Under the pieces are notes generated by a model. That model made no database searches. It saw only the letters and a program-made list of their open reading frames with translations, and was not told where the DNA came from. This document shows positions 1-64,000 of a stretch of DNA of 64,000 bases, one piece after another (within the stretch, counting starts at the first letter, position 1; each line of letters begins with the position of its first letter). A program made the position numbers and the translations under genes. This DNA is from a virus: IMG/VR virus record IMGVR_UViG_3300023175_000005, positions 62,001 through 126,000 of that record. One strand, given 5' to 3'.

Positions 1-2110
1 CAAATTCATCATCTCTGTCATCAAAGAACAGATCAAACTTAAAGTTAGGATTAATTTCAACATTTCTGCTTTTAATCCAAAACATTTCTGTTGTAGACTT
101 ACTAAGTGCCTCTAAGTATTCATCATAATTATCTACTTCAAAAATATTGTAAAGAACAGGTCCAGTTACTATTTGTTCATACTCTTTTCTTTCAACAATA
201 TGTTTGTAATCAATTTCTTTTTTAGTTACAGGCTTATGCTTTGAAAACAAATATAGTCCGTCATAAGTTAGTTTATCGTTGACTTTGTGTAAAAACGCAT
301 GATTCATTTTTCTATCAAACGTATTGTCATGTTTAAAATATAAATCAAAAATTGATTCATCGATAATTGTTAAATTTTGTAACTTACCCCAAAACATCTC
401 TGTTTTAGATTTTTGCATTGCATCTAAATAATCATCATAAGATCCGATATCAAATACGTCATATCTAGTTTTTGTACTTGCAATTTCATTCCATTCTTTG
501 CGTTTTACTGGATGTCTAAATTCTATTTCTTTTTTAGAAATCTTTGAGTGTTTACTACATAAAAATACACCACTATAAAGTTTTTCACCGTCAACATCGT
601 GTAAAAACGCATGATTAATTTTTCTATCAAAAGCATTGTCGTGTGTGAAATACTTGTCAAATTTGAAGTTTTTCTTTATCTTTACATTTCTACTTAATGC
701 CCAAAACATTTCTGTCTTGCTTTGTTCTAATGCATTTAGATATTCACCGTAAGTGTCAATATAAAATTTTTCATATTCTACTTGTGTTGAGCCAATGACT
801 TTCCATTCTTTTCTTTCAATAATGTGTCTGTGTTCGATTTCTTTTTTGTTAAGAGGTTTTTTCGTTGAACAAAGGAATAAGCCGTTGTATAATTGCCTTC
901 CATCAGCATCATGTATAAAGGCATGGTTTGTCTGTCTATCATACTCGTTTTCAAAGTCAAAATATATCTCCGGTATATTGCTACTAATGTTTCTACTATC
1001 CATCCAAAACATTTCTGTTTTAGAATTATTCAATGCATATTCGTATTCTTCATATGAATCAATATAGAATCTATCATAAATTACTGGACCAGTTGCTACA
1101 ATATCATGCTCAATACGTTCTACAGGAAATCTGTAAGTAACTTCCTTTTCTGAAAGTATTTTGTTTTTAGAACACAAAAATAATCCGTTGTACTTGTTAT
1201 TGCTATGCAAAAATGCATGTGTTTTGTTTTTAAGATCTTTTTCATGATGTGGAATATAAAAGTCAAGATCGATGTTAACTTTTATATTTTTACTGCTCAT
1301 CCAAAACATTTCTGTTGTAGATGATTCAAGTGCAGTTTTATATTCATTATAATTATCAATTTCAAAAAAGTCATACTGCTTTGGTGTACTTGCAATCATA
1401 CGTACTTCTTTTTTGTTAACTAAAAATCTATAGTCAATCTCTCTATCTGAGGGATTATAAAATTTGTTACACAAAAATATGCCATCAAATTGATTTCTTT
1501 TTCCATTTCCGAACACATGATTATATTTGTAACTCCATTCGTCTGGTTCAAAAGAAAAGTCAAAGTTTTCTGATACATTAACATCATTTGGTATTAACCA
1601 AAACATATCAGTTGAGGTTAGTTCTTGTGCTTGACTATAAGTGTCAACAATTTGTATATTATATTTTTCTTTTAATTTTTTGTATTCGCTATCTTTACGG
1701 CTACCTAAGAAAAATATATCAAATTTTTCTTTGCCATAATATGGATCATATACGCCACAAATATTGCTGTGTGTATATTTCTTTTTTGCATCAAACTTTG
1801 TTGGAACTAGTTGTACTTTATTCCAACTTTTAGGATGTCTACTTTTTTTTCTTACGTAAGGAAATAAGTGAATACCGTTACTTTGTTCAGCACTTGGTCT
1901 AAAATGCCAAGGAAATGTATCTAATACTTTAATTGACTTATCAACAAGCCAAACATAATCAGCAACTTCTGCATAATCTTTTACTTGTTCATAATCTTCT
2001 ACATCGTCTGTATGTAGTATTGGATAACATTGAAAAATGTGGTTTTTTAGGACGTCTTGTCCGTTATAGATGTTTTTACTAAATCTTTCAAATCTACTAA
2101 CTGAATTCAT
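1..2110 (-). CDS. Tandem-repeat protein of unknown function, open at the window edge
   Basis: An uninterrupted minus-strand frame runs from an ATG at 2110 to the window edge, giving at least 703 residues; its C terminus is outside. After a unique N-terminal part of about 165 residues the protein is a tandem array of units of about 99-104 residues. Each unit contains TEMFW (TDMFW in the first), then a stretch like FDRKINHAFLH, then YNGLFLCSK and KKEI.YRH. At least six copies are visible. The ATG lies inside the 3' end of the glycosyltransferase gene (14-bp overlap), so the two are probably translated together and may act in one pathway, for example glycan modification. I do not recognise the family. 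Repeat spacing and frame are seen directly; any function is inference. Confidence 0.85.
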   Translation of the reverse strand, partial: MNSVSRFERFSKNIYNGQDVLKNHIFQCYPILHTDDVEDYEQVKDYAEVADYVWLVDKSIKVLDTFPWHFRPSAEQSNGIHLFPYVRKKSRHPKSWNKVQLVPTKFDAKKKYTHSNICGVYDPYYGKEKFDIFFLGSRKDSEYKKLKEKYNIQIVDTYSQAQELTSTDMFWLIPNDVNVSENFDFSFEPDEWSYKYNHVFGNGKRNQFDGIFLCNKFYNPSDREIDYRFLVNKKEVRMIASTPKQYDFFEIDNYNEYKTALESSTTEMFWMSSKNIKVNIDLDFYIPHHEKDLKNKTHAFLHSNNKYNGLFLCSKNKILSEKEVTYRFPVERIEHDIVATGPVIYDRFYIDSYEEYEYALNNSKTEMFWMDSRNISSNIPEIYFDFENEYDRQTNHAFIHDADGRQLYNGLFLCSTKKPLNKKEIEHRHIIERKEWKVIGSTQVEYEKFYIDTYGEYLNALEQSKTEMFWALSRNVKIKKNFKFDKYFTHDNAFDRKINHAFLHDVDGEKLYSGVFLCSKHSKISKKEIEFRHPVKRKEWNEIASTKTRYDVFDIGSYDDYLDAMQKSKTEMFWGKLQNLTIIDESIFDLYFKHDNTFDRKMNHAFLHKVNDKLTYDGLYLFSKHKPVTKKEIDYKHIVERKEYEQIVTGPVLYNIFEVDNYDEYLEALSKSTTEMFWIKSRNVEINPNFKFDLFFDDRDDEF
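77..1610 (-). repeat. Six in-frame tandem repeats of about 300 bp
   Basis: The conserved block encoding TEMFW recurs with its left edge at about 77, 389, 701, 1004, 1301 and 1598. The intervals are 312, 312, 303, 297 and 297 bp, all multiples of three. The copies differ at many bases but keep the protein motifs, so this is an old, selected protein repeat rather than a recent DNA duplication. The array continues beyond the window. Confidence 0.85.
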
Positions 2111-2708
2111 TTGTTTCCTTTAACATATATGCCTTAGTGCCGAAGTGTGCAACTTTTTCACTTATATCAGCATCTACATATATTTTATAACCATTATCTC
2201 TGGCTAACTTACAAAAGTGAATATCTTCACCGCTAAGGTCATGTGTGTCGTCGTTCCATGTATAGTTAAACCAAGGTGAATCTAATACACGATACACATC
2301 TCTATCAACTAACATACACCCAAGACCTACTGCAAAAACTTCATGCAAACCTTTTGACTCTGTTAGTCTACTATCTAAGTTGTATTGATCAGTAAACGCA
2401 ACACTACGTTGAGGTTTGACTCGTGTGCTGTATGTTGCAGCAACAATATCTTTTTTATGTTTAAGGAACACATCGACAACATTTGATGGTATGTGCATAT
2501 CGCTATCTAACCAAAGTATGTGGGATGCCCCTTTGGCAAAGGCATCCCAAACTAGCGTGTTTCTTTGGTTGGCAATCACACTGCCAAGATTGAATAGAAC
2601 ATCAAATTCTATTCCGTCTTGTTGCAGACGTGCTGTGAGATTTGCTAAACATAAAGCAAATCCTGTGTGAACTGTATCCCGTGCTGGAATACAAATCGCG
2701 ATTCTCAT
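2097..2708 (-). CDS. Glycosyltransferase, GT-A fold (family 2-like)
   Basis: 203 residues. It begins MRIAICIPARD, a usual GT-A N terminus for the nucleotide-sugar-binding Rossmann half. ANQRNTLVWDA is followed by the metal-binding DxD motif in ILWLDSDMH (about residues 64-72), and an acidic GEDIHFC motif near residue 160 fits the catalytic-base region. No signal peptide or membrane segment is visible, so it should be a soluble cytoplasmic enzyme. It overlaps the next gene (repeat protein) by 14 bp and follows the 132-residue gene after 1 bp, indicating one transcript. Marine T4-like phages often carry such enzymes near their fibre genes, where they may modify virion proteins or host surface glycans. 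The sugar and acceptor cannot be told from the sequence. Confidence 0.8.
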   Translation of the reverse strand: MRIAICIPARDTVHTGFALCLANLTARLQQDGIEFDVLFNLGSVIANQRNTLVWDAFAKGASHILWLDSDMHIPSNVVDVFLKHKKDIVAATYSTRVKPQRSVAFTDQYNLDSRLTESKGLHEVFAVGLGCMLVDRDVYRVLDSPWFNYTWNDDTHDLSGEDIHFCKLARDNGYKIYVDADISEKVAHFGTKAYMLKETNEFS

Positions 2709-2709
2709 C

Positions 2710-3108
2710 TTAAACTAGAGAATCATCAACTGTGTCTGTGTTTAATTCTTGCTCTGCAGCCACAGTATCATTATTCCACTGTCTTGCAGTACCAGTTGCT
2801 ACTTTTACTGCTTCGCGGAAATCTTCGGATGGAAGGTTGCCCATTTCAAGCATTGTTTCAGGCTGAACCTTACCAAGTGTTAGTAGATCAGCAGCGGCCT
2901 TTTTACCGATAGCACGAATCCAATGTTCTCTATCATCATCTGCTGCTCGCGCCATTACTACAGTTTCTTTTTCACCGTCAAGAATAGCGTCTTTGATTTC
3001 TGTTAGAATACTTTCATCTACTTCAAGAGATGAAAGTTTAGTTAGTTTACGGGCCTTGCTGTATTCATTTGCAAGTTCGATATTTTCAATTTGATAACGT
3101 GTTAGCAT
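2710..3108 (-). CDS. Hypothetical protein, 132 residues, mostly helical
   Basis: Not recognised. The protein is charged and appears helical through most of its length (ELANEYSKARKLTKLSS near the N terminus), with an acidic, Gln/Thr/Asp-rich C-terminal tail ending DTVDDSLV. No signal peptide or membrane segment is visible. The start is supported by GGAG 7 bases upstream of ATG. It sits between the 57-residue protein and the glycosyltransferase, almost touching the latter, so it is probably cotranscribed. Placement beside fibre genes suggests a role in fibre assembly, but nothing in the sequence proves it. Confidence 0.7.
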   Translation of the reverse strand: MLTRYQIENIELANEYSKARKLTKLSSLEVDESILTEIKDAILDGEKETVVMARAADDDREHWIRAIGKKAAADLLTLGKVQPETMLEMGNLPSEDFREAVKVATGTARQWNNDTVAAEQELNTDTVDDSLV

Positions 3109-3132
3109 ACGTCTGCTCCTTTACTTTGCTAG

Positions 3133-3306
3133 TTATACTCCTGGAGTTCCTAAACCGCCAAATGTTGAACTCATAGGAATTGTTGTACCACTTGAGATAC
3201 CCAAGTAGCTACCCAAAAAACTCATTGTAATTGGGGTTGTTGAAGAGCCAAAATAGTTTCTAATTTGACTCATAGTAATTTGTGATCCTGTTGGAGGTAA
3301 TGCCAT
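3133..3306 (-). CDS. 57-residue miniprotein with threefold I-x-MS repeat
   Basis: A short gene: ATG at 3306, stop TAA at 3133. The protein starts MALPPTGSQITMSQI and repeats a unit of about 16-18 residues three times: ITMSQIRNYFG, ITMSFLGSYLG, IPMSSTFGG. The opening resembles the MALPxxGxISxSQI start of many phage tail-fibre-associated proteins, which I recall as a recurrent marine-phage pattern. It sits directly downstream of the giant S74 fibre gene and has its own sigma70-like promoter with an overlapping palindrome. A small virion or fibre-tip component is plausible. Confidence 0.7.
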   Translation of the reverse strand: MALPPTGSQITMSQIRNYFGSSTTPITMSFLGSYLGISSGTTIPMSSTFGGLGTPGV

Positions 3307-3321
3307 AAGTGATCCTATCTA

Positions 3322-3346
3322 CAGTTAATATAATATATACTAACTG
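3322..3346. repeat. 25-bp near-perfect palindrome over the -10 region
   Basis: CAGTTA and TAACTG arms flank an inner TATA-TAT-TATA core, with a single mismatched pair. It covers the predicted -10 and start of transcription, so it could be an operator or a 5' hairpin of the transcript. Seen in sequence; role inferred. Confidence 0.55.
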
Positions 3347-3365
3347 CAAATAGAATCTTTGTCAA
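3337..3365 (-). promoter_or_regulatory. sigma70-type promoter for the 57-residue gene
   Basis: On the minus strand TTGACA (3365-3360), a 17-base spacer, then TAGTAT (3342-3337). The -35 is perfect and the -10 matches at four of six positions. It lies in the short gap between the giant fibre gene and the 57-residue gene. Confidence 0.55.
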
Positions 3366-3374
3366 GAACTTTTT

Positions 3375-6300
3375 TTAATTTTTTTCAATTAATTTTTGCA
3401 CCATTGCTTTAAGTTCAGCAATCTCAGCAGCCTGCGCTTCAATTTTGTCATCTGCTTCTTTTACTGCTTCGATTAGCAACGGAACCATACGCTCATACTT
3501 AACTGTTAGATAGTCTTCGCCTGACTTACTGTTACCATCTTCGTCTAAGTCGAACGGTGCAGCAACAACTGCTTCTGGTAGTACCTTTTGTACTTCTTGA
3601 GCACTAACACCTACTTGTGTATTGTCATTGTTGTATCCGTACTTCTTAGCAGTTTCGTTTTCAACATATAGATAACCATTAAGTGCTTTTACTTTATCAA
3701 GGGCGCCTTCTAGTTTACCTGTGAATGTTTTCAAACGTTCGTCTGAGTAGTATGCTGTAACTTCGCTTGTTGCAAGCAATTGACCGTTTACATACCAACC
3801 TTCGTTTTGTGCTCTTGCTTTCCATGCACCATTATAGTAGATGTATGTGTAAGAGTTTTGTTGTCCGTATAAAGACCACTCGTTATTAGTATCGTTATAG
3901 ATACCGTAAGCGCCCGCACCATTTGACATAAACACCCAGTCATCTCTAATAGACCACCCTGCGTATGATCCGCTTGTACCGTATACACCTTCTGCTCTGA
4001 ATGTACCATAGTTCTGTCCATTAGCAGGAGCAATATAGTTAGAAGTGTTACCACCGATACCAATAACATTTTTAACCATCAAGTTACCGGCAGTAGTAAG
4101 TGACATAGCACCATCAGATGCTGCATCGCTTGTATCTCTCCACAGGAAGCCTCTATCATTATCAGCGTTCATAGTAAATGTCATTGCATAGTCGTTAAGC
4201 CAACCATAACTTTGAGCACTTATCATACCAATTGTATATGAACTCGAACTCCAAACCCTGAGCTTATCGTATGAGTTGCCACCATAACCGTCAATTAAGC
4301 CAATGTTATAGCGTGTACTAGGACTAAATCTATCTGGGAATGTACCACTTGTAATGTTACCAGCATTGATACTAGTAATACTTGCACCATTACCACTAAA
4401 CGTACCACTAATAGTACCACCGTTGGTAATATTGTTTGAGTTCATATTCAATGTTGATCTCAATGTAGGAACAGCATTTCCAGTACCTAAATACAAGGTA
4501 TTTGCACTATGATCTCTCCAAATATAGTTTGTTGTGCCGTCTGTAGTATCTTGAACAATAAAGTCTGCATCGTTAACTTTAATCGTAGTAGCACCGTTGT
4601 CTACTCCTGCACCGTTAACAAAATCACCAATGTCTTGTCCGTCAACTGTATCAGCATCTAGACCTGAACCTGCACCATCATTGCCAGCATGCCATACTTT
4701 ATTACCGTTAACATAGAAGTCACCCGGTCCATCGATAGCAACCATTAGGTTTGGTTCTGTTGTTTGGAACTTAAATGACGCACCGTATCCACTACCAACT
4801 GAAGCACCGTCTGAATGTTCAAAGTTTAGTCTACCATACTGTGTATTTGATGCGTGGTCAGTAAAGTCGATTCTTGCGCCGCCTGCGTTAGTTGTGTTTC
4901 TAATAACAAGTCTTTGTGCGCCAGAGCCTACCAAACTAATAACGCCACTTGCTGTATCATTTGCATCTGAACGTAAGAACTGTGTACTATCAATACCGTC
5001 TAGCGTATCTGCACTAACATTTGTAAGCCCACTACCGTTACCAGTAAATGTACTTGTACCAATGTTAATGTTACCAAAGCCGCTTGTGATTTGACCTGCA
5101 TTTAGAGCACCTGTACCTGTGATACTTGTATAACTACCACTAATTCTTGCGTTAGGTACTGTACCGCTTGACAAGTTACTTGCATTTAGTGATGTTAATC
5201 CGCTACCATTACCTGTAATTGTTCCACCAACATGTAGGTTTTTAGCAATACCAACACCACCACTTACTTTTACAGCACCAGTTGTTGTGCTACTTGCTTG
5301 AGTTGTGTTTGAGAACGTCTTAATACCACTCATTGACTGGTTGCCACCTAGTCTTGCTCCAGCAACAGTACCACTTGACAAGTTACTTGCATTTAGTGTT
5401 GTCAATCCACTACCGTTACCAGTAAATGTACTTGTACCAATATTAATGTTACCAAACCCGGAACTAATTGCACCTGCGTTTAGCGTACCTACAGCATCAA
5501 TGTCAGTTTCGTGTTGTGTTACACTTGAACTTGAAATTCTACCATCTGGTACAGTTCCGCTTGTAAGTTGGCTTGCATTAAGTGCAGTAAGTGAAGAACC
5601 AACACCTGCAAAGCCTGTAGTACCACTGAATGATAGTGTTGTAGTGTTAACAGTTAGTCCTACACCTGGTATTCTTACATTTGCATGTGAAGCATTACCT
5701 AATGTAATTTCATTGTTTGTTGTGTTTGCTGTTGGTGCAGCATCTTTACCAATAACAATGTTATTACTACCTGTTGTAATTGTTGCACCTGCGCCGTAGC
5801 CAATAATTACGTTATTACTTGCATTTGCAATTTCTAGTGCTTTATATCCAATAGCAACGTTTGCATTAGCAGTAATTGAGTTTTGCATACTTTCAGCACC
5901 GATTGCTGTATTACCGCCTGTTGCTGCATCAATTTGTGAAAGGGTATATGCACCCATTGCTGTGTTATTTGCTGAAGCAGTAGCTAATGCAAGAGCATCT
6001 TTACCAACACCTGTGTTTTGATTACCTGTTAATACAGCACCAAATACACCATCTCCGACTCCAACTGAGTCAATACCAGTTGTTACAGCAGCACCGCCTC
6101 CTGCAAAGAAGTTGGTAGCACTACTGCCGCCACCTTCGCCAATTAAGTGTCCGTTTACTGTGATATCACTTGTAAATGTTTTGCCTGATTGTGAAGTAGG
6201 AAGCACTGCATCTGGGATAGTACCACTTAGTAACTGAGACGCATTTAAGTTTGTTAGTCCGCTACCATCACCGTATATAATACCACCAACTCTAAGTTTT

Positions 6301-9300
6301 TTAGCAATACCAACACCGCCTGCTACAACTAAAGCACCGTCTGTTGCTAGTGTAGATTCAGTTGTGTCGCTGACTGTTACAATTGTACTCGTTGCAAAAT
6401 TAATGCCTGTACCTGCATCTTTTTGAATTGTATCTAAACTAATTGTACCAACATTTGTGATGTTATTGTCATTAAAACTAGTAGCCCCTAGGCTTACTGT
6501 TCCTGTTGCTGTTAGATTTGATGATCCAATGTTAATATTACCAAAGCCTGAACTTATTGCACCAGTATTAAGTGTTCCTACAACAGTTAAACTTGAGTTT
6601 ACAATATTTGCACCTAGTGTTGTAGAATTTAGAACACTTACGTCATTGATATAATATGCTTTACCGCTTACAAGATTAATGTCTTCGCTTGAATCCCAAC
6701 TAGTGTTTGTAGCATCATAAGTCCATGTTGCATTTGCAGCGTCTACAGTAAGTCCTGCGCCGTCTGCTGCGGCAGCATTCGCTGCGCCCTTTGCTACTGT
6801 AATGTTTAAATCTTCAACATCTAGTGTAGTTGTGTTGAGTGTAACAGTTGTTCCGTTTACAGTTAAATTACCGTCAATAGTAGTGTCACCTGTTGTAAAG
6901 TCAATTGTAAATTTGTTTAAACCGTCACCAAACAGTAAGTTACCAGTTGATGCAACTTGCATACGCTGTGTACCAGCAGTGTAAAAATCTAGTTCATCGT
7001 TATCTGCACCAGCACTACTTTCTGCTTCAATTTTAGTATCTTGGTCTACATCTTTCACACCACCTAGTGATCCCCAGTTACTTCCATCGTAACCTTCAAA
7101 TGTACTATCGCTAGTATTATAACGAATTTGACCTTGTGCTGCTGCTGTACTTACACCAGTTTCGCCCGGACGTTGAGCACTTGTACCTACTGGAATTTTT
7201 AAACCAGTACTTGTTGTAAATACTGCATAACCTGTATAAGTTAAGACGCCACTTGTGTCAATACGTAATCTTTCTGTAGGACTTTGAATAAAATCGCTTG
7301 TTGTTGTAACTGTACCAGTTTCTACAACAAAGTCACCACCTGTACCTGCGCCAGTACCAAGGCCGCCTATAATTTTAATTTCGCCGCCGCCGATATCTGT
7401 ACCAATACCTGCTGCGCCGTGTATCTCAACATCTGCTGGTGTTGCACTTGCTTCTGCATCACCAAAAATTACTTTTTGATGTTTAACAATTAGTTTATTA
7501 TTAATTTCTGCACTACCTGCAACGCCGCCTGAACTACTTACTGTAACATTTAATTCTGTTTGCACAGTAAACGAAGTTGCATTAATTGTTGCCCCTAATA
7601 CTGGCCATGTACCATCTAGTGAAGCAACACCGCTGCTTGCAATAGTTACAAAATCACCTGCTCTAATACCTAACACTTCTGGTGTGTAAGTAAATGTTAA
7701 TGAAGTTGTTGTAGGAATAGTACCTACTGTAGGTTTGTCAATATATACAACATCATCTGCAACACCTGATACTACTGTGTTTGCTTGTATACTTGCACTT
7801 CCTGTAACAACCATACCAACTTCAATTGTTGCTGTGCTAGAAAGCGGAATAAAGTCGTCTGTGTTGTTTACGTTTTCATTTGTTGTTCTAGAAAATCCGT
7901 TTAAGTTGACAGCAACAACTTGACTTGTTGCAGCATCATATCCGTCAATAAATGAAGTGATTGCTCTAGTTGTTGTGCTTGCACCAATTCTAGTTACATC
8001 TGCTTCGCCGCTTATTTCAACAGTTGTAAGATTTTCGTTGTAAACCTTACCAGTAGCAGTACTCTTAGAACCTGTATCTGCTGCACCGATATCTAAACTA
8101 TCTATGATATCAACCGCATCACCCCACACAGGATAACCACCATCTACTACAAGTATATTTCCTTCTCTACCAATATTAAGAGAATTAAGTGTACCTGATG
8201 TTTGTGCATAAATTAAATCACCATCAGCATATGTACTTAGGTTAGTACCGCCTCTGTTAACAGGTACATTACTTGTTAGGTTAGCAGGATTGAGGAAATA
8301 ACTGCTATCTAAACCGTCTAATGTACCTGCATCAACAACACCATCTTTGATAAACACTTGGCCTGACCCAGCAGCGTCAACATCAAATTGTGCTTGGAAG
8401 AATCTACTTGTACCTAGTGTAGAATATGTTCCACCTGGGTCATAATCAGCATTTGAAATACCAATATCTACTGCACCATAATAATCGCCACTGGTATTAG
8501 GACCAGTAAGTGTAATTGGATTATCAGTTGTGCTGGCTTTTGTAAGGGTTTGAACTGCAACAGCATAAGCACTGTCACCTCTTAAGAATGTGTCACTACT
8601 TGCAATACCGCTTGCACCTAATCTGCTTGGTGATATAGTACCTGAAATAATGTTACTTGCATCAATGTTTGTAACAGCAAGAGTGTTCCAGTTTGCTTTC
8701 AATCTACTTGATGTATTGATTACTACATTAACTTGCACATTGTTTGGAATAACCTCCGCATCGCCTGTACCAGTTGCAGTAATATCTGAAGCATTTGTTA
8801 CAAGTCCGTTAATACTGCTTAAAGCATCTGATCGTAGTGTATGTAGTGTAACACTGTTAGTTGTAACAGAACCAATAAAGAATCTTGCACCTGATACAAC
8901 TTGAACACCGTTTATAGAAAATAGTCCAGTTCCAGAACTTCCATCATCTTCTTCTTCTATTCTAATAGCGTCACCAGTTGTTAAACCGTGGTTCGGAACA
9001 ATAATACTGTTATCATAAATGTTAACGTTAAATCTTGTCCATTGATGAGCATTATTAGCAGGAGTTGTTAAAAATTCAATTTGATTTAACAAACTAAAAT
9101 CTTCGTATACTTCGATAGTGTCTGCGTCAATACGCTTTGCATAGTACACACTACCATTTAGTAGTCCGCCGATTGCAACATTACCTAATGTATTATATCT
9201 AATAGGATCACCGTCTGTGTACCCATGGGCTGTCATTGTAATTCTATCGAGTGTATAGTCAACATTACCACCGCCTCCTGTGGTACCTGCTAAAAACTGA

Positions 9301-12300
9301 TTTACAATGCTATCATCTAGTGTGATATTAATTTTAGAACTTACTGCATCATTGTCTTCAATAAAGTCAATTGACGATGCACTTGCTACGTAAAGTTCAC
9401 CGCCTAAAATGTTTACATAAGCTCTATCCTCAATAGCAGCAATTTCAATTTCAAAACCACTACCTGTGCCGCCTACATCGCTTGCATTTAATTCAAGTAA
9501 ATCACCTACTGCGTAGCCTGTGCCACCTCTACGTAAATCAACATCGCTGATTTGTCCTGCTGTAACAGTAACATCTGCTTTTGCTCCTGTACCTACTCCA
9601 GTCTTTGCTTGCAAGTCTACCATTTCGTAAACAAGAGTACCTAGTGTAGGTGTATAACCACTACCGCCAGTGATATTAGCGTTATCTACGTTTGTACATA
9701 TACCATAACGTGTTTCTGTAACTGCACCTTGTGCGTTACCGTCCGCAGAAGTAACAATGGTCCTTACTGTACCTGTTGCTGATTTACTGCCTTCATTAGA
9801 TCCTGTATTTGCAATTGTAAAGGTTGTCGAACTTGGTACACTTGTAACTAGGCCATTTACGTTGTAAAGTGTATCATCACACTCAACTTCAACGTTATTA
9901 CCAATTGATAGATTATGGTTGCCGCTTGTTGTAATTGTAGCAACATTACTTGTTCTTTCAACATCTGTAATTGTTTCAACTGTAAAGTTGAAAGGCGCAC
10001 CACTTGAATCTAATACTAGATACTGACTAGAGTTAGAACTTTTTAAGAAGAAGTTATCGGTAATTTCTGATACTGCACCAAGTGTTAATGGTGCTTGTCC
10101 AGAGTCAACACCCGCAATAAAGATATTGTTTGTAGTATCAAAGTCAGTACCTGTTGAGTCTTCACCTGGCTTGAATTGATTATCTAAGCTAGCAACTAGT
10201 AGGTTAGTTGATGAAGCATAATCACCTTTTGCATATCCAACGGCTCCTGTTGTCGGTTGTGTAATTAAATCACCGTCAGTTGCTGAAATTGGTGATGAAA
10301 ACGTTAATTCAATCTGATCATATTCTTCAGTACCAATATCACCTGCTTTTAGATCAATTGCTGGAATTTCATCAACTTGTGTAAGCCTTGACAAATATCC
10401 ATCTGTGTTTGTACTTGTAAACTGTCTTGTAGCAGGAATCAAATCTGGGTTCAACTGACCGTTAGTATTCAACTGAACAATAGCACCTGGAACTGCCGCT
10501 GTTGACACAGATTTATCAATAAATCCGCCCAATCTGTTTGATAAGAAACTTCTTGTTGCTAACTGTGTAGATAGTCTTGCATCACTCGGACCGCCGATTT
10601 CATCGTCACCTAAGTTAACACTTGTTGAAATTTCTTCAATAGCAACATTAGAAAGACTTAGTCTCAAAGCATCAAGTTCGTCCACCTGAACTTTGTTTCT
10701 AAATGTAATGTTACCAGTTCTGTTGAACGCTGTAATAAAGTCACCAACTTTAAAGTCACCAAGTTCGTTTGTACCTGATGAGTAACAACGTCCTGGTAAT
10801 TCTTCAAACTGTTCAAATTCAGTTCTTGTGTTACCGCCGTTTTGTGGTAGTGCGTTATAGTCTGTACCTGACCCTGCAAATTCCCAAGTATGTGATGATG
10901 AGTTAACAATTGAAGGTCTATGTAACCAAATTGCTTTCTCAGGAAGTGCAACTAGATTTGTTAGTAGTTCGCCTGCAACTGTAGGTTCGATTGTAAATGT
11001 TGCAGTTGAATAACCATTAAATGGTTGAACTTCATTTACACCGATATTTGAAAAAGGACTAGGTGTATGATCATCATCAATAATACTTAAATTACTAAAT
11101 TGCACTCTTTGTGTAGATTCACCTACTGCAACTTCTTCAATTGAAACTACAAGTTCTCTAAGATTAGGTGTCCAACTATATACAATAGCACGGTTATTTG
11201 CTGCGCCTGTTGTAGCAGTAATTTGTCTACCTGGAACAAATGCATAACCTTCACTACCTGATGGTAAAATAAGCTTTTGATATGTTGTGTGACTTGAAAT
11301 AACTTCTTTTACAAAGAATTCTTTGATGTTTGTAAGGAATTTGTGAGTACCGCTAGATGTTGCAATAATATTAACATCAAACTCTAAACTGTCATCAAAT
11401 GTCAAACTAAATTCATTTAGGTTGATTAGTTTTACATAATAGGTTTGCTCTTCGTCAAGTCCTTGAATTGGAGGATTTCCGTTAGCACTATATACAACTT
11501 GTTCACCATTTACAAGTCCGTGTGATGTTTTTGTAAAAATATTTGTTACTTCAGAAACACCTGATCCACCATTAATTAAAACTTCATCGGGCGGATCTTT
11601 AAATTGATTTGTGATTTCACCTTCTGAACTTACGTCAAACGATGCTGGAATACTGTCTGGATCTGAAATTGCATCTTTTATCAAATCGAACAGTTCATCT
11701 ACGTATGCTCTAGGCTCACTATCAAGATCTGTAAGTACAATGCCTGTTAGTCTACTTGCTTCTTCAATTGCATCAATTGTTTGTTCTTCTTGTCCACTGA
11801 TAGTAATGTTAGAACTATCTGCGATACGTTGTGAATAGTATGCAAGTGCTGCCTGTCTAGTCAAAGCGTTAGCAGTTGCCCATGTATCTCTACTCACAGC
11901 ATCTAATATAATACTTAAATCCCTACGACACTTTGCTTCATCGTAATTAAACAAATACCATATATCGCCAGGCGTTGCTGCTGCAACACTGTTTGTGATG
12001 TAAGTTATAGTATCGTCAATAATATTTTGTGTTTCACCTTGAATAAGATCGTAAGCAATTTTATATTCAGGATCTCTAAAGCGTAAAACGAATTCTTCAA
12101 CTGGTGCAGTACGGTTTAAACCGACAATACTAATTGTTTGTAAGCCTTCACTTTGACCTGTTGCTGTAACATAAGCACGGTCAAACACAAATGCTTTAGG
12201 TGAATAACCTGATGAACGTAGTGCATACAAACCAAAGTTTGTAGCAGAGTTAGTAATTGAACAATAACCACCTGACTGTGTATAAACACCGTTGAGTAGG

Positions 12301-13478
12301 AAAATTTGGAAACAAGACACGATCTGTGCGTAAGCATCATTGAGTAGTCGCCAGCCTGTACCTCCAAAACTAAGCATAGTAAATGCGTTAGCAACCATCG
12401 ACTTACCTTGTTCAGGTGTAGCGCCAATTACTGGATTTTCTTGTTCGATAGGAATCAAACCGATGTTTGGAGAAACAATCTTAGCACCATCAATTTTAGC
12501 ACCGTTTAGACCAAGGAAGGAAAGAATTGAACAGTTTTGGACATACGGTGATGTTGTAATAAAAGGAGCAGTATCAGGTAGATTTGTGTAACCTACTCTG
12601 TCTACAGTTGCATCAGACGGATCGTCAAATGCAACACAGTAATCACCTGTCCATAACGGAACAAAATTAGCATCAACCTTGTCTCTAAATGTAAATTCAC
12701 CAAAGTAACAAGCGTTACGAACACGGAGAATATCTTGGTTTGCATTTGCAGGACGAATAATACAACCACGCAAACCGTCACCTTTGATAACTGTGTTATC
12801 TGGAACAATAACCGGGTTTTGTTCCTCGTAATCACCTACAGCAATTTTAACGTTTACACGTATACCATTTGTTGTACCATCAGGATTATAAACTAAACCA
12901 GAAGCAATTTGACATGCACGTTTAATTGTTCTTACAGGTTTGTTCAGGCCATCATTAGAATCATTACCACGTTCTGCAGACACATACACAACGTTACCAC
13001 CATAAACATCTGGGTTTTCAAATGCTAAAGAACCATCACCTGTTAGACGTAAAACCTGTCCATCGATACCATTTTCTGTTGGTAAAACAATATCATATGA
13101 ACTAGGAAGAGTAGTCGGTGCTTTTATGTTAATACTATCAAGACCTGATGCAGTTGCTTCTCTCATCTTCAATGCCTTAGCATTGTCGATAGTAACATCG
13201 TCTAGAAATTCCATATCGCTGATAGAAGCAATAAATTTCTTTTCACCGTCGACTGTCATATCAATAGTACCAGATGTACTATCATCAGGTTCGTTAACTG
13301 CTAGTTCTGTATCTTTGGAAAAAATTCTTCTTGTAATGTCTTGAACAGTATTGTCATCTCTAAGCAGGAAAACTTTACCGTCTGCTGTGTTAATTGCTAG
13401 TTCGCCGCTCTCTAATTGTGAAACTATAGGTTTCTTGTCAGCGACCGCACTTCGCTTGTGTCTAATTTTGGTTGCCAT
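3375..13478 (-). CDS. Giant tail fibre/adhesin with S74 intramolecular chaperone
   Basis: 3367 residues, likely a trimeric receptor-binding fibre. Residues about 160-470 look like a right-handed beta-helix of the pectate-lyase type (VYVSAERGNDSNDG, GDYEEQNPVIVPDNT). Residues about 505-610 hold one copy of the KCRRD helical repeat found eight times in the next gene. A fibre-type segment (IDGNLTVNGTTV) precedes YadA-like head repeats (NTAIG, NVAIGYKAL, GSNNIVIG) at about residues 2460-2610. Many GNGSGLT.LNAS.L.SGT units follow. The C terminus (from about 3243) is a peptidase S74 domain with the SDERLK motif, whose Ser and Lys are the self-cleaving pair in this family, and a terminal coiled coil. 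By family knowledge the domain trimerises the fibre and cuts itself off. A late box lies 75 bases upstream of the start. Confidence 0.85.
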   Translation of the reverse strand: MATKIRHKRSAVADKKPIVSQLESGELAINTADGKVFLLRDDNTVQDITRRIFSKDTELAVNEPDDSTSGTIDMTVDGEKKFIASISDMEFLDDVTIDNAKALKMREATASGLDSINIKAPTTLPSSYDIVLPTENGIDGQVLRLTGDGSLAFENPDVYGGNVVYVSAERGNDSNDGLNKPVRTIKRACQIASGLVYNPDGTTNGIRVNVKIAVGDYEEQNPVIVPDNTVIKGDGLRGCIIRPANANQDILRVRNACYFGEFTFRDKVDANFVPLWTGDYCVAFDDPSDATVDRVGYTNLPDTAPFITTSPYVQNCSILSFLGLNGAKIDGAKIVSPNIGLIPIEQENPVIGATPEQGKSMVANAFTMLSFGGTGWRLLNDAYAQIVSCFQIFLLNGVYTQSGGYCSITNSATNFGLYALRSSGYSPKAFVFDRAYVTATGQSEGLQTISIVGLNRTAPVEEFVLRFRDPEYKIAYDLIQGETQNIIDDTITYITNSVAAATPGDIWYLFNYDEAKCRRDLSIILDAVSRDTWATANALTRQAALAYYSQRIADSSNITISGQEEQTIDAIEEASRLTGIVLTDLDSEPRAYVDELFDLIKDAISDPDSIPASFDVSSEGEITNQFKDPPDEVLINGGSGVSEVTNIFTKTSHGLVNGEQVVYSANGNPPIQGLDEEQTYYVKLINLNEFSLTFDDSLEFDVNIIATSSGTHKFLTNIKEFFVKEVISSHTTYQKLILPSGSEGYAFVPGRQITATTGAANNRAIVYSWTPNLRELVVSIEEVAVGESTQRVQFSNLSIIDDDHTPSPFSNIGVNEVQPFNGYSTATFTIEPTVAGELLTNLVALPEKAIWLHRPSIVNSSSHTWEFAGSGTDYNALPQNGGNTRTEFEQFEELPGRCYSSGTNELGDFKVGDFITAFNRTGNITFRNKVQVDELDALRLSLSNVAIEEISTSVNLGDDEIGGPSDARLSTQLATRSFLSNRLGGFIDKSVSTAAVPGAIVQLNTNGQLNPDLIPATRQFTSTNTDGYLSRLTQVDEIPAIDLKAGDIGTEEYDQIELTFSSPISATDGDLITQPTTGAVGYAKGDYASSTNLLVASLDNQFKPGEDSTGTDFDTTNNIFIAGVDSGQAPLTLGAVSEITDNFFLKSSNSSQYLVLDSSGAPFNFTVETITDVERTSNVATITTSGNHNLSIGNNVEVECDDTLYNVNGLVTSVPSSTTFTIANTGSNEGSKSATGTVRTIVTSADGNAQGAVTETRYGICTNVDNANITGGSGYTPTLGTLVYEMVDLQAKTGVGTGAKADVTVTAGQISDVDLRRGGTGYAVGDLLELNASDVGGTGSGFEIEIAAIEDRAYVNILGGELYVASASSIDFIEDNDAVSSKINITLDDSIVNQFLAGTTGGGGNVDYTLDRITMTAHGYTDGDPIRYNTLGNVAIGGLLNGSVYYAKRIDADTIEVYEDFSLLNQIEFLTTPANNAHQWTRFNVNIYDNSIIVPNHGLTTGDAIRIEEEDDGSSGTGLFSINGVQVVSGARFFIGSVTTNSVTLHTLRSDALSSINGLVTNASDITATGTGDAEVIPNNVQVNVVINTSSRLKANWNTLAVTNIDASNIISGTISPSRLGASGIASSDTFLRGDSAYAVAVQTLTKASTTDNPITLTGPNTSGDYYGAVDIGISNADYDPGGTYSTLGTSRFFQAQFDVDAAGSGQVFIKDGVVDAGTLDGLDSSYFLNPANLTSNVPVNRGGTNLSTYADGDLIYAQTSGTLNSLNIGREGNILVVDGGYPVWGDAVDIIDSLDIGAADTGSKSTATGKVYNENLTTVEISGEADVTRIGASTTTRAITSFIDGYDAATSQVVAVNLNGFSRTTNENVNNTDDFIPLSSTATIEVGMVVTGSASIQANTVVSGVADDVVYIDKPTVGTIPTTTSLTFTYTPEVLGIRAGDFVTIASSGVASLDGTWPVLGATINATSFTVQTELNVTVSSSGGVAGSAEINNKLIVKHQKVIFGDAEASATPADVEIHGAAGIGTDIGGGEIKIIGGLGTGAGTGGDFVVETGTVTTTSDFIQSPTERLRIDTSGVLTYTGYAVFTTSTGLKIPVGTSAQRPGETGVSTAAAQGQIRYNTSDSTFEGYDGSNWGSLGGVKDVDQDTKIEAESSAGADNDELDFYTAGTQRMQVASTGNLLFGDGLNKFTIDFTTGDTTIDGNLTVNGTTVTLNTTTLDVEDLNITVAKGAANAAAADGAGLTVDAANATWTYDATNTSWDSSEDINLVSGKAYYINDVSVLNSTTLGANIVNSSLTVVGTLNTGAISSGFGNINIGSSNLTATGTVSLGATSFNDNNITNVGTISLDTIQKDAGTGINFATSTIVTVSDTTESTLATDGALVVAGGVGIAKKLRVGGIIYGDGSGLTNLNASQLLSGTIPDAVLPTSQSGKTFTSDITVNGHLIGEGGGSSATNFFAGGGAAVTTGIDSVGVGDGVFGAVLTGNQNTGVGKDALALATASANNTAMGAYTLSQIDAATGGNTAIGAESMQNSITANANVAIGYKALEIANASNNVIIGYGAGATITTGSNNIVIGKDAAPTANTTNNEITLGNASHANVRIPGVGLTVNTTTLSFSGTTGFAGVGSSLTALNASQLTSGTVPDGRISSSSVTQHETDIDAVGTLNAGAISSGFGNINIGTSTFTGNGSGLTTLNASNLSSGTVAGARLGGNQSMSGIKTFSNTTQASSTTTGAVKVSGGVGIAKNLHVGGTITGNGSGLTSLNASNLSSGTVPNARISGSYTSITGTGALNAGQITSGFGNINIGTSTFTGNGSGLTNVSADTLDGIDSTQFLRSDANDTASGVISLVGSGAQRLVIRNTTNAGGARIDFTDHASNTQYGRLNFEHSDGASVGSGYGASFKFQTTEPNLMVAIDGPGDFYVNGNKVWHAGNDGAGSGLDADTVDGQDIGDFVNGAGVDNGATTIKVNDADFIVQDTTDGTTNYIWRDHSANTLYLGTGNAVPTLRSTLNMNSNNITNGGTISGTFSGNGASITSINAGNITSGTFPDRFSPSTRYNIGLIDGYGGNSYDKLRVWSSSSYTIGMISAQSYGWLNDYAMTFTMNADNDRGFLWRDTSDAASDGAMSLTTAGNLMVKNVIGIGGNTSNYIAPANGQNYGTFRAEGVYGTSGSYAGWSIRDDWVFMSNGAGAYGIYNDTNNEWSLYGQQNSYTYIYYNGAWKARAQNEGWYVNGQLLATSEVTAYYSDERLKTFTGKLEGALDKVKALNGYLYVENETAKKYGYNNDNTQVGVSAQEVQKVLPEAVVAAPFDLDEDGNSKSGEDYLTVKYERMVPLLIEAVKEADDKIEAQAAEIAELKAMVQKLIEKN

Positions 13479-13552
13479 AAGGCTTATCTCCTATCAAGGT
13501 ACGGGTCAGGTCTATATAGACGCCCATGTTAACGCAATAGAAATTGCTAAAA

Positions 13553-13561
13553 GTATTTATC
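13553..13561 (-). promoter_or_regulatory. T4-type late promoter box for the giant S74 fibre gene
   Basis: The minus strand reads GATAAATAC, a close match to the T4 late box TATAAATA. The 70-base leader that follows can form two hairpins (GCAAT/ATTGC and the palindrome GTCTATATAGAC) before the Shine-Dalgarno AGGAG and the ATG at 13478. Confidence 0.6.
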
Positions 13562-13584
13562 AAGGAAATTAATAGTGGTAGTTT

Positions 13585-16500
13585 TTAGAAAGTACCACCA
13601 TCTATAGTATCTGTCCAAACTGGTGTAGCATCTGCGTCACTAGTTACTGTAAGTATTTGGAAACTGTTGCTTGCGTCTGCTGTGCCTGCGGCATCAGTAA
13701 CTTGTACAGGATCTGCTGTGTTTCCATATAGTATACCGTTTTCAGTAAATGTGCTTGCTCCAGTACCACCATATTGTACTTCAAGATCACTAGTTAAAAT
13801 AAGCGTTCCGATGTCAGCGTTTACAACAGTTATTTTATTATTAACTGCATCAATAATTTCAGTACTATCGTCTGCAAAAATACTACCAGTAAATCCTGCC
13901 GCATCAAGTATACCATCTACAACTAAGTTTGTTGTAAATGTTGAATTTAGTTCGCTGATTCTAAATTTTTCAGTTAGCAATCCATTATGCATGGTGCTAA
14001 TAATCATATCAAAGTCTTCACCACCGCCTGTTACATCTGTGCTAACAACATCAACTTGTGCTGCTGTTTCAAAGTTGTTTAGGAATGTTTCTAACTCGAA
14101 CTTCATACCAGTACCAGCACCAGAAGTAATTGCACCAGTGGTAGTATGGTGTGCAAGTGTTAACGGATATACAATATCATCTGCTGCGCTATCAGGTGCA
14201 TCTGTAATAAGTCTAATTGTATCTGGAGCATAAACAGTTTCGCCTCTAATTGTAAGTGTGCTTGTTCCTAAATGACCAATTTGAATATCACCGCCTATTG
14301 TGCCGCCGACATATAAGTTGCCACCTATACCCATGCCGCCTGTAACAACAACTGCTCCGCTTTCAGTACTTCTTGATTGTGTATCACTGTTAATTGTAAT
14401 ATCAACAGACTCGTCAACATCCAATTCACTTGCATTCAAATACATTCTCTTTGAACCGTCGGCGTAAAATTCTAACGTATCTTCGTCTGTTCCTGGGCCA
14501 GTTTCTGGTCTAATAAATGTATCTTGGTCAGCATCAATAGTACCAACTAATGAACTCCAGTTTACACCATTGTAGCCTTCATAAAACTGTAAGTCTGTAT
14601 TAAAGCGTACTTGACCAATTACTGGTACAGACGGACGAGCACTTGTGTCTCCTACCGGAACTTGAATACTCTTGTCACTATCAATAATAACAAAGTCGTT
14701 GTTAATCGTCAAAGTACCAGTATCTGCACCAATAACAATTGTAGTCGCTTCGCCCATTGCATTAACTGTTGTTACTGTTGTGTTTAGTAAGTTTACAGTT
14801 AATGAATCAGTTGTAACATTGGTAGTAGGATTTTCTCCTAATTTGATATCATCTTTAACAACTAGGCTGTTATTAATAGTTGTTGTACCAATCAAATCAC
14901 CAATGTTAATGTTTGCAGCGCCGCCCGCAAAGTTAACGGTATTAGCATTATCGTTAACTAGATTAAACTCACTTGCAGTAGTTGTCAAGTCTCCGCCATC
15001 GACTGCAATGTCTAGTTCAAAAGTAACATCGCCTTCAACTGTGCCACCCGTGATTTTATTTAGATAGTTGTTGCTTAGGAATTGTACCACAGCATTTTGT
15101 GTAGGTACAGTATTAATATCTGCTGTACCTGTACTTGCTATAAGATTTGTATTGTCACTAACTTCTTTTAATTCAACACCAACTGGAATACCAAATCTTT
15201 GGAAAGGACCAATGCTTGCAATACCTGTTAAATCAATTTGGTTAGCATTAAGTGTAATAGCACCTGTAAGTGCGTTAACTGCAAAGAAATTACCAACTCT
15301 AAAGTTACCAATTTGGTCAACAGTACCACCTGCAAACACTTTACCAGTATTAGACTCGACAATTTCGTTTTCAGCAATCGGTGAACCGCCAAAGAATGGA
15401 AGTGCGTTATAGGTAATACCTGCACCAACATATTCAAATGCATGACCTGAAGTTGACACAGTACTTACACGCTGCATGTTACCTAGTGTTCCCTTTGTTA
15501 CTGATAGAACACCTGGGAATAATGTAAGTTCTGCAACACCACCATATTCTAAGTTTAATAATCTAATTGCTTCATCTTCAATGTCTTGTGCTTTAAACAT
15601 GATCAATTGTCTGTCAGCATAGTCTGCCATAGATGCTAAACCTGCATAATTATGATCTTGTTCAATAGGAAGATATACTGTGTTTCCTGTTTCAGCAATT
15701 ACAGTAGTTTCAATAACTTCGGCAATTTTAGATACAAGCGTTTTTAGAATCAATCCTGCTGCTGCACTACCATTTGTACCATCTGTTTCTTGTAGTAATG
15801 TAGGTGTACCACTAGGTGTAATATCTATGTTTTGTGCAACATCGCTTAAAACTCTTGCTAGATGCTTATATGTAAATTCGGTAATATCTTGTTGGTCTGC
15901 ATTACCTTCTGATGCTGCACTTAAAATTGTGCCGCTGTAATAAGCTTCTGCTGCTCTGCGAGTTTGTTTGTTACCACCATACATCATATCATAAACTGCT
16001 GCATCAATAATGTAGTTTGTATCTCTTTTACACTTTTCTACATTATATCTAAAGCCAATGATATTTTGAGTAATATAATCAATTACTTGCTGCTGATATG
16101 TTGTGCTATTTGTAAGGACATTATCTGCTGCTTCTACAAGACTGCTACTGATCCAACTGTAATCTGGATCAGTATTTTGAGGAGTAGTACCTAGTCCTAA
16201 ACTGTCTGTAATAGCAAGGATTAAAATATTATAAAGATCATTTGCAACTTCACTTTCTGTTGAAGTGCCAAATGTTCCGCTTAAATCTTGTGTTTCACCG
16301 TTTCCAGGTTGTACAGCAATTGGAACACCTTCAATGATACTAACACTAATATCTCTCAAGTGTTCAATAGCATCAGCAGTTTGAAACTCTTGTCCAACAA
16401 TAGTAGAAACACCGTCATCAAAATATGCTCTAGTGCTTACTAGTATACTTCTGTTTCCGCCGTATAGCATATCATGTGACACACTGTCAATAATGTATTC

Positions 16501-19500
16501 ACTGTCTCTACGACATTTTGCTTCGTCGTAACTCAAACCATTTAAACTTGTGTTAATATAATCAATTACACTTTGTACAAGATCTGATTGAGAACTGTCG
16601 CCGCTTGCTAAAATTAAATCTCTTGAGTTTGTTAAGTTAGAAGCAACCCAAGTTAAATCGGGCTCATAAAGAGATGGAAGATTTTCTGTGCTTTCTTCTT
16701 GTAACACATCAACAATATAAGTTACTAAGCCTGCCAATTCATCCATTTCTGCTGAACTTGCTGGATTACCTGTAAGCGTTTGTCCTGCTCTGTTTTCTAT
16801 AATTATATCGTCAGCAATATCAATTAATTGTTGGTATGCAGCAATTGTTTCGTCTTTTTGTGATGCAGGAATTTGCGATGCAGTTCCTTCAAAATACGCT
16901 AATGCTGCTGTTCTTGTTGCAAAGTTTGTACCGTATTGTATGTCATGCGATACAGCATCAATGATATATCCTGTGTCTCTTTCGCACTTTGCTTGATCGT
17001 AAACTAAAGTTGGGAAACTTAAATTGATCCAAGCAATTAATTCACTAATAATGAACGTTCTGTTACTTTGTAATAGTGTTCTAGCATATGCTTTATTAAC
17101 ATCTGATCCAGGATCAGTAAATGTTAATGGATCAGCACTAAGGACACCATTTTGTAAAATATCAATAATTTCATCAAACAAGTCATTACATGCTGTTACG
17201 CTTGCACTATCTGCCGCAACAAGTGTTGCTACTTCTGTTCTTAGATATGTGATTGCTGCAACAGTTTCTGTTAATTGATCACTGATTACTAAAGAAGCAT
17301 TTGCATTATAATATGCCAGTCCTGCTTGTACACTGTTATAATTTGTACCTAGAACTAAGTCATAAGTTACAGCATCTAGAATTAAAGCAGTATCTCTTGC
17401 ACATTTTGCACTGTCATAAACAAAATAGTTGTTAGCAATATACTTAATTGTATCTTCAACTAGGAAATCTCTGTTTGCTTGTAATAATCTATTTGCATCA
17501 ATTAATTCTTGGCTTGCAGGTGTTGGTGCAGGGAATGTTCTACCTTCACTAGGCAATGCAGTTTGTGCGCCAAAGCCGCCATCTGGAACAGTAGTTAAGG
17601 TTTGATCTGCAAATTCGATTAAGTTTAGAATAATATCAAATCTGTCATTTACTCTTTCAACTGCAACACTGCTACCTGCTGCGCCTGCTGCTGCTAGTGT
17701 TTTTAAATATCTAATTGAAATAATAGTTGCAGGTTTTTGTGCAACATCAAAATATGTTGCTGTTGCTCTTTGATATGCTTGTCCTGCTTGAATACTATTG
17801 TGATTTGTGCCTAGTTTAACATCTCTTACAACAGCATCTAAAATAAGTTCTACATCTCTTTTACACTTTGTTCTATCATATGTAAAGTTTGGATATGTTG
17901 TAAGCAAATAACTTGTAATATTAGTTGCAAAATTATCTTGTGCTGCAAACAATGAACTTCTTGCTGCTTGCACATCTGCTGCTGCCCAAATAACACTTGG
18001 ATATTGTACTTCAGGTAAGTTTGTCAATGCACCTGTGTTAATTACTTCAATAATAATATCAATATAATCGTCTGCACGTTCTGCTTCAACACCTGTTGCA
18101 TTTGCTGCTGATGTATCTTGTACTAACAAGTTACCAGTAGATCTAAATACTGGATCTCCTTGCAAAATCTGTGTTGTAATTTCTTTTAATCTGCCATATG
18201 CTGCAATAGTAGCAGTAGTTTCGTCTGCTCCTAATTGACTTGCTGTTCCTACAAAATACGCTTGTGCTACGTCCCTAGTTGCATAGTTACCGCCATATAA
18301 GATATCGTAAACTAATCCGTCAACAATGTGACCTACATCTTTATAACATGCATCTTGATCATAATCTAATGAAGGATAGTTTTCGTCTACCCATTTAACT
18401 ATTTCTTCTTGAATAAAGTCTTTGTTGTTAACAAGTTGATCTCTTGCATTTTCTCTTGCTGCAATAACACCCGTCGGTGAAGGATATGTGTAATCGTCTG
18501 CACTTGTGCTATCACCTCTCGAAAGGATTTCGATAATCTCATCCATTGCATTGTTTACTCTGCTTGTAGCAGTTGAACTTGCTACAACATTAGGTAAAGC
18601 AAGCATTAGTGTTTTTAGATATTGGTATGCTGCAATAGTTTGTACTTTTTGTTTTTGGTATACAACACTTGCATTTGCACGAGCATATGCTCTACCTGCT
18701 GTAACACTTGAATAGTTTGTTCCTAAAGCAGTATCATATGCAACCGCAGTTGTAATTTGCCTAACATCTCTTTCGCACTTATCTTGATCATATGAAAGAT
18801 CTGTAAATTGGTCTGAAATATAATTTACAACTTCGTCAATAATAAAGTCTTTATTTTGAACAATATTATCTTTTGCAGCAATTACACCGCTGTCAATATT
18901 TGTAAGTTCGTTATAAACTACATCCGGTACCGCAGTACTATCGCCTTGTGTAATTGTATTTGTAATAATTGCAAAGTTTTCAATTATGTTATATCTATAG
19001 TCTATGTTAGCAGGATCTGTATCAGGAACACATTTTAGCATTTCGTCTCTTGCTGCTTCAATACCATATATTGTAGGTGCTAACTGTTGGTTAAGAACTT
19101 TTTGTGATGTTGCACGAAGATAACTTCTGCCTGCATTAATACTTTGATAGTTTGTGCCAAGTGCAGAATCTCCTGATACTGCATCAATAATTCTTTGTAT
19201 ATCTCTTCTACAAATTGTTTCATCATAAATGAATGGTCGTGTTGTAATTTCAGATGAAGTTACATAATATCTTGTTTCATCGCCTTCAAACGTTATAATA
19301 GAACCTGTCTGTGGAATATCACGTAAACTATCTACTTCAACTATTCTGTTTGTAATTAAGTTTACAGTACCTGTTGCAGGAACACTAAACCCACCGCCTG
19401 TAAATGTAATGTTAGGTATAAAATCATATCCACTACCCTGATTACTAATACTTACAGCAACAACTTTACCTGTTGCAGGATCAATACTTGCATTGCCTGT

Positions 19501-20571
19501 TGCTTGTACACCGCCTGGCGTAGTAGGAGGATCAATAGTTACAGAAGGTGCATTTGTATAGCCAGCACCTTGGTTATTAATAGTCACACTACCAACAACA
19601 GAATAATAGTCTTGTGTAGGTCTAGCAGTTGTAAATACTTTCTCAAATAATCCATCAGCAATAATTGCATAAGTACCAAAGTCACTAACAGAGTTCGAGA
19701 TCGAAAGATACCCGCCTGCGGTTGCTTGGAAACCAACTCTTGTAAAAACTGAGAAGCAACTAACAATCTGTGTATATCCTTCATTAAGTAGCCAAAAGCC
19801 AATACCACCTTGTGCAACTTGTGTAAACGCATCAGCAACAAAGGATCGTACAAGACTTCTCTGATCGTAGGCGGCACCGTCAACTTTCATACCGTTGCCG
19901 CCACCGTTGTCGTTTACACGTTTTTCAAGCGGTACATTAGGATCATCTATAATTGGTCTAGCACCTGCCGGTACACCTGGAATTTGTTCTGTTTGAAAAG
20001 GAACAAATTCAGTACCGTCGTTTAACCACGGACCATTCATGTTTGTACAGTTTTGTACATATGGTGAAACAGTTACAAGTGCACCTGGTCTAATTTCTGC
20101 ACACCAACCTGGATCTGCTAATCCTCTAAATGTAAGTTGAAACAAGTAACATGCACAATCCATATAAAAAATTGTTTCAGTATTATTGAGCGGCCAAATT
20201 TGACAGTTACGTAAACTATCACCTCTAACAGTCATACGTTCTTTTAACGTAATCGGATTATCTTCGTAATAGTCTCCTGGTGCAACTTTAATAGTTGATC
20301 CTGCTGGTGCTGCTTCAACAGCAGATTTAACTGTTCGTTTTGCACGATCAGGTCCTTGACCTAATCCATCATTTTCGTCACTACCTTGTAATGACACATA
20401 ATAGATTAGTGTATCAGTAGGACCACTTGAACTACCTGTAACTTTTAGATCACCGTTAATTTCAACAGTGCCGCTACCCGGATTAAGTTCAATTGTACCG
20501 TCACCTTTAATTATAAGTTGACGGTCTCCTATTTTCCTGTCGTGTAATATCTGCTGCTTTACATACTTCAT
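13585..20571 (-). CDS. Giant virion protein with beta-helix head and eight KCxRD repeats
   Basis: 2328 residues. The N terminus (GTVEINGDLKVTG) matches that of the 441-residue protein nearby, suggesting a common attachment segment. Residues about 55-330 resemble a pectate-lyase-type beta-helix (YYVSLQGSDENDG, APGDYYEDNPITL) like the neighbouring giant. Two GxGY units (NNQGAGYTNAPSVTI, SNQGSGYDF) follow. Residues about 445-1680 hold eight helical repeats of roughly 140-160 residues, each starting YDxxKCxRDxxxIIDAV and continuing GTNY or GGN and AxAYY. The C-terminal 640 residues return to beta-rich fibre sequence with Thr/Asn-rich turns. The stop is 1 bp from nothing but the leader of the next transcription unit; upstream the start follows the 110-residue gene directly. 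A structural, probably fibre or whisker role is inferred from composition and neighbours. Confidence 0.8.
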   Translation of the reverse strand: MKYVKQQILHDRKIGDRQLIIKGDGTIELNPGSGTVEINGDLKVTGSSSGPTDTLIYYVSLQGSDENDGLGQGPDRAKRTVKSAVEAAPAGSTIKVAPGDYYEDNPITLKERMTVRGDSLRNCQIWPLNNTETIFYMDCACYLFQLTFRGLADPGWCAEIRPGALVTVSPYVQNCTNMNGPWLNDGTEFVPFQTEQIPGVPAGARPIIDDPNVPLEKRVNDNGGGNGMKVDGAAYDQRSLVRSFVADAFTQVAQGGIGFWLLNEGYTQIVSCFSVFTRVGFQATAGGYLSISNSVSDFGTYAIIADGLFEKVFTTARPTQDYYSVVGSVTINNQGAGYTNAPSVTIDPPTTPGGVQATGNASIDPATGKVVAVSISNQGSGYDFIPNITFTGGGFSVPATGTVNLITNRIVEVDSLRDIPQTGSIITFEGDETRYYVTSSEITTRPFIYDETICRRDIQRIIDAVSGDSALGTNYQSINAGRSYLRATSQKVLNQQLAPTIYGIEAARDEMLKCVPDTDPANIDYRYNIIENFAIITNTITQGDSTAVPDVVYNELTNIDSGVIAAKDNIVQNKDFIIDEVVNYISDQFTDLSYDQDKCERDVRQITTAVAYDTALGTNYSSVTAGRAYARANASVVYQKQKVQTIAAYQYLKTLMLALPNVVASSTATSRVNNAMDEIIEILSRGDSTSADDYTYPSPTGVIAARENARDQLVNNKDFIQEEIVKWVDENYPSLDYDQDACYKDVGHIVDGLVYDILYGGNYATRDVAQAYFVGTASQLGADETTATIAAYGRLKEITTQILQGDPVFRSTGNLLVQDTSAANATGVEAERADDYIDIIIEVINTGALTNLPEVQYPSVIWAAADVQAARSSLFAAQDNFATNITSYLLTTYPNFTYDRTKCKRDVELILDAVVRDVKLGTNHNSIQAGQAYQRATATYFDVAQKPATIISIRYLKTLAAAGAAGSSVAVERVNDRFDIILNLIEFADQTLTTVPDGGFGAQTALPSEGRTFPAPTPASQELIDANRLLQANRDFLVEDTIKYIANNYFVYDSAKCARDTALILDAVTYDLVLGTNYNSVQAGLAYYNANASLVISDQLTETVAAITYLRTEVATLVAADSASVTACNDLFDEIIDILQNGVLSADPLTFTDPGSDVNKAYARTLLQSNRTFIISELIAWINLSFPTLVYDQAKCERDTGYIIDAVSHDIQYGTNFATRTAALAYFEGTASQIPASQKDETIAAYQQLIDIADDIIIENRAGQTLTGNPASSAEMDELAGLVTYIVDVLQEESTENLPSLYEPDLTWVASNLTNSRDLILASGDSSQSDLVQSVIDYINTSLNGLSYDEAKCRRDSEYIIDSVSHDMLYGGNRSILVSTRAYFDDGVSTIVGQEFQTADAIEHLRDISVSIIEGVPIAVQPGNGETQDLSGTFGTSTESEVANDLYNILILAITDSLGLGTTPQNTDPDYSWISSSLVEAADNVLTNSTTYQQQVIDYITQNIIGFRYNVEKCKRDTNYIIDAAVYDMMYGGNKQTRRAAEAYYSGTILSAASEGNADQQDITEFTYKHLARVLSDVAQNIDITPSGTPTLLQETDGTNGSAAAGLILKTLVSKIAEVIETTVIAETGNTVYLPIEQDHNYAGLASMADYADRQLIMFKAQDIEDEAIRLLNLEYGGVAELTLFPGVLSVTKGTLGNMQRVSTVSTSGHAFEYVGAGITYNALPFFGGSPIAENEIVESNTGKVFAGGTVDQIGNFRVGNFFAVNALTGAITLNANQIDLTGIASIGPFQRFGIPVGVELKEVSDNTNLIASTGTADINTVPTQNAVVQFLSNNYLNKITGGTVEGDVTFELDIAVDGGDLTTTASEFNLVNDNANTVNFAGGAANINIGDLIGTTTINNSLVVKDDIKLGENPTTNVTTDSLTVNLLNTTVTTVNAMGEATTIVIGADTGTLTINNDFVIIDSDKSIQVPVGDTSARPSVPVIGQVRFNTDLQFYEGYNGVNWSSLVGTIDADQDTFIRPETGPGTDEDTLEFYADGSKRMYLNASELDVDESVDITINSDTQSRSTESGAVVVTGGMGIGGNLYVGGTIGGDIQIGHLGTSTLTIRGETVYAPDTIRLITDAPDSAADDIVYPLTLAHHTTTGAITSGAGTGMKFELETFLNNFETAAQVDVVSTDVTGGGEDFDMIISTMHNGLLTEKFRISELNSTFTTNLVVDGILDAAGFTGSIFADDSTEIIDAVNNKITVVNADIGTLILTSDLEVQYGGTGASTFTENGILYGNTADPVQVTDAAGTADASNSFQILTVTSDADATPVWTDTIDGGTF
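15530..19240 (-). repeat. Eight coding repeats of about 420-485 bp (YDxxKCxRD unit)
   Basis: The Cys-Arg-Asp block recurs near 19210, 18785, 18345, 17870, 17405, 16990, 16520 and 16035. Copies are diverged but keep a Cys, an RD pair, an aliphatic IIDAV helix and a GTNY/GGN turn. A ninth, isolated copy lies in the adjacent giant gene near 11600-11960, so the module has moved between genes. Confidence 0.8.
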
Positions 20572-20904
20572 TTATACTTCCAAATAACTTATTGTCGCAT
20601 TCAGTTTATCCGAATCCGGACTAATCATTACTATTCTGTCACCTTCTTCTAAAATCAATCTCTCAACATTAAAAGAAAATGTTTCCTGAGCAGGCATAGA
20701 TATATTGTTAAGGACTTTATTATCGTCTGATTTAACTCCGCCACTTCCTTGTATTACATGCATATCAAAACTACTGTCGTTTACAGATGTTATCGAAGTA
20801 GAATAGTTGCTAACTAACACGGTCGTGATGGCATATTTCTTTCCTGCTGGAACATCTAGCAATGTTGTATCAGTTTCGAGTATTTTTACACTGTTAATCG
20901 CCAT
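20572..20904 (-). CDS. Small virion-type beta protein, 110 residues
   Basis: Not recognised by name. The sequence alternates short hydrophobic strands with polar turns (KKYAITTVLVSNYST, ERLILEEGDRIVMI) and ends TISYLEV, consistent with a compact beta-sandwich such as a decoration, head-fibre or fibre-attachment protein. It has no Cys cluster, signal peptide or membrane segment. Its stop codon directly abuts the 2328-residue giant gene, and its start lies 9 bp after the 441-residue gene, so all three probably share a transcript. Function is inferred from context only. Confidence 0.7.
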   Translation of the reverse strand: MAINSVKILETDTTLLDVPAGKKYAITTVLVSNYSTSITSVNDSSFDMHVIQGSGGVKSDDNKVLNNISMPAQETFSFNVERLILEEGDRIVMISPDSDKLNATISYLEV

Positions 20905-20913
20905 CTTTCTTCC

Positions 20914-22239
20914 TTAAAAAATAATACTATAAAGCAGAGCTTTATTCCTGCTTATTAATTCGTCTTGTGTACCTAATTCGTTTATAAAATATAAACCTGT
21001 GCCGCCATCAGCTTCGTCTTTTGCATATATCTTTGTACCATCAGTAGGTGGTGTATCTTCTGTATCAGTTAGTGCAGGATCTATTAATTTAGGAAACAAC
21101 ATAGGTGTTAGTACTTGTACATCACCTAAATTATTACCTGATAATTTCAAATCACTATCAAGTCCAGATGCTGAAATGGTATTTTCATCTATGGTAACCA
21201 ATGCAATTTCTGCAGATGTTTCATAAAAGTATGCAATTTCACTACCGTCTACAGTAATTCTAACATTACTTAGAGATGTAACACCATCTAGTGTACTAAA
21301 TGCTTCAACTTTTGTTGTTCCATCTGGTTCAACAGCATTAATTCTATATTGCCAATTATATTTGTGATAATCTCTAACATAATCTTTTAAGAACTGCAAA
21401 TTAGGAATAGCATCTGGTTCATACCCTGGCCAATCTGCTCCTGACAATCTGTTAGAATTTGTAGGAACATTTTTTATTTCACTGCCGTCGTATTCAGCAA
21501 GGCGTTTTTCATAATCAAGTGTGCCTGATACAGAAACAACGCCGCCTAAATTGGATCCTGGTAACAAGTTAAGATCATTACCATCTTCAGTTTTAATGCT
21601 GCTTGTATAGATACCTAAGTATCCTGAACCTTCTAAACCAAACTTAAATGCACCTGCATTTGCTTCTAACACACCGTTAGTGTATGACAATAAGTTTTCA
21701 TCGTAAAACATAACAGCATTTGGCAATGTGCCTCTGTCCATTATGATACCAGAAATTTCATCGCCACCAATACCAGTTGCAATTACTCTTTGTATATTAC
21801 CATCACTTATGTATGCAATAAACCCTGATGTATCTACAGGAGTAGTTAATGCAAAGTCTGCAAATAATTCAACTGTAGTAGGATCAACAACATTTACATA
21901 GTAAGTGTTATTGTTTAATTCTACCATTCCTAAAACATTAGTAATAATTACTTCGCTACCATCAGTAAAACTGTGAGCATCTGATAATTCTACTTGTGCT
22001 GGGTTTGCTTGTGTTATACCAACAATGTCGTATAGTGTATTAGATTGATTGTTTAGTGTTAGTGTTTTATCACTTACAATTAATTCAGACGAAGTAATCG
22101 AAGTTTGAGAGCCGTTGACATCTAAATCACCATTGATAACAACAGTGCCGGAACCTACATTAATTTCAATAGTTCCGCCATCGTTAATTGTTAACTTATA
22201 ATCGTCGACTCCATACTGTTCGATTCTAGACGCTGTCAT
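20914..22239 (-). CDS. Fibre-associated virion protein, 441 residues
   Basis: The first 70 residues (GTIEINVGSGTVVINGDLDV, then SELIVSDKTLTL) are the phage-fibre pattern G-x-L-x-V-x-G followed by a TLxLN strand, and closely match the start of the 2328-residue giant. The middle contains ITQANPAQVELSDAHSF and a FTDGSEVIITN stretch, like the small beta modules in the giant S74 fibre. Residues about 265-310 are rich in aromatic residues (YVRDYHKYNWQYRI). GGAG precedes the ATG at a good distance. A structural protein at the fibre base or a short fibre is likely; I cannot assign a T4 equivalent. Confidence 0.7.
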   Translation of the reverse strand: MTASRIEQYGVDDYKLTINDGGTIEINVGSGTVVINGDLDVNGSQTSITSSELIVSDKTLTLNNQSNTLYDIVGITQANPAQVELSDAHSFTDGSEVIITNVLGMVELNNNTYYVNVVDPTTVELFADFALTTPVDTSGFIAYISDGNIQRVIATGIGGDEISGIIMDRGTLPNAVMFYDENLLSYTNGVLEANAGAFKFGLEGSGYLGIYTSSIKTEDGNDLNLLPGSNLGGVVSVSGTLDYEKRLAEYDGSEIKNVPTNSNRLSGADWPGYEPDAIPNLQFLKDYVRDYHKYNWQYRINAVEPDGTTKVEAFSTLDGVTSLSNVRITVDGSEIAYFYETSAEIALVTIDENTISASGLDSDLKLSGNNLGDVQVLTPMLFPKLIDPALTDTEDTPPTDGTKIYAKDEADGGTGLYFINELGTQDELISRNKALLYSIIF

Positions 22240-22255
22240 TTATATCTCCAACTTA

Positions 22256-22702
22256 TTACTGTCTTGGTAGAGATACACTTAATACTGCGTTTGGTACACC
22301 TGAATCTTCTCTTGCATCTGGATGATTACCAATTTCGTAGATTACATTGTCTGCTTTGTCACCATCCGGCGGTGTTGCAGTACCTTTTGCAGTGTTTTCA
22401 ATTTGCACTGTTCTGTTACGAAGTTGTGTTACTTGATAAACTGTTGAATCAGAACCTGTTGCATCAATTCTAAATGTACCTTCTGGCATACTTCCGTTGC
22501 CTTCTGTTGTTAATTTTAGAATTTCACCTGCTGTTGGATCTGCATTATCACTATCTAAGCGTACCCAGAATTGATTAGCACCTTTTACTTTGTAAATGTG
22601 TGCTGCTGTGGTTGCTTCTGAACCACCTGTAAAATAGTGACGGCTTACAGCAATTCTACCTGAACCGTATCCTATTTTTGATTTATTAATTGGACGTCCC
22701 AT
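22256..22702 (-). CDS. Virion-type protein, 148 residues, unassigned
   Basis: The protein begins with the basic segment MGRPINKSKIGYGSG, then alternates polar beta strands (ANQFWVRLDSDNADP, TEGNGSMPEGTFRI, LRNRTVQIENTAKG) and ends SVSLPRQ. It looks like a small beta-rich structural protein. It is the first gene after a late promoter with an 80-base leader, and it heads the unit that continues into the 441-residue, 110-residue and giant virion genes. AAGGAG lies 7 bases before the ATG. I know similar-looking short proteins in marine T4-like structural clusters but cannot give a precise role. Confidence 0.7.
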   Translation of the reverse strand: MGRPINKSKIGYGSGRIAVSRHYFTGGSEATTAAHIYKVKGANQFWVRLDSDNADPTAGEILKLTTEGNGSMPEGTFRIDATGSDSTVYQVTQLRNRTVQIENTAKGTATPPDGDKADNVIYEIGNHPDAREDSGVPNAVLSVSLPRQ

Positions 22703-22785
22703 TTGTTTCTCCTTTTTGACGTTCTAAGTCTACGCGGTTGGTCTTCCGCATAAGTCCTCATCTAGAGGCTCTCCTCTTGACACAA

Positions 22786-22794
22786 GTATTTATC
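22786..22794 (-). promoter_or_regulatory. Late promoter box with structured leader
   Basis: The minus strand reads GATAAATAC. The following leader contains a hairpin AGAGG-AGAG-CCTCT and a second GCGG/CCGC hairpin before AAGGAG and the ATG at 22702. The box lies just beyond the terminator of the upstream RNA gene, so the virion unit starts here as a fresh transcript. Confidence 0.6.
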
Positions 22795-22823
22795 CAAAAG
22801 ATTAAAATGGGTTATTATGTCAT

Positions 22824-22857
22824 AAAAAAAGGCCTGCAATTATGTTGCAGACCTTTT
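22824..22857 (-). terminator. Rho-independent terminator of the RNA gene
   Basis: The minus strand gives GGTCTGCAA, a 5-base loop, TTGCAGGCC, then seven T residues. One U-G pair forms only on the minus strand, where the T run also follows the stem. It ends the transcript from the 23.1 kb promoter and would also stop read-through from the capsid genes. Confidence 0.8.
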
Positions 22858-23078
22858 CTATAATATTGATAGGTTGGACTACTGATTACCAACAACCGCA
22901 CTATGCCCCATCAGGCTCAAAACAGCACGGAACCTCACAATAGAATGGTTAATCCTACTTTTCCTGCAATGCTTTGTCTCCAAAGTCTTACAGCGCCACC
23001 ACAGCGTGTGAGTCAAGTTAATGCCTGGGTAAGCATCGTTTCCTTGCACTATCTAACTTGGACCGTCGTCTTCGTTAT
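22824..23078 (-). ncRNA. Predicted stand-alone structured RNA, about 255 nt
   Basis: This 400-bp intergenic region has no credible gene but is visibly richer in G and C than its surroundings. On the minus strand it has a sigma70 promoter at one end and a terminator at the other. Helices between them: CAAGTTA/TAACTTG (23060-23054 with 23020-23014) enclosing ATGC/GCAT; CTGTAA/TTGCAG enclosing CTTTG-GAGA-CAAAG with a GNRA loop (22993-22964); AACC/GGTT (22950-22931); CCGTGCT/AGTGCGG (22930-22896); GTTGG/CCAAC (22893-22873). Three pairs are G-U on the minus strand and would be C-A mismatches on the plus strand, so the minus strand is the RNA. I do not recognise the family: it does not look like tmRNA, RNase P RNA or a tRNA. 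Stems are seen; function is unknown. Confidence 0.7.
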
Positions 23079-23084
23079 GTTTAT

Positions 23085-23112
23085 AATATAGCATCTAAAA
23101 AAAGTTTGTCAA
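23085..23112 (-). promoter_or_regulatory. Near-consensus sigma70 promoter for the RNA gene
   Basis: The minus strand reads TTGACA (23112-23107), 16-base spacer, TATATT (23090-23085). The -35 hexamer overlaps the stop codon of the cold-shock-like gene. Transcription would start near 23078. TATAAACATA (23085-23076) overlaps and is a weaker late-box candidate, so early and late use are both possible. Confidence 0.7.
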
Positions 23113-23321
23113 CGATAATCTTGAACTTTTTTTTGAATTTTTTCAATTTTTGTTGCAATTTTTCTGTCTTTGACATCATCTGCAAAATATTGTACTCTGT
23201 CACCAATTTTTAGATCATGTAAACGTGGATCAAACACAATATCTTTACGTGTGGCTTTCCATCTATCTGGTCTAATAAATCCATGCATTTTTAATTTCTT
23301 ATATACTGTACCTGTTTCCAT
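23109..23321 (-). CDS. Cold-shock-domain-like small protein
   Basis: 70 residues. The layout follows a cold-shock beta-barrel: an opening METGTVYKKLKMHGFIRP, where HGFI matches the RNP1 region, then KDIVFDP at the RNP2 position, then LKIGDRVQYFADDVKDRK and IATKIEKI, matching the usual final G-xx-V-x-F strand and A-x-x-I strand. The tail is strongly basic. Known cold-shock proteins are about 65-75 residues and bind single-stranded RNA or DNA. The aromatic RNP residues are partly replaced, so nucleic-acid binding is inferred. It has its own late box and lies between the major capsid gene and the predicted RNA gene, a notable pairing. Confidence 0.55.
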   Translation of the reverse strand: METGTVYKKLKMHGFIRPDRWKATRKDIVFDPRLHDLKIGDRVQYFADDVKDRKIATKIEKIQKKVQDYR

Positions 23322-23336
23322 TAGTATCTCCTTACA

Positions 23337-23344
23337 GTATTTAC
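23337..23344 (-). promoter_or_regulatory. Late promoter box for the cold-shock-like gene
   Basis: The minus strand reads GTAAATAC immediately after the T run of the gp23 terminator, so termination and re-initiation are separated by no spare bases. AAGGAG and the ATG at 23321 follow within 20 bases, giving a very short leader. Confidence 0.5.
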
Positions 23345-23370
23345 AAAAAAATAGGCCCCGTAGGGCCTAT
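23345..23370 (-). terminator. Strong terminator after the major capsid gene
   Basis: The minus strand gives ATAGGCCC, loop TACG, GGGCCTAT, then a run of T. The 8-bp perfect stem is closed by C(UACG)G, an exceptionally stable tetraloop, and lies about 25 bases after the gp23 stop. Confidence 0.9.
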
Positions 23371-23393
23371 CTTAAAATTATATAATCTAAAAC

Positions 23394-24572
23394 TTACGCG
23401 AAGCTTAGGTTTGCTGTTGTTACACCAACTAGACCTAGGTAATCCGCTGCATTGCCTAAAGACGATGCTGCGTTTGATAGTTCTACATAACCGTAACGTG
23501 TCATGAATGACACTGTTGGTTCGAATGTTGATGGATCTAGTACAACACCACTGCTCATTAATGGAATGTATGGGCAGTAGAACGCTGCTGCGTCTGATTC
23601 TGATGTACCTTTGTAGCCAACTAGAACATTGTCACTACCTGCATATGTGTTTACATATACTTTCATACTGTTGTTTAGTGTACCAACCATTTTTGTGTTA
23701 GTTGGTGCTTCAAATGTACCTTCTGTTGTACGAGCAAATGCAGATGTTGTTGCACTTTGTAGTAGTGTTAGTACTGTTGGTGATACAACTGCCCAGTTAC
23801 CTGCGCCTCTGCGTGTACGCTGTGCAATCAAGTTTGCAACTCTGTTGATTTGAACTGCTAGTGCAGCATGTTCGTCACCAACAAATGTTGCTGTACCTGA
23901 TACAGCAGCTTGGTCGTATGTTTCAACCGCTGAACCTGCAAGAGTTGTTAGGCTGCGGATGATTTCCTGATCGATCTCAGCAGTAATCTCTTGAGCAAGT
24001 GCTGCCATGATTTCTGCTTCTACGTCGATGCCGTGCTGTGACTGAGCGTCTTGTGCTGACTCAAATGTCCAACGTGCGCTTAGTTTACGTGACTTTGCTT
24101 CGACTGTTTGCTTTAAGATCTGAATGCTTAGTCTGTTACCAGCAGTACCTTCTAAAGCGCCTGTTGCAGCCGCTGTATCTGAAGATGCTGTGTTACCTGA
24201 ATAACCTTCTGCAATCTTAAATGGTGATAGTGCTTCTTCACCTGCCACAGTGTTTCCACCTGCGGAACCTGTGAATGCGTCACTATAACGTACACGTAAT
24301 GTGTGAATTTGACCGACTGGACCGGTCATTGGCTGAACGCCTACCAATTCGTTAGCAATAACGGTTGGCATAACACGTCTGATCACAGGAAGGATCACAC
24401 GGTTTAGTGTTGCGATGTTACCAGCAGCAGTTGCGCCTGAAGTTGCACTCTCTGACAAATACTTGCGTGTATTTTCAAGTGTTGCCGCCATTACGGCTTT
24501 CTTGTTACCATTTAGGCCTTCAAGTAGTGCACCTTTTGTCTCCTGCCAGCGACTTTCTAGTAGTTCTGACAT
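23394..24572 (-). CDS. 23: Major capsid protein gp23
   Basis: 392 residues, the hexameric shell subunit of T4-like heads with an HK97-type fold. Diagnostic stretches are LNRVILPVIRRVMPTVIAN, VGVQPMTGPVGQIHTLRVRY and, near the C terminus, FMTRYGYVELSNAASSLGNA. The N-terminal MSELLESRWQETKGALLEG is the propeptide. A cleavage site of the gp21 type (LSE, residues 39-41) would remove 41 residues, shorter than the 65 removed in T4 (inference). It is the last head gene of the leftward series 20-21-22-23 and is followed by a very strong terminator. GGAG stands at a good distance before the ATG. Confidence 0.97.
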   Translation of the reverse strand: MSELLESRWQETKGALLEGLNGNKKAVMAATLENTRKYLSESATSGATAAGNIATLNRVILPVIRRVMPTVIANELVGVQPMTGPVGQIHTLRVRYSDAFTGSAGGNTVAGEEALSPFKIAEGYSGNTASSDTAAATGALEGTAGNRLSIQILKQTVEAKSRKLSARWTFESAQDAQSQHGIDVEAEIMAALAQEITAEIDQEIIRSLTTLAGSAVETYDQAAVSGTATFVGDEHAALAVQINRVANLIAQRTRRGAGNWAVVSPTVLTLLQSATTSAFARTTEGTFEAPTNTKMVGTLNNSMKVYVNTYAGSDNVLVGYKGTSESDAAAFYCPYIPLMSSGVVLDPSTFEPTVSFMTRYGYVELSNAASSLGNAADYLGLVGVTTANLSFA

Positions 24573-24582
24573 TGTCTTCTCC

Positions 24583-25671
24583 TTAATTTAAACCAGCAAG
24601 TCTTTTCATGTCCACAACGTTTGTGTCAATCTGCTTGCTGTCTGAACTAATTTCTCTATTGCCTGTTACTTCTGTTGCCTCTGTAAGTGGTGCCTTCTGC
24701 TTTGCTGGACTTTTACCGTCAATAACTGATGGTAGGTACTTGTCAAACGACTCACGTAGTTTTGTAGTCTGAACTGTTTCCAGTAAATCCGTCATAATGT
24801 CTTTTTGGTCTTTGCTCAATGGTGAAACAAGTTCACTCATGATTTTAGCACGTTCTTGTGCTTCAACAAGACGCTTAACTTCTGCATCTTTGCTTTCTGC
24901 AATTTCCTTTGCTTTCGTTACGAAAGTTTTTGCTTCTGCAATTTGTTTATTTTTTGCGTCAACAATTTTTAAGAGTTTTGCAGTTTCTGATTTTTCATTT
25001 AGATGTGAGTTCATGTACTCAGATGTAAATGCTTCAAAAATCTTACGTCCAAAATCATTTTTGCGAGCCGCTTCAATATCTTCTTTTAATTGAGATATTT
25101 CTGCTTTAAGACCGGTAGATACAACATTTTCAATTGCTGTTGCACTTCTTTCGATAAAGTTCTTACGTACTTTTTCGAAGTGAGCCTTAGCTTCACGTAC
25201 TAAACGTACTTTTGTTTCAGCCAGGTCCTTTTTATCTTCTTGGAACTCTGCAATTTCTGATGCAAGTTGCTCTACTACGAAATCTTCTAACACTGAAAAC
25301 TTAGTTGCCATTGTTTTTTGATCTTCGTGTAGTTCTGAAATTTCATTTGCTAGTGTCTTAGTTACAAACTGAGACATTAGATCCGCATTTTCCTTCATTG
25401 CTACAGCATACTTTGCTTTTTGTTCTGCAAGTTGCTTACGATCTTCGTGGAATTCTGCCATTTCTTCTGAAAGTTTTTCAGATACCATAGCGTCAATTGC
25501 TTCGATCATAACACCTTTATCGTGCTCATATTTCTTAGCAAACTCCTCACGTAGTTCTGCTGTAACAGCAAGTTTATTTTCTTGAACTTTTGCGTCAAAT
25601 GCTTCTTGAATTTCAGATGCCATTTGCTCTGTAATTGCATCGCTCTCTAAAAGGTCTTTGATAGCTTCCAT
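24583..25671 (-). CDS. 22: Prohead core scaffolding protein gp22
   Basis: 362 residues, almost entirely charged coiled coil with EFHEDRK, ELHEDQK and EFQEDKK repeating about every 45-55 residues. This is the expected make-up of the T4 scaffold that fills the prohead and is degraded by gp21 before DNA packaging. The acidic N terminus (MEAIKDLLESDAITE) and the conserved C-terminal SPLSKDQKDIMTDLLETVQ and DMKRLAGLN are typical of marine gp22. It lies between the protease gp21 (12-bp gap) and gp23 (10-bp gap), exactly the T4 order. The EDRK-type repeats suggest internal duplication of a helical segment. Confidence 0.95.
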   Translation of the reverse strand: MEAIKDLLESDAITEQMASEIQEAFDAKVQENKLAVTAELREEFAKKYEHDKGVMIEAIDAMVSEKLSEEMAEFHEDRKQLAEQKAKYAVAMKENADLMSQFVTKTLANEISELHEDQKTMATKFSVLEDFVVEQLASEIAEFQEDKKDLAETKVRLVREAKAHFEKVRKNFIERSATAIENVVSTGLKAEISQLKEDIEAARKNDFGRKIFEAFTSEYMNSHLNEKSETAKLLKIVDAKNKQIAEAKTFVTKAKEIAESKDAEVKRLVEAQERAKIMSELVSPLSKDQKDIMTDLLETVQTTKLRESFDKYLPSVIDGKSPAKQKAPLTEATEVTGNREISSDSKQIDTNVVDMKRLAGLN

Positions 25672-25683
25672 GATTTTCTCCTT

Positions 25684-26307
25684 TTATTGGAGCCTGTCTA
25701 TTATTTTAAATAGACTCTCTGCAATATATTTTTGTGCCTTTTTATCGCCTTGAACTTCCTTAGAAGTTAGTATTGCCTTGTATCCACCATTCATATTCAT
25801 TAGGTGTTCATAAATTGGTGTAGGATAAGCACCTGGTGCGCTCGGTTGAGCAACAACATCTACAGTGATTATCTCAAATTCTGATACTTCGCCGGATCCA
25901 TCTTCTTTTACGTTTCCAGATCCACGTGACGAAACCCCAAGTTTAACGCCGCTTTCTAGCATTGTTTTAACAAGGGATCCCATCGGTGTTGGTAAAATTT
26001 TTAACTTGCCGTAACCGTTTGGGCCATCCATCCACATATCTGTGATCATATGACTTACACGATCTAAGTTAATGTTTAGTCCTTCAGGATGATCAACTTC
26101 GCCACACACTGAGTATCCGCCGGCTATCTGATCATTAAGAGTTTGGACAGCCCTGCTAATCTCTTGTACAGGATAGACACGCTGATTGGCGTTTCTAACA
26201 CCGCCTTGTATGCAAATACCTTTCATGTAAAGGTCTTTGCCTTCGTTAGCAGACTCAACGACCATTCTGGCCTGGTCAAAACTCATATGTTCACGTAGTA
26301 AATTCAT
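25684..26307 (-). CDS. 21: Prohead core protease gp21
   Basis: 207 residues, the serine protease that matures the prohead by cutting core proteins and gp23 after (I/L)-x-E. CGEVDHPEG carries the catalytic His (His73) and LGVSSRGSG the Ser (Ser126 or 127); VSEFEIITVDVVAQPSAPGA is the conserved C-terminal block. The N-terminal MSFDQARMVVESANEGKDLYM is typical. Its length is close to T4 gp21 (212). It stands between the acidic core protein and gp22, as in T4. Self-cleavage is expected from the family. Confidence 0.95.
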   Translation of the reverse strand: MNLLREHMSFDQARMVVESANEGKDLYMKGICIQGGVRNANQRVYPVQEISRAVQTLNDQIAGGYSVCGEVDHPEGLNINLDRVSHMITDMWMDGPNGYGKLKILPTPMGSLVKTMLESGVKLGVSSRGSGNVKEDGSGEVSEFEIITVDVVAQPSAPGAYPTPIYEHLMNMNGGYKAILTSKEVQGDKKAQKYIAESLFKIIDRLQ

Positions 26308-26331
26308 CCGTTCGTCCTATTATACTGCTGC

Positions 26332-27300
26332 TTAAGAGCCCATCATCGACTTTTTATTGTCAGCAGTCTCTGGCTTGCCCTTTTTCTCAGCGCCATGGCC
26401 AGGTTGTGACTTCATTGATTTTGAAGCCTTACCGCCTGGAACATTTACGTTCCCTGCGTTATCTTCTTTAGGAGCACCGGCACCTGTGCCTTCGCTTTTG
26501 CTTTCACCGCCTGCTGCGATGTTTGCTGCTGTGCCGCCCATGTTGTTTGGACCTGCTACAGTTGACTTAGTGTTTGCACCGTTGTCACCCATTGTTGCAG
26601 ATACTTTTTCTACATATTCACGCATTTGTTCGCCTGCGCTTTTTGGAGCAGTTGATTCGTCAGTTTCTTCGTCTGCTGCTTCATCTACTTCTTCGTCTGA
26701 TGCTTCGTCGACTTCTTCGTCACTTGCTTCATCTACTTCTTCGTCTGATGCTTCAAATGCATAGCCTTCTTCTTCTGGCTCTTCATCGTCGCCTGCTTCA
26801 TCACCCATCATTTTTTCAAATTCTGCTTTTAGGTCTTCTAAAGCATCTTCTAGATCCATAACTTTATCTTCTAGATCATCGTGATCCATGTCGCCTTCTT
26901 CGTCGCCTGCGTCCATGTCCATGTCGTCGCCTTCTTCGTCATCTGCACCAGCGTCTTTCATTAGGTCCATTACTGGATCATCTGCTTCTGCTTCAATGTC
27001 GTCTAGGCCAAACATTTCGTCAATGTCATCTTCTGATTCATCAACTTCTTCTTCTGATTCATCAACTTCTTCATCAGTTGCTTCGTCTAAATCATCTTCT
27101 GATTCGTCTACTTCTTCATCAGTTGCTTCATCTACTTCTTCGTCTGTAGTTTCTTCAACTTCTTCTTCTGTTTCAATAATTGATTGATAAATCTCACGTG
27201 ATTTTTCTACAACAATCTCGTGGAATAATTCTTCAGCACCTTCACGGTCTTCATTAACTAGTTTTTCGAGCATTTCCTCGAACTTATTAGTGTCAGTCAT
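26332..27300 (-). CDS. Acidic prohead core protein, gp67-like, with repeat expansion
   Basis: 322 residues. The N-terminal 45 residues (FEEMLEKLVNEDREGAEELF, then VVEKSREIYQSII) resemble the start of T4 gp67, an acidic core protein of 80 residues encoded between genes 20 and 21. The next 180 residues are very acidic low complexity built from EVDEATDE, EVDESEDD and EVDEASDE units. The last 90 are Gly/Ala/Lys-rich, with SMKSQPGHGAEKKGKPETA. Gene position matches gp67/gp68. A core role, with negatively charged peptides left in the capsid after gp21 cleavage, is inferred. A late-like box lies upstream. The expansion to four times the T4 length is unusual. Confidence 0.7.
   Translation of the reverse strand: MTDTNKFEEMLEKLVNEDREGAEELFHEIVVEKSREIYQSIIETEEEVEETTDEEVDEATDEEVDESEDDLDEATDEEVDESEEEVDESEDDIDEMFGLDDIEAEADDPVMDLMKDAGADDEEGDDMDMDAGDEEGDMDHDDLEDKVMDLEDALEDLKAEFEKMMGDEAGDDEEPEEEGYAFEASDEEVDEASDEEVDEASDEEVDEAADEETDESTAPKSAGEQMREYVEKVSATMGDNGANTKSTVAGPNNMGGTAANIAAGGESKSEGTGAGAPKEDNAGNVNVPGGKASKSMKSQPGHGAEKKGKPETADNKKSMMGS
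26640..27180 (-). repeat. Acidic low-complexity coding repeats (EVDE units)
   Basis: Short repeats of 21-24 bp encode EVDEA(S/T)DE and EVDESEDD in two clusters, about 26660-26755 and 27010-27165. The DNA copies are close enough for copy number to change by slippage. They also create Ser-rich false open frames on the plus strand. Confidence 0.75.
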
Positions 27301-27333
27301 GTTACTCTCCTTTACTGATTACAAGGCTGTCAG

Positions 27334-27342
27334 TATTATTTA
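27334..27342 (-). promoter_or_regulatory. Possible late promoter box for the gp67-like gene
   Basis: The minus strand reads TAAATAATA, containing the TAAATA core, 34 bases before the ATG at 27300, with AAGGAG between. The match is weaker than the other late boxes. Confidence 0.4.
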
Positions 27343-27366
27343 ACAAGAATGGGAAAATATACGTAG

Positions 27367-27407
27367 AAATAGGCTCAAAATGAACTATTTTGAGAAGAAT
27401 CCTATTT
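27367..27407 (-). other. Imperfect hairpin at the end of the sialyltransferase-like gene
   Basis: AAATAGG/CCTATTT and CTCAAAA/TTTTGAG arms form a two-part stem with a one-sided six-base loop, overlapping the stop codon at 27406. No clean T run follows on the minus strand, so it may be an attenuator or mRNA-stabilising hairpin rather than a full terminator. Confidence 0.4.
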
Positions 27408-28146
27408 AAAGGCTGAATTTTTTTCTAAAATCTTCAACAGTTATGTGTGTTAAGTTATCTAATCCTAATAAGTTGTCTGGTATAAAACTTGATTTGTCTT
27501 CAATCACTCTTATATATCTCACAGTGGAGTTCTTTTTTATACATGTATTTGTCTGTCTAGACCAATTTCCGTAATAAGTTGCTCTATCTTCTTTTTGTTT
27601 ATAATTTGGAGTGCCAGCAAAAATATTATTAACTTTTGTTCCGTTATCAAGTCCTTTATAATCAAAACCTAAAATATAAATTTCTTCATGGTTATGTTGT
27701 GTTGCAAGCATAAGTGCAGTAGGTCCACTACTCCATCCTAAATTTGGACTCATTAAATTAAGAGATTCTAGTCCTCTTGTGTATCTATTAGGATTTGTCC
27801 AAACCATATTATCATAGTTGTATCTTGTATCGGTAATCTCTCTTACCATCTTTGTATCAACTGCAATTAAATGATCAGGTCTAAAATCTCTGTACACTGC
27901 GTTACATGCATAAACTAAACCATATTGTTTTAATAATTCTAAAGGAATATCTTTTCTACTAGTTCCGTTACCTAATACAAATGCAATATTAGTTTTAGTC
28001 GAAGGTGTACCGTCGTCAAATTTAATTGACTTTTCTAAATGTTTTCTTAATTTATCTTTTTGTTTTTGGTAGCGTTCTAAACGTTTTCTTGCTTTTCTTT
28101 CTAGTTTAGTTTCGCCTTCGATACGATGTTTTTCTTTATCGGGCAA
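27406..28146 (-). CDS. Rossmann-like protein resembling GT42/DUF115 glycan enzymes
   Basis: 246 residues. A basic N-terminal helix (KLERKARKRLERYQKQKDKL) precedes a nucleotide-binding-like start, IAFVLGNGTSRKDI, then LVYACNAVYRDFRPDHLIAV. The GNGxSxxxI and YxxCNAxYxxF combination recalls CstII-type sialyltransferases (GT42) and DUF115 motility-associated proteins. Later LGWSSGPTALMLAT and EEIYILGFDYKG fit the second half of such a fold. The start codon is TTG with AGGAG 9 bases upstream. It sits between gp20 and the core genes, an odd place for a glycan enzyme. The family link is by motif only; a capsid role that has lost catalysis is possible. Confidence 0.5.
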   Translation of the reverse strand: MPDKEKHRIEGETKLERKARKRLERYQKQKDKLRKHLEKSIKFDDGTPSTKTNIAFVLGNGTSRKDIPLELLKQYGLVYACNAVYRDFRPDHLIAVDTKMVREITDTRYNYDNMVWTNPNRYTRGLESLNLMSPNLGWSSGPTALMLATQHNHEEIYILGFDYKGLDNGTKVNNIFAGTPNYKQKEDRATYYGNWSRQTNTCIKKNSTVRYIRVIEDKSSFIPDNLLGLDNLTHITVEDFRKKFSL

Positions 28147-28158
28147 GGCTGGTTACTC

Positions 28159-28410
28159 CTACACTGCGGCTTCTCCAGCGTTTGCTGCTATACCATACAT
28201 TGCCCTCACATATACAAGATCTTTTTGACTTTCTTGTCTATGCATATCATCTGCTTTACGTGCTTTATTAATGTCTTTAAATGTCAATCTTGTTTTACGA
28301 GTGTCATCCATTGCTACAACAGAAGTTGTATCATCGTCACTATTGTAACGCTGATCCTCTACAGGTTCCATTGTTTGTTTATCAAAATAGTAAAGCTCTC
28401 TTAGTATCAT
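28159..28410 (-). CDS. Conserved small protein following gp20
   Basis: 83 residues, starting MILRELYYFDKQTMEPVED and continuing RKTRLTFKDINKARKADD to end near LVYVRAMYGIAAN. I recall proteins of this pattern immediately after the portal gene in cyanophage-type T4-like genomes, without a known function. It is charged, probably helical, and has no membrane segment. It begins 8 bp after gp20 and is 12 bp from the next gene, so it is part of the head transcript. A prohead core or portal-associated role is inferred from position. Confidence 0.75.
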   Translation of the reverse strand: MILRELYYFDKQTMEPVEDQRYNSDDDTTSVVAMDDTRKTRLTFKDINKARKADDMHRQESQKDLVYVRAMYGIAANAGEAAV

Positions 28411-28418
28411 GTAATTAT

Positions 28419-30149
28419 TTATGCTGTTGCTTGTGGAGATGGCTCAGCAGGGTTTTCTTCACCGCCAATTACACTTCCATCATCGCCCCCAATAGCATCA
28501 TCTCCTGTTAGTTCTTCGCCTTGTGCGCCTTCAATATCTCCTGCAATATCAGAACCAGTAATGCCTGCGCCTCTCATTTGTGCAGAAGCATCTTGTTCCT
28601 GTGCTGCAAAGAATTCATCATTTTCTTCCATCCATAAACGTTCATTTTCTTTAACTTCTTCTTCTGATAGTCCAAGGAAACGTTTCAAGGCAAAACGATT
28701 TGATATAAACGGAATTTGTTGCATCTGTGCAAATGTTGAAATTCTATTGTTATCAAGTTCTGCTTGTCTATAACTTGCAAAGTTTTGTGGAGGTTGTAAA
28801 ACAAGATCAAACATGCTTACATCTATGTTTACACCCTTTTTGCTTAGATAAAGTTTAAATTCTTGATTAAATTTGTCTGTAAGTAATTTTTGTAAACGTT
28901 CACAGTAATTGTTAAAACGTAGTTCTTGAATGTATGCTGTACCTACTCGTCCATCATTGTACTGTGAATTGCTGTCATCAGCGCCTGTGGGTAGATAAGA
29001 AGAAGGTATGCGTAAACCACGAACTAACTTGTTAGTAAAATACCTAAGATCATCAATCTCTCCTAAGTTAGTGCCACCTGGTAGCGTTTCAACTTTACTG
29101 CCGCGGCCTTCAGCAGTTTGTGGAAAGAAGTAGTCTTCGTTGATTGACAGTGGATTATAACTTGAGTCTATAACATTTTGGCCACCACCTGTCTTGGATG
29201 GGATACGTCTTTGATGTATTTCCGTTTTAACACGCTCCACAAACTGCATAGCAAGGTGTGAAGGCATGTTGCCCACATCAACGTAGAATACTCTGCGCTC
29301 TGGCGCACGTTGGACACGATAGATAATAATCGCATCTTCAAGCAGTTCTTTCTGCTTGTATACTTTAAAAATTGTTTCTAATAGACTGTTACCAAACGGA
29401 TAGTTGTTATCTAGCCCTTCGCTCATTGATAGATGAACAACATGTTCTGCATCGATTGCAGTTTCATTTGCATCTTGACTCCAACGGCTTGTGCTTTGAT
29501 CAGGAGTTCTACCTGTCATATATTTGTTGTCAAGTGTTTGGTATCCAGGATTGTTACCGCCTGGACCGTAAACTTGATTTGTATTGATTTTTGTTGCACT
29601 TAATCCTTCAAAGGCAATGTTAAGATCTTTTACAATATATTGCTCAGGACGTTTGCCTTCCGATTCGTTAACGATAATTTTTGTTACATTAGCAGGATCT
29701 ACATGATACCATTTTTGTGTTTCAGGATCTCTAATAAAAAATTGGTCGCCAAACTTAAATGCATTTCTTATAACACGGAACATGCGTTTTTCAAATTCTT
29801 GTATCTTGCACCATTGTTTTAGATACTGACCAAGAATTTGTACTTCGCTTTTTGTTGCACCTTTGTTAAACTCAATATTAAAAGGTGTGTTGTTTTGTTT
29901 GTTCTTTTGTGTGCAAAATTCTGCTAGGATGTCTAGTGCAGCATTAACTTCAGAGTCATTATCCATTGTGTTATATTGACCATAACGCTCAACACGATTT
30001 GGTGATCCGACATAAACATCAGGAAGGTGAGATGAATAGTTTGCTGCTGCTGGTCCCATTCCTTGACCTTGTGTAAAACTAAATGGACTGAAGTTACCGG
30101 TAGGATTGGCACTCGTTGCTACTGGTGTAAAATATTTTTTCCAACTCAT
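28419..30149 (-). CDS. 20: Portal vertex protein gp20
   Basis: 576 residues, a little longer than T4 gp20 (524). It forms the dodecameric portal through which DNA enters the head. Clear gp20 blocks are RVERYGQYNTMDNDSEVNAA, RVIRNAFKFGDQFFIRDPET, YRVQRAPERRVFYVDVGNMP and LRIPSSYLPTGADDS. The C-terminal tail is acidic and Gly-rich (ELTGDDAIGGDDGS). The ATG overlaps the tape-measure stop (ATGA), a sign of coupled translation. Confidence 0.96.
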   Translation of the reverse strand: MSWKKYFTPVATSANPTGNFSPFSFTQGQGMGPAAANYSSHLPDVYVGSPNRVERYGQYNTMDNDSEVNAALDILAEFCTQKNKQNNTPFNIEFNKGATKSEVQILGQYLKQWCKIQEFEKRMFRVIRNAFKFGDQFFIRDPETQKWYHVDPANVTKIIVNESEGKRPEQYIVKDLNIAFEGLSATKINTNQVYGPGGNNPGYQTLDNKYMTGRTPDQSTSRWSQDANETAIDAEHVVHLSMSEGLDNNYPFGNSLLETIFKVYKQKELLEDAIIIYRVQRAPERRVFYVDVGNMPSHLAMQFVERVKTEIHQRRIPSKTGGGQNVIDSSYNPLSINEDYFFPQTAEGRGSKVETLPGGTNLGEIDDLRYFTNKLVRGLRIPSSYLPTGADDSNSQYNDGRVGTAYIQELRFNNYCERLQKLLTDKFNQEFKLYLSKKGVNIDVSMFDLVLQPPQNFASYRQAELDNNRISTFAQMQQIPFISNRFALKRFLGLSEEEVKENERLWMEENDEFFAAQEQDASAQMRGAGITGSDIAGDIEGAQGEELTGDDAIGGDDGSVIGGEENPAEPSPQATA

Positions 30150-33100
30150 CTACCTAAACTCCTATACAGGTTAGTACTGCCTTTTGTATTTCTTGCAATG
30201 CCTTTTTCGACACTTAGCCCTTCACTTAGCAAATGCACAGCCATTTTCATATTGTTATTTAACTGATCTATCTTCTGAATTAACTGAGTCTGGTCCGTAC
30301 TTGAACCTTGCCTTTCGTAGAACGCATCTAGAAGTTGTCCTGCTTCTGTATTCCTAGGCACAACTGCTTCATTACCGTGCAATATTGCATGAGTTCCTCT
30401 ACCAAAATCTCGGAACCCATTTGTTCCAGTGGCAAATTCAGGAAAGGAAGGACTATTAGGATAAAGTGCCATGATACTCTGACGTAATGCATCAGGATCG
30501 GTCATAAGAGCATCTAAATTAAGTGCGTCTGAGACAGGATCAGTTACTAAGTTTAAAAATTTAGCAAAATTTCCAGAAATAACACTGCCATTGTCAATTG
30601 ATCGTTGAACTTGTTCTGCACGTATAGTTTGTATTAAACTTTGTAATTCGTTCTTGTCAAGTTGTTCGCCTGACATAAAGCGAGTCATAGCATCATCACG
30701 TTGCGTGTCTGTCATCTTAGCACCTGGGATAAATGACTTTGCATATTGACCTAAAGATTTTAGAATTTGCATCATGCCTGCTTCAATTGAGATTGTCATC
30801 TCTTGAATTAATCTATCAATATAACTAGCAAAATCTTCGGTAGCCTCCATGCCTAGTAAATCTCTTACAGCGTTAATTTGGGTATTAATAAATGTTTGCA
30901 TTTTGGTTTGTAAATCAGTAAGTGTTGTGTTCATCCACTCTTGAAACGTTTGGCCCCCTGGTGCAAATCCAAATGTATCTGCTATTGTATCCATTACAGT
31001 AATGATAGTGTTATTAATAGCATTCATGGTATTTGAAATACTTGTCCAAGTACTGTCAAACCATTCACGAAGTGTTTGTCCTTGTCCAAAACCTAGTGCA
31101 TCTCTAAAGTAATTAACAGTACTATTCATTGTCGTTGTTACAGTGTCTATCATATTACTTATAGTTGCTAACGTATTGTCAAACCATTGTGTTAGACTTG
31201 TTTGGCCGCTTGTGCCTATAAATCCCTTTATATCGTTGTACAATGTAGTTATTTTAGATAATATACCGTCTGGACCGTTAAATGCATTCTCAATTGCTGT
31301 TACTTGAGTAGTAACAAATACCTTTATATCGTCGTACAATGTAGTTACTTTAGATAACACACCGTCTGGACCGTTAAATGCATTCTGAATTGCTGTTAAT
31401 TGAGTAGTAAGCCAATCTGATACTGTTGTACCTTGTGGCATTCCTAGTATTTTAGATAAATGGGTATCAACAGTGTTAAACGCATTTGTTATACTATCAG
31501 TAATTGCTTTTCCAAATTCAGTACCCGAAAAGAAGCCTGCTATGCTTTGTTTGATACTATCAAACATACCACCACTTCTTGACTGTTCTCCATTTGGCCC
31601 TTGCTGAAGTTCTCCAAATGCAAAATCCATTATATTTGCAAACGTGTCTCTAAGAAGTGTTTTAAGTCCTTCAATAATTGTTAACTTACCGTCTTGATCT
31701 GTAAAAATACTTTCTAAATAATTAGCAAACTCTACAAGTTTTTCTTGAAGGTATCCTAATGCATCTCTTGCTTCTCCTGAATTTAAAAAATCGTTAAATC
31801 TTCTCAACCCTCTAGTAACAAATCCTTGTGGACCAAAAATTGCATTTAAAAAATCTTTTACAGTGTTTGTTACTGTGCTAAGACCGCCTGCTGCACCTGG
31901 AGAAAAGAAATTTTTCAAAGCGTCTCCAAACTCTCCAAACACTTCAAGTAATCCGCCTCTGCCGTCAGTACCGTCTACAATTTCAAAGAATGCCCTAACA
32001 ACTGATTTTCTCACGTCAGTTATTGCTTGTTCAAAGTTTCCTAGTGCAGATGTTAATCTATTCCTGCGTCCCTGTTCTTCTTCACTAAGTCCTGCATCTA
32101 TTCCTCTGATACTGTTGAATTGGTATGCATAGTCTGCAACACTTGCAAGTGCAGCAACAACACCGTTACTACTGTTTTGCATTGATGTAAGTTGTGCAGG
32201 GCCATACTGTTGCGAAAATCTTTCTAGCGTAGGACCAAATCTGTTTTGCAAAGTTGAAATAACATCAGATAGTTCTTCTTCACCTGTAAAAACTCGTTGC
32301 ATATAAGTTTCAATGCCAGGCATAGCCTGTACTAAAGCCTTGCCTAAATCAGTTTGTGCAACGCCATCCATTAGGTCTTGGAAGCCATCACTGAAACCCG
32401 GAAGTCTTGTGTCAAAGAACGTCAACGCACCACGCAAGTTGTTTCGTTCATTTTCATTTAATCGATTCAACTGATTTCTAATTCTAGCTTCAGTCATTTG
32501 CTGTGCCATTCTATCAGCAAGTTGTCTGCGTTCTTCACCTGTTAGTTTTGCTAGTCTATCAAGTTGTAAAATATAATTTGCTGCACTTGCTTGTGTTTGT
32601 CCATCAAATCTCAGTGCTTGTGACTGTCTCATTCTTTCGTTTGATAGAAAATCAATAAGTCCTTCGTTAACATCTTCAATAGTGAAACCCATTGCAAAGA
32701 ATTGTCTACCTAATCCTGTTCTAAACTCTTGACTGAATGTTCCAAGAAGTTTTGCACCGTTAGTTACAGTGCCTCCAAAAAACGCTAGATTTGCAGCATT
32801 GTCTCTTACCATTTGTGCAAAATCATCAAGACTCATTGATGCTTCTGCACTTATTTTCATCATTTCAAAAATACTATTTTCAAAACTTGCACCTACTGAT
32901 GCTAAACTTCTAAATTGATCAACTGTGTGATCCAAGTAGCGTGTAAGTCTTGTTACAACATTTGTACTTCCAAAGATTGCTTCAGCAAAGTCACTAGCCC
33001 GTGTGCCTCCAAACGCAAGTTCTTTAGCAAAACCTTTAAGGCCTTTGCCTGCTGCTTCTGCTGCTTTGCCTAACTTACTGACTTTGTCAGTGCCATCTTT

Positions 33101-33265
33101 TTGTGCTTTATTATAATTTTCTTGTATACGTGTTGCTGTATCAGGGCCGCCACCGCCACCACGTCTTTCAGTTGCTGCTAATAAAGCCTGTAAGGTGGCT
33201 TCACTTGCTACGCCGTCTCTTGGACGGGGGCCGCCTACATTACTAATTTCTACATCTTCTGCCAA
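30146..33265 (-). CDS. Tail tape measure protein (gp29-equivalent)
   Basis: 1039 residues, nearly twice T4 gp29 (590). The start is Gly/Arg-rich with a GGGGG run, then helical segments (AAEAAGKGLKGFAKELAFGG) and a long helix-rich body. Two near-identical blocks of about 35-40 residues (AIQNAFNGPDGVLSKVTTLY and AIENAFNGPDGILSKITTLY) are followed by several W-containing repeats ending in EW or QW with a Thr/Asn-rich turn. The C-terminal FATGTNGFRDFGRGTHAILH with NEAVVPRNT is the usual tape-measure ending. Transcription starts from a late box at 33320. The start is TTG, the only canonical start in frame before an upstream stop. Tail length is expected to follow the length of this protein. Confidence 0.8.
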   Translation of the reverse strand: MAEDVEISNVGGPRPRDGVASEATLQALLAATERRGGGGGPDTATRIQENYNKAQKDGTDKVSKLGKAAEAAGKGLKGFAKELAFGGTRASDFAEAIFGSTNVVTRLTRYLDHTVDQFRSLASVGASFENSIFEMMKISAEASMSLDDFAQMVRDNAANLAFFGGTVTNGAKLLGTFSQEFRTGLGRQFFAMGFTIEDVNEGLIDFLSNERMRQSQALRFDGQTQASAANYILQLDRLAKLTGEERRQLADRMAQQMTEARIRNQLNRLNENERNNLRGALTFFDTRLPGFSDGFQDLMDGVAQTDLGKALVQAMPGIETYMQRVFTGEEELSDVISTLQNRFGPTLERFSQQYGPAQLTSMQNSSNGVVAALASVADYAYQFNSIRGIDAGLSEEEQGRRNRLTSALGNFEQAITDVRKSVVRAFFEIVDGTDGRGGLLEVFGEFGDALKNFFSPGAAGGLSTVTNTVKDFLNAIFGPQGFVTRGLRRFNDFLNSGEARDALGYLQEKLVEFANYLESIFTDQDGKLTIIEGLKTLLRDTFANIMDFAFGELQQGPNGEQSRSGGMFDSIKQSIAGFFSGTEFGKAITDSITNAFNTVDTHLSKILGMPQGTTVSDWLTTQLTAIQNAFNGPDGVLSKVTTLYDDIKVFVTTQVTAIENAFNGPDGILSKITTLYNDIKGFIGTSGQTSLTQWFDNTLATISNMIDTVTTTMNSTVNYFRDALGFGQGQTLREWFDSTWTSISNTMNAINNTIITVMDTIADTFGFAPGGQTFQEWMNTTLTDLQTKMQTFINTQINAVRDLLGMEATEDFASYIDRLIQEMTISIEAGMMQILKSLGQYAKSFIPGAKMTDTQRDDAMTRFMSGEQLDKNELQSLIQTIRAEQVQRSIDNGSVISGNFAKFLNLVTDPVSDALNLDALMTDPDALRQSIMALYPNSPSFPEFATGTNGFRDFGRGTHAILHGNEAVVPRNTEAGQLLDAFYERQGSSTDQTQLIQKIDQLNNNMKMAVHLLSEGLSVEKGIARNTKGSTNLYRSLGR

Positions 33266-33319
33266 TGAATCATTCCAAATTAACTGCGCACATTATATTA
33301 ATTCATATATATACGTGTA

Positions 33320-33328
33320 GTATTTATC
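33320..33328 (-). promoter_or_regulatory. Late promoter box for the tape measure and head genes
   Basis: The minus strand reads GATAAATAC, 54 bases before the TTG at 33265. It lies inside the leader of the divergent gp26 gene, so the two units share this short region. Confidence 0.6.
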
Positions 33329-33342
33329 CGGAGAAAAAATAC

Positions 33343-34200
33343 ATGCAGACAGCAACAGCAAACCCGCTGTCTAAACATTTTAGACAGCCTAAATTATATA
33401 TCAAATTACCTAGTGGTGGAAATTTTTATCGTCCTGGTAGTCTTGTGCCTGAGCAAACGGGTGAATACCCTGTGTATGCTATGACAGCAAAGGATGAACT
33501 TATGTTCAAAACTCCTGATGCTTTGTTAAACGGCCAAAGCACAGTAAACGTAATTCAAAGTTGTATGCCCAATATCAAAGATGGTTGGTCAATACCTAGC
33601 ATCGACATTGATGCTATATTAATTGCAATTAGAATCGCAACCTATGGCGAAGTAATGGAACTAGGTGTTAACATCAAAGAAATAGATGAAGAAAGATCAT
33701 TTGAACTTGATTTGCGCACAGTTCTTGATGGACTAATTGCAAGACAGTATGATAATGTTTTTCAAATCGGCGACTTTACTTTTGAAATTGCGCCGATGGT
33801 GTACAAAAAGTTTACAGAAATTGCTTTAAAAACATTTGAAGAACAACGTTTGTTTAGAATTGTTAACGACGATAACATGAGCGAAACAGATAAAATTACT
33901 CAGTTTAATGAAGCATTTGTTAGAGTTACCGAACTTAACATTAGTAATATTCTAAACAGTATTATGTCAATACAGTTTCAGGATGAAGAACCTGTTACTA
34001 ACAGAGATCATATTATAGAATTTTTTGAAAACGCCGACAAAGACATTTACACTTCTCTTATAGTTCATTTAGATGAACAAAGAGAAAAGTTTGCAATACC
34101 GCCATTCAAGGCACGTCTAAGTCCAGCGGATATCGAAAGAGGAGCACCAGAAACTATTGATGTTCCGATTACTTTCGATCAATCAAATTTTTTCGCCTAA
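33343..34200 (+). CDS. 26: Baseplate hub assembly protein gp26-like
   Basis: 285 residues from ATG 33343 (CCGGAG lies 9-10 bases upstream). A start at 33265 would add residues of no clear coding character, and its region holds the divergent promoter. Diagnostic text is YIKLPSGGNFYRPGSL, YAMTAKDELMFKTPDALLNG and AIRIATYGEVMEL, typical of marine gp26. T4 gp26 (208 residues) is needed for baseplate hub assembly and, with gp51, has been compared to tail assembly chaperones. The gene faces away from the tape measure. Its 3' end carries a slippery sequence and stem that can extend the protein by 76 residues (next entry). Confidence 0.85.
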   Translation: MQTATANPLSKHFRQPKLYIKLPSGGNFYRPGSLVPEQTGEYPVYAMTAKDELMFKTPDALLNGQSTVNVIQSCMPNIKDGWSIPSIDIDAILIAIRIATYGEVMELGVNIKEIDEERSFELDLRTVLDGLIARQYDNVFQIGDFTFEIAPMVYKKFTEIALKTFEEQRLFRIVNDDNMSETDKITQFNEAFVRVTELNISNILNSIMSIQFQDEEPVTNRDHIIEFFENADKDIYTSLIVHLDEQREKFAIPPFKARLSPADIERGAPETIDVPITFDQSNFFA

Positions 34201-34251
34201 GGATCTCAGCTCTGTCCTTAGAGGACATTCTTAAACAAGTTGAGATCCTTG
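34188..34251 (+). promoter_or_regulatory. Predicted -1 ribosomal frameshift signal
   Basis: T TTT TTC (34188-34194), a canonical slippery heptamer in the gp26 frame, ends one codon before the gp26 stop (34198). A 14-bp stem follows: 34198-34211 pairs with 34238-34251, with 12 Watson-Crick and 2 G-U pairs and a 26-base loop. The spacer is about 3-4 bases, somewhat short. A competing CTAAGG/CCTTAG hairpin (34197-34202 with 34216-34221) could act as a switch. Confidence 0.75.
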
Positions 34252-34424
34252 ACAACGAATCAAAACAAATAAAATATGATCTCTACAAATTGTCTTGGTA
34301 CATGCGTGGAGGTGTTTCGGTGTCAGAACTTTACGAGATGAGTGTTGAGGACAGAGAAATCCTAGCAGGTATAGTAAAAGAAAATTTAGAAACTAGTAAA
34401 AAGACAGGACAGCCGTTTTGGTAA
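34194..34424 (+). CDS. gp51-like extension in the -1 frame, probably made as a gp26 fusion
   Basis: An open -1 frame continues from codon CGC (34194-34196) to a TAA at 34422. It gives 76 residues including SLEDILKQVEILDNESKQIK, YKLSWYMRGGVSVSEL and KTGQPFW. YxxSWYMRGG matches the small gp51-type hub proteins I recall from cyanophage-type genomes. It has no ATG before 34302 and no Shine-Dalgarno ahead of any plausible start, so independent translation looks poor. Frameshifting in gp26 would produce a 360-residue fusion with this tail, like lambda gpG-GT. The stop is one base from the convergent gene. The open frame is seen; expression by frameshift is inferred. Confidence 0.7.
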   Translation, partial: RLRISALSLEDILKQVEILDNESKQIKYDLYKLSWYMRGGVSVSELYEMSVEDREILAGIVKENLETSKKTGQPFW

Positions 34425-34943
34425 TTAAGAAGGCTGTGAAACTTTGTAGCCTTTTTTCTTAAGCATTGCAATTGCTGTTTTTTCTTCAGGTGAAATTCTT
34501 GATGTTGCCCACTGTGGTGTAGCATCCGGTGATGCAAACTTACTACGTTTCTTAGGATCACCAGCACCAGATCTTTGAAAGCCTTGCTGTGTTACTTTCT
34601 TTAAAATCTCATCTACTTCAGGATTGCTTAGTGGTTCATTTTCATCTCTACCACCTGCTTCTCTTGACTTACCTAAAATCATATCAACATCAGTAGTAGG
34701 TAAACCTTTTTGTCTTAGAAAACCCTTGAGTTGATCAGGTTCTAGTTTTCCTTTTTTAATGCCACTACCTGCCATCCATACACTTAGATCTTTTTTGGTT
34801 TGGTTTGCATCTTTGCCTACATCAAGTTTTGCTTTTGCAGTTTTACTGCCTAATTTACTCATAGCACCAAGTCCTGCTCTTTTTAGCAATCCCATTGGTT
34901 TTTCACTTACGTTATCTTCACTAATAATCTCAAATACTTTCAT
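34425..34943 (-). CDS. Possible internal head protein with capsid-targeting-like N terminus
   Basis: 172 residues. It begins MKVFEIISEDN, close to the MKTYQEFIAE capsid-targeting start of T4 internal proteins; gp21 would cut after Glu in ISE. The rest is basic and polar (LLKRAGLGAMSKLGSKTAKA, KKRSKFASPDATP), as expected for DNA-binding proteins packed in the head. A perfect TATAAATA box lies 30 bases upstream, so it is a late gene although surrounded by early genes. It converges on gp26 with no gap. Identity as an internal or ejected protein is inference; otherwise it is a hypothetical protein. Confidence 0.65.
   Translation of the reverse strand: MKVFEIISEDNVSEKPMGLLKRAGLGAMSKLGSKTAKAKLDVGKDANQTKKDLSVWMAGSGIKKGKLEPDQLKGFLRQKGLPTTDVDMILGKSREAGGRDENEPLSNPEVDEILKKVTQQGFQRSGAGDPKKRSKFASPDATPQWATSRISPEEKTAIAMLKKKGYKVSQPS
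34427..34460 (+). terminator. Terminator of the gp26 unit, inside the convergent gene
   Basis: The plus strand has AAGAAGGCT, a 12-base loop, AGCCTTTTTTCTT. The stem plus T run fit a rho-independent terminator right after the -1 frame stop at 34424. The same bases encode the last residues of the convergent minus-strand gene. Confidence 0.7.
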
Positions 34944-34972
34944 AAGACAATCCTTTTTGATGTTGTTATATT

Positions 34973-34980
34973 TATTTATA
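34973..34980 (-). promoter_or_regulatory. Perfect T4 late promoter box TATAAATA
   Basis: The minus strand reads TATAAATA, followed by AAGGAT and the ATG at 34943. It is the only exact match to the T4 box noticed in the window. Confidence 0.75.
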
Positions 34981-34993
34981 TGAATTATTTAGT

Positions 34994-35066
34994 ATTGCTA
35001 CTACGTAGCAATAAGTTTTCGCTATCGCTCAAACTATATTTGTTTTTTTATTAGTGCGAAGCACTT
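34994..35066. repeat. Three tandem short hairpins
   Basis: ATTGCTAC-TAC-GTAGCAAT (34994-35012, 8-bp stem), AGTTT/AAACT (35014-35035) and AGTGC-GAA-GCACT (35053-35065). None has a proper T run on either strand. They lie between the late promoter and the GC-rich block and may protect or process its RNA. Confidence 0.55.
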
Positions 35067-35090
35067 AGTTTCATGTAGATTAATTAGTCA

Positions 35091-35341
35091 GACGGAACCT
35101 TGCAGCGGTTCCATCCTCCTCGAGCTTCATGTGAGTTGCATAGCCGAGACTTGGAAGTAGGTATTTGACTTTGCTACTGGGCTCTAACCTTTCCCAACCT
35201 ACGTCGACATCACGCAAAATGCGCTATCCCCCGCTTCGTTCCTAGTGCTAAGGGGTTTTCGTAGCATACAGCCTGTGGGACTTCACCAGTGTCTGATCAC
35301 GTGGTTACGTGAAGCTCAAGGTGGATCGAACAATTCCGATC
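35091..35341 (-). ncRNA. GC-rich structured non-coding block beside the nuclease gene
   Basis: About 250 bases without a convincing gene and clearly richer in G+C than the flanks. Helices by plus coordinates: 35094-35099/35107-35112 (GGAACC/GGTTCC), 35119-35122/35145-35148, 35157-35162/35197-35202 (GTAGGT/ACCTAC) enclosing TGGG/CCCA, 35213-35216/35220-35223 (CGCA/TGCG), 35223-35226/35262-35265 enclosing CCCC/GGGG, 35280-35286/35309-35315 (ACTTCAC/GTGAAGC), 35324-35328/35337-35341. One terminal pair is G-U only on the minus strand, slightly favouring that strand, which is also the direction of the gp47-gp46-nuclease operon. The first stem uses bases of the nuclease stop codon. No promoter or terminator of its own was found. 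An RNA element, 3' UTR structure or remnant of an intron-like mobile element are possible. Confidence 0.5.
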
Positions 35342-35774
35342 AAACAGTGTCCTGATGTGCCTTTAAATTTTCTCTAAGTATTTTTGAACCACCAACTCGA
35401 ACGTTTATAATACCATTATAGTATTCATCTGTTTCTAAAACTCTACGTTCAAATTGTTCTCGTGCCTCTAAATATGACATTTCGCCTCTAGATTTACAAA
35501 AATAAAGTATTTCTCTTGTAAACTTGTTTTCGCCTAATTTTTCTACGTCTGCTATTAGTTTATCTGACGATCCCCAATAGTCTCGCCAATCTGATTCCTT
35601 GTAGCCTCGTCTTTTATTTTTTTTGCCTTTAAGCGGTGGTTTGGTTGTTTTAAACTTTGCTAGTTTTTTGCCTACGTATTTGCGATTGTCCGTTAAATTA
35701 GTAATAAGGTAAACAAACCCTTCGTACTCGTTTGGTATTTCTGTTACTTCTTTACCTTGATATATCCAATTCAT
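35340..35774 (-). CDS. GIY-YIG-like endonuclease
   Basis: 144 residues. FVYLITN followed by RKYVGKK is the split GIY-YIG core (here VYL and YVG), with Lys-rich KKNKRRGYKESDWRDYWGSS and TREILYFCKSRGE, a layout seen in phage Seg-like free-standing homing nucleases. The conserved Glu near the C-terminal part may be in LEAREQFE. It is the last gene of the gp47-gp46 group and ends within a GC-rich structured block. Activity, and whether it is a homing enzyme or a repurposed phage function, is inferred. Confidence 0.7.
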   Translation of the reverse strand: MNWIYQGKEVTEIPNEYEGFVYLITNLTDNRKYVGKKLAKFKTTKPPLKGKKNKRRGYKESDWRDYWGSSDKLIADVEKLGENKFTREILYFCKSRGEMSYLEAREQFERRVLETDEYYNGIINVRVGGSKILRENLKAHQDTV

Positions 35775-35792
35775 ACAGTAATTTATGTGTGC

Positions 35793-36020
35793 CTATGTGC
35801 TTTCTTCTCTTGTTTTGGATAGAGGATGTTTTTTTAGTGCCTGTTGGTGTATTTCTTGTATTTCTAAACGTCTTACCTTTGCTAGTTTCATAATTTGACT
35901 TAAATGTTTGCGAACTACTCGTCTTTTTGCCTCAGATGGCCTTTGTAAAAATATTTCATTGGCTTTAAAGTAAGCCAAATACTCTTTTACCAATTGATCA
36001 TGTACATCGTCTTCAATCAT
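35793..36020 (-). CDS. Small conserved protein coupled to gp46
   Basis: 75 residues, charged and helical: HDQLVKEYLAYFKANE, then RRVVRKHLSQIMKLAKVRR. The ATG overlaps the gp46 stop (ATGA), so it is translated with gp46. I recall small proteins with this pattern beside gp46 in marine T4-like genomes, without known function. Basic helices suggest nucleic-acid or partner-protein binding, perhaps with the gp46-gp47 nuclease. No motif supports enzyme activity. Confidence 0.7.
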   Translation of the reverse strand: MIEDDVHDQLVKEYLAYFKANEIFLQRPSEAKRRVVRKHLSQIMKLAKVRRLEIQEIHQQALKKHPLSKTREEST

Positions 36021-37792
36021 TCTACCACTTCAATGTCGTTTTCGTATGAAGTAAAGCCATTTTCCTTTACAACCTTTAGAATATTGTTTACTCTGCCTAC
36101 TAGTTCGTCTTTATGACTAATCAAATAGATGTTTTTCTGTCTTTCTCTGCCCATCTTCTTTAGTACACTCAAAGAATTCTCGACACCCTGACTGTCCATA
36201 CCACTATCAATAAGTTCGTCAATGAATAATAGGTTCAGTCCTTGGTACAATGACTCCCAAACATCACGGAATGCAAAACTCATACCAAGTATTAGCCTAT
36301 TGCGTTCACCTCTTGACAAGTTATCAAAGTCTAAGTCTTGGCCAAGTTGTGTTATTTCAACGGCTAAGTCGTTTTGGAATGTAACTTGATGAGGTAAGCC
36401 TAACTTATCGAGATAATTCGTAAGCCTGTTGTTTAGATATGCAAGATTTTGATCAATAATCTTCTTTCTTATGAAAGAATCTTTGTTTGTTAGTAGTTTT
36501 AACAAAAACTCTTGGTGTTCTTTGAAAGTATTCAGTTGATTTATAACTGACCAATCGATATCTTGCAGTGCTGTGTTAGTTAAATCGTCAATTTGTGCCT
36601 GATAAGGGTCTTCTTCTTGCTCTTTACTTAGCAATGTATTCTTTAAGTTATCTACGTTGTTTCTATGTTCATATGCTTCACGCATTGTATCATAAAATGT
36701 AGTAGGACGACCGTCAATATCACCAATTATACCCAATTCAACAGCGTTATCATCAAATTTATTTTTTATTTCAATGAAATATGCTCTGGCATCGGCTAGA
36801 TCTTTAGTTTTAGTTGCAAGAATCTCTGCTTTCTTAGTTTCATGTAGTTCTTGACCACATGTATAACAAATAGCATCGTCTAATTCTGCAATGTCTTTAG
36901 TAACCTTTTTTACAGACTTGTCTGCACGTTGTAGTGCAGGCTCTAACGTGCTTAATTCTTTTCTAAGAGCCGTTATTTTGTTGTTTAGTTCTTGCCAATT
37001 CTGTAATTGTTCGTGATTTTCAAGTTCTTTTTCAATATCTACTTGTTCTAGTTCTTTAATACCGTTTTTTAACTTTTCAATGTCTGTTTTTTGCTTTGTT
37101 TTCCATGCAGACTGTCTAGTTCTTAGTGTATTAATACTTTGAGAGATTTTTTCATTAGAAGATTGTATTGCATTAATCTTTAATTGTTCTTCTGTAATGC
37201 TATCTTTGGTATATTTGATTTGTTCTTTAAGATTATCTGCCTTTTCTGATAAAATAGTAATACCTAGCAGTTGCTCAATGACTTCACGTTGATCATTTTG
37301 TCGCATACTTAGGAAAGGCTCGGTGTATGTGTTCAATGCAACCACGTGCTTGAACATATTGTGACTCATTTCAAGTAAACCATTAATAGAGTCTTGTGTT
37401 TTACGGCTATCGCCTTGCGATTCGTCAGTTAAATCTTGTTGTTCGTGGTCGTTTACATAAAATTTTAGTACATTAGGCGATCTTCCACGTTCAATTCGAT
37501 AACTGTTTCCACCTTTTTCAAAGTTTAGTGTAACCAACATGCCCTTACTATTGGTTTTGTTAATCAAGTTATTACGCTTGATGTTTGTTAGTGCTTGGCC
37601 GTACAAGGCATAGGACAATGCATTGATTATCGTAGTTTTACCTGTACCGTTGCGTGATCCTGAATCATCACCTCCTTGGTCTAAGTTTTCACCAAGCACT
37701 AGAGTTAACTGTTCACGGTCAAAGTCAACAGCTTGGGTAACATTACCCACACTCATAAAGTTTTTTACGGTTAAATCTTTAAATTTTATCAT
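36017..37792 (-). CDS. 46: Recombination nuclease subunit gp46 (Rad50/SbcC-like)
   Basis: 591 residues. It is an ABC-type ATPase: Walker A in GSRNGTGKTT (about residues 45-54), a long coiled coil with a zinc hook CYTCGQEL near residue 305, signature motif LSRGERNRL near 494 and Walker B in LLFIDELIDSGMD near 525. It works with gp47 to resect DNA ends for recombination-dependent replication and host DNA breakdown. The start overlaps the gp47 stop (TAATG) and its own stop overlaps the next gene. The insertion QGGDDSG just before Walker A is also seen, as I recall, in cyanophage gp46. Confidence 0.96.
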   Translation of the reverse strand: MIKFKDLTVKNFMSVGNVTQAVDFDREQLTLVLGENLDQGGDDSGSRNGTGKTTIINALSYALYGQALTNIKRNNLINKTNSKGMLVTLNFEKGGNSYRIERGRSPNVLKFYVNDHEQQDLTDESQGDSRKTQDSINGLLEMSHNMFKHVVALNTYTEPFLSMRQNDQREVIEQLLGITILSEKADNLKEQIKYTKDSITEEQLKINAIQSSNEKISQSINTLRTRQSAWKTKQKTDIEKLKNGIKELEQVDIEKELENHEQLQNWQELNNKITALRKELSTLEPALQRADKSVKKVTKDIAELDDAICYTCGQELHETKKAEILATKTKDLADARAYFIEIKNKFDDNAVELGIIGDIDGRPTTFYDTMREAYEHRNNVDNLKNTLLSKEQEEDPYQAQIDDLTNTALQDIDWSVINQLNTFKEHQEFLLKLLTNKDSFIRKKIIDQNLAYLNNRLTNYLDKLGLPHQVTFQNDLAVEITQLGQDLDFDNLSRGERNRLILGMSFAFRDVWESLYQGLNLLFIDELIDSGMDSQGVENSLSVLKKMGRERQKNIYLISHKDELVGRVNNILKVVKENGFTSYENDIEVVE

Positions 37793-38802
37793 TATAACTC
37801 TTTGTAAATGTCCAACAGCATCTTTTTATTGAAAGATTCAGAGTCAATTGCAAGAATTTCGTTGCTAACAATTTGATCCACACTCTCAAACTGTGCAATA
37901 TCAAGTTCTGTTGTAATTTCTTCAATTTGTTTTTGTGGTATTAGTGTAATTTCTCTACATTTGTACTGATCTATAAATGTTTCTTTAATAAAACTTGCTT
38001 CTTCGTATGAAATAGGAAGGTCAAGTGTTACCCTCAAGTACATATTAGGTTTGATCAGTGTGTCTTTTTCGTCAATCAACTGAGATAACTTAACTGTACG
38101 AAACTTTGGACAGTCTAGCCAGTTGATATACTCTGGTTCTGCATCGTTCTCACGGTCCAGTATCATCATACCACGGTCATCATCCCAAGTATCTGCATAG
38201 TTGTGTGGGAAAGCATTACCTATGTAGTGGATCTTGCCCTGCCGTTGACGTTTGTGGAAGTGTCCGCTGAACACATACTCTTGATTCTTGAAGTGTTGTG
38301 ACTTTAGTTCACCGTGATCTGGCATCTGCACCATAGCATTCATATAGAAACTAGGTAATTCAAAGTGTCCAAACAAATATTTGGCTTGTATCTTCTCTAT
38401 ACGGCGCCATTCATCGCCTACTAACCAAGGAACTAGTGCTACATCTTCTACAACTTGTATTTCGTTAACAACTGTTATACCTGGAATGTGTTTTGCCCAT
38501 TCGGTGCTTTTAACATCACGTTTATCTTTGTAATACAAATCGTGATTGCCTGCAAACATATAAAAGTTTTCAAATGCTGCACCTAGTTTTTCTAAACTAC
38601 GAATACCTGCATCCATAGTTGTTAAATTAAGACTATTTCTGTTATGATTCCAGTCACCGCAGAAAATACCAGTCTCGCAACCGTTTTCTTTTGCTGTTTC
38701 GATGTACCAGTCTATGAAGTTTTCACAATCTTGGTTATGTACTCGTGAATTACCCTTCATACCAAAGTGTATGTCAGTAAACACTGCTGCTTTTTTAAAC
38801 AA
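37792..38802 (-). CDS. 47: Recombination nuclease subunit gp47 (Mre11/SbcD-like)
   Basis: 336 residues, a metallophosphoesterase. The metal-binding motifs appear in order: FTDIHFGMKG, CGDWNHNRN, MFAGNHDLYY and FSGHFHKRQ. It is the nuclease partner of gp46. The start codon is TTG at 38802, with GGAG 7 bases upstream; no ATG lies ahead of the first motif in a suitable place. A strong sigma70-type promoter directly upstream indicates early expression, as in T4. Confidence 0.96.
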   Translation of the reverse strand: MFKKAAVFTDIHFGMKGNSRVHNQDCENFIDWYIETAKENGCETGIFCGDWNHNRNSLNLTTMDAGIRSLEKLGAAFENFYMFAGNHDLYYKDKRDVKSTEWAKHIPGITVVNEIQVVEDVALVPWLVGDEWRRIEKIQAKYLFGHFELPSFYMNAMVQMPDHGELKSQHFKNQEYVFSGHFHKRQRQGKIHYIGNAFPHNYADTWDDDRGMMILDRENDAEPEYINWLDCPKFRTVKLSQLIDEKDTLIKPNMYLRVTLDLPISYEEASFIKETFIDQYKCREITLIPQKQIEEITTELDIAQFESVDQIVSNEILAIDSESFNKKMLLDIYKEL

Positions 38803-38825
38803 ATTTATACTCCGTATTGAGTTTT

Positions 38826-38854
38826 ATTATAAGATCAAAGGAAAACAAAGTCAA
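38826..38854 (-). promoter_or_regulatory. Strong sigma70-type promoter for gp47-gp46
   Basis: The minus strand reads TTGACT, 17-base spacer, TATAAT. The -10 is perfect and the -35 has one mismatch. It lies in the 55-bp gap between gp55 and gp47. Confidence 0.75.
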
Positions 38855-38857
38855 CTA

Positions 38858-39685
38858 TTATTTTTTTGAGTCTTCTTCCCAACGTGCCTTAGAACGTTCG
38901 TGTTCGCCTTGGCTTTGTCTTGTGTAACTTGGGTTGAGATTGTTCATTTCTAGGATATCATCTCTAATATTTTGATTTCGTTTTTCTAAATTAATTACTC
39001 TTACAAATGAATTTGTAACTGCGGCTGTATAATAAGCAAATGGGTTTTGTGATTTTGATTCATCAAACTGCAAACCAATTTGTGATAATTGCAAAATAGC
39101 CTGACCTTTCATTTCGTCATTGTACGTGTAGCCACGCACATTTCCTCTAGTTGCATATCTTTCACACAATTTCATCCACATCATTGCTAATTTGTTTGTA
39201 GCCATACCGTGTGTTTTGTCAAAATGTCCATTTTCCATTCCACCTGTCCAATGGCTTTTGCCTACACAGACAAGTTCATCGTTTTCGTTAAACTTGTAGT
39301 GCTGAAATGGAGGAAAATTCAATTTTGTTTTAGTATCTGCAATAGTTTTAGGATTTTTCTTACGTCCTGGTTCTTCTGGAACATGATCAAACGTCATAAT
39401 ACGAAAAATTAGTTCATATTTGCTAATTTTACGGTAATCAACTTCGCATTCGGAGAGTTTTTTCTTGCGTCCAGCAGCTTTTTCTGCTTCATAAATTCTT
39501 TGTGTTTGTTTTTTTGCTTTGTTCTTTTTTGCCTCAGCAATTGTTCTAATGTTTACCTTTTCAATACTAGGTAAAATGATATCATAATCAGCATAACTAT
39601 TATCAGTATAACTGCAAAAAGTATTTTTTGATTTGTGTATCTCGGCTAGAATGTCCTTGTTGTTTAAATAATTGACTTTTTTCAT
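38858..39685 (-). CDS. 55: Late-transcription sigma factor gp55
   Basis: 275 residues from ATG 39685 (GGAG 6 bases upstream); an upstream ATG at 39706 lacks a ribosome site. The C-terminal half, LQLSQIGLQFDESKSQNPFA, then YYTAAVTNSFVRVINLEKRN and QNIRDDILEMN, is the sigma region 2-like part typical of marine gp55, which recognises TATAAATA boxes with the host core enzyme. The N-terminal third is Lys-rich and longer than in T4 gp55 (185 residues). It is preceded by a near-consensus early promoter and faces the late baseplate operon. Confidence 0.93.
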   Translation of the reverse strand: MKKVNYLNNKDILAEIHKSKNTFCSYTDNSYADYDIILPSIEKVNIRTIAEAKKNKAKKQTQRIYEAEKAAGRKKKLSECEVDYRKISKYELIFRIMTFDHVPEEPGRKKNPKTIADTKTKLNFPPFQHYKFNENDELVCVGKSHWTGGMENGHFDKTHGMATNKLAMMWMKLCERYATRGNVRGYTYNDEMKGQAILQLSQIGLQFDESKSQNPFAYYTAAVTNSFVRVINLEKRNQNIRDDILEMNNLNPSYTRQSQGEHERSKARWEEDSKK

Positions 39686-39708
39686 TTTTTCTCCAAGTTG
39701 ATACACAT

Positions 39709-39737
39709 ATAATAATATATGTATTTAATTTTGTCAA
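39709..39737 (-). promoter_or_regulatory. Early sigma70-type promoter for gp55
   Basis: The minus strand reads TTGACA (39737-39732), 17-base spacer, TATTAT (39714-39709). It fits early or middle production of the late sigma factor. A TTAAATAC late-like core within its spacer could add autoactivation. Confidence 0.7.
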
Positions 39738-39746
39738 CTAAATATA
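39738..39746 (+). promoter_or_regulatory. Late promoter box for the baseplate operon
   Basis: The plus strand reads CTAAATATA, one base from the -35 of the divergent gp55 promoter. Transcription would begin close to the GGAG at 39751, giving a very short leader, so the call is tentative. Confidence 0.45.
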
Positions 39747-39762
39747 TGTAGGAGATTCGATT

Positions 39763-40791
39763 ATGGGAATAGTAAGAGATAGCAAAGGGAATCCTGTTAG
39801 AGACAGTAGCGGTAATGCAGTTAGAACAGGCACTTCTCGAGGAAATTCGCCTGCACAAAGAAACAATGCACAGCCTCTTGATCCAAGAGTTGCTAGTGCT
39901 GTAAACGCAGGCGCAAATCAATTTCTTCAAACAGCATCAGGTAGAATTAAAAATCCTTTTTTAAAATCATTGTTTAATTTAGGTGCTGCTGCAATGAAAA
40001 GTGAAATGCGTAAAAGCACATCTCTTAACACTCTTACTAATAGACAAAATCAAATTAGCACACAAAGACAAAACTCGTATGGTTTATCAACTAATGTAGC
40101 AAAGTCATCTTATGCAGCCAACAGTAGATCTACTACAGATGATTGGCGTGTTAAAATTAAATTACCTAATATTTCAAGTTTTCAGACTAGTCCACAACTA
40201 AATCCTTTGGTTGTTAAAACAGACGGATACATGGTATTTCCAACATTACCGCAACTTCTTGTTACACATGGAGCAAACTATGATGTAATGAGTCCAACTC
40301 ATACAAATTATGGCTATCAAATCTATCAAAACAGTCAAGTTGAAGATTTGACAATTGCTTGTGAATGGCCAGTAGAAAACGAACAAGATGGATTGTATTG
40401 GATAGCAGCAACACACTTTTTAAGAAGTGTTTCTAAAATGTTTTACGGTAGTGATGCACAAAGTAATTTAGGTGCTCCGCCGCCTGTTGTTGAATTGTCA
40501 GGATATGGCGACTTTATATTTCCAAATGTTCCGATTGTAATTAAAATGTTCTCTTTAGATCTAAATGATGGTGTTGATTATATCAAAGTACCATTGTACA
40601 ATAGGTCTCAATTTGATGGAACAGCAGAAACTTACGGCGCAAGTCAAGGATATGATTATAGTTACGTTCCGACACTAAGCAGATTGTCAATTGTTGCAGG
40701 TATTGCACTAAGCAGAAATGAAGTAAGTCAGTTTAACTTAGACAGTTATGTGCAAGGCGATTATATTCAAGGTAATGGGAGATTTATCTAA
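39763..40791 (+). CDS. Baseplate tail-tube cap/initiator protein (gp48/gp54 family)
   Basis: 342 residues. The start MGIVRDSKGNPVRDSSGNAV has a short internal repeat and a low-complexity linker. From about residue 125 (DDWRVKIKLPNISSF) a beta-rich domain follows with QIYQNSQVEDLTIACEWPVE, LYWIAATHFLRSVSKMFYG and SGYGDFIFPNVPIVIKMFSL, which I recall from marine proteins annotated as tube-cap gp48. T4 gp48 (364) and gp54 (320) share a tube-like fold, so the two cannot be separated here. It heads the baseplate operon behind a late box, with GGAG upstream; its stop overlaps the next ATG. Confidence 0.65.
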   Translation: MGIVRDSKGNPVRDSSGNAVRTGTSRGNSPAQRNNAQPLDPRVASAVNAGANQFLQTASGRIKNPFLKSLFNLGAAAMKSEMRKSTSLNTLTNRQNQISTQRQNSYGLSTNVAKSSYAANSRSTTDDWRVKIKLPNISSFQTSPQLNPLVVKTDGYMVFPTLPQLLVTHGANYDVMSPTHTNYGYQIYQNSQVEDLTIACEWPVENEQDGLYWIAATHFLRSVSKMFYGSDAQSNLGAPPPVVELSGYGDFIFPNVPIVIKMFSLDLNDGVDYIKVPLYNRSQFDGTAETYGASQGYDYSYVPTLSRLSIVAGIALSRNEVSQFNLDSYVQGDYIQGNGRFI

Positions 40792-41090
40792 TGCCATATG
40801 CAAACACTAGTCCATATTCACAAACAAAATATACTAGAAACGGAGCATTAGGTATATTTTCACCTAGATTTATACCCGAAACAGAAGACGATATTTTATA
40901 TACAATAGAACCTGTTTATAATTATAGACCAGACTTGCTTGCTTTTGATGTGTACGAAACACCTAAACTATGGTGGGTATTTGCACAACGTAATATGGAT
41001 ATTTTAAAAGATCCTGTATTTGATTTTAAAACAGGAACACAAATATATTTGCCAAAAAAATCTACATTGTTATCAGTATTAGGAGTTTAG
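40791..41090 (+). CDS. 53: Baseplate wedge protein gp53-like with LysM-type end
   Basis: 99 residues, about half of T4 gp53 (196). SPYSQTKYTRNGALGIFSPR is followed by a typical YETPKLWWVFAQRNMDILKD and a short LysM-like end, FDFKTGTQIYLPKKSTLLSV. Short gp53 forms of this sort occur, as I recall, in marine T4-like phages. It begins on the preceding stop (TAATG), so it is translationally coupled. Confidence 0.7.
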   Translation: MPYANTSPYSQTKYTRNGALGIFSPRFIPETEDDILYTIEPVYNYRPDLLAFDVYETPKLWWVFAQRNMDILKDPVFDFKTGTQIYLPKKSTLLSVLGV

Positions 41091-41091
41091 T

Positions 41092-43857
41092 ATGGCGATG
41101 CAGCCAAATATATTAAACCAATTTAGGAGTTGCAACTATAGATGGTCTCTTGGAGTTTTAGAACCTCAAGATTACAACGAAAGTGGTTTTTTAAATTATA
41201 AACCAAACCTTATTATTAGAGATGGCGGCATCGGTCAAAAAACTGTTTTAACAGAATTAGAAAAACAATACGGACAAGTTGAATTTTTTATGGATGATGT
41301 TGAAATAGAAGGGTTGTATAATCCAAATCCTGCAACAGGTACAACAAATAATGTAACATTTCAATTTAATGTTTACGAACCATACAGTGTTGGGTTGTTT
41401 TTACAAGCACTTGCAATTGGTGCGTTGCAAGCAGGGTATGCGAATTATATTGAAGCACCGTTTTATATTTCTGTAGATTGGATCGGACATACAGATCAAG
41501 GAGAGCATGGCAAAACGGTAAGTAGTAGAGGTTATGCAATTAAATGGGTTGATATACAATTCAGTGTAGATGCAGGAGGAGCAAATTATAGTTGCACTGC
41601 TACACCTTTCAACCATTTAAATTTACTAGACCAAATTGCTAATATGCAGACTACAACAAGTATTTCTGGTACAAGTGTTGTAGAGGTTTTACAAAAAGGT
41701 GATAATAGTTTAACTTCTAGTCTAAATAGAATAGAAGAAAAGGCAGTTAGAGAAGGCAAGAAACTTGTAGGCGATAGATATACAATTGTTTTTCCAAAAA
41801 ATCCTGAAGGCGGCTTAATTAATGAAGATGATATTTTTATTCCCGAAATTGATCCTGTTCTAAATGCACCTATAGGATATTTTCAAGGAGCAGTTGATCC
41901 TGCACTTGCAAGAGCACAAAAAGATTCCTTACGCAGACAATTAGACACTGTGATTTCTAATATAGATGCACTGGATGATTTATCAGGGGTTGGAGATCGT
42001 GCAATTTCAGAAGCAGCACGAGCAAATTTAGAAAAAGAAAGACAAGAGATACAATCTCGTCTTAATGGTCCTGCTACACCTACAGTAACAGATACAGGAT
42101 TAGGAATACCAGGTAGGATAGAATCTTTTAGAGCAGCTGAGCAATCTGGCAATGTTCAGTATGGAGATTTCTCAGCAGCAGATGTTACACTGTTCCAAGA
42201 TGCAAATTCTAATTACATCGGAAACAGTCCTATTGTAAGAACATTTGAAGATCCTGGCAACATACGTTTTGCATTTGAAAACAGTAGTTGGGATGAAACT
42301 ACAAGAACAATTAGAGATGCTCAATTTACAATTGATCCGTTGACAAGAGATTTTGTATTTCCGCAAAATACAAGTATACCGATAATAATTGAAGATGTAA
42401 TTTTAACTAGTGAATGGGGAAGAAGTTTAATTGAACAATATCCTGATTCTGATGGTATGATGACATGGTTTAAAATCGATGTAAAAAACAGAATACTTGA
42501 TACTATTGAAATGACAAAAAGTGGTAGATCTGCTATGGAGTTTCAGTACATTGTAATTCCTTATAAAGTACATTCTAGTGTTTTTGGTGCTCCTACAATT
42601 CAAACTAATTATTCGCAAAGGGCGTTAAATTTAGACAAAGGATATTTTTATTCTTATACTGGAAGAAATACTGATATTATTGATTTTAATTTTACAATTG
42701 ATAATAGTTTTCACAAACCTTGGACTAATATACAATCAGGAGAAGATAGCGATGTACCAAATGTTACAAATAATAAAGTAACTTCAAAATCAGGTACTAA
42801 CATTCCTCCTAATGCAAATGCTGGAATTAGGAATGTAGTATATCCATATACATTAGATATGGCAAATTCAGGCGGCGCGAGGATAAGCACGAACACTAGA
42901 AGAATAGCAGAACTTTTTAATAATTTAATTCTTAACAGTGATACAGAAAATGTGTCATTAGAATTAACAATTTGGGGAGATCCTTACTATATGGCAGAAT
43001 CTGATGCAAGTAATTTTAGATTACCTGCTGATCAATCTAGATCATATGTTGCTGGAAATGTTCAAGCACCGTTTGTTTATGAACAAGTAGATATTCTTGT
43101 GTATTTTAGAACTGGATTTGACTATAGACAAGGACAAATGGTAATAGACTCTTTACAACAGTTTACAGGTTTATATAATATTGTTACTGTTAGAAATAGT
43201 TTTTCGAAAGGCAGATTTACACAAACACTGGAATTAGTAAGACGTCCAGGACAAGACGAACAAACACTTAATTCTATTGCAAGTTTGTTTGATGAAAATC
43301 TTTCTGGAGATTTAGCAACACAATTAATTAACCAATCGATTATAAATGTAGTAGATGACTTTAATAAAATACTTGAAAGACTACCACAAGAATATTTGAA
43401 AGTTACAGGATTGGAAAGAATAGATATACAAAAAGTTGTATCTGCAAGTGTAGATAATTTGTTCCAAAGAACAGGCGGAGAATATGGTGATTTTGTAGGA
43501 TTTTTTAGAGACGTAACAACAAATGCACTTGCACCTGCAATAAATGTTCTAGGAGGAAATGTTAGCGATTTAGGAAATTTCCAACTACCAAATGAAGTTG
43601 GATCTAATGCATTAAATCAACTTCGACAGAAGGTGTTAGAAAGAGGTGCAGTAGACGGATCAGAAATTGCTCAAGATATTTTTAAGGCAAAAATGGAAGC
43701 ATTAGATGGAGCAATAGAAACAGCAATAAGTGGAGCATTAGACGAAGCAGCAAATCAAGTTGCACCTGTGCTAAATGATATTGTAACAGCAGGAAAAAAT
43801 GCAGCACCTGATGTGTATAATACTGCAAGAAAAATGACAAGAGGATTTTTCACATAA
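41092..43857 (+). CDS. Large baseplate hub-region structural protein
   Basis: 921 residues, not assigned to a single T4 gene. The N-terminal 200 residues form a beta-rich domain: YRWSLGVLEPQDYNES, FQFNVYEPYSVGLFLQALAI, FYISVDWIGHTDQGEH, SRGYAIKWVDIQFSVDA. A helical segment (LRRQLDTVISNIDALDDLSG) links to a second beta-rich body (FVFPQNTSIPIIIEDVILTS), and the C-terminal 200 residues are helical (NILEK-like KILERLPQEYLKVTGLERID). Position before gp5 makes a gp27-like hub role attractive, but it is over twice the length of T4 gp27. Its stop overlaps the gp5 start (TAATG). Confidence 0.6.
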   Translation: MAMQPNILNQFRSCNYRWSLGVLEPQDYNESGFLNYKPNLIIRDGGIGQKTVLTELEKQYGQVEFFMDDVEIEGLYNPNPATGTTNNVTFQFNVYEPYSVGLFLQALAIGALQAGYANYIEAPFYISVDWIGHTDQGEHGKTVSSRGYAIKWVDIQFSVDAGGANYSCTATPFNHLNLLDQIANMQTTTSISGTSVVEVLQKGDNSLTSSLNRIEEKAVREGKKLVGDRYTIVFPKNPEGGLINEDDIFIPEIDPVLNAPIGYFQGAVDPALARAQKDSLRRQLDTVISNIDALDDLSGVGDRAISEAARANLEKERQEIQSRLNGPATPTVTDTGLGIPGRIESFRAAEQSGNVQYGDFSAADVTLFQDANSNYIGNSPIVRTFEDPGNIRFAFENSSWDETTRTIRDAQFTIDPLTRDFVFPQNTSIPIIIEDVILTSEWGRSLIEQYPDSDGMMTWFKIDVKNRILDTIEMTKSGRSAMEFQYIVIPYKVHSSVFGAPTIQTNYSQRALNLDKGYFYSYTGRNTDIIDFNFTIDNSFHKPWTNIQSGEDSDVPNVTNNKVTSKSGTNIPPNANAGIRNVVYPYTLDMANSGGARISTNTRRIAELFNNLILNSDTENVSLELTIWGDPYYMAESDASNFRLPADQSRSYVAGNVQAPFVYEQVDILVYFRTGFDYRQGQMVIDSLQQFTGLYNIVTVRNSFSKGRFTQTLELVRRPGQDEQTLNSIASLFDENLSGDLATQLINQSIINVVDDFNKILERLPQEYLKVTGLERIDIQKVVSASVDNLFQRTGGEYGDFVGFFRDVTTNALAPAINVLGGNVSDLGNFQLPNEVGSNALNQLRQKVLERGAVDGSEIAQDIFKAKMEALDGAIETAISGALDEAANQVAPVLNDIVTAGKNAAPDVYNTARKMTRGFFT

Positions 43858-46349
43858 TGATAGCACCTAAACCTATAAGAACAGAACTTGGTAGAACTAG
43901 TAGAGAAGCAGCGCAACCGCATACTCCTGGTACATATCTTGCTAAAGTTGTAAGTCATTTAGATCAAAGATTTATGGGCGCTCTTAGAGTGCAAATTATT
44001 AAGACAAGATCTAGTGCTGATGACGATTCAGATCCTGGACAAGTTGTTGATGCATTTTATGCAAGTCCGTTTTTTGGTACCACACCACTTACAGGTGCAA
44101 CAGGACCAAACGATTATACTCATACACAACAAAGTTACGGATTTTGGGCAGTACCGCCAGATCCTGGATCACGTGTTCTTGTAACATTTGTCGAAGGCAG
44201 ACATGACTATTGTTTTTGGTTTGCATGTGTGCCAGATGAATATATGAATTTTACTGTGCCTGCAGGTAATACTGCAACTGCTGTTACAGATCCTACAATG
44301 ACACCTGGTACACTACTCGGTAAAAAATTACCAGTGGGAGAGTACAATAAAAATAGAGTAGATCCGCAAGGACAAAAACAACCAACATACTATCCTAAAC
44401 CTCCAAATGATAGGATAACAGATCAATTGTTTAAAGCAGGTTTATTAGATGATGATACAAGAGGACTAACAACAAGCGGTGCAAGACGTGAAGCACCTAG
44501 TAATGTATATGGAATGAACACTCCGGGCCCACTTTATAAAGGTCCTGGTGCTCCTAGAGTAGATAAAGGTGTTGCAGGTGCTACAGCATCTATGTTCTCA
44601 AGTAGGATAGGCGGCCATAGTATTGTTATGGACGACGGCGATGAAAAAATACTACGTAGAGGTCCTGCACGTGAAACACCATCTGAATATGTGCCTTTAG
44701 AACAAAACGAAGGTGGCGGTAATTATGAAATACCTGCAAATGAACTGTTTAGAATTCGTACTCGCACAGGACATCAAATTTTATTACATAACAGTGAAGA
44801 TTTAATTTACATAGGAAACGCAGGAGGCACTGCATGGATTGAACTTACAGCAAATGGAAAAATTGACATTTATTCTCATGATAGTGTAAGTATACACTCT
44901 GAAAACGATTTAAATTTTGTTGCTGATAGAGACATTAATTTAACTGCCTATGAAGATATGAATATCATAGTTGGTAAAGAATTAAGAATAGATGCTGGAG
45001 ATCAAATAGGACTAACAAGTGGTGCAAAAATTGCAGCAAATGCTGAAGAAGGTATTAGTTTATCTGCTGGTACGTTTTTAGCAGGATATGCACCTGATAA
45101 TGTAAGTTTTATTTCCCAAAACACAGCAGACTTTTTAGCAGAATCTACAGTTAATATCGGATCAGCCGCAGGAGAAGTTGCGATTGAAGGTTGTTCTTAT
45201 GTTAAAATTGCAACTGACGGTGATTTCCATACAAAAGCATTGGGAACAATTTTTATGCAAAGTGATGAATCTAGCATTAATTTGTTAGCAAAACTTTCAA
45301 CAAAAATTACTGCTGATAATACTGTAGAAATTAAAAGCACAGGTGCTGCAATGAAACTTTATTCCGCAGCAACAATGAGTTTAAAAGCAGACGGAGCAAA
45401 TATACAAGCAACAGGAACTAATATTCATCTTAACACAGCAGGAAGTCCTGCAGATACTGCTAGTAATGCACAAGCAGCAACACTTCCTGCTGTACCTGAT
45501 CCTGCGCTGCCTGAAAGTCCTGCAAGAGCAAAACAAGCCGCAAGACAACCAATGCACGAACCTTGGTATCAGCACGAAAATCTAAATCCAACGGAATATA
45601 CTCCAGAAAAAACAAGAGCAGGTCAACAGCAAATTGATACATTTGTTGATGCTGTGCCTGATACTTATTTGCCTCCACAAAATCAGCCATCGGTTGGCAG
45701 AACACAAAGTCAGCAGCGTCCACAACAAGATTTTGCAGGACCTCCTGGCGCATATACAGATCCAAATGCTAATGTACCTAGAGCACAAGGCGGAACACCA
45801 GCAGAACCTTTAACTGCTGCACCTGGGCGTATTCCTGGATTCACAGAACAAGAAACATTAATTTATCTAAATGCTCTAGGTCAAAGAGAAAGTGGAAATT
45901 CATATGACGTTGTAAACAGTATATGTTTTGCAGGAAAATACCAATTTGGACACGCTGCACTTGAAGACATGGGATATATTAGATCGGGAACATTTGCAAG
46001 AGGGTTAAGAAACTGCACTGTTATGCGTGATTCTTCATTCTGGACAGGAAGAGACGGCATTTCAAGTTTACAAGATTGGCTAGGCAGTCCAGATGTTCAA
46101 GAAGCAACAATAATTAGATACACAACACAAAATTTAAATACACTACGTAGAATTGACGCTTTGTTTGCAGGCGATAGTGTAAGTGTTATTTCAGGATTGC
46201 TAATGGCAGCACACCTTAAAGGCCCAGGAGATGTAAAAGATTGGCGAGTCGGTAATTTAGTAAATCCTGATGCATATGGAACTACAGTGCAAGCTTATTA
46301 TAATTTAGGAAGGTCGACAATTTCAAATGAAACAGTATGGAGTGCATAA
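43857..46349 (+). CDS. 5: Baseplate hub/cell-puncturing protein gp5 with C-terminal lysozyme-like domain
   Basis: 830 residues. An OB-fold-type N-terminal region (about 25-125; FMGALRVQIIK, FWAVPPDPGSRVLVTFVEGR) is followed by a VgrG/gp5C-like beta-helix with short repeats such as KIDIYSHDSVSIHSENDLNF and DINLTAYEDMNIIV (about 335-540). A Pro/Gln-rich linker leads to a lysozyme or transglycosylase-like domain from about residue 660: LGQRESGNSYDVVN, FAGKYQFGHAALEDMGY. The Glu of RESG is the likely catalytic acid. In T4 gp5 the lysozyme lies between OB fold and needle; here it is at the C terminus, a different layout. Confidence 0.85.
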   Translation: MIAPKPIRTELGRTSREAAQPHTPGTYLAKVVSHLDQRFMGALRVQIIKTRSSADDDSDPGQVVDAFYASPFFGTTPLTGATGPNDYTHTQQSYGFWAVPPDPGSRVLVTFVEGRHDYCFWFACVPDEYMNFTVPAGNTATAVTDPTMTPGTLLGKKLPVGEYNKNRVDPQGQKQPTYYPKPPNDRITDQLFKAGLLDDDTRGLTTSGARREAPSNVYGMNTPGPLYKGPGAPRVDKGVAGATASMFSSRIGGHSIVMDDGDEKILRRGPARETPSEYVPLEQNEGGGNYEIPANELFRIRTRTGHQILLHNSEDLIYIGNAGGTAWIELTANGKIDIYSHDSVSIHSENDLNFVADRDINLTAYEDMNIIVGKELRIDAGDQIGLTSGAKIAANAEEGISLSAGTFLAGYAPDNVSFISQNTADFLAESTVNIGSAAGEVAIEGCSYVKIATDGDFHTKALGTIFMQSDESSINLLAKLSTKITADNTVEIKSTGAAMKLYSAATMSLKADGANIQATGTNIHLNTAGSPADTASNAQAATLPAVPDPALPESPARAKQAARQPMHEPWYQHENLNPTEYTPEKTRAGQQQIDTFVDAVPDTYLPPQNQPSVGRTQSQQRPQQDFAGPPGAYTDPNANVPRAQGGTPAEPLTAAPGRIPGFTEQETLIYLNALGQRESGNSYDVVNSICFAGKYQFGHAALEDMGYIRSGTFARGLRNCTVMRDSSFWTGRDGISSLQDWLGSPDVQEATIIRYTTQNLNTLRRIDALFAGDSVSVISGLLMAAHLKGPGDVKDWRVGNLVNPDAYGTTVQAYYNLGRSTISNETVWSA

Positions 46350-46352
46350 AAA

Positions 46353-47168
46353 ATGTGTCAAGTTATAATACCAGCAAATGCAGTTGTGCCTCCAAGACAG
46401 TCTCCAACTGATCAAATAGCACAACAAGATAGTCAAGGTACACAAGCATTACAATGGCCACCAGGAACAATCGGCGATTTGCGAGATGGAGATCCTGTTA
46501 CAGGAGTAGATGGCGGACAGGGTGGAACAGGTGGCAGTCCTCATTTTTTCAGTTATAATAATCCTAACAGAGGTGGAGTAGAACAAATTACCAATATTCC
46601 TCCAGCAGATACTCCATACGGTGCGCTTGCAAATACGCTTGTTGCCTTTAACAGACTAGACTGGACTGAAAAAGGATCTCCACCAAATCCTAATATCTAT
46701 GCTTGTTATGTAACTGCTGGCAGATCAGGATATACAAGAGATTCGGGTGCAATTGATTATGCATGGTGTGCAGCATTTGTAAGTCATGTATTAGCAACCG
46801 CAGGTTTAGAAAGTTTTAACACTATGGGAAGTCAAGAATATAAGCGGTACGGACGGGCAATTGATTGGAGAGATTTGTCTAAGATTAGAAAATACGATAT
46901 TGCTGTTTTAAAATCTAGAACACGTAGCGGAGGTCATGTAGGGTTTGTTTGGGCTGTAGAACCAGGAAGTTTTAAGATACAAATTGCCGGAGGCAACCAA
47001 GGCGACAATTATAAAGTTTCTAACTACTGGATTAACAATCCTGATGCAAATTTATATCTTACTGATATTCGTAGGAATTGGGACATACCTCCCAAATATG
47101 ATATTGCATATCCAACAGGAGATACAGCAGTTGACACTGGCGGAATAACACAAGGGAGTGTGATATGA
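46353..47168 (+). CDS. CHAP-type peptidoglycan hydrolase in the hub operon
   Basis: 271 residues. A Pro/Gln/Gly-rich N-terminal 85 residues precede a CHAP (NlpC/P60-like) domain: DYAWCAAFVSHVL carries the catalytic Cys139, SGGHVGFVW the His195, and IQIAGGNQGDN the polar third position. These enzymes cleave peptide cross-links or the amide bond of cell-wall peptides. No signal peptide is present, as expected for a virion-borne enzyme. It lies 3 bp after gp5 and overlaps the next gene by 4 bp, suggesting it is built into the baseplate hub together with the gp5 lysozyme-like domain. Confidence 0.8.
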   Translation: MCQVIIPANAVVPPRQSPTDQIAQQDSQGTQALQWPPGTIGDLRDGDPVTGVDGGQGGTGGSPHFFSYNNPNRGGVEQITNIPPADTPYGALANTLVAFNRLDWTEKGSPPNPNIYACYVTAGRSGYTRDSGAIDYAWCAAFVSHVLATAGLESFNTMGSQEYKRYGRAIDWRDLSKIRKYDIAVLKSRTRSGGHVGFVWAVEPGSFKIQIAGGNQGDNYKVSNYWINNPDANLYLTDIRRNWDIPPKYDIAYPTGDTAVDTGGITQGSVI

Positions 47169-47713
47169 GTTCAATTGATAATGTTTTAACAACTTATCCT
47201 ATGTCTAGTAGAGAAATCAACAGACTTATTGATAAAATTGATATGAGCACTGATATAGCAGATGACGGTTATCCTGTAGGATTGACTGATTTAGAAAAAC
47301 AGCAATATGATAATATAATTGGACCTTTACAATTTTACGCTGCACAAATCGCAAGACAAGCAGAAGCAGCATTTGCTGAACAAGTAGAAGATTGGGATGC
47401 TAGAGTTGATACTAGGGTAAATGGAAGAGAGTTTATACGTAATGGATTGATGTTAAATTCTACTCCTGAAGAAGTACAAAAACTTATATCTCAAGCACTA
47501 CTAGACGATTTTAATCGTCAAAAATTTGAATTAGATTTAGCGTACAGATTAGAAAGAATTTTTCCTTGGCAAAAAGAGGAAGTTACTTGGAAAAACGCAG
47601 ACGCACCCATAAACTTAGGTCTAGATTGGGCTCTTGAAATGTATGACAAATACAATGCAAGATCTGATGAAGATTTTAGACGTCTTGCAATTAGACAAGC
47701 AATCAGATACTAA
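47165..47713 (+). CDS. Hypothetical baseplate-operon protein, 182 residues
   Basis: Not recognised. The protein is mainly helical and acidic (MSSREINRLIDKIDMSTDIA, FYAAQIARQAEAAFAEQVED, LAYRLERIFPWQKEEVTWKN). No metal-site, signal or membrane segment is seen. The start overlaps the CHAP gene stop (ATGA), and gp25 follows 8 bp downstream, so it belongs to the baseplate operon. A virion or assembly role is inferred from context. Confidence 0.7.
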   Translation: MSSIDNVLTTYPMSSREINRLIDKIDMSTDIADDGYPVGLTDLEKQQYDNIIGPLQFYAAQIARQAEAAFAEQVEDWDARVDTRVNGREFIRNGLMLNSTPEEVQKLISQALLDDFNRQKFELDLAYRLERIFPWQKEEVTWKNADAPINLGLDWALEMYDKYNARSDEDFRRLAIRQAIRY

Positions 47714-47721
47714 ATATTATT

Positions 47722-48168
47722 ATGAGTACACTAGAAAAAAATCTGTATAAAAATTTAAAGGTAAGACAAAAATCTTATCAAGTGTCTAATCCTGTAAGAA
47801 GTAAATCTTATAGAGGAGTAAGCACTACAGATCCTAACACAAAAAATTTCAACTATACAGATATTGAACTAATAAAAAGAGATATTTTAAATCATTTTCA
47901 CATTAGAGTAGGTGAAAAATTAGAAAATCCTAATTTTGGTACAATTATATGGGATCTTTTATACGAGCCGTTTACACCGGATGTAGAGCAAGCAATTATT
48001 GCAAATGTAACTGAAATTGCAAATGCAGATCCTAGAGTTACATTAACAGATGTACAAGTAGATTCTTTTGAATCAGGTATACAAATACAGTTAACTTTAC
48101 TATTTTTAGAGTACAATATATCTGAAGTTTTACAATACGAATTTGACCTAAATAACGAAATCTTTTAA
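47722..48168 (+). CDS. 25: Baseplate wedge protein gp25
   Basis: 148 residues, close to T4 gp25 (132). It has the lysozyme-like fold family pattern of gp25/GPW proteins: DIELIKRDILNHFHIRVGEK, then PNFGTIIWDLLYEPFTPDVE with the invariant LYEP motif, and an end strand LTLLFLEYNISEVLQYEFDL. It nucleates sheath assembly at the wedge. It is directly followed by a late box and gp6, as in T4. Confidence 0.95.
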   Translation: MSTLEKNLYKNLKVRQKSYQVSNPVRSKSYRGVSTTDPNTKNFNYTDIELIKRDILNHFHIRVGEKLENPNFGTIIWDLLYEPFTPDVEQAIIANVTEIANADPRVTLTDVQVDSFESGIQIQLTLLFLEYNISEVLQYEFDLNNEIF

Positions 48169-48189
48169 AGTACGTGTATTATAATCCTA

Positions 48190-48199
48190 GATAAATATT
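48190..48199 (+). promoter_or_regulatory. Late promoter box for gp6 and the giant protein
   Basis: The plus strand reads GATAAATATT in the 56-bp gap between gp25 and gp6, about 30 bases before the gp6 ATG and with AAGGAAG between. Confidence 0.6.
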
Positions 48200-48224
48200 A
48201 TAAATTAATGTTAAGGAAGTGCCC

Positions 48225-51200
48225 ATGTCTTCTATAGATAGACAAAACAGATTATTGCTTGCTGAGGATTGGACAAAGATCTATCAGAGTTTTAATAACG
48301 CAGAATTCAAATCATATGACTTTGATACATTACGTAGAACAATGATAAGTTACCTACGTAAAAATTATCCAGAAGATTTTAATGATTATATTGAAAGTTC
48401 AGAATATCTTGCAATAATTGATATGATTGCGTTTCTTGGGCAAAACCTTTCATATAGAACAGATTTAAATGCAAGAGAAAACTATTTAGAACTTGCAGAA
48501 CGTAGAGAAAGTGTACTCCGTTTAGCAAGACTATTAAGTTATAATGTAACACGTAACCAAGCAGCAAACGGCTTTCTTAAAATTACAGCAGTTCAGACAT
48601 CCGAAAATGTAATTGACAGTAATGGAAATAGTCTTTCAGGTAGAAGCATTTTATGGAATGATAACGTTAACAATGACTGGTTTGAACATTTTGTTAAAAT
48701 ATTAAATGCAGCAAACAATGTATCTAATCAATTTGGACGTCCTGTAAACAATCAAGTTATTGACGGTATTCCAACAGAGCAGTATACATTTGAAACTAAT
48801 AATGGCGGTATTCCAATTTATGCGTTCAATCGTGACGTAAATGGCGAAGGTTTAGATTTTGAAGTTGTAAGCACAATTATTGACAATGGTGAATTAAAAG
48901 AAGCAACACCTAAACCTGCAGAGCCATTAAGTTACATTTATAGAGATAACGGCAGAGGACCTGGTGCATCTAGTACAGGATTCTTTATGCATTTTAGACA
49001 AGGTAGATTACAAAGAGGTGACTTTGGTGTAGACTTTCCAGTGCCTAATCAAAAAATTGACATTGATACAACAAACATTAACAATTCAGATGTTTGGCTT
49101 TTTGGATTAGATAGTTCTTCAAGAGAAACTACAGAATGGACAAAAATTGATGCTGTAGAAGGAAATAATATTGTTTACAATAGCATTTCAAAAAATATTA
49201 AAAATGTCTTCAGTGTGCTATCTAGAGCAGACGACAGAATTAGTTTAATTTTTAGTGACGGCGTTTTTGGCAATTTGCCTACCGGAACATTTAGAGTATA
49301 TTATAGAACAAGTGCAAATTCAGATGTTGTTATATTGCCAACCAATATAAAAGATGTACAAGTTACTATTCCTTATATCAGTTCAACAGGTAGAACTGAA
49401 ACACTTGTTCTTACATTGTCATTACAAGAAACAATTTCTAACAGTGCAAGTAGTGAAAGTACAGATAGCATTAGAAATAATGCATCTTCAACTTACTATA
49501 CTCAAAACAGAATGGTAACAGGCGAAGATTACAATGTTGGTCCACTAGGTGTAAGCCAAGACATTATTAAGGTAAAATCACTAAACAGAATTGCAAGCGG
49601 TATTAGTAGAAATTATGATATTTTAGATGCTACTGGAAAATACAGTAGCACTAATCTATTTGCTACTGATGGTATTTTGTATAAAGAGTATATTGACGAA
49701 GTTACAAGCTTTGACTTTACAACACGGTCAGATATTTTACAAACAGTTTTAAACAAAATTACTCCATTGTTACAAAGTAAAAATATTAGAAACTTTTACT
49801 TAGAAAATTATAACAGACAAGATTATCGTGAATTAGGTTTAGTGTGGCACGAAGAAACAATCGATACAAACAGAACTACAGGTATGTTTGAAGATAGTAA
49901 CTTAATTAGATATACAGTAGGATCATTCACTGAAGGACCGTTGCGTTTTATTGAACCTGGTGCAATGGTTAAATTTACTGCACCATCAGGTTATCATTTT
50001 ATGACTAATGATGACAATAAACTTATGCTAGGTGATGCAACACATAGATATTCAACTTCATATATTTGGACAAAATGTATTAGTGTTACAAACGGTGGAA
50101 ACACTGTTGATGAAACTACAGGACTAGGCGGTGTTGTTTTTAATGATGCTATACCTGACGGTGCTGTTTTAGATAGTACAATTCCTAAACTTAGCACACA
50201 ATTGATTGTAGATATTCAAGGTCAAATGGTAGATCAAATTTTCTCGTACAATACTTTTGGTTTGCGGTACGATAGAGAATCTAGATCTTGGAAAGTTATT
50301 ACTCAGGACAATTTAAATATCACAGGTAATTTTAGTTTAGGACAGGCCGGAGATGTAAGTAATTCACGTATTGATAGCAGTTGGTTGTTTTTGTTTGAAA
50401 CTGACGGCGAAACTTATACTGTAACTTATAGAACATTGCGTTACATATTTGAAAGCGATTCAGAATTAAGATTCTATTTTGACAACAACAAAAAAATATT
50501 TGATAGTAAATCAGGTAAAATTATTAGAGATAGAGTATCAGTGCTAAACATCAACAATGATGTAAATTCTAGTACAGGAACAGAATCTTACACATTAGAT
50601 TATGATTGGGAAATATCAAGTGTATATAGAGACCAAGACGGTTATATAGATAGTACTAGAGTTGAAGTTGCGTTTTTTGATAGCGACGATGATGGGGTAA
50701 TTGATAATCCAGACTTGTTTACAGAAATTGTAGATTCTACAAATTATATTTTCTTAAAAGCCAAACAGCAAAATAATACAACTGTCTACAATTATGTTTC
50801 TGCAGAAAGTGAAAATATGAATGTTGTAGGGTTTAGCACAGACATTAATTTATTAACACCTAATAATCCTAAGTATTATGTAAGTGCAACAGACGAATTT
50901 TATATTTTAGACTCTGTTAATAGAACATTATCACCTTCTTATGATTATAAAGCATTTATAGGTCGTGATAGTATAAGTTTTAGATATGTACATGCAAGTG
51001 ATGAAAACAGCAGGATTGATCCTAGCAGCACAAACGTAATTGATGTGTATCTAATGACACGAGCATACGATACAGCATTTAGACAATACCTAAGAAACAT
51101 TGTTACAACTAAACCTTTACCATTGAGCAGTGATCAAATGGCAAGGTATTATGGCGGTGAAATTGAAAAAGTAAAATCTATAAGTGATGAAATAATTTAC

Positions 51201-51692
51201 CATCCTGTTAAGTACAAAGTGCTATTTGGAGATAAAGCAGATATAGATTTACAAGCAGCAATTAAAGTTGTAAAATCTAAAGAACGTGTAATAAATGATA
51301 ATGAATTAAAAGTTCGTATTGTGCAAGCAATGAATGAATTTTTTGCATTAGACAATTGGGACTTTGGCGAAACATTTTATTGGAGTGAATTAAGTGCATA
51401 TATTATGAAGCAATTAGCACCTGATATAAACAGTATTGTAGTTGTTCCAAGACTTGCAAGTAGTTCATATGGAAGTTTACAAGAAATTAAATGTGATTCA
51501 GATGAAATATTAATAAGTGGTGCAACTGTTTCTGATATAGAAATAATTGAGGCACTAACTTCAGAAAGACTTAAAGCGTCTGGTACAGTAGTTACTCAAA
51601 GCGAATTTGTAGGAAGCGGAATACAAAGTGCAGAAGAAACTACAACAGATAATTTTATAATTGGTTCTACAGATAATACCGGAGGCTATTAA
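48225..51692 (+). CDS. 6: Baseplate wedge protein gp6
   Basis: 1155 residues, much longer than T4 gp6 (660) but typical for marine phages. The N-terminal block NRLLLAEDWTKIYQSF, then SEYLAIIDMIAFLGQNLSYR, ARENYLELAERRESVLRLAR and LLSYNVTRNQAANG is diagnostic. Conserved late blocks include RYYGGEIEKVKSI and ELSAYIMKQLAPDINSIVVV. A GTG at 48219 would sit inside the AAGGAAG ribosome site, so ATG 48225 with 5-base spacing is chosen. Beta-rich insertions make up the extra length. The stop overlaps the next start (TAATG). Confidence 0.95.
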   Translation: MSSIDRQNRLLLAEDWTKIYQSFNNAEFKSYDFDTLRRTMISYLRKNYPEDFNDYIESSEYLAIIDMIAFLGQNLSYRTDLNARENYLELAERRESVLRLARLLSYNVTRNQAANGFLKITAVQTSENVIDSNGNSLSGRSILWNDNVNNDWFEHFVKILNAANNVSNQFGRPVNNQVIDGIPTEQYTFETNNGGIPIYAFNRDVNGEGLDFEVVSTIIDNGELKEATPKPAEPLSYIYRDNGRGPGASSTGFFMHFRQGRLQRGDFGVDFPVPNQKIDIDTTNINNSDVWLFGLDSSSRETTEWTKIDAVEGNNIVYNSISKNIKNVFSVLSRADDRISLIFSDGVFGNLPTGTFRVYYRTSANSDVVILPTNIKDVQVTIPYISSTGRTETLVLTLSLQETISNSASSESTDSIRNNASSTYYTQNRMVTGEDYNVGPLGVSQDIIKVKSLNRIASGISRNYDILDATGKYSSTNLFATDGILYKEYIDEVTSFDFTTRSDILQTVLNKITPLLQSKNIRNFYLENYNRQDYRELGLVWHEETIDTNRTTGMFEDSNLIRYTVGSFTEGPLRFIEPGAMVKFTAPSGYHFMTNDDNKLMLGDATHRYSTSYIWTKCISVTNGGNTVDETTGLGGVVFNDAIPDGAVLDSTIPKLSTQLIVDIQGQMVDQIFSYNTFGLRYDRESRSWKVITQDNLNITGNFSLGQAGDVSNSRIDSSWLFLFETDGETYTVTYRTLRYIFESDSELRFYFDNNKKIFDSKSGKIIRDRVSVLNINNDVNSSTGTESYTLDYDWEISSVYRDQDGYIDSTRVEVAFFDSDDDGVIDNPDLFTEIVDSTNYIFLKAKQQNNTTVYNYVSAESENMNVVGFSTDINLLTPNNPKYYVSATDEFYILDSVNRTLSPSYDYKAFIGRDSISFRYVHASDENSRIDPSSTNVIDVYLMTRAYDTAFRQYLRNIVTTKPLPLSSDQMARYYGGEIEKVKSISDEIIYHPVKYKVLFGDKADIDLQAAIKVVKSKERVINDNELKVRIVQAMNEFFALDNWDFGETFYWSELSAYIMKQLAPDINSIVVVPRLASSSYGSLQEIKCDSDEILISGATVSDIEIIEALTSERLKASGTVVTQSEFVGSGIQSAEETTTDNFIIGSTDNTGGY

Positions 51693-54600
51693 TGGCATAC
51701 GATAAAGAACAAAACGAAAGTGGTTTGCCTACTGATAACAACGAAAATCCAAAAGCAATTGATTTTCTGCCAAAATATTTTAGAACAGATGTAAACAAAA
51801 AGTTACTATCTAGCACCATACAGCAAATGATCAATCCAGGTGCTGTTGAAAAAATTAATGCTTTTGCAGGTAGACGTAATTCTAAAGTAAACCAAGTCAG
51901 TGATGTTTATCTTCCTGATGTAACTCCTGACAGAGAAAATTATCAATTTGAACCTAGTATTGTATACAAAGACGAATTAGATAATGTTTTGTTTTATAAA
52001 AACTATCCTGATTTTATCGGACAAATTAAAAACTTTAAAGGCCCTACAGAAAATCATAATAGTTTAAACTCGCAAGAAATGTATTCTTGGAATCCACATA
52101 TTGATTGGGATAAGTTTGCTAATTTCCGTGAATACTATTGGTTACCTTTAGGTCCTTTGCCTATTCCTGTATTTGGTGAACAAAAAGAAATTGAAAGCAC
52201 TATTGTTGTGTCAACAGTAGTTGACGACGATAATACTGCATTCTTGTTTAGTTCGAGGGGAGCAACAAGAAATCCTACACTAAGATTGTTTAAAGGACAA
52301 ACTTATGTTTTTGAAATTAACACTCCTGGGCATCCATTTACTATTGGAATTACAAGAGATTTTACTGATACAGATCTAGGATTTAGTGTAGAGCAAGAAA
52401 TTAGTAGTGAAATTTATGACAAGGATATGTTAAAATATGTTTATGACGAAGAAGGTAGACTTGTTTTAACAGAAGATGATTATATTGAGGAAGGGGTAAT
52501 AAAATGGACTATACCTGACGATGTTCCAGACAGTCTTTATTACCTTAGCCAAAACGATATAAACACAAGTGGTATTATTTTAAGTTTTGCTATAGAAGAA
52601 AACACAGAAATCGATCTTGCTGAAAATGTTATTGGTAAGAAAACCTATAAAACAGGCACAGGCGTACAACTTTCAAATGGCATGAAAGTTTATTTCCAAG
52701 GTACTGTTACACCACAAGAATACAGTGAAGGTTTTTTTTACATTGAAGGTGTAGGCACAAGCATTAAATTAATTCCAGAAAATGATTTAGAAGTTCCTAG
52801 TATCTTTACAAGTGATGTAGAAATTGCATGGGATGAATATGGATTTGACGAAGTACCGTACGAAGACGCTGCAAGTTTTCCAGGTACAAAAGATTATATT
52901 ACAGTTAATAGATCAAGTCATGACAGAAACCCTTGGTCACGTTATAATAGATGGTTCCATAAGGATGTAATTGAAAAAAGTTATGAAGTTAACAATACTG
53001 AAATAAATCTAGATCAAAACTTTAGAGCAAAAAGACCGATCATTGAATTTAACGCAGGACTTAAATTATTCAACCATGGTACATTTGCAAAGAAAAATGT
53101 TAATTTAGTTGATAATTTTACAAAAGATGCTTTTAGTAATGTAGAAGGAAGTCTTGGATACAACATAGACGGTGTAGATCTAACTGACGGAATGCGTGTA
53201 TTATTTACAGCAGACCCTGACAGTTTTGTAAATGGTAAAATTTACGAAGTTAATTTTATTACACATAACAGCCGTAGGCAAATTAGTCTTGTTGAAACTA
53301 CTGACACTATGCCTTTAGAAAATGAAACTGTACTTGCGTTAGAAGGTGAATCGCTAGGCGGCAAGATGTTTTGGTACAATGGTACACAGTGGATTCAGTC
53401 ACAAGAAAAAACAGGTGTAAACCAAGCACCACTTTTTGACGTTTTTGATCATGACGGAACAATTTTAAACGATGAAATAACATATCCTGCGTCAGACTTT
53501 ATTGGTAATAAAATTTTTAGTTATAAAGAAGGCACCGGATCTGATGATACAGAATTAGGATTTCCTCTAAAGTATAGAAATATTTCTAATATAGGAGATA
53601 TTGTATTTTCGTTTGATTTACAAAACCAAACAGTAAGATATCAAAACGAATTGCGCGAAACACTTACAACACAAACTGATACAGGATTTTTGAAAAAGTT
53701 TTCCGATATTAGCACATTTGATTATGTAAACGGATGGACAAAAACAAATATATTAAGCAGACAGGCAGTAATACAACAGCAACTTACAGTTGATGATGAA
53801 GTTAATAATTTTCCAATTACTGTTTTTAACAAAAGCGGTACTCTAAGTGATTTAGTTGTTAAAGCTTATGTTGATGGTAAAAAAGTTTTAGATTCTAAAT
53901 TTACTATAGACAATATAAACAATATAGCAACTGTAATTTTTCAAGAAGATTTAGAAGTTGGAAAAACACTTGTGTTTAGATGTTTTTCTAACACTCCAAA
54001 AAATGAAAATGGTTACTATGAAATACCTGTAAACTTAGAAAAAAATCCATTAAATGATAACTTAGTTGACTTTACGTTAGGTGAAGTAAATGATCATGTA
54101 GAATCTATTATTGAAGAAGTACAAGGCTTTGACGGCATTTATCCTGGCGTTAGTAATCTTAGAGATTTAGGAAATGTTACACATTATGGTAAGCGTTTTG
54201 TACAACACAGCGGACCATTTAATTTAGCAGCATTCCATATTACTGATAAAGAAGCAAATATTGTTAAAGCAATTAATTTTGTTAGATCAGAATACGGTAA
54301 AACAAAACGAAGACTAATTGCACTTGCTAATGAAAGCGGTATAGAAGGAACTGCAAAAGATCAATTAGATGCAGTGCTTGAAAGATTTTCTAAAGAAACT
54401 GTTTCATATAGAAATTTCTATTATGGTGACATGGTTGGTAAGAAAGCAAATACAAGCACAACACACAATATAGATAACAGTGAAGAAACATATTTTGCTA
54501 TTGGTCTTACAAATTTTGATATAAACAAGTTGTCTAATCAAGCAGTATATGTTTATCTTAACGGAGTTCAACTTCTAAAAGATAGAGATTATACAATAAG

Positions 54601-57600
54601 CGATAACTTTGTTAATATAACAGCAACACTTGCAAAAGGCGATGTTGTAAGAGTTGATGAATTTGAAAATACAAATGGATGTTATATTCCGCCAACACCT
54701 ACTAAATTAGGTTTGTTTCCTTTATATTATCCTGAAATTCAAAAAGATCATACAGTAAGACCTGCTGTAAAAACATTTGTTACACCTAGAGCCCAAACAC
54801 GCTTTGTACTAGAAAATGTTAACAAAATTATCGAAGCAACTGATCTTATTGTACAAGTAGGTGATGTCAAAGCATATGCTAATGTTGATTATAATATAGA
54901 AAAAGTAAGAAATGGTTTATTTTATGTAGACTTTGTAGAACCAGTTGCAGCCAATGAAAATGTAATCATAGGATTTCCGCAAGTAGTTATTCAAGGACAT
55001 GATGGAAGTTTAACAAAAGCATGGAATGATTTTAGAGATGACTTTTTGCTAGAGTATGAATATAGAGTATATAATAATATTAAATTAAAATATGATGCTA
55101 GTGTTTTAGATGTAAACAATTTTATTCCTACATTTGACAGAGATACTAAATTTACCAAAGAACAAATTGATAACAGTATACTTGGAGATTTTACAAGTTG
55201 GTTAGAAGATGCAGGAAATTTAACTTATACTGAAAATAACTTTTATGATGCAAGAGACGGATTTACATACAACTATAGTTTTATGTCAAATACAGACGGC
55301 GAGCCCTTAAAAGGATTTTGGAGAAGTGTGTATAAAACATATTATGGCACTGATCGTCCTAATACTCATCCATGGGAAATGGTAGGATTAACAATTAAGC
55401 CTACATGGTGGGATGAACAATACGGACTTGCTCCTTACACAAGTGATAATATTTTACTTTGGACAGACATGGCAGAAGGTATTGTAAGAACACCTGGCAC
55501 TGTTCCACAAAAAAATAAAATGTACAAGCACTCAAAATTACTTAATGCTATTCCGGTAGATAGCAACGGTAAGTTAGTTGATCCGTATAATGCAGGACTT
55601 GCACAAAACTATAAATTTGACACAGCAAGTAATAACTTTGTGTTTGGCGACGAAGCACCTGTCGAGACTGCATGGAGAAGAAGTTCAGAGTTTCCGTTTG
55701 CATTATTAAAGGCATGGATGTTAAATCAATCTGCACAAATTTTTGGTCTAGCTTTTGATAGATCACGCATAAAAAAGAATTTATCAAATCAATACGTCTA
55801 TACTGAAACAAACAAAGCAATACGTTGTGAAGATTTAGTATTCCCTAGTATTACAAGTGACGAAGATATTACTCTTACAAGTGGACTTGTAAACTTTGTT
55901 GCGAGTTACATGTCTTCCAAGTATAGTTCAAATTATAATAATTATAAGCAAAGACTAAAAGGATTAAAAAATCAACTGTCAATTAGAGTTGGCGGGTTTG
56001 CAAGTAAAGAAAAATTAAAATTAGTTTTAGATGCAAGAAGTCCTCTAAACAAAAGTAGTAATTTTGTACCAGAAGAAAATTATCAAATTTTCTTAAACAC
56101 ATCAAGTCCGTTGGAAACGTTTGTCTTCAGTGGCATGATAATTGAAAAAACAGCAGATAACACATATATCTTAAAAGGCTACGATGGCGATAATCCTACG
56201 TTTCCTTTTTACAGACCATTAGAAACAAATTCAGATACATCGATTACTGTAGGCGGCATTTCTGCAGATTATGTTGTATGGACTGAAGATCAACAATATA
56301 CAATTGGTACAATTGTTGAGTATCAAAATAACTGGTATAGAACAACAACTACTCACAAGAGTGCTGAAACATTTGACGCAACAAAATTTGCTAAGTTGCC
56401 TACACTTCCAGTTACTGGTGGCATTAGTGCAAAAATTAGAAAAAGATATGAAACTACCGTTTCGTATATTTCTTATGGCACAATTTTAGAATCAGTGCAA
56501 GAAGTTGTTGACTTTATGCAAGGATATGAAAAGTTTTTAAAACAGCAAGGATTCAGACTAGACTATTACAATAGAGAAACAGATAGTTTAGAAGACATGA
56601 CTTTATGCATACAAGAGTTTATGTTCTGGGTAACACAAAACTGGGAAGCAGGGACAATCCTTACAACTAGTCCGTGTGCAAATAGGTGTATCTTTACTGC
56701 TCCGTATTATGTTGTAGATGATATATTTGATGATTTTTACGGTTATAACCTGTTGTCGGGAAATGGTGAAAAACTAGGCAGAGATCTAAGCAACATTTAT
56801 AGAGATGATACAAATACATTTGGTATTACACCTTCAAACACAAATGAAGGAATTTATTTAATTAAACTACCGCTTGTGCAAACAGAGCATGTTATTTTGT
56901 TAGATAACGCAACAGTTTTCAACGATGTAATTTACGATGTAGCGCCGGGCTACAGACAGGAAAGAATCAAACTTGTAGGTTATAGAACAGACAATTGGGA
57001 AGGTGGCTTAAACATTCCTGGATTCTTCTATGACAATGTGAAAGTTGATTTTTGGAAAACTTATGAAGATTATGCAGTAGGCGATGTTGTTAAATTTAAA
57101 GAATTCTTTTATTCGGCAAATGTAAAACACAACAGTGGAGAAGTTTTTGTTTCTGCAAACTGGAATAGATTATCAGAAGAACCTAAAGCAGAACTATATC
57201 CTAACTTTGATTACAGAGTAAATCAGTTTACTGATTTTTATGATTTAGATACTGACAATTTTGACACAGAACAACAGCGTTTAGGACAACATTTAATCGG
57301 TTATCAAAAACGTGAATACCTAAGTAATATTATTCCTGACAGTGTAAGTCAATATAAGTTCTACCAGGGATTTATACAAGAAAAAGGAACAAAAAATTCT
57401 CTTACAAAATTGTTTGATGCACTAAGCACATCGGGCGAAGAAAGTCTAAAGTTTTTTGAAGAATGGGCAATTAGAGTCGGATCTTATGGTGCATTAGATA
57501 ATAAGCAAGATTTAGAGTTTAAATTAAACGAAAGTAACTATAAACTAGAACCTCAATTATTTGAATTAACAAACAACAAAACAGATGATGCAGATTTAAT

Positions 57601-60600
57601 TTATAAAATTGCTGATTATGAAGTATATGAAAAACCCGAGGACTATGCCAATGCGCCGTTTGTAATGTCTACTGCAAAACTAAACACAAGCCGTAATAAT
57701 GGTTGGGTGCGTTTACAAGATGTTAAAGGTGCTGTTACAACTTATAAAGGACTGTTAGATCTTAACATAGCAACTACATATATTGGCGATAATATTTGGA
57801 TACAAAACAAAAAGAATGAATGGGATGTTGTAACTCAAGTTAAAGAAACAAATAAAATTGTAGGTTATGATATTGAAGTTGAAGGAGCATATACTGATTC
57901 TAGAGGTAACACATTAAATGTATTAAAAATTGTGTTTGACAAATATGTTGATTTTACTAAAGGTGAAATTATTGGCATTTATGGCGGCTTGTCTACTATT
58001 ACAGGATATTGGGAAATTTTAGAAGTAGGTATAGATTATGTTATAGTTGACACAGGAACATTGTCAGTAACTGAAACACAAATTAACACATTCCCAGATA
58101 GTACAGAAAATGCAGTATCTAGATTTGTTACTAGAAGATTTACTGATATAGAAGAATTAAACGAAGAAGTTAAAGATTTATTCCATGTAGAAAATGATAA
58201 AGTATGGATTGAAAAGGTTGATGGCAATTGGGGATTATACGAAAACGAAGGTATCTTTACTTTACAAAAAGAAGTTTATAATCCATCGGGCGATCAAGAC
58301 GGATTTGCAACTGCTTATGATGTAAATTCAAATAACACATACATTCCTATTGCAAGTTTAGGACACCCTGGAGAAGAAGGCATACTTAGACTTTTCTATC
58401 GTCCAAATGAACAATTAGAAATCAGCCTAAGACAAATAATGGAACCTGAATTAGTAAGCGATCCAGAAATTGGATTTGGCAGAACAGTTGCAATTTCAGA
58501 TGATGCAACTTATATTGCTGTAGGTGCTCCTTACACAAGTAATGTAAAAACACTTTATATTGATGAATTACAACCTGATGTAATTTATTATGAAGGAGAT
58601 ATTGTTAGAGATAGAGGTGTTTTATGGCAAGCAAACAAAGACATTGGACTATACTATGATAGCGTAGGTGATAGTTCTACTATTACTATTAATGATGCTG
58701 ATTGGGACGAAGTTAATCTAATTACAGGATTAGAACCATCGTTAGACATATTGAAAAACCGTTTAGTACCTAGTGTAGAATTTACAGATCAAATGCTGAA
58801 TGTTGCATTGTCTAACCCAACAGCACCAGCAGAGTTTGAAACTTGGGCACGTAGCATTGCAGACGATGGGTTTGCATTTGGTAACATTGACAAAAGCACT
58901 TCACCACCAACAATTAGAAGTGCAGATGTTTTGCAGTTTATAAAAATTAGAGCGGGTACTGCTGCACAAGACAACGTTGACCGTTGGAAAGATATTATTT
59001 TACCTAGTTTATTAGAACAGTCTTGGTACAATGATACCTTTACTTTAGGTCATAGCGGTAGCGGTATTGAAAAACAAGGTACAGTTTATCTATACAAACA
59101 AGATGCTGATACAGGATTGTACGAAGTTGAACATATTATTTGCTCACCGTTTCCAAAGGCAAACGAACAATTTGGTACAAAGGTACAATTAAGGAAAGCA
59201 GCAAACGGTTCTCTTAAAATGTTTGTTGGTGCTCCTGGTGCAGACGGAACTGATGTTGGTAGAATTTACATGCTAGATAACGAAGGCGGTGAATGGAAAT
59301 ATAGTGCTGACAGAAGTTATAAAGGTGTGTACAATGATCTATTCAAATACAATGAAAATGATTTAACGTTCTATAACGGTGCATTGTATAAAGCTGTAAC
59401 TAACATTGCACCTGGTACAAGTTTACCTTCTGATGCTCCTAATTTATGGATTGAACAAACAGATGTAAACACAGAATATACAGGATACGTGCCTAGACAA
59501 AACTTTATTGCAAGTGAAAACGAAGGAGATGTTACTAACCAAAGTATTAACATTGGTAAAGTTTTTGATACAAACAAATTAGGCGATGTACTGGCATTTA
59601 GTGCAAAATCTGGCAATGACGAACTTGTTAGTATCTATACTAATGTTTTTGCTAGATGGAGGCTAAGTCAAAGTATTGTAAATCAAGAAGGTATTGATTA
59701 TAGTGTTGCTGTAAATGATACAGGAGATACAATAGGTATTGGAGCTCCATTATATAACACTGAAGAAATTACAGATGCAGGTAGTGTAAAATTATACACT
59801 CAAAACTCAACAGGCGATACTTGGGAATTAACTCAAACTCTTACAAGTCCATACAAAGAAAAAAACGAAGCATGGGGACTTGCAATTGATTTTTCTGCAG
59901 ATAAACTATTAGTTGTAGGCAAGAATACTGACACACGTACTACTACAACATTTGACAGATATGTTGAATATAAAAAGTATGCAATAGGAAAAAATGAATT
60001 TAAAAATACAATTTACAGTAGATATGTAAATGATAACACAGGTACACAAAATACAGAAAAAACTACATTTGACGGCGGCAGGACTACCTTTGTAACAAAA
60101 GAAATTGATTCGGGAAGATTAGGTATCTACGAAAAGTTAGGTGATAAGTTTATATTTGGTGAAGATCTACCTTACTCAAGAAAAACAATAGCCAATGATT
60201 TAAGTAATATTAAATTACAAGACAACAATGTATATGTTGGATTACCTATGATTAATCCATCTGAATTTACAGATTCATCTCGTTTAGAAAATGAAGATTC
60301 TACTGCCGGTATGTTTGTAAACTTTAGAGCAGATAAGAATAAGAATAGTTGGAAAGTAATTACATCAGAAACTGGTCAAGTTGATCTAAATAAAATTGGT
60401 AGAGTATTTTTATACAGTCAAGCAACAAATGATATTATAACTAATTTAGATGTAATTGATCCTAGACAGGGAAAAATTGCAGGTGTTGCTGATCAAGAAA
60501 TAAATTATAAAACACCTTATGATCCTGCAATTTATAGCAATGGTGGTGCAAAAGTTATTGTTGATCAAGCAGCAAATTGGTGTGAAGAACACGTAGGGGA

Positions 60601-63600
60601 AATTTGGTGGAATATTGATACAGTAAGTTGGTTTAATCCATACCAAGGTCCAATACAATATAGATCTGCAAATTGGCACAAGCAAACACAAACAAGTCTT
60701 GTTACTGTGCTAGAATGGGTAGAAAGCACGGTTCCTCCACAAGAATATATTTCACTTGCTGACACTACACAAGGATATGCACAAGGTATAAGCGGCACAC
60801 CTTACTATGATGCAAACACATATAGTGTAAAAAGCAAAGTTGATTCTGTAAGCGGTCAAGCAAAACTTTACTATTACTTCTGGGTACAAAATAAACAAAC
60901 TATACCTAATATTCCTAATAGAGCATTAAGTGTATTTGAAATAGCAAAATTAATTGAAGATCCATCTAGATATGGATATAGATACATTCAGTTACTTGAT
61001 GACAATAAATTTAGTTTGCATAATGTAAAATCATTTATTAATGACAAAGACACTATTTTACACTTTACATTAATTGATGATGCAGAGCAAAAAACACCAA
61101 TTCATAATGAATATCAATTAATGAGTTCAGGGTTAGCAACAAGCAAACCAAACGATGAAATAGAATCTAAATGGATTGATAGTTTAGTAGGTTATGATCT
61201 AAATAATGCAACAGTTCCTGATCCAAATCTATCTCCTAAAATGAAGTACGGCATATTAAACTATCCAAGACAGGGTATGTTTATCAACAGAATTGAAGCA
61301 TTAAAACAAGTTGTTGAAAGAGTCAACACGGTATTTGCTAAAACACAAATTGTAGATAATTATGATATTAGTTTGCTACAGCAAAATGATCCTGTACCAA
61401 ATGTTTCTGAAAACCTATACGACACAACAGTTGAAACAACTGATTTATTAAGATTTGTGGGTACTGCAAAAGTACAAACAGCTGAGTTTACACCAGTAAT
61501 TGAAAACAGTAAAATTGTTTCAGTTACAATTACTAATCCGGGACGTGGATATGTTTATCCGCCTACTGTTAGAATAGAAGATACCTATGGCAAGGGTGCT
61601 GTTATCAATACCACAATAAACAACTTAGGACAAGTTACAGGAGCAACTGTAAGAAAGCAAGGTAAAAATTACAGTAATGCAACAACAATAACTGCAAGAC
61701 CATTTAGTGTTCTTGTAAATTCTGATAGTGATATTGGAGGTAGATGGGCAATCTATACATATGATGCAACATCAAGTGAATGGGATAGATTAAGGTCTCA
61801 GTCATATGTAACTACAGGTTATTGGAATTATGCTGATTGGTATGCAACAGGATATAATTCACAAACACCAATTGATCAAACAGTTGATTTGGCATATGAA
61901 TTATTTAGACTAGAAAACAATATTGGCGACATTGTAAAAATTAAAGAAGTTGGCACAGGCGGCTGGCTATTGTTGAAAAAAATTGATGACCAGTTAATTG
62001 AGGATTACACAATTAATTACGAAACTATTGGTCGCCAAAACGGCACTATTAAATTAAGTAACAAACTTTATAATTTCTTAGAAGCTGCTGGCGGTTTTGA
62101 TACTGAAATATACGATACATCATTCTATGATAGAGAACCTATCCAAGAACTTAGAAATATTTTAAGTGCATTAAAAAATGACATCTATATAAATGATTTA
62201 GCAGTAGAGTGGAATAACTTATTCTTTGCAAGTTTAAAATATGCAATGAGCGAACAAACTGACTTAGACTGGGCGTTTAAATCTAGTTTCATTAGAGTAA
62301 AACACGTACTTGGCGATTTTGAACAAAAATTGTCTTACCAAAATGACAACTTAGAAAATTATGAAGACTACGTAAAAGAAGTTAAGCCATATCATAGTAA
62401 GATAAGAGAGTACATTAGTTCTTATGATCATGTTGAACCTACAAACAGTTTAACAACTGACTTTGATGTACCTCCTAGTTATAGTACTTCAAAAGAAATC
62501 GAAACAATTGCTGCAAAATATGATAATGGTAATGTTACAGATATTATTGAAAAGTATCAGCAATATCCTTACAAAAGTTGGGTAGACAATAACGGATATG
62601 ACATCATTCAAATAGAAGTTACTAACGGAGGATCAAACTATAAAGAAACTCCTCCTGTGACTATTTTAGGAGATAGCGGAGCAACAGCAAAAGCATATTT
62701 GTCTAAAGGTAGTGTTAGCAAAATTGAAATTGTCAATATAGGTAGTAAAGTTTATGAAGCACCATTAGTAGTAATTGACGAACCAAGTCCTGGAGGAATA
62801 CAGGCTAAAGCAACTGCTATTATTGGAAACCCATTAGTGCGTTCTACACACATGGTAATGAAGTTTGATAGAACAACAGGCACATACTTGATGACAAATG
62901 TAGACGAATCTGAAACGTTTACTGGCACAGGTTCTACTACTAAGTTTTCTTTAAAATGGCCAATTAATAGAAATACAAATACGTATGAAGTAACTGTAGA
63001 TGGATTACCAATTTTAAAAGGTGAATATTCTGTAGACAATGAAAACGACACATCAAAAGGTTATGACAGAGAATTAGGGTATATTACATTTGAAGAAGCA
63101 CCTGCGACAGGAGCAACAATTGTAATTACATATAAGCGTAATCTAAACATGCTTACAGCAGCAGATAGAATTTATCATGCTTATAACCCAACCGCAGGCA
63201 TGCCTGGCAAGGACCTATCACAACTAATGGACGGTGTTGATTATGATGGCGCTGTATATGATGGTATTAGTTTTGGTACTGAACAAGGTTTTGATATCGG
63301 CGGTTTTGCAGAATACAGATTTGATACCATTGCAAATACAACAGATGATGAAATTTTTGTTTTAGATGGTAGCACAACAACATTTACACTAAGCACTCCG
63401 TTAGAAGACGGTGTGCAATACAACGTATATTGGAAGTCGATAAATGCAAAATTAAATGATGATCCAATAAGACTAGATGATCCTGACTATGATGGAATAA
63501 CAGTATTAGATAACAAATATGCACTAATGTTGCCATTATCAGGTGATGGTGTTACTGATACTGTAAATATCGATTGGACAAAATGGAAAACTGTAGAAGA

Positions 63601-64000
63601 CAGAGATTTTCTTGTTGCAGGTGACACAGTAATAATTAGAAAATCAACAAGTGACGGAAGTTTTGAACTTGCAGGAAGCACATATGACGTTGATTTATCA
63701 GGTGGTGATATTGACTATGGAGATGCACTGGGCGTAAGTCCTAGCGATATTGTTGTAGATGGTGATGGATTTGTAACTCCAACAACTTCAAAAGGACCTG
63801 AGGAACTTGTACCAGGACAATTATTAGATACACTAGACATTTCAGTATATCATAGAACAACAGACGGTACAGGAATGATTGGTTCAATAAATTATATTAT
63901 TGATGAATCAACTTCAGTTTATGTGTTGCCTAGTGTTCCACATAGCAATGATGCTATTATTGTAAAACTAGATAATGAAACTATTGATAATGATAGATAT
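51692..64000 (+). CDS. Giant baseplate-region structural protein, more than 4103 residues, open at the edge
   Basis: The frame stays open to the window end. The N terminus has the pattern I recall from large structural proteins after gp6 in cyanophage-type genomes: MYSWNPHIDWDKFANFREYY, then RNPTLRLFKGQTYVFEINTP and DRNPWSRYNRWFHKDVI. Segments near 58470-59940 contain FG-GAP/integrin-like units (AISDDATYIAVGAP, KMFVGAPGADGTDVGRIYML, AVNDTGDTIGIGAP). Units of the GxGYxxPP type (NPGRGYVYPPTVRI, NGGSNYKETPPVTI) occur near 61530 and 62620, also found in the giant minus-strand proteins. T4 has gp7 and gp8 at this place; whether this is a giant gp7 equivalent is uncertain. Very long size suggests a peripheral baseplate or fibre network. 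Confidence 0.85.
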   Translation, partial: MAYDKEQNESGLPTDNNENPKAIDFLPKYFRTDVNKKLLSSTIQQMINPGAVEKINAFAGRRNSKVNQVSDVYLPDVTPDRENYQFEPSIVYKDELDNVLFYKNYPDFIGQIKNFKGPTENHNSLNSQEMYSWNPHIDWDKFANFREYYWLPLGPLPIPVFGEQKEIESTIVVSTVVDDDNTAFLFSSRGATRNPTLRLFKGQTYVFEINTPGHPFTIGITRDFTDTDLGFSVEQEISSEIYDKDMLKYVYDEEGRLVLTEDDYIEEGVIKWTIPDDVPDSLYYLSQNDINTSGIILSFAIEENTEIDLAENVIGKKTYKTGTGVQLSNGMKVYFQGTVTPQEYSEGFFYIEGVGTSIKLIPENDLEVPSIFTSDVEIAWDEYGFDEVPYEDAASFPGTKDYITVNRSSHDRNPWSRYNRWFHKDVIEKSYEVNNTEINLDQNFRAKRPIIEFNAGLKLFNHGTFAKKNVNLVDNFTKDAFSNVEGSLGYNIDGVDLTDGMRVLFTADPDSFVNGKIYEVNFITHNSRRQISLVETTDTMPLENETVLALEGESLGGKMFWYNGTQWIQSQEKTGVNQAPLFDVFDHDGTILNDEITYPASDFIGNKIFSYKEGTGSDDTELGFPLKYRNISNIGDIVFSFDLQNQTVRYQNELRETLTTQTDTGFLKKFSDISTFDYVNGWTKTNILSRQAVIQQQLTVDDEVNNFPITVFNKSGTLSDLVVKAYVDGKKVLDSKFTIDNINNIATVIFQEDLEVGKTLVFRCFSNTPKNENGYYEIPVNLEKNPLNDNLVDFTLGEVNDHVESIIEEVQGFDGIYPGVSNLRDLGNVTHYGKRFVQHSGPFNLAAFHITDKEANIVKAINFVRSEYGKTKRRLIALANESGIEGTAKDQLDAVLERFSKETVSYRNFYYGDMVGKKANTSTTHNIDNSEETYFAIGLTNFDINKLSNQAVYVYLNGVQLLKDRDYTISDNFVNITATLAKGDVVRVDEFENTNGCYIPPTPTKLGLFPLYYPEIQKDHTVRPAVKTFVTPRAQTRFVLENVNKIIEATDLIVQVGDVKAYANVDYNIEKVRNGLFYVDFVEPVAANENVIIGFPQVVIQGHDGSLTKAWNDFRDDFLLEYEYRVYNNIKLKYDASVLDVNNFIPTFDRDTKFTKEQIDNSILGDFTSWLEDAGNLTYTENNFYDARDGFTYNYSFMSNTDGEPLKGFWRSVYKTYYGTDRPNTHPWEMVGLTIKPTWWDEQYGLAPYTSDNILLWTDMAEGIVRTPGTVPQKNKMYKHSKLLNAIPVDSNGKLVDPYNAGLAQNYKFDTASNNFVFGDEAPVETAWRRSSEFPFALLKAWMLNQSAQIFGLAFDRSRIKKNLSNQYVYTETNKAIRCEDLVFPSITSDEDITLTSGLVNFVASYMSSKYSSNYNNYKQRLKGLKNQLSIRVGGFASKEKLKLVLDARSPLNKSSNFVPEENYQIFLNTSSPLETFVFSGMIIEKTADNTYILKGYDGDNPTFPFYRPLETNSDTSITVGGISADYVVWTEDQQYTIGTIVEYQNNWYRTTTTHKSAETFDATKFAKLPTLPVTGGISAKIRKRYETTVSYISYGTILESVQEVVDFMQGYEKFLKQQGFRLDYYNRETDSLEDMTLCIQEFMFWVTQNWEAGTILTTSPCANRCIFTAPYYVVDDIFDDFYGYNLLSGNGEKLGRDLSNIYRDDTNTFGITPSNTNEGIYLIKLPLVQTEHVILLDNATVFNDVIYDVAPGYRQERIKLVGYRTDNWEGGLNIPGFFYDNVKVDFWKTYEDYAVGDVVKFKEFFYSANVKHNSGEVFVSANWNRLSEEPKAELYPNFDYRVNQFTDFYDLDTDNFDTEQQRLGQHLIGYQKREYLSNIIPDSVSQYKFYQGFIQEKGTKNSLTKLFDALSTSGEESLKFFEEWAIRVGSYGALDNKQDLEFKLNESNYKLEPQLFELTNNKTDDADLIYKIADYEVYEKPEDYANAPFVMSTAKLNTSRNNGWVRLQDVKGAVTTYKGLLDLNIATTYIGDNIWIQNKKNEWDVVTQVKETNKIVGYDIEVEGAYTDSRGNTLNVLKIVFDKYVDFTKGEIIGIYGGLSTITGYWEILEVGIDYVIVDTGTLSVTETQINTFPDSTENAVSRFVTRRFTDIEELNEEVKDLFHVENDKVWIEKVDGNWGLYENEGIFTLQKEVYNPSGDQDGFATAYDVNSNNTYIPIASLGHPGEEGILRLFYRPNEQLEISLRQIMEPELVSDPEIGFGRTVAISDDATYIAVGAPYTSNVKTLYIDELQPDVIYYEGDIVRDRGVLWQANKDIGLYYDSVGDSSTITINDADWDEVNLITGLEPSLDILKNRLVPSVEFTDQMLNVALSNPTAPAEFETWARSIADDGFAFGNIDKSTSPPTIRSADVLQFIKIRAGTAAQDNVDRWKDIILPSLLEQSWYNDTFTLGHSGSGIEKQGTVYLYKQDADTGLYEVEHIICSPFPKANEQFGTKVQLRKAANGSLKMFVGAPGADGTDVGRIYMLDNEGGEWKYSADRSYKGVYNDLFKYNENDLTFYNGALYKAVTNIAPGTSLPSDAPNLWIEQTDVNTEYTGYVPRQNFIASENEGDVTNQSINIGKVFDTNKLGDVLAFSAKSGNDELVSIYTNVFARWRLSQSIVNQEGIDYSVAVNDTGDTIGIGAPLYNTEEITDAGSVKLYTQNSTGDTWELTQTLTSPYKEKNEAWGLAIDFSADKLLVVGKNTDTRTTTTFDRYVEYKKYAIGKNEFKNTIYSRYVNDNTGTQNTEKTTFDGGRTTFVTKEIDSGRLGIYEKLGDKFIFGEDLPYSRKTIANDLSNIKLQDNNVYVGLPMINPSEFTDSSRLENEDSTAGMFVNFRADKNKNSWKVITSETGQVDLNKIGRVFLYSQATNDIITNLDVIDPRQGKIAGVADQEINYKTPYDPAIYSNGGAKVIVDQAANWCEEHVGEIWWNIDTVSWFNPYQGPIQYRSANWHKQTQTSLVTVLEWVESTVPPQEYISLADTTQGYAQGISGTPYYDANTYSVKSKVDSVSGQAKLYYYFWVQNKQTIPNIPNRALSVFEIAKLIEDPSRYGYRYIQLLDDNKFSLHNVKSFINDKDTILHFTLIDDAEQKTPIHNEYQLMSSGLATSKPNDEIESKWIDSLVGYDLNNATVPDPNLSPKMKYGILNYPRQGMFINRIEALKQVVERVNTVFAKTQIVDNYDISLLQQNDPVPNVSENLYDTTVETTDLLRFVGTAKVQTAEFTPVIENSKIVSVTITNPGRGYVYPPTVRIEDTYGKGAVINTTINNLGQVTGATVRKQGKNYSNATTITARPFSVLVNSDSDIGGRWAIYTYDATSSEWDRLRSQSYVTTGYWNYADWYATGYNSQTPIDQTVDLAYELFRLENNIGDIVKIKEVGTGGWLLLKKIDDQLIEDYTINYETIGRQNGTIKLSNKLYNFLEAAGGFDTEIYDTSFYDREPIQELRNILSALKNDIYINDLAVEWNNLFFASLKYAMSEQTDLDWAFKSSFIRVKHVLGDFEQKLSYQNDNLENYEDYVKEVKPYHSKIREYISSYDHVEPTNSLTTDFDVPPSYSTSKEIETIAAKYDNGNVTDIIEKYQQYPYKSWVDNNGYDIIQIEVTNGGSNYKETPPVTILGDSGATAKAYLSKGSVSKIEIVNIGSKVYEAPLVVIDEPSPGGIQAKATAIIGNPLVRSTHMVMKFDRTTGTYLMTNVDESETFTGTGSTTKFSLKWPINRNTNTYEVTVDGLPILKGEYSVDNENDTSKGYDRELGYITFEEAPATGATIVITYKRNLNMLTAADRIYHAYNPTAGMPGKDLSQLMDGVDYDGAVYDGISFGTEQGFDIGGFAEYRFDTIANTTDDEIFVLDGSTTTFTLSTPLEDGVQYNVYWKSINAKLNDDPIRLDDPDYDGITVLDNKYALMLPLSGDGVTDTVNIDWTKWKTVEDRDFLVAGDTVIIRKSTSDGSFELAGSTYDVDLSGGDIDYGDALGVSPSDIVVDGDGFVTPTTSKGPEELVPGQLLDTLDISVYHRTTDGTGMIGSINYIIDESTSVYVLPSVPHSNDAIIVKLDNETIDNDRY

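Follow-up and report, generated by a model that had tools for sequence, protein, structure and literature searches.

The stretch of DNA analyzed here (the window, 64,000 nucleotides) is taken from a virus record of 256,558 bases, in which it spans 62001-126000; the source is a large, marine, T4-like phage. With the ORFs of the window called mechanically, the gene order around the RNA considered below is T4-like and lies entirely on the minus strand: gp21, gp22, gp23, a 70-aa ORF, the RNA, a 148-aa ORF, and large tail-type ORFs. The identity of gp23 comes from matches to annotated capsid proteins, and the names gp21 and gp22 are a reading of position and order. A highly acidic repeat protein with DEEVDEA/DEEVDES repeats (window 26332-27300, minus strand) adjoins gp21. 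The genome has no match to PF00124, taken as a sign of cyanophage origin through psbA-type genes; a tRNA/tmRNA search at the RNA locus found none, and blastn of the RNA region against cultured phages gave chance matches only. The features of the locus are as follows.

23085..23112, minus strand: sigma70-type extended -10 promoter, with TTGACA at 23112-23107, a 16-nt spacer, TATATT at 23090-23085, and TG before the -10 box
22824..23078, minus strand: predicted transcript of ~255 nt, presumably starting 6-7 nt downstream of the -10 box
22863..23076, minus strand: manA RNA body, covariance-model match to positions 1-192 of 192 of RF01745
23061..23070, minus strand: 5' hairpin GAC-GACG-GUC
23049..23053, minus strand: 5' strand of P1, GAUAG, closing the multi-branch loop with CUAUC at 22872-22868; pairs survive double changes
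22998..23002, minus strand: loop GUGGU of kissing contact 1, partner ACCAU at 22949-22945; covariation
22945..22949, minus strand: loop ACCAU of kissing contact 1, partner GUGGU; covariation
22911..22914, minus strand: loop CUGA of kissing contact 2, partner UCAG at 22885-22882 of the 3' hairpin; covariation
22873..22893, minus strand: 3'-terminal hairpin GUUGG...CCAAC, all five pairs formed in 60/60 sequences
22882..22885, minus strand: loop UCAG of the 3'-terminal hairpin, kissing contact 2, partner CUGA; covariation
22868..22872, minus strand: 3' strand of P1, CUAUC, with pair changes as for GAUAG
22824..22856, minus strand: intrinsic terminator, a 12-pair stem and then a T-run, seven T at 22830-22824
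22787..22794, minus strand: T4-type late promoter GATAAATA of the next late gene, kept in relatives
22700..22770, minus strand: leader of ORF 22702-22256 resembling RF02980 (freshwater-2), 46.5 bits against a gathering score of 49.9, outside the RNA gene

An initial annotation, made from the letters of the window, had described this interval as a stand-alone structured RNA gene with a TTGACA-N16-TATATT promoter of host type and a T7-tailed terminator, insulated from the late genes on both sides. The promoter is indeed found at that place, with 11 of 12 matches, as is the terminator with its 12-pair stem and seven T. The insulation holds as well: a hairpin and T-run lie 3' of gp23, and the late promoter GATAAATA precedes the next ORF. 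The RF02980 cut-off is exceeded in nine relatives, most of these matches likewise standing directly after a late promoter, and freshwater-2 looks like the leader of a late gene in these phages.

Fold and family of the RNA

The minus strand of 22824-23084 has a minimum free energy of -82.9, compared to -65.2 ± 4.9 for shuffled sequences (z -3.63), none of 200 being that low, whereas the plus strand of the same interval, with a z of -0.86, does not fold much better than its shuffles. This agrees with the minus-strand orientation assigned to the fold in the initial annotation. The helices and the GNRA loop that it had pointed out are also present, the latter as GAGA in CUUUG-GAGA-CAAAG.

Relatives were collected from viral contigs in two ways, with gp23 as the query and with an RNA-only pattern; together the searches gave ~160 loci with a profile match, mostly from metagenomes, and dereplication at 92% identity reduced these to 54. 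The covariation alignment contains 60 sequences, including four cyanophage members, and the compared part of the RNA is 202-224 nt long among the relatives. For 22 of the 25 consensus pairs, at least one sequence is changed on both sides with the pair kept, and replacement of a whole helix is seen, e.g., of CAAG/CUUG by CAUC/GAUG in one relative (L028).

Both kissing contacts covary. The observed value is attained by 5 of 1000 swaps for GUGGU with ACCAU and by none of 1000 for CUGA with UCAG (score 9.7 versus 7.25 ± 0.29), in a swap test that takes no account of relatedness and, for the second contact, on loop columns picked after a scan of column pairs. The second contact varies through about ten different sequence pairs, and three unrelated loop pairs showed no covariation in the same test. 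The initial annotation had held that the RNA gene would fall if relatives lacked conservation or covariation; both are present, in the 22 pairs and in the two contacts. A protein coded in the RNA strand was considered and rejected, because no reading frame is conserved among the relatives; the longest ATG frame in the window RNA has 10 aa.

At curated thresholds, Rfam gives no match in the window. A permissive search of the short stretch yields RF01745, the manA RNA, over model positions 1-192 of 192 with 50.7 bits and an E value of 4e-12. The gathering score of RF01745 is 55.2, which is exceeded by relatives in the same alignment (L221 with 55.4, L222 with 55.5, L044 with 56.4, and the Pelagibacter phage Mosig with 64.0 bits), and cultured cyanophages score 97-184 bits. 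Because the match spans the full model, the window's own score is below the threshold, and relatives lie above it, the window RNA is, judged by these scores, a divergent manA homologue and not a curated member. The order of the helices is the same as in RF01745, the 22 covarying pairs agree with the helices of its consensus, and the conserved segments GACG, GUGGUG, UAACCA, and GGUA...AGUNNUCC also occur in the window RNA. The P2 region differs, with UAGUGCAAGGAA/AACUUG in the window and GUGACUGAAUAAACUU in manA. The view that the RNA belongs to no known family was thus mistaken, while the stand-alone structured RNA gene with a host-type promoter is borne out by conservation, covariation, and the distribution of promoters described below.

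In its account of manA, the survey of Weinberg et al. (2010, PMC2864571) calls the RNA certainly cis-regulatory and probably a riboswitch, and its drawing has one "pseudoknot?" with weaker support. Rfam files RF01745 as cis-regulatory, a riboswitch candidate, and later mentions in the literature repeat this. In the literature searched we found neither a ligand of manA RNA nor its treatment as a stand-alone gene, although others may have said so. The label corresponds to a location in a 5' UTR, whereas the window RNA stands alone after gp23 with its own promoter and terminator, and a late promoter precedes the next gene.

Promoter, terminator, and genomic neighbors

With 11 of 12 matches, the promoter is the best among 39 sigma70-like sites in 17000-29000. 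Such a motif by itself proves nothing, since the 39 sites found equal the ~38.5 expected by chance; the promoter becomes significant because it is kept in relatives and matches the other early promoters of the phage. Of the 55 sequences made up by the 54 dereplicated relatives and the window, 50 retain the -35 TTGAC, 54 have a -10 box that matches at 5 or more of its 6 positions, and all have a spacer of 16 or 17. For the loci from the RNA-only search this conservation is no selection effect, because the search pattern excludes the promoter. By eye, TTGACA-N16/17-TATAAT or TATATT is also found just upstream of the RNA in the cultured phages P-SSM2, P-SSM4, S-SSM7, and Mosig.

A genome-wide search with the early-promoter pattern TTGACN{14,20}TGNTATNNTA returned 15 sites, compared to 1 for the reversed-pattern control. 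Fourteen of them lie in 1.9-27 kb and 197-228 kb, toward both genome ends, and the sole site between those regions, at 85.1 kb among late genes, precedes this RNA. From most of the others it is 26-39 nt to an ORF that has a ribosome site, and the genes behind them are presumably early, judging from the promoter class. The remark in the initial annotation that an early promoter here is out of step with its late neighbors gains strong support from this distribution and from the conservation of the promoter.

A terminator follows within 87 nt of the RNA end in 42 of 60 sequences but in only 31 of 1137 control windows (2.7%); about a third of the relatives have no detectable terminator. The terminator sequences vary freely among relatives. 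After the terminator, a T4-type late promoter is found in 33 of 41 relatives, against 3% of controls. A promoter and a terminator of its own, as expected for a noncoding RNA gene, are thus kept with this RNA among the relatives.

The neighbors differ widely among relatives, while the RNA and its promoter are constant, which argues against a cis role. In the cyanophage S-CREM1 the RNA has tRNA-Leu on one side and tRNA-Asn on the other, each at a distance of 0-1 nt. In S-SSM7 the RF01745 match ends at 151563 and tRNA-Gly begins at 151564, and in four contigs (L068, L094, L101, and L182) a tRNA-Gly lies 8 nt past the profile end. The next large gene is on the opposite strand, i.e., convergent, in L203 and L161. 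Elsewhere, the next gene resembles gp32, Hsp20, or DNA ligase, and in some relatives a gp32-like, purL, or Hsp20-like gene lies downstream on the same strand, where the RNA may have a leader role.

The S-CREM1 RNA (OP535465, PMC9964418) belongs to the same family, with 96.6-100.6 bits, and is filed as cis-regulatory by its authors; unlike the window RNA, it is inside a tRNA operon with no promoter of its own visible adjoining it. The manA-like RNA of Mosig (MT647606 108164-108371) is of the same TAGTGCAAGGAA clade as the window RNA and has TTGACA-N17-TATATT upstream, like the promoter type of the window. It is unannotated in the record, the next gene is annotated as rubrerythrin, and no terminator was found downstream. 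Two annotated hypothetical proteins, PSSM4_169.1 (NC_006884 164884-165057) and SSSM7_180 (NC_015287 151441-151572), overlap the manA RNA in the same orientation and are unlikely to be genes.

Several other elements were observed near the RNA. In L187 and L176, as read from the sequence, it is flanked by an IF-3-like and an Hsp20-like ORF; it would be unusual for a phage to encode an initiation factor. A tmRNA gene is found a few kilobases from the manA RNA in Mosig (L207 548-886), L140, and L108, and glutamine riboswitch aptamers (RF01739) are located between gp23 and the manA RNA in L013 (5234-5281) and L025 (5236-5282).

Of 55 gp23 loci with enough downstream sequence, the RNA follows gp23 in 25 and is absent in 30; it is therefore accessory to the phage. 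Five long records without the RNA after gp23, which can be fragments, have no RF01745 match anywhere, nor do the cultured phages whose gp23 records are closest, Vibrio phage 2.275.O and Sinorhizobium phage Phosso. Cellular genomes yielded no more than two matching stretches, both in one metagenome-assembled genome; since one of them (L205) carries gp22 and gp23, they are probably binned phage contigs. A packaging-RNA role, suggested by the capsid neighbors, was also considered but dismissed, since other phages do not have the RNA at this position and more than half of the gp23 loci are without it.

Alternative explanations and proposed role

According to the filed assignment, promoter, aptamer, and terminator would form a transcription-attenuation leader, a riboswitch, for the following late genes. 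RF01745 is held to be a probable riboswitch in the manA account of PMC2864571, an attenuator has the same order of promoter, fold, and terminator, and the next gene is close by in P-SSM2 and in the gp32-like settings. However, the complementarity of terminator arms to their own RNA does not exceed that to the RNAs of other members (13.5 versus 13.84 ± 0.31 with swapped arms), and there is thus no signal of an antiterminator as an expression platform. Between the terminator and the following gene stands a late promoter belonging to that gene (33/41); elsewhere the RNA fits tightly among tRNA genes or is followed by a convergent gene, its neighbors varying widely while RNA and promoter stay constant. 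We regard such a leader as very unlikely at this locus. For this clade, the cis-regulatory label of manA is contradicted by the arrangement read from the genomes.

Control of host or phage mRNAs by base pairing through conserved unpaired stretches would fit a terminated RNA of ~255 nt whose promoter is of the early type; the window's clade also has near-invariant stretches, such as UAGUGCAAGGAA, part of which resembles a Shine-Dalgarno sequence. However, the conserved positions are distributed throughout a compact fold that has two tertiary contacts, several conserved loops are taken up by these contacts, and cyanophage members do not retain the AAGGAA stretch, so that we consider a pairing small RNA unlikely. 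An accessory RNA of translation, matured with tRNAs and serving phage tRNA or ribosome use, is suggested by the adjoining tRNA genes in S-CREM1, S-SSM7, and the four contigs, by the tmRNA genes near the RNA in Mosig, L140, and L108, and by the IF-3-like gene beside it in L187 and L176. Most members of the window's clade, however, have no tRNA gene near, and phage tRNA clusters also hold unrelated genes, which makes this role improbable.

In this phage and in dozens of relatives, the RNA is most likely a transcript in its own right, synthesized early in infection. We consider it fairly probable that the locus is an independent gene for a divergent manA RNA, transcribed early by the host, with its own terminator, stable and trans-acting, and not a switch of the next gene. 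As the promoter class suggests, host RNA polymerase with a sigma70-type factor would transcribe the RNA early from its own promoter, and the intrinsic terminator would end it before the late genes, which use their own late promoter. The RNA is predicted to fold into a compact multi-branch structure pinned by the two covariation-supported loop-loop contacts. It is then most likely stable and acts in trans, through a shape that a host protein or ribonucleoprotein would recognize. None of the RNA features examined points to a particular partner; our best guess is a role in host takeover or counter-defence, because the RNA is accessory, early, and independent of context.

For manA RNA overall we would give a little less than an even chance to a wider proposal, namely, that instead of being a riboswitch it is a stand-alone early RNA, widespread among marine T4-like phages, that acts in trans on host machinery or defence and has two conserved kissing contacts. 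manA has been a riboswitch candidate since 2010, with no ligand found in the literature searched. If it is a free-standing RNA that the phage makes early, its role should be sought among protein or ribosome partners instead of metabolites, and the database label should change. The clade offers cultured hosts (for P-SSM2, P-SSM4, S-SSM7, S-CREM1, and Mosig) and allows a comparison of near relatives that carry the RNA with others that lack it.

GOLLD is another phage structured RNA of unknown role, large, conserved, and sometimes located beside tRNAs; its size and structure differ from those of the window RNA, and the Rfam search of the window gave no GOLLD match. At G000 3774-3840 (L232), an early-type promoter stands ahead of a 55-aa ORF, and a terminator-like hairpin with a T-run comes within ~10-20 nt of the promoter on its downstream side; this element is perhaps another short early RNA or an attenuator.
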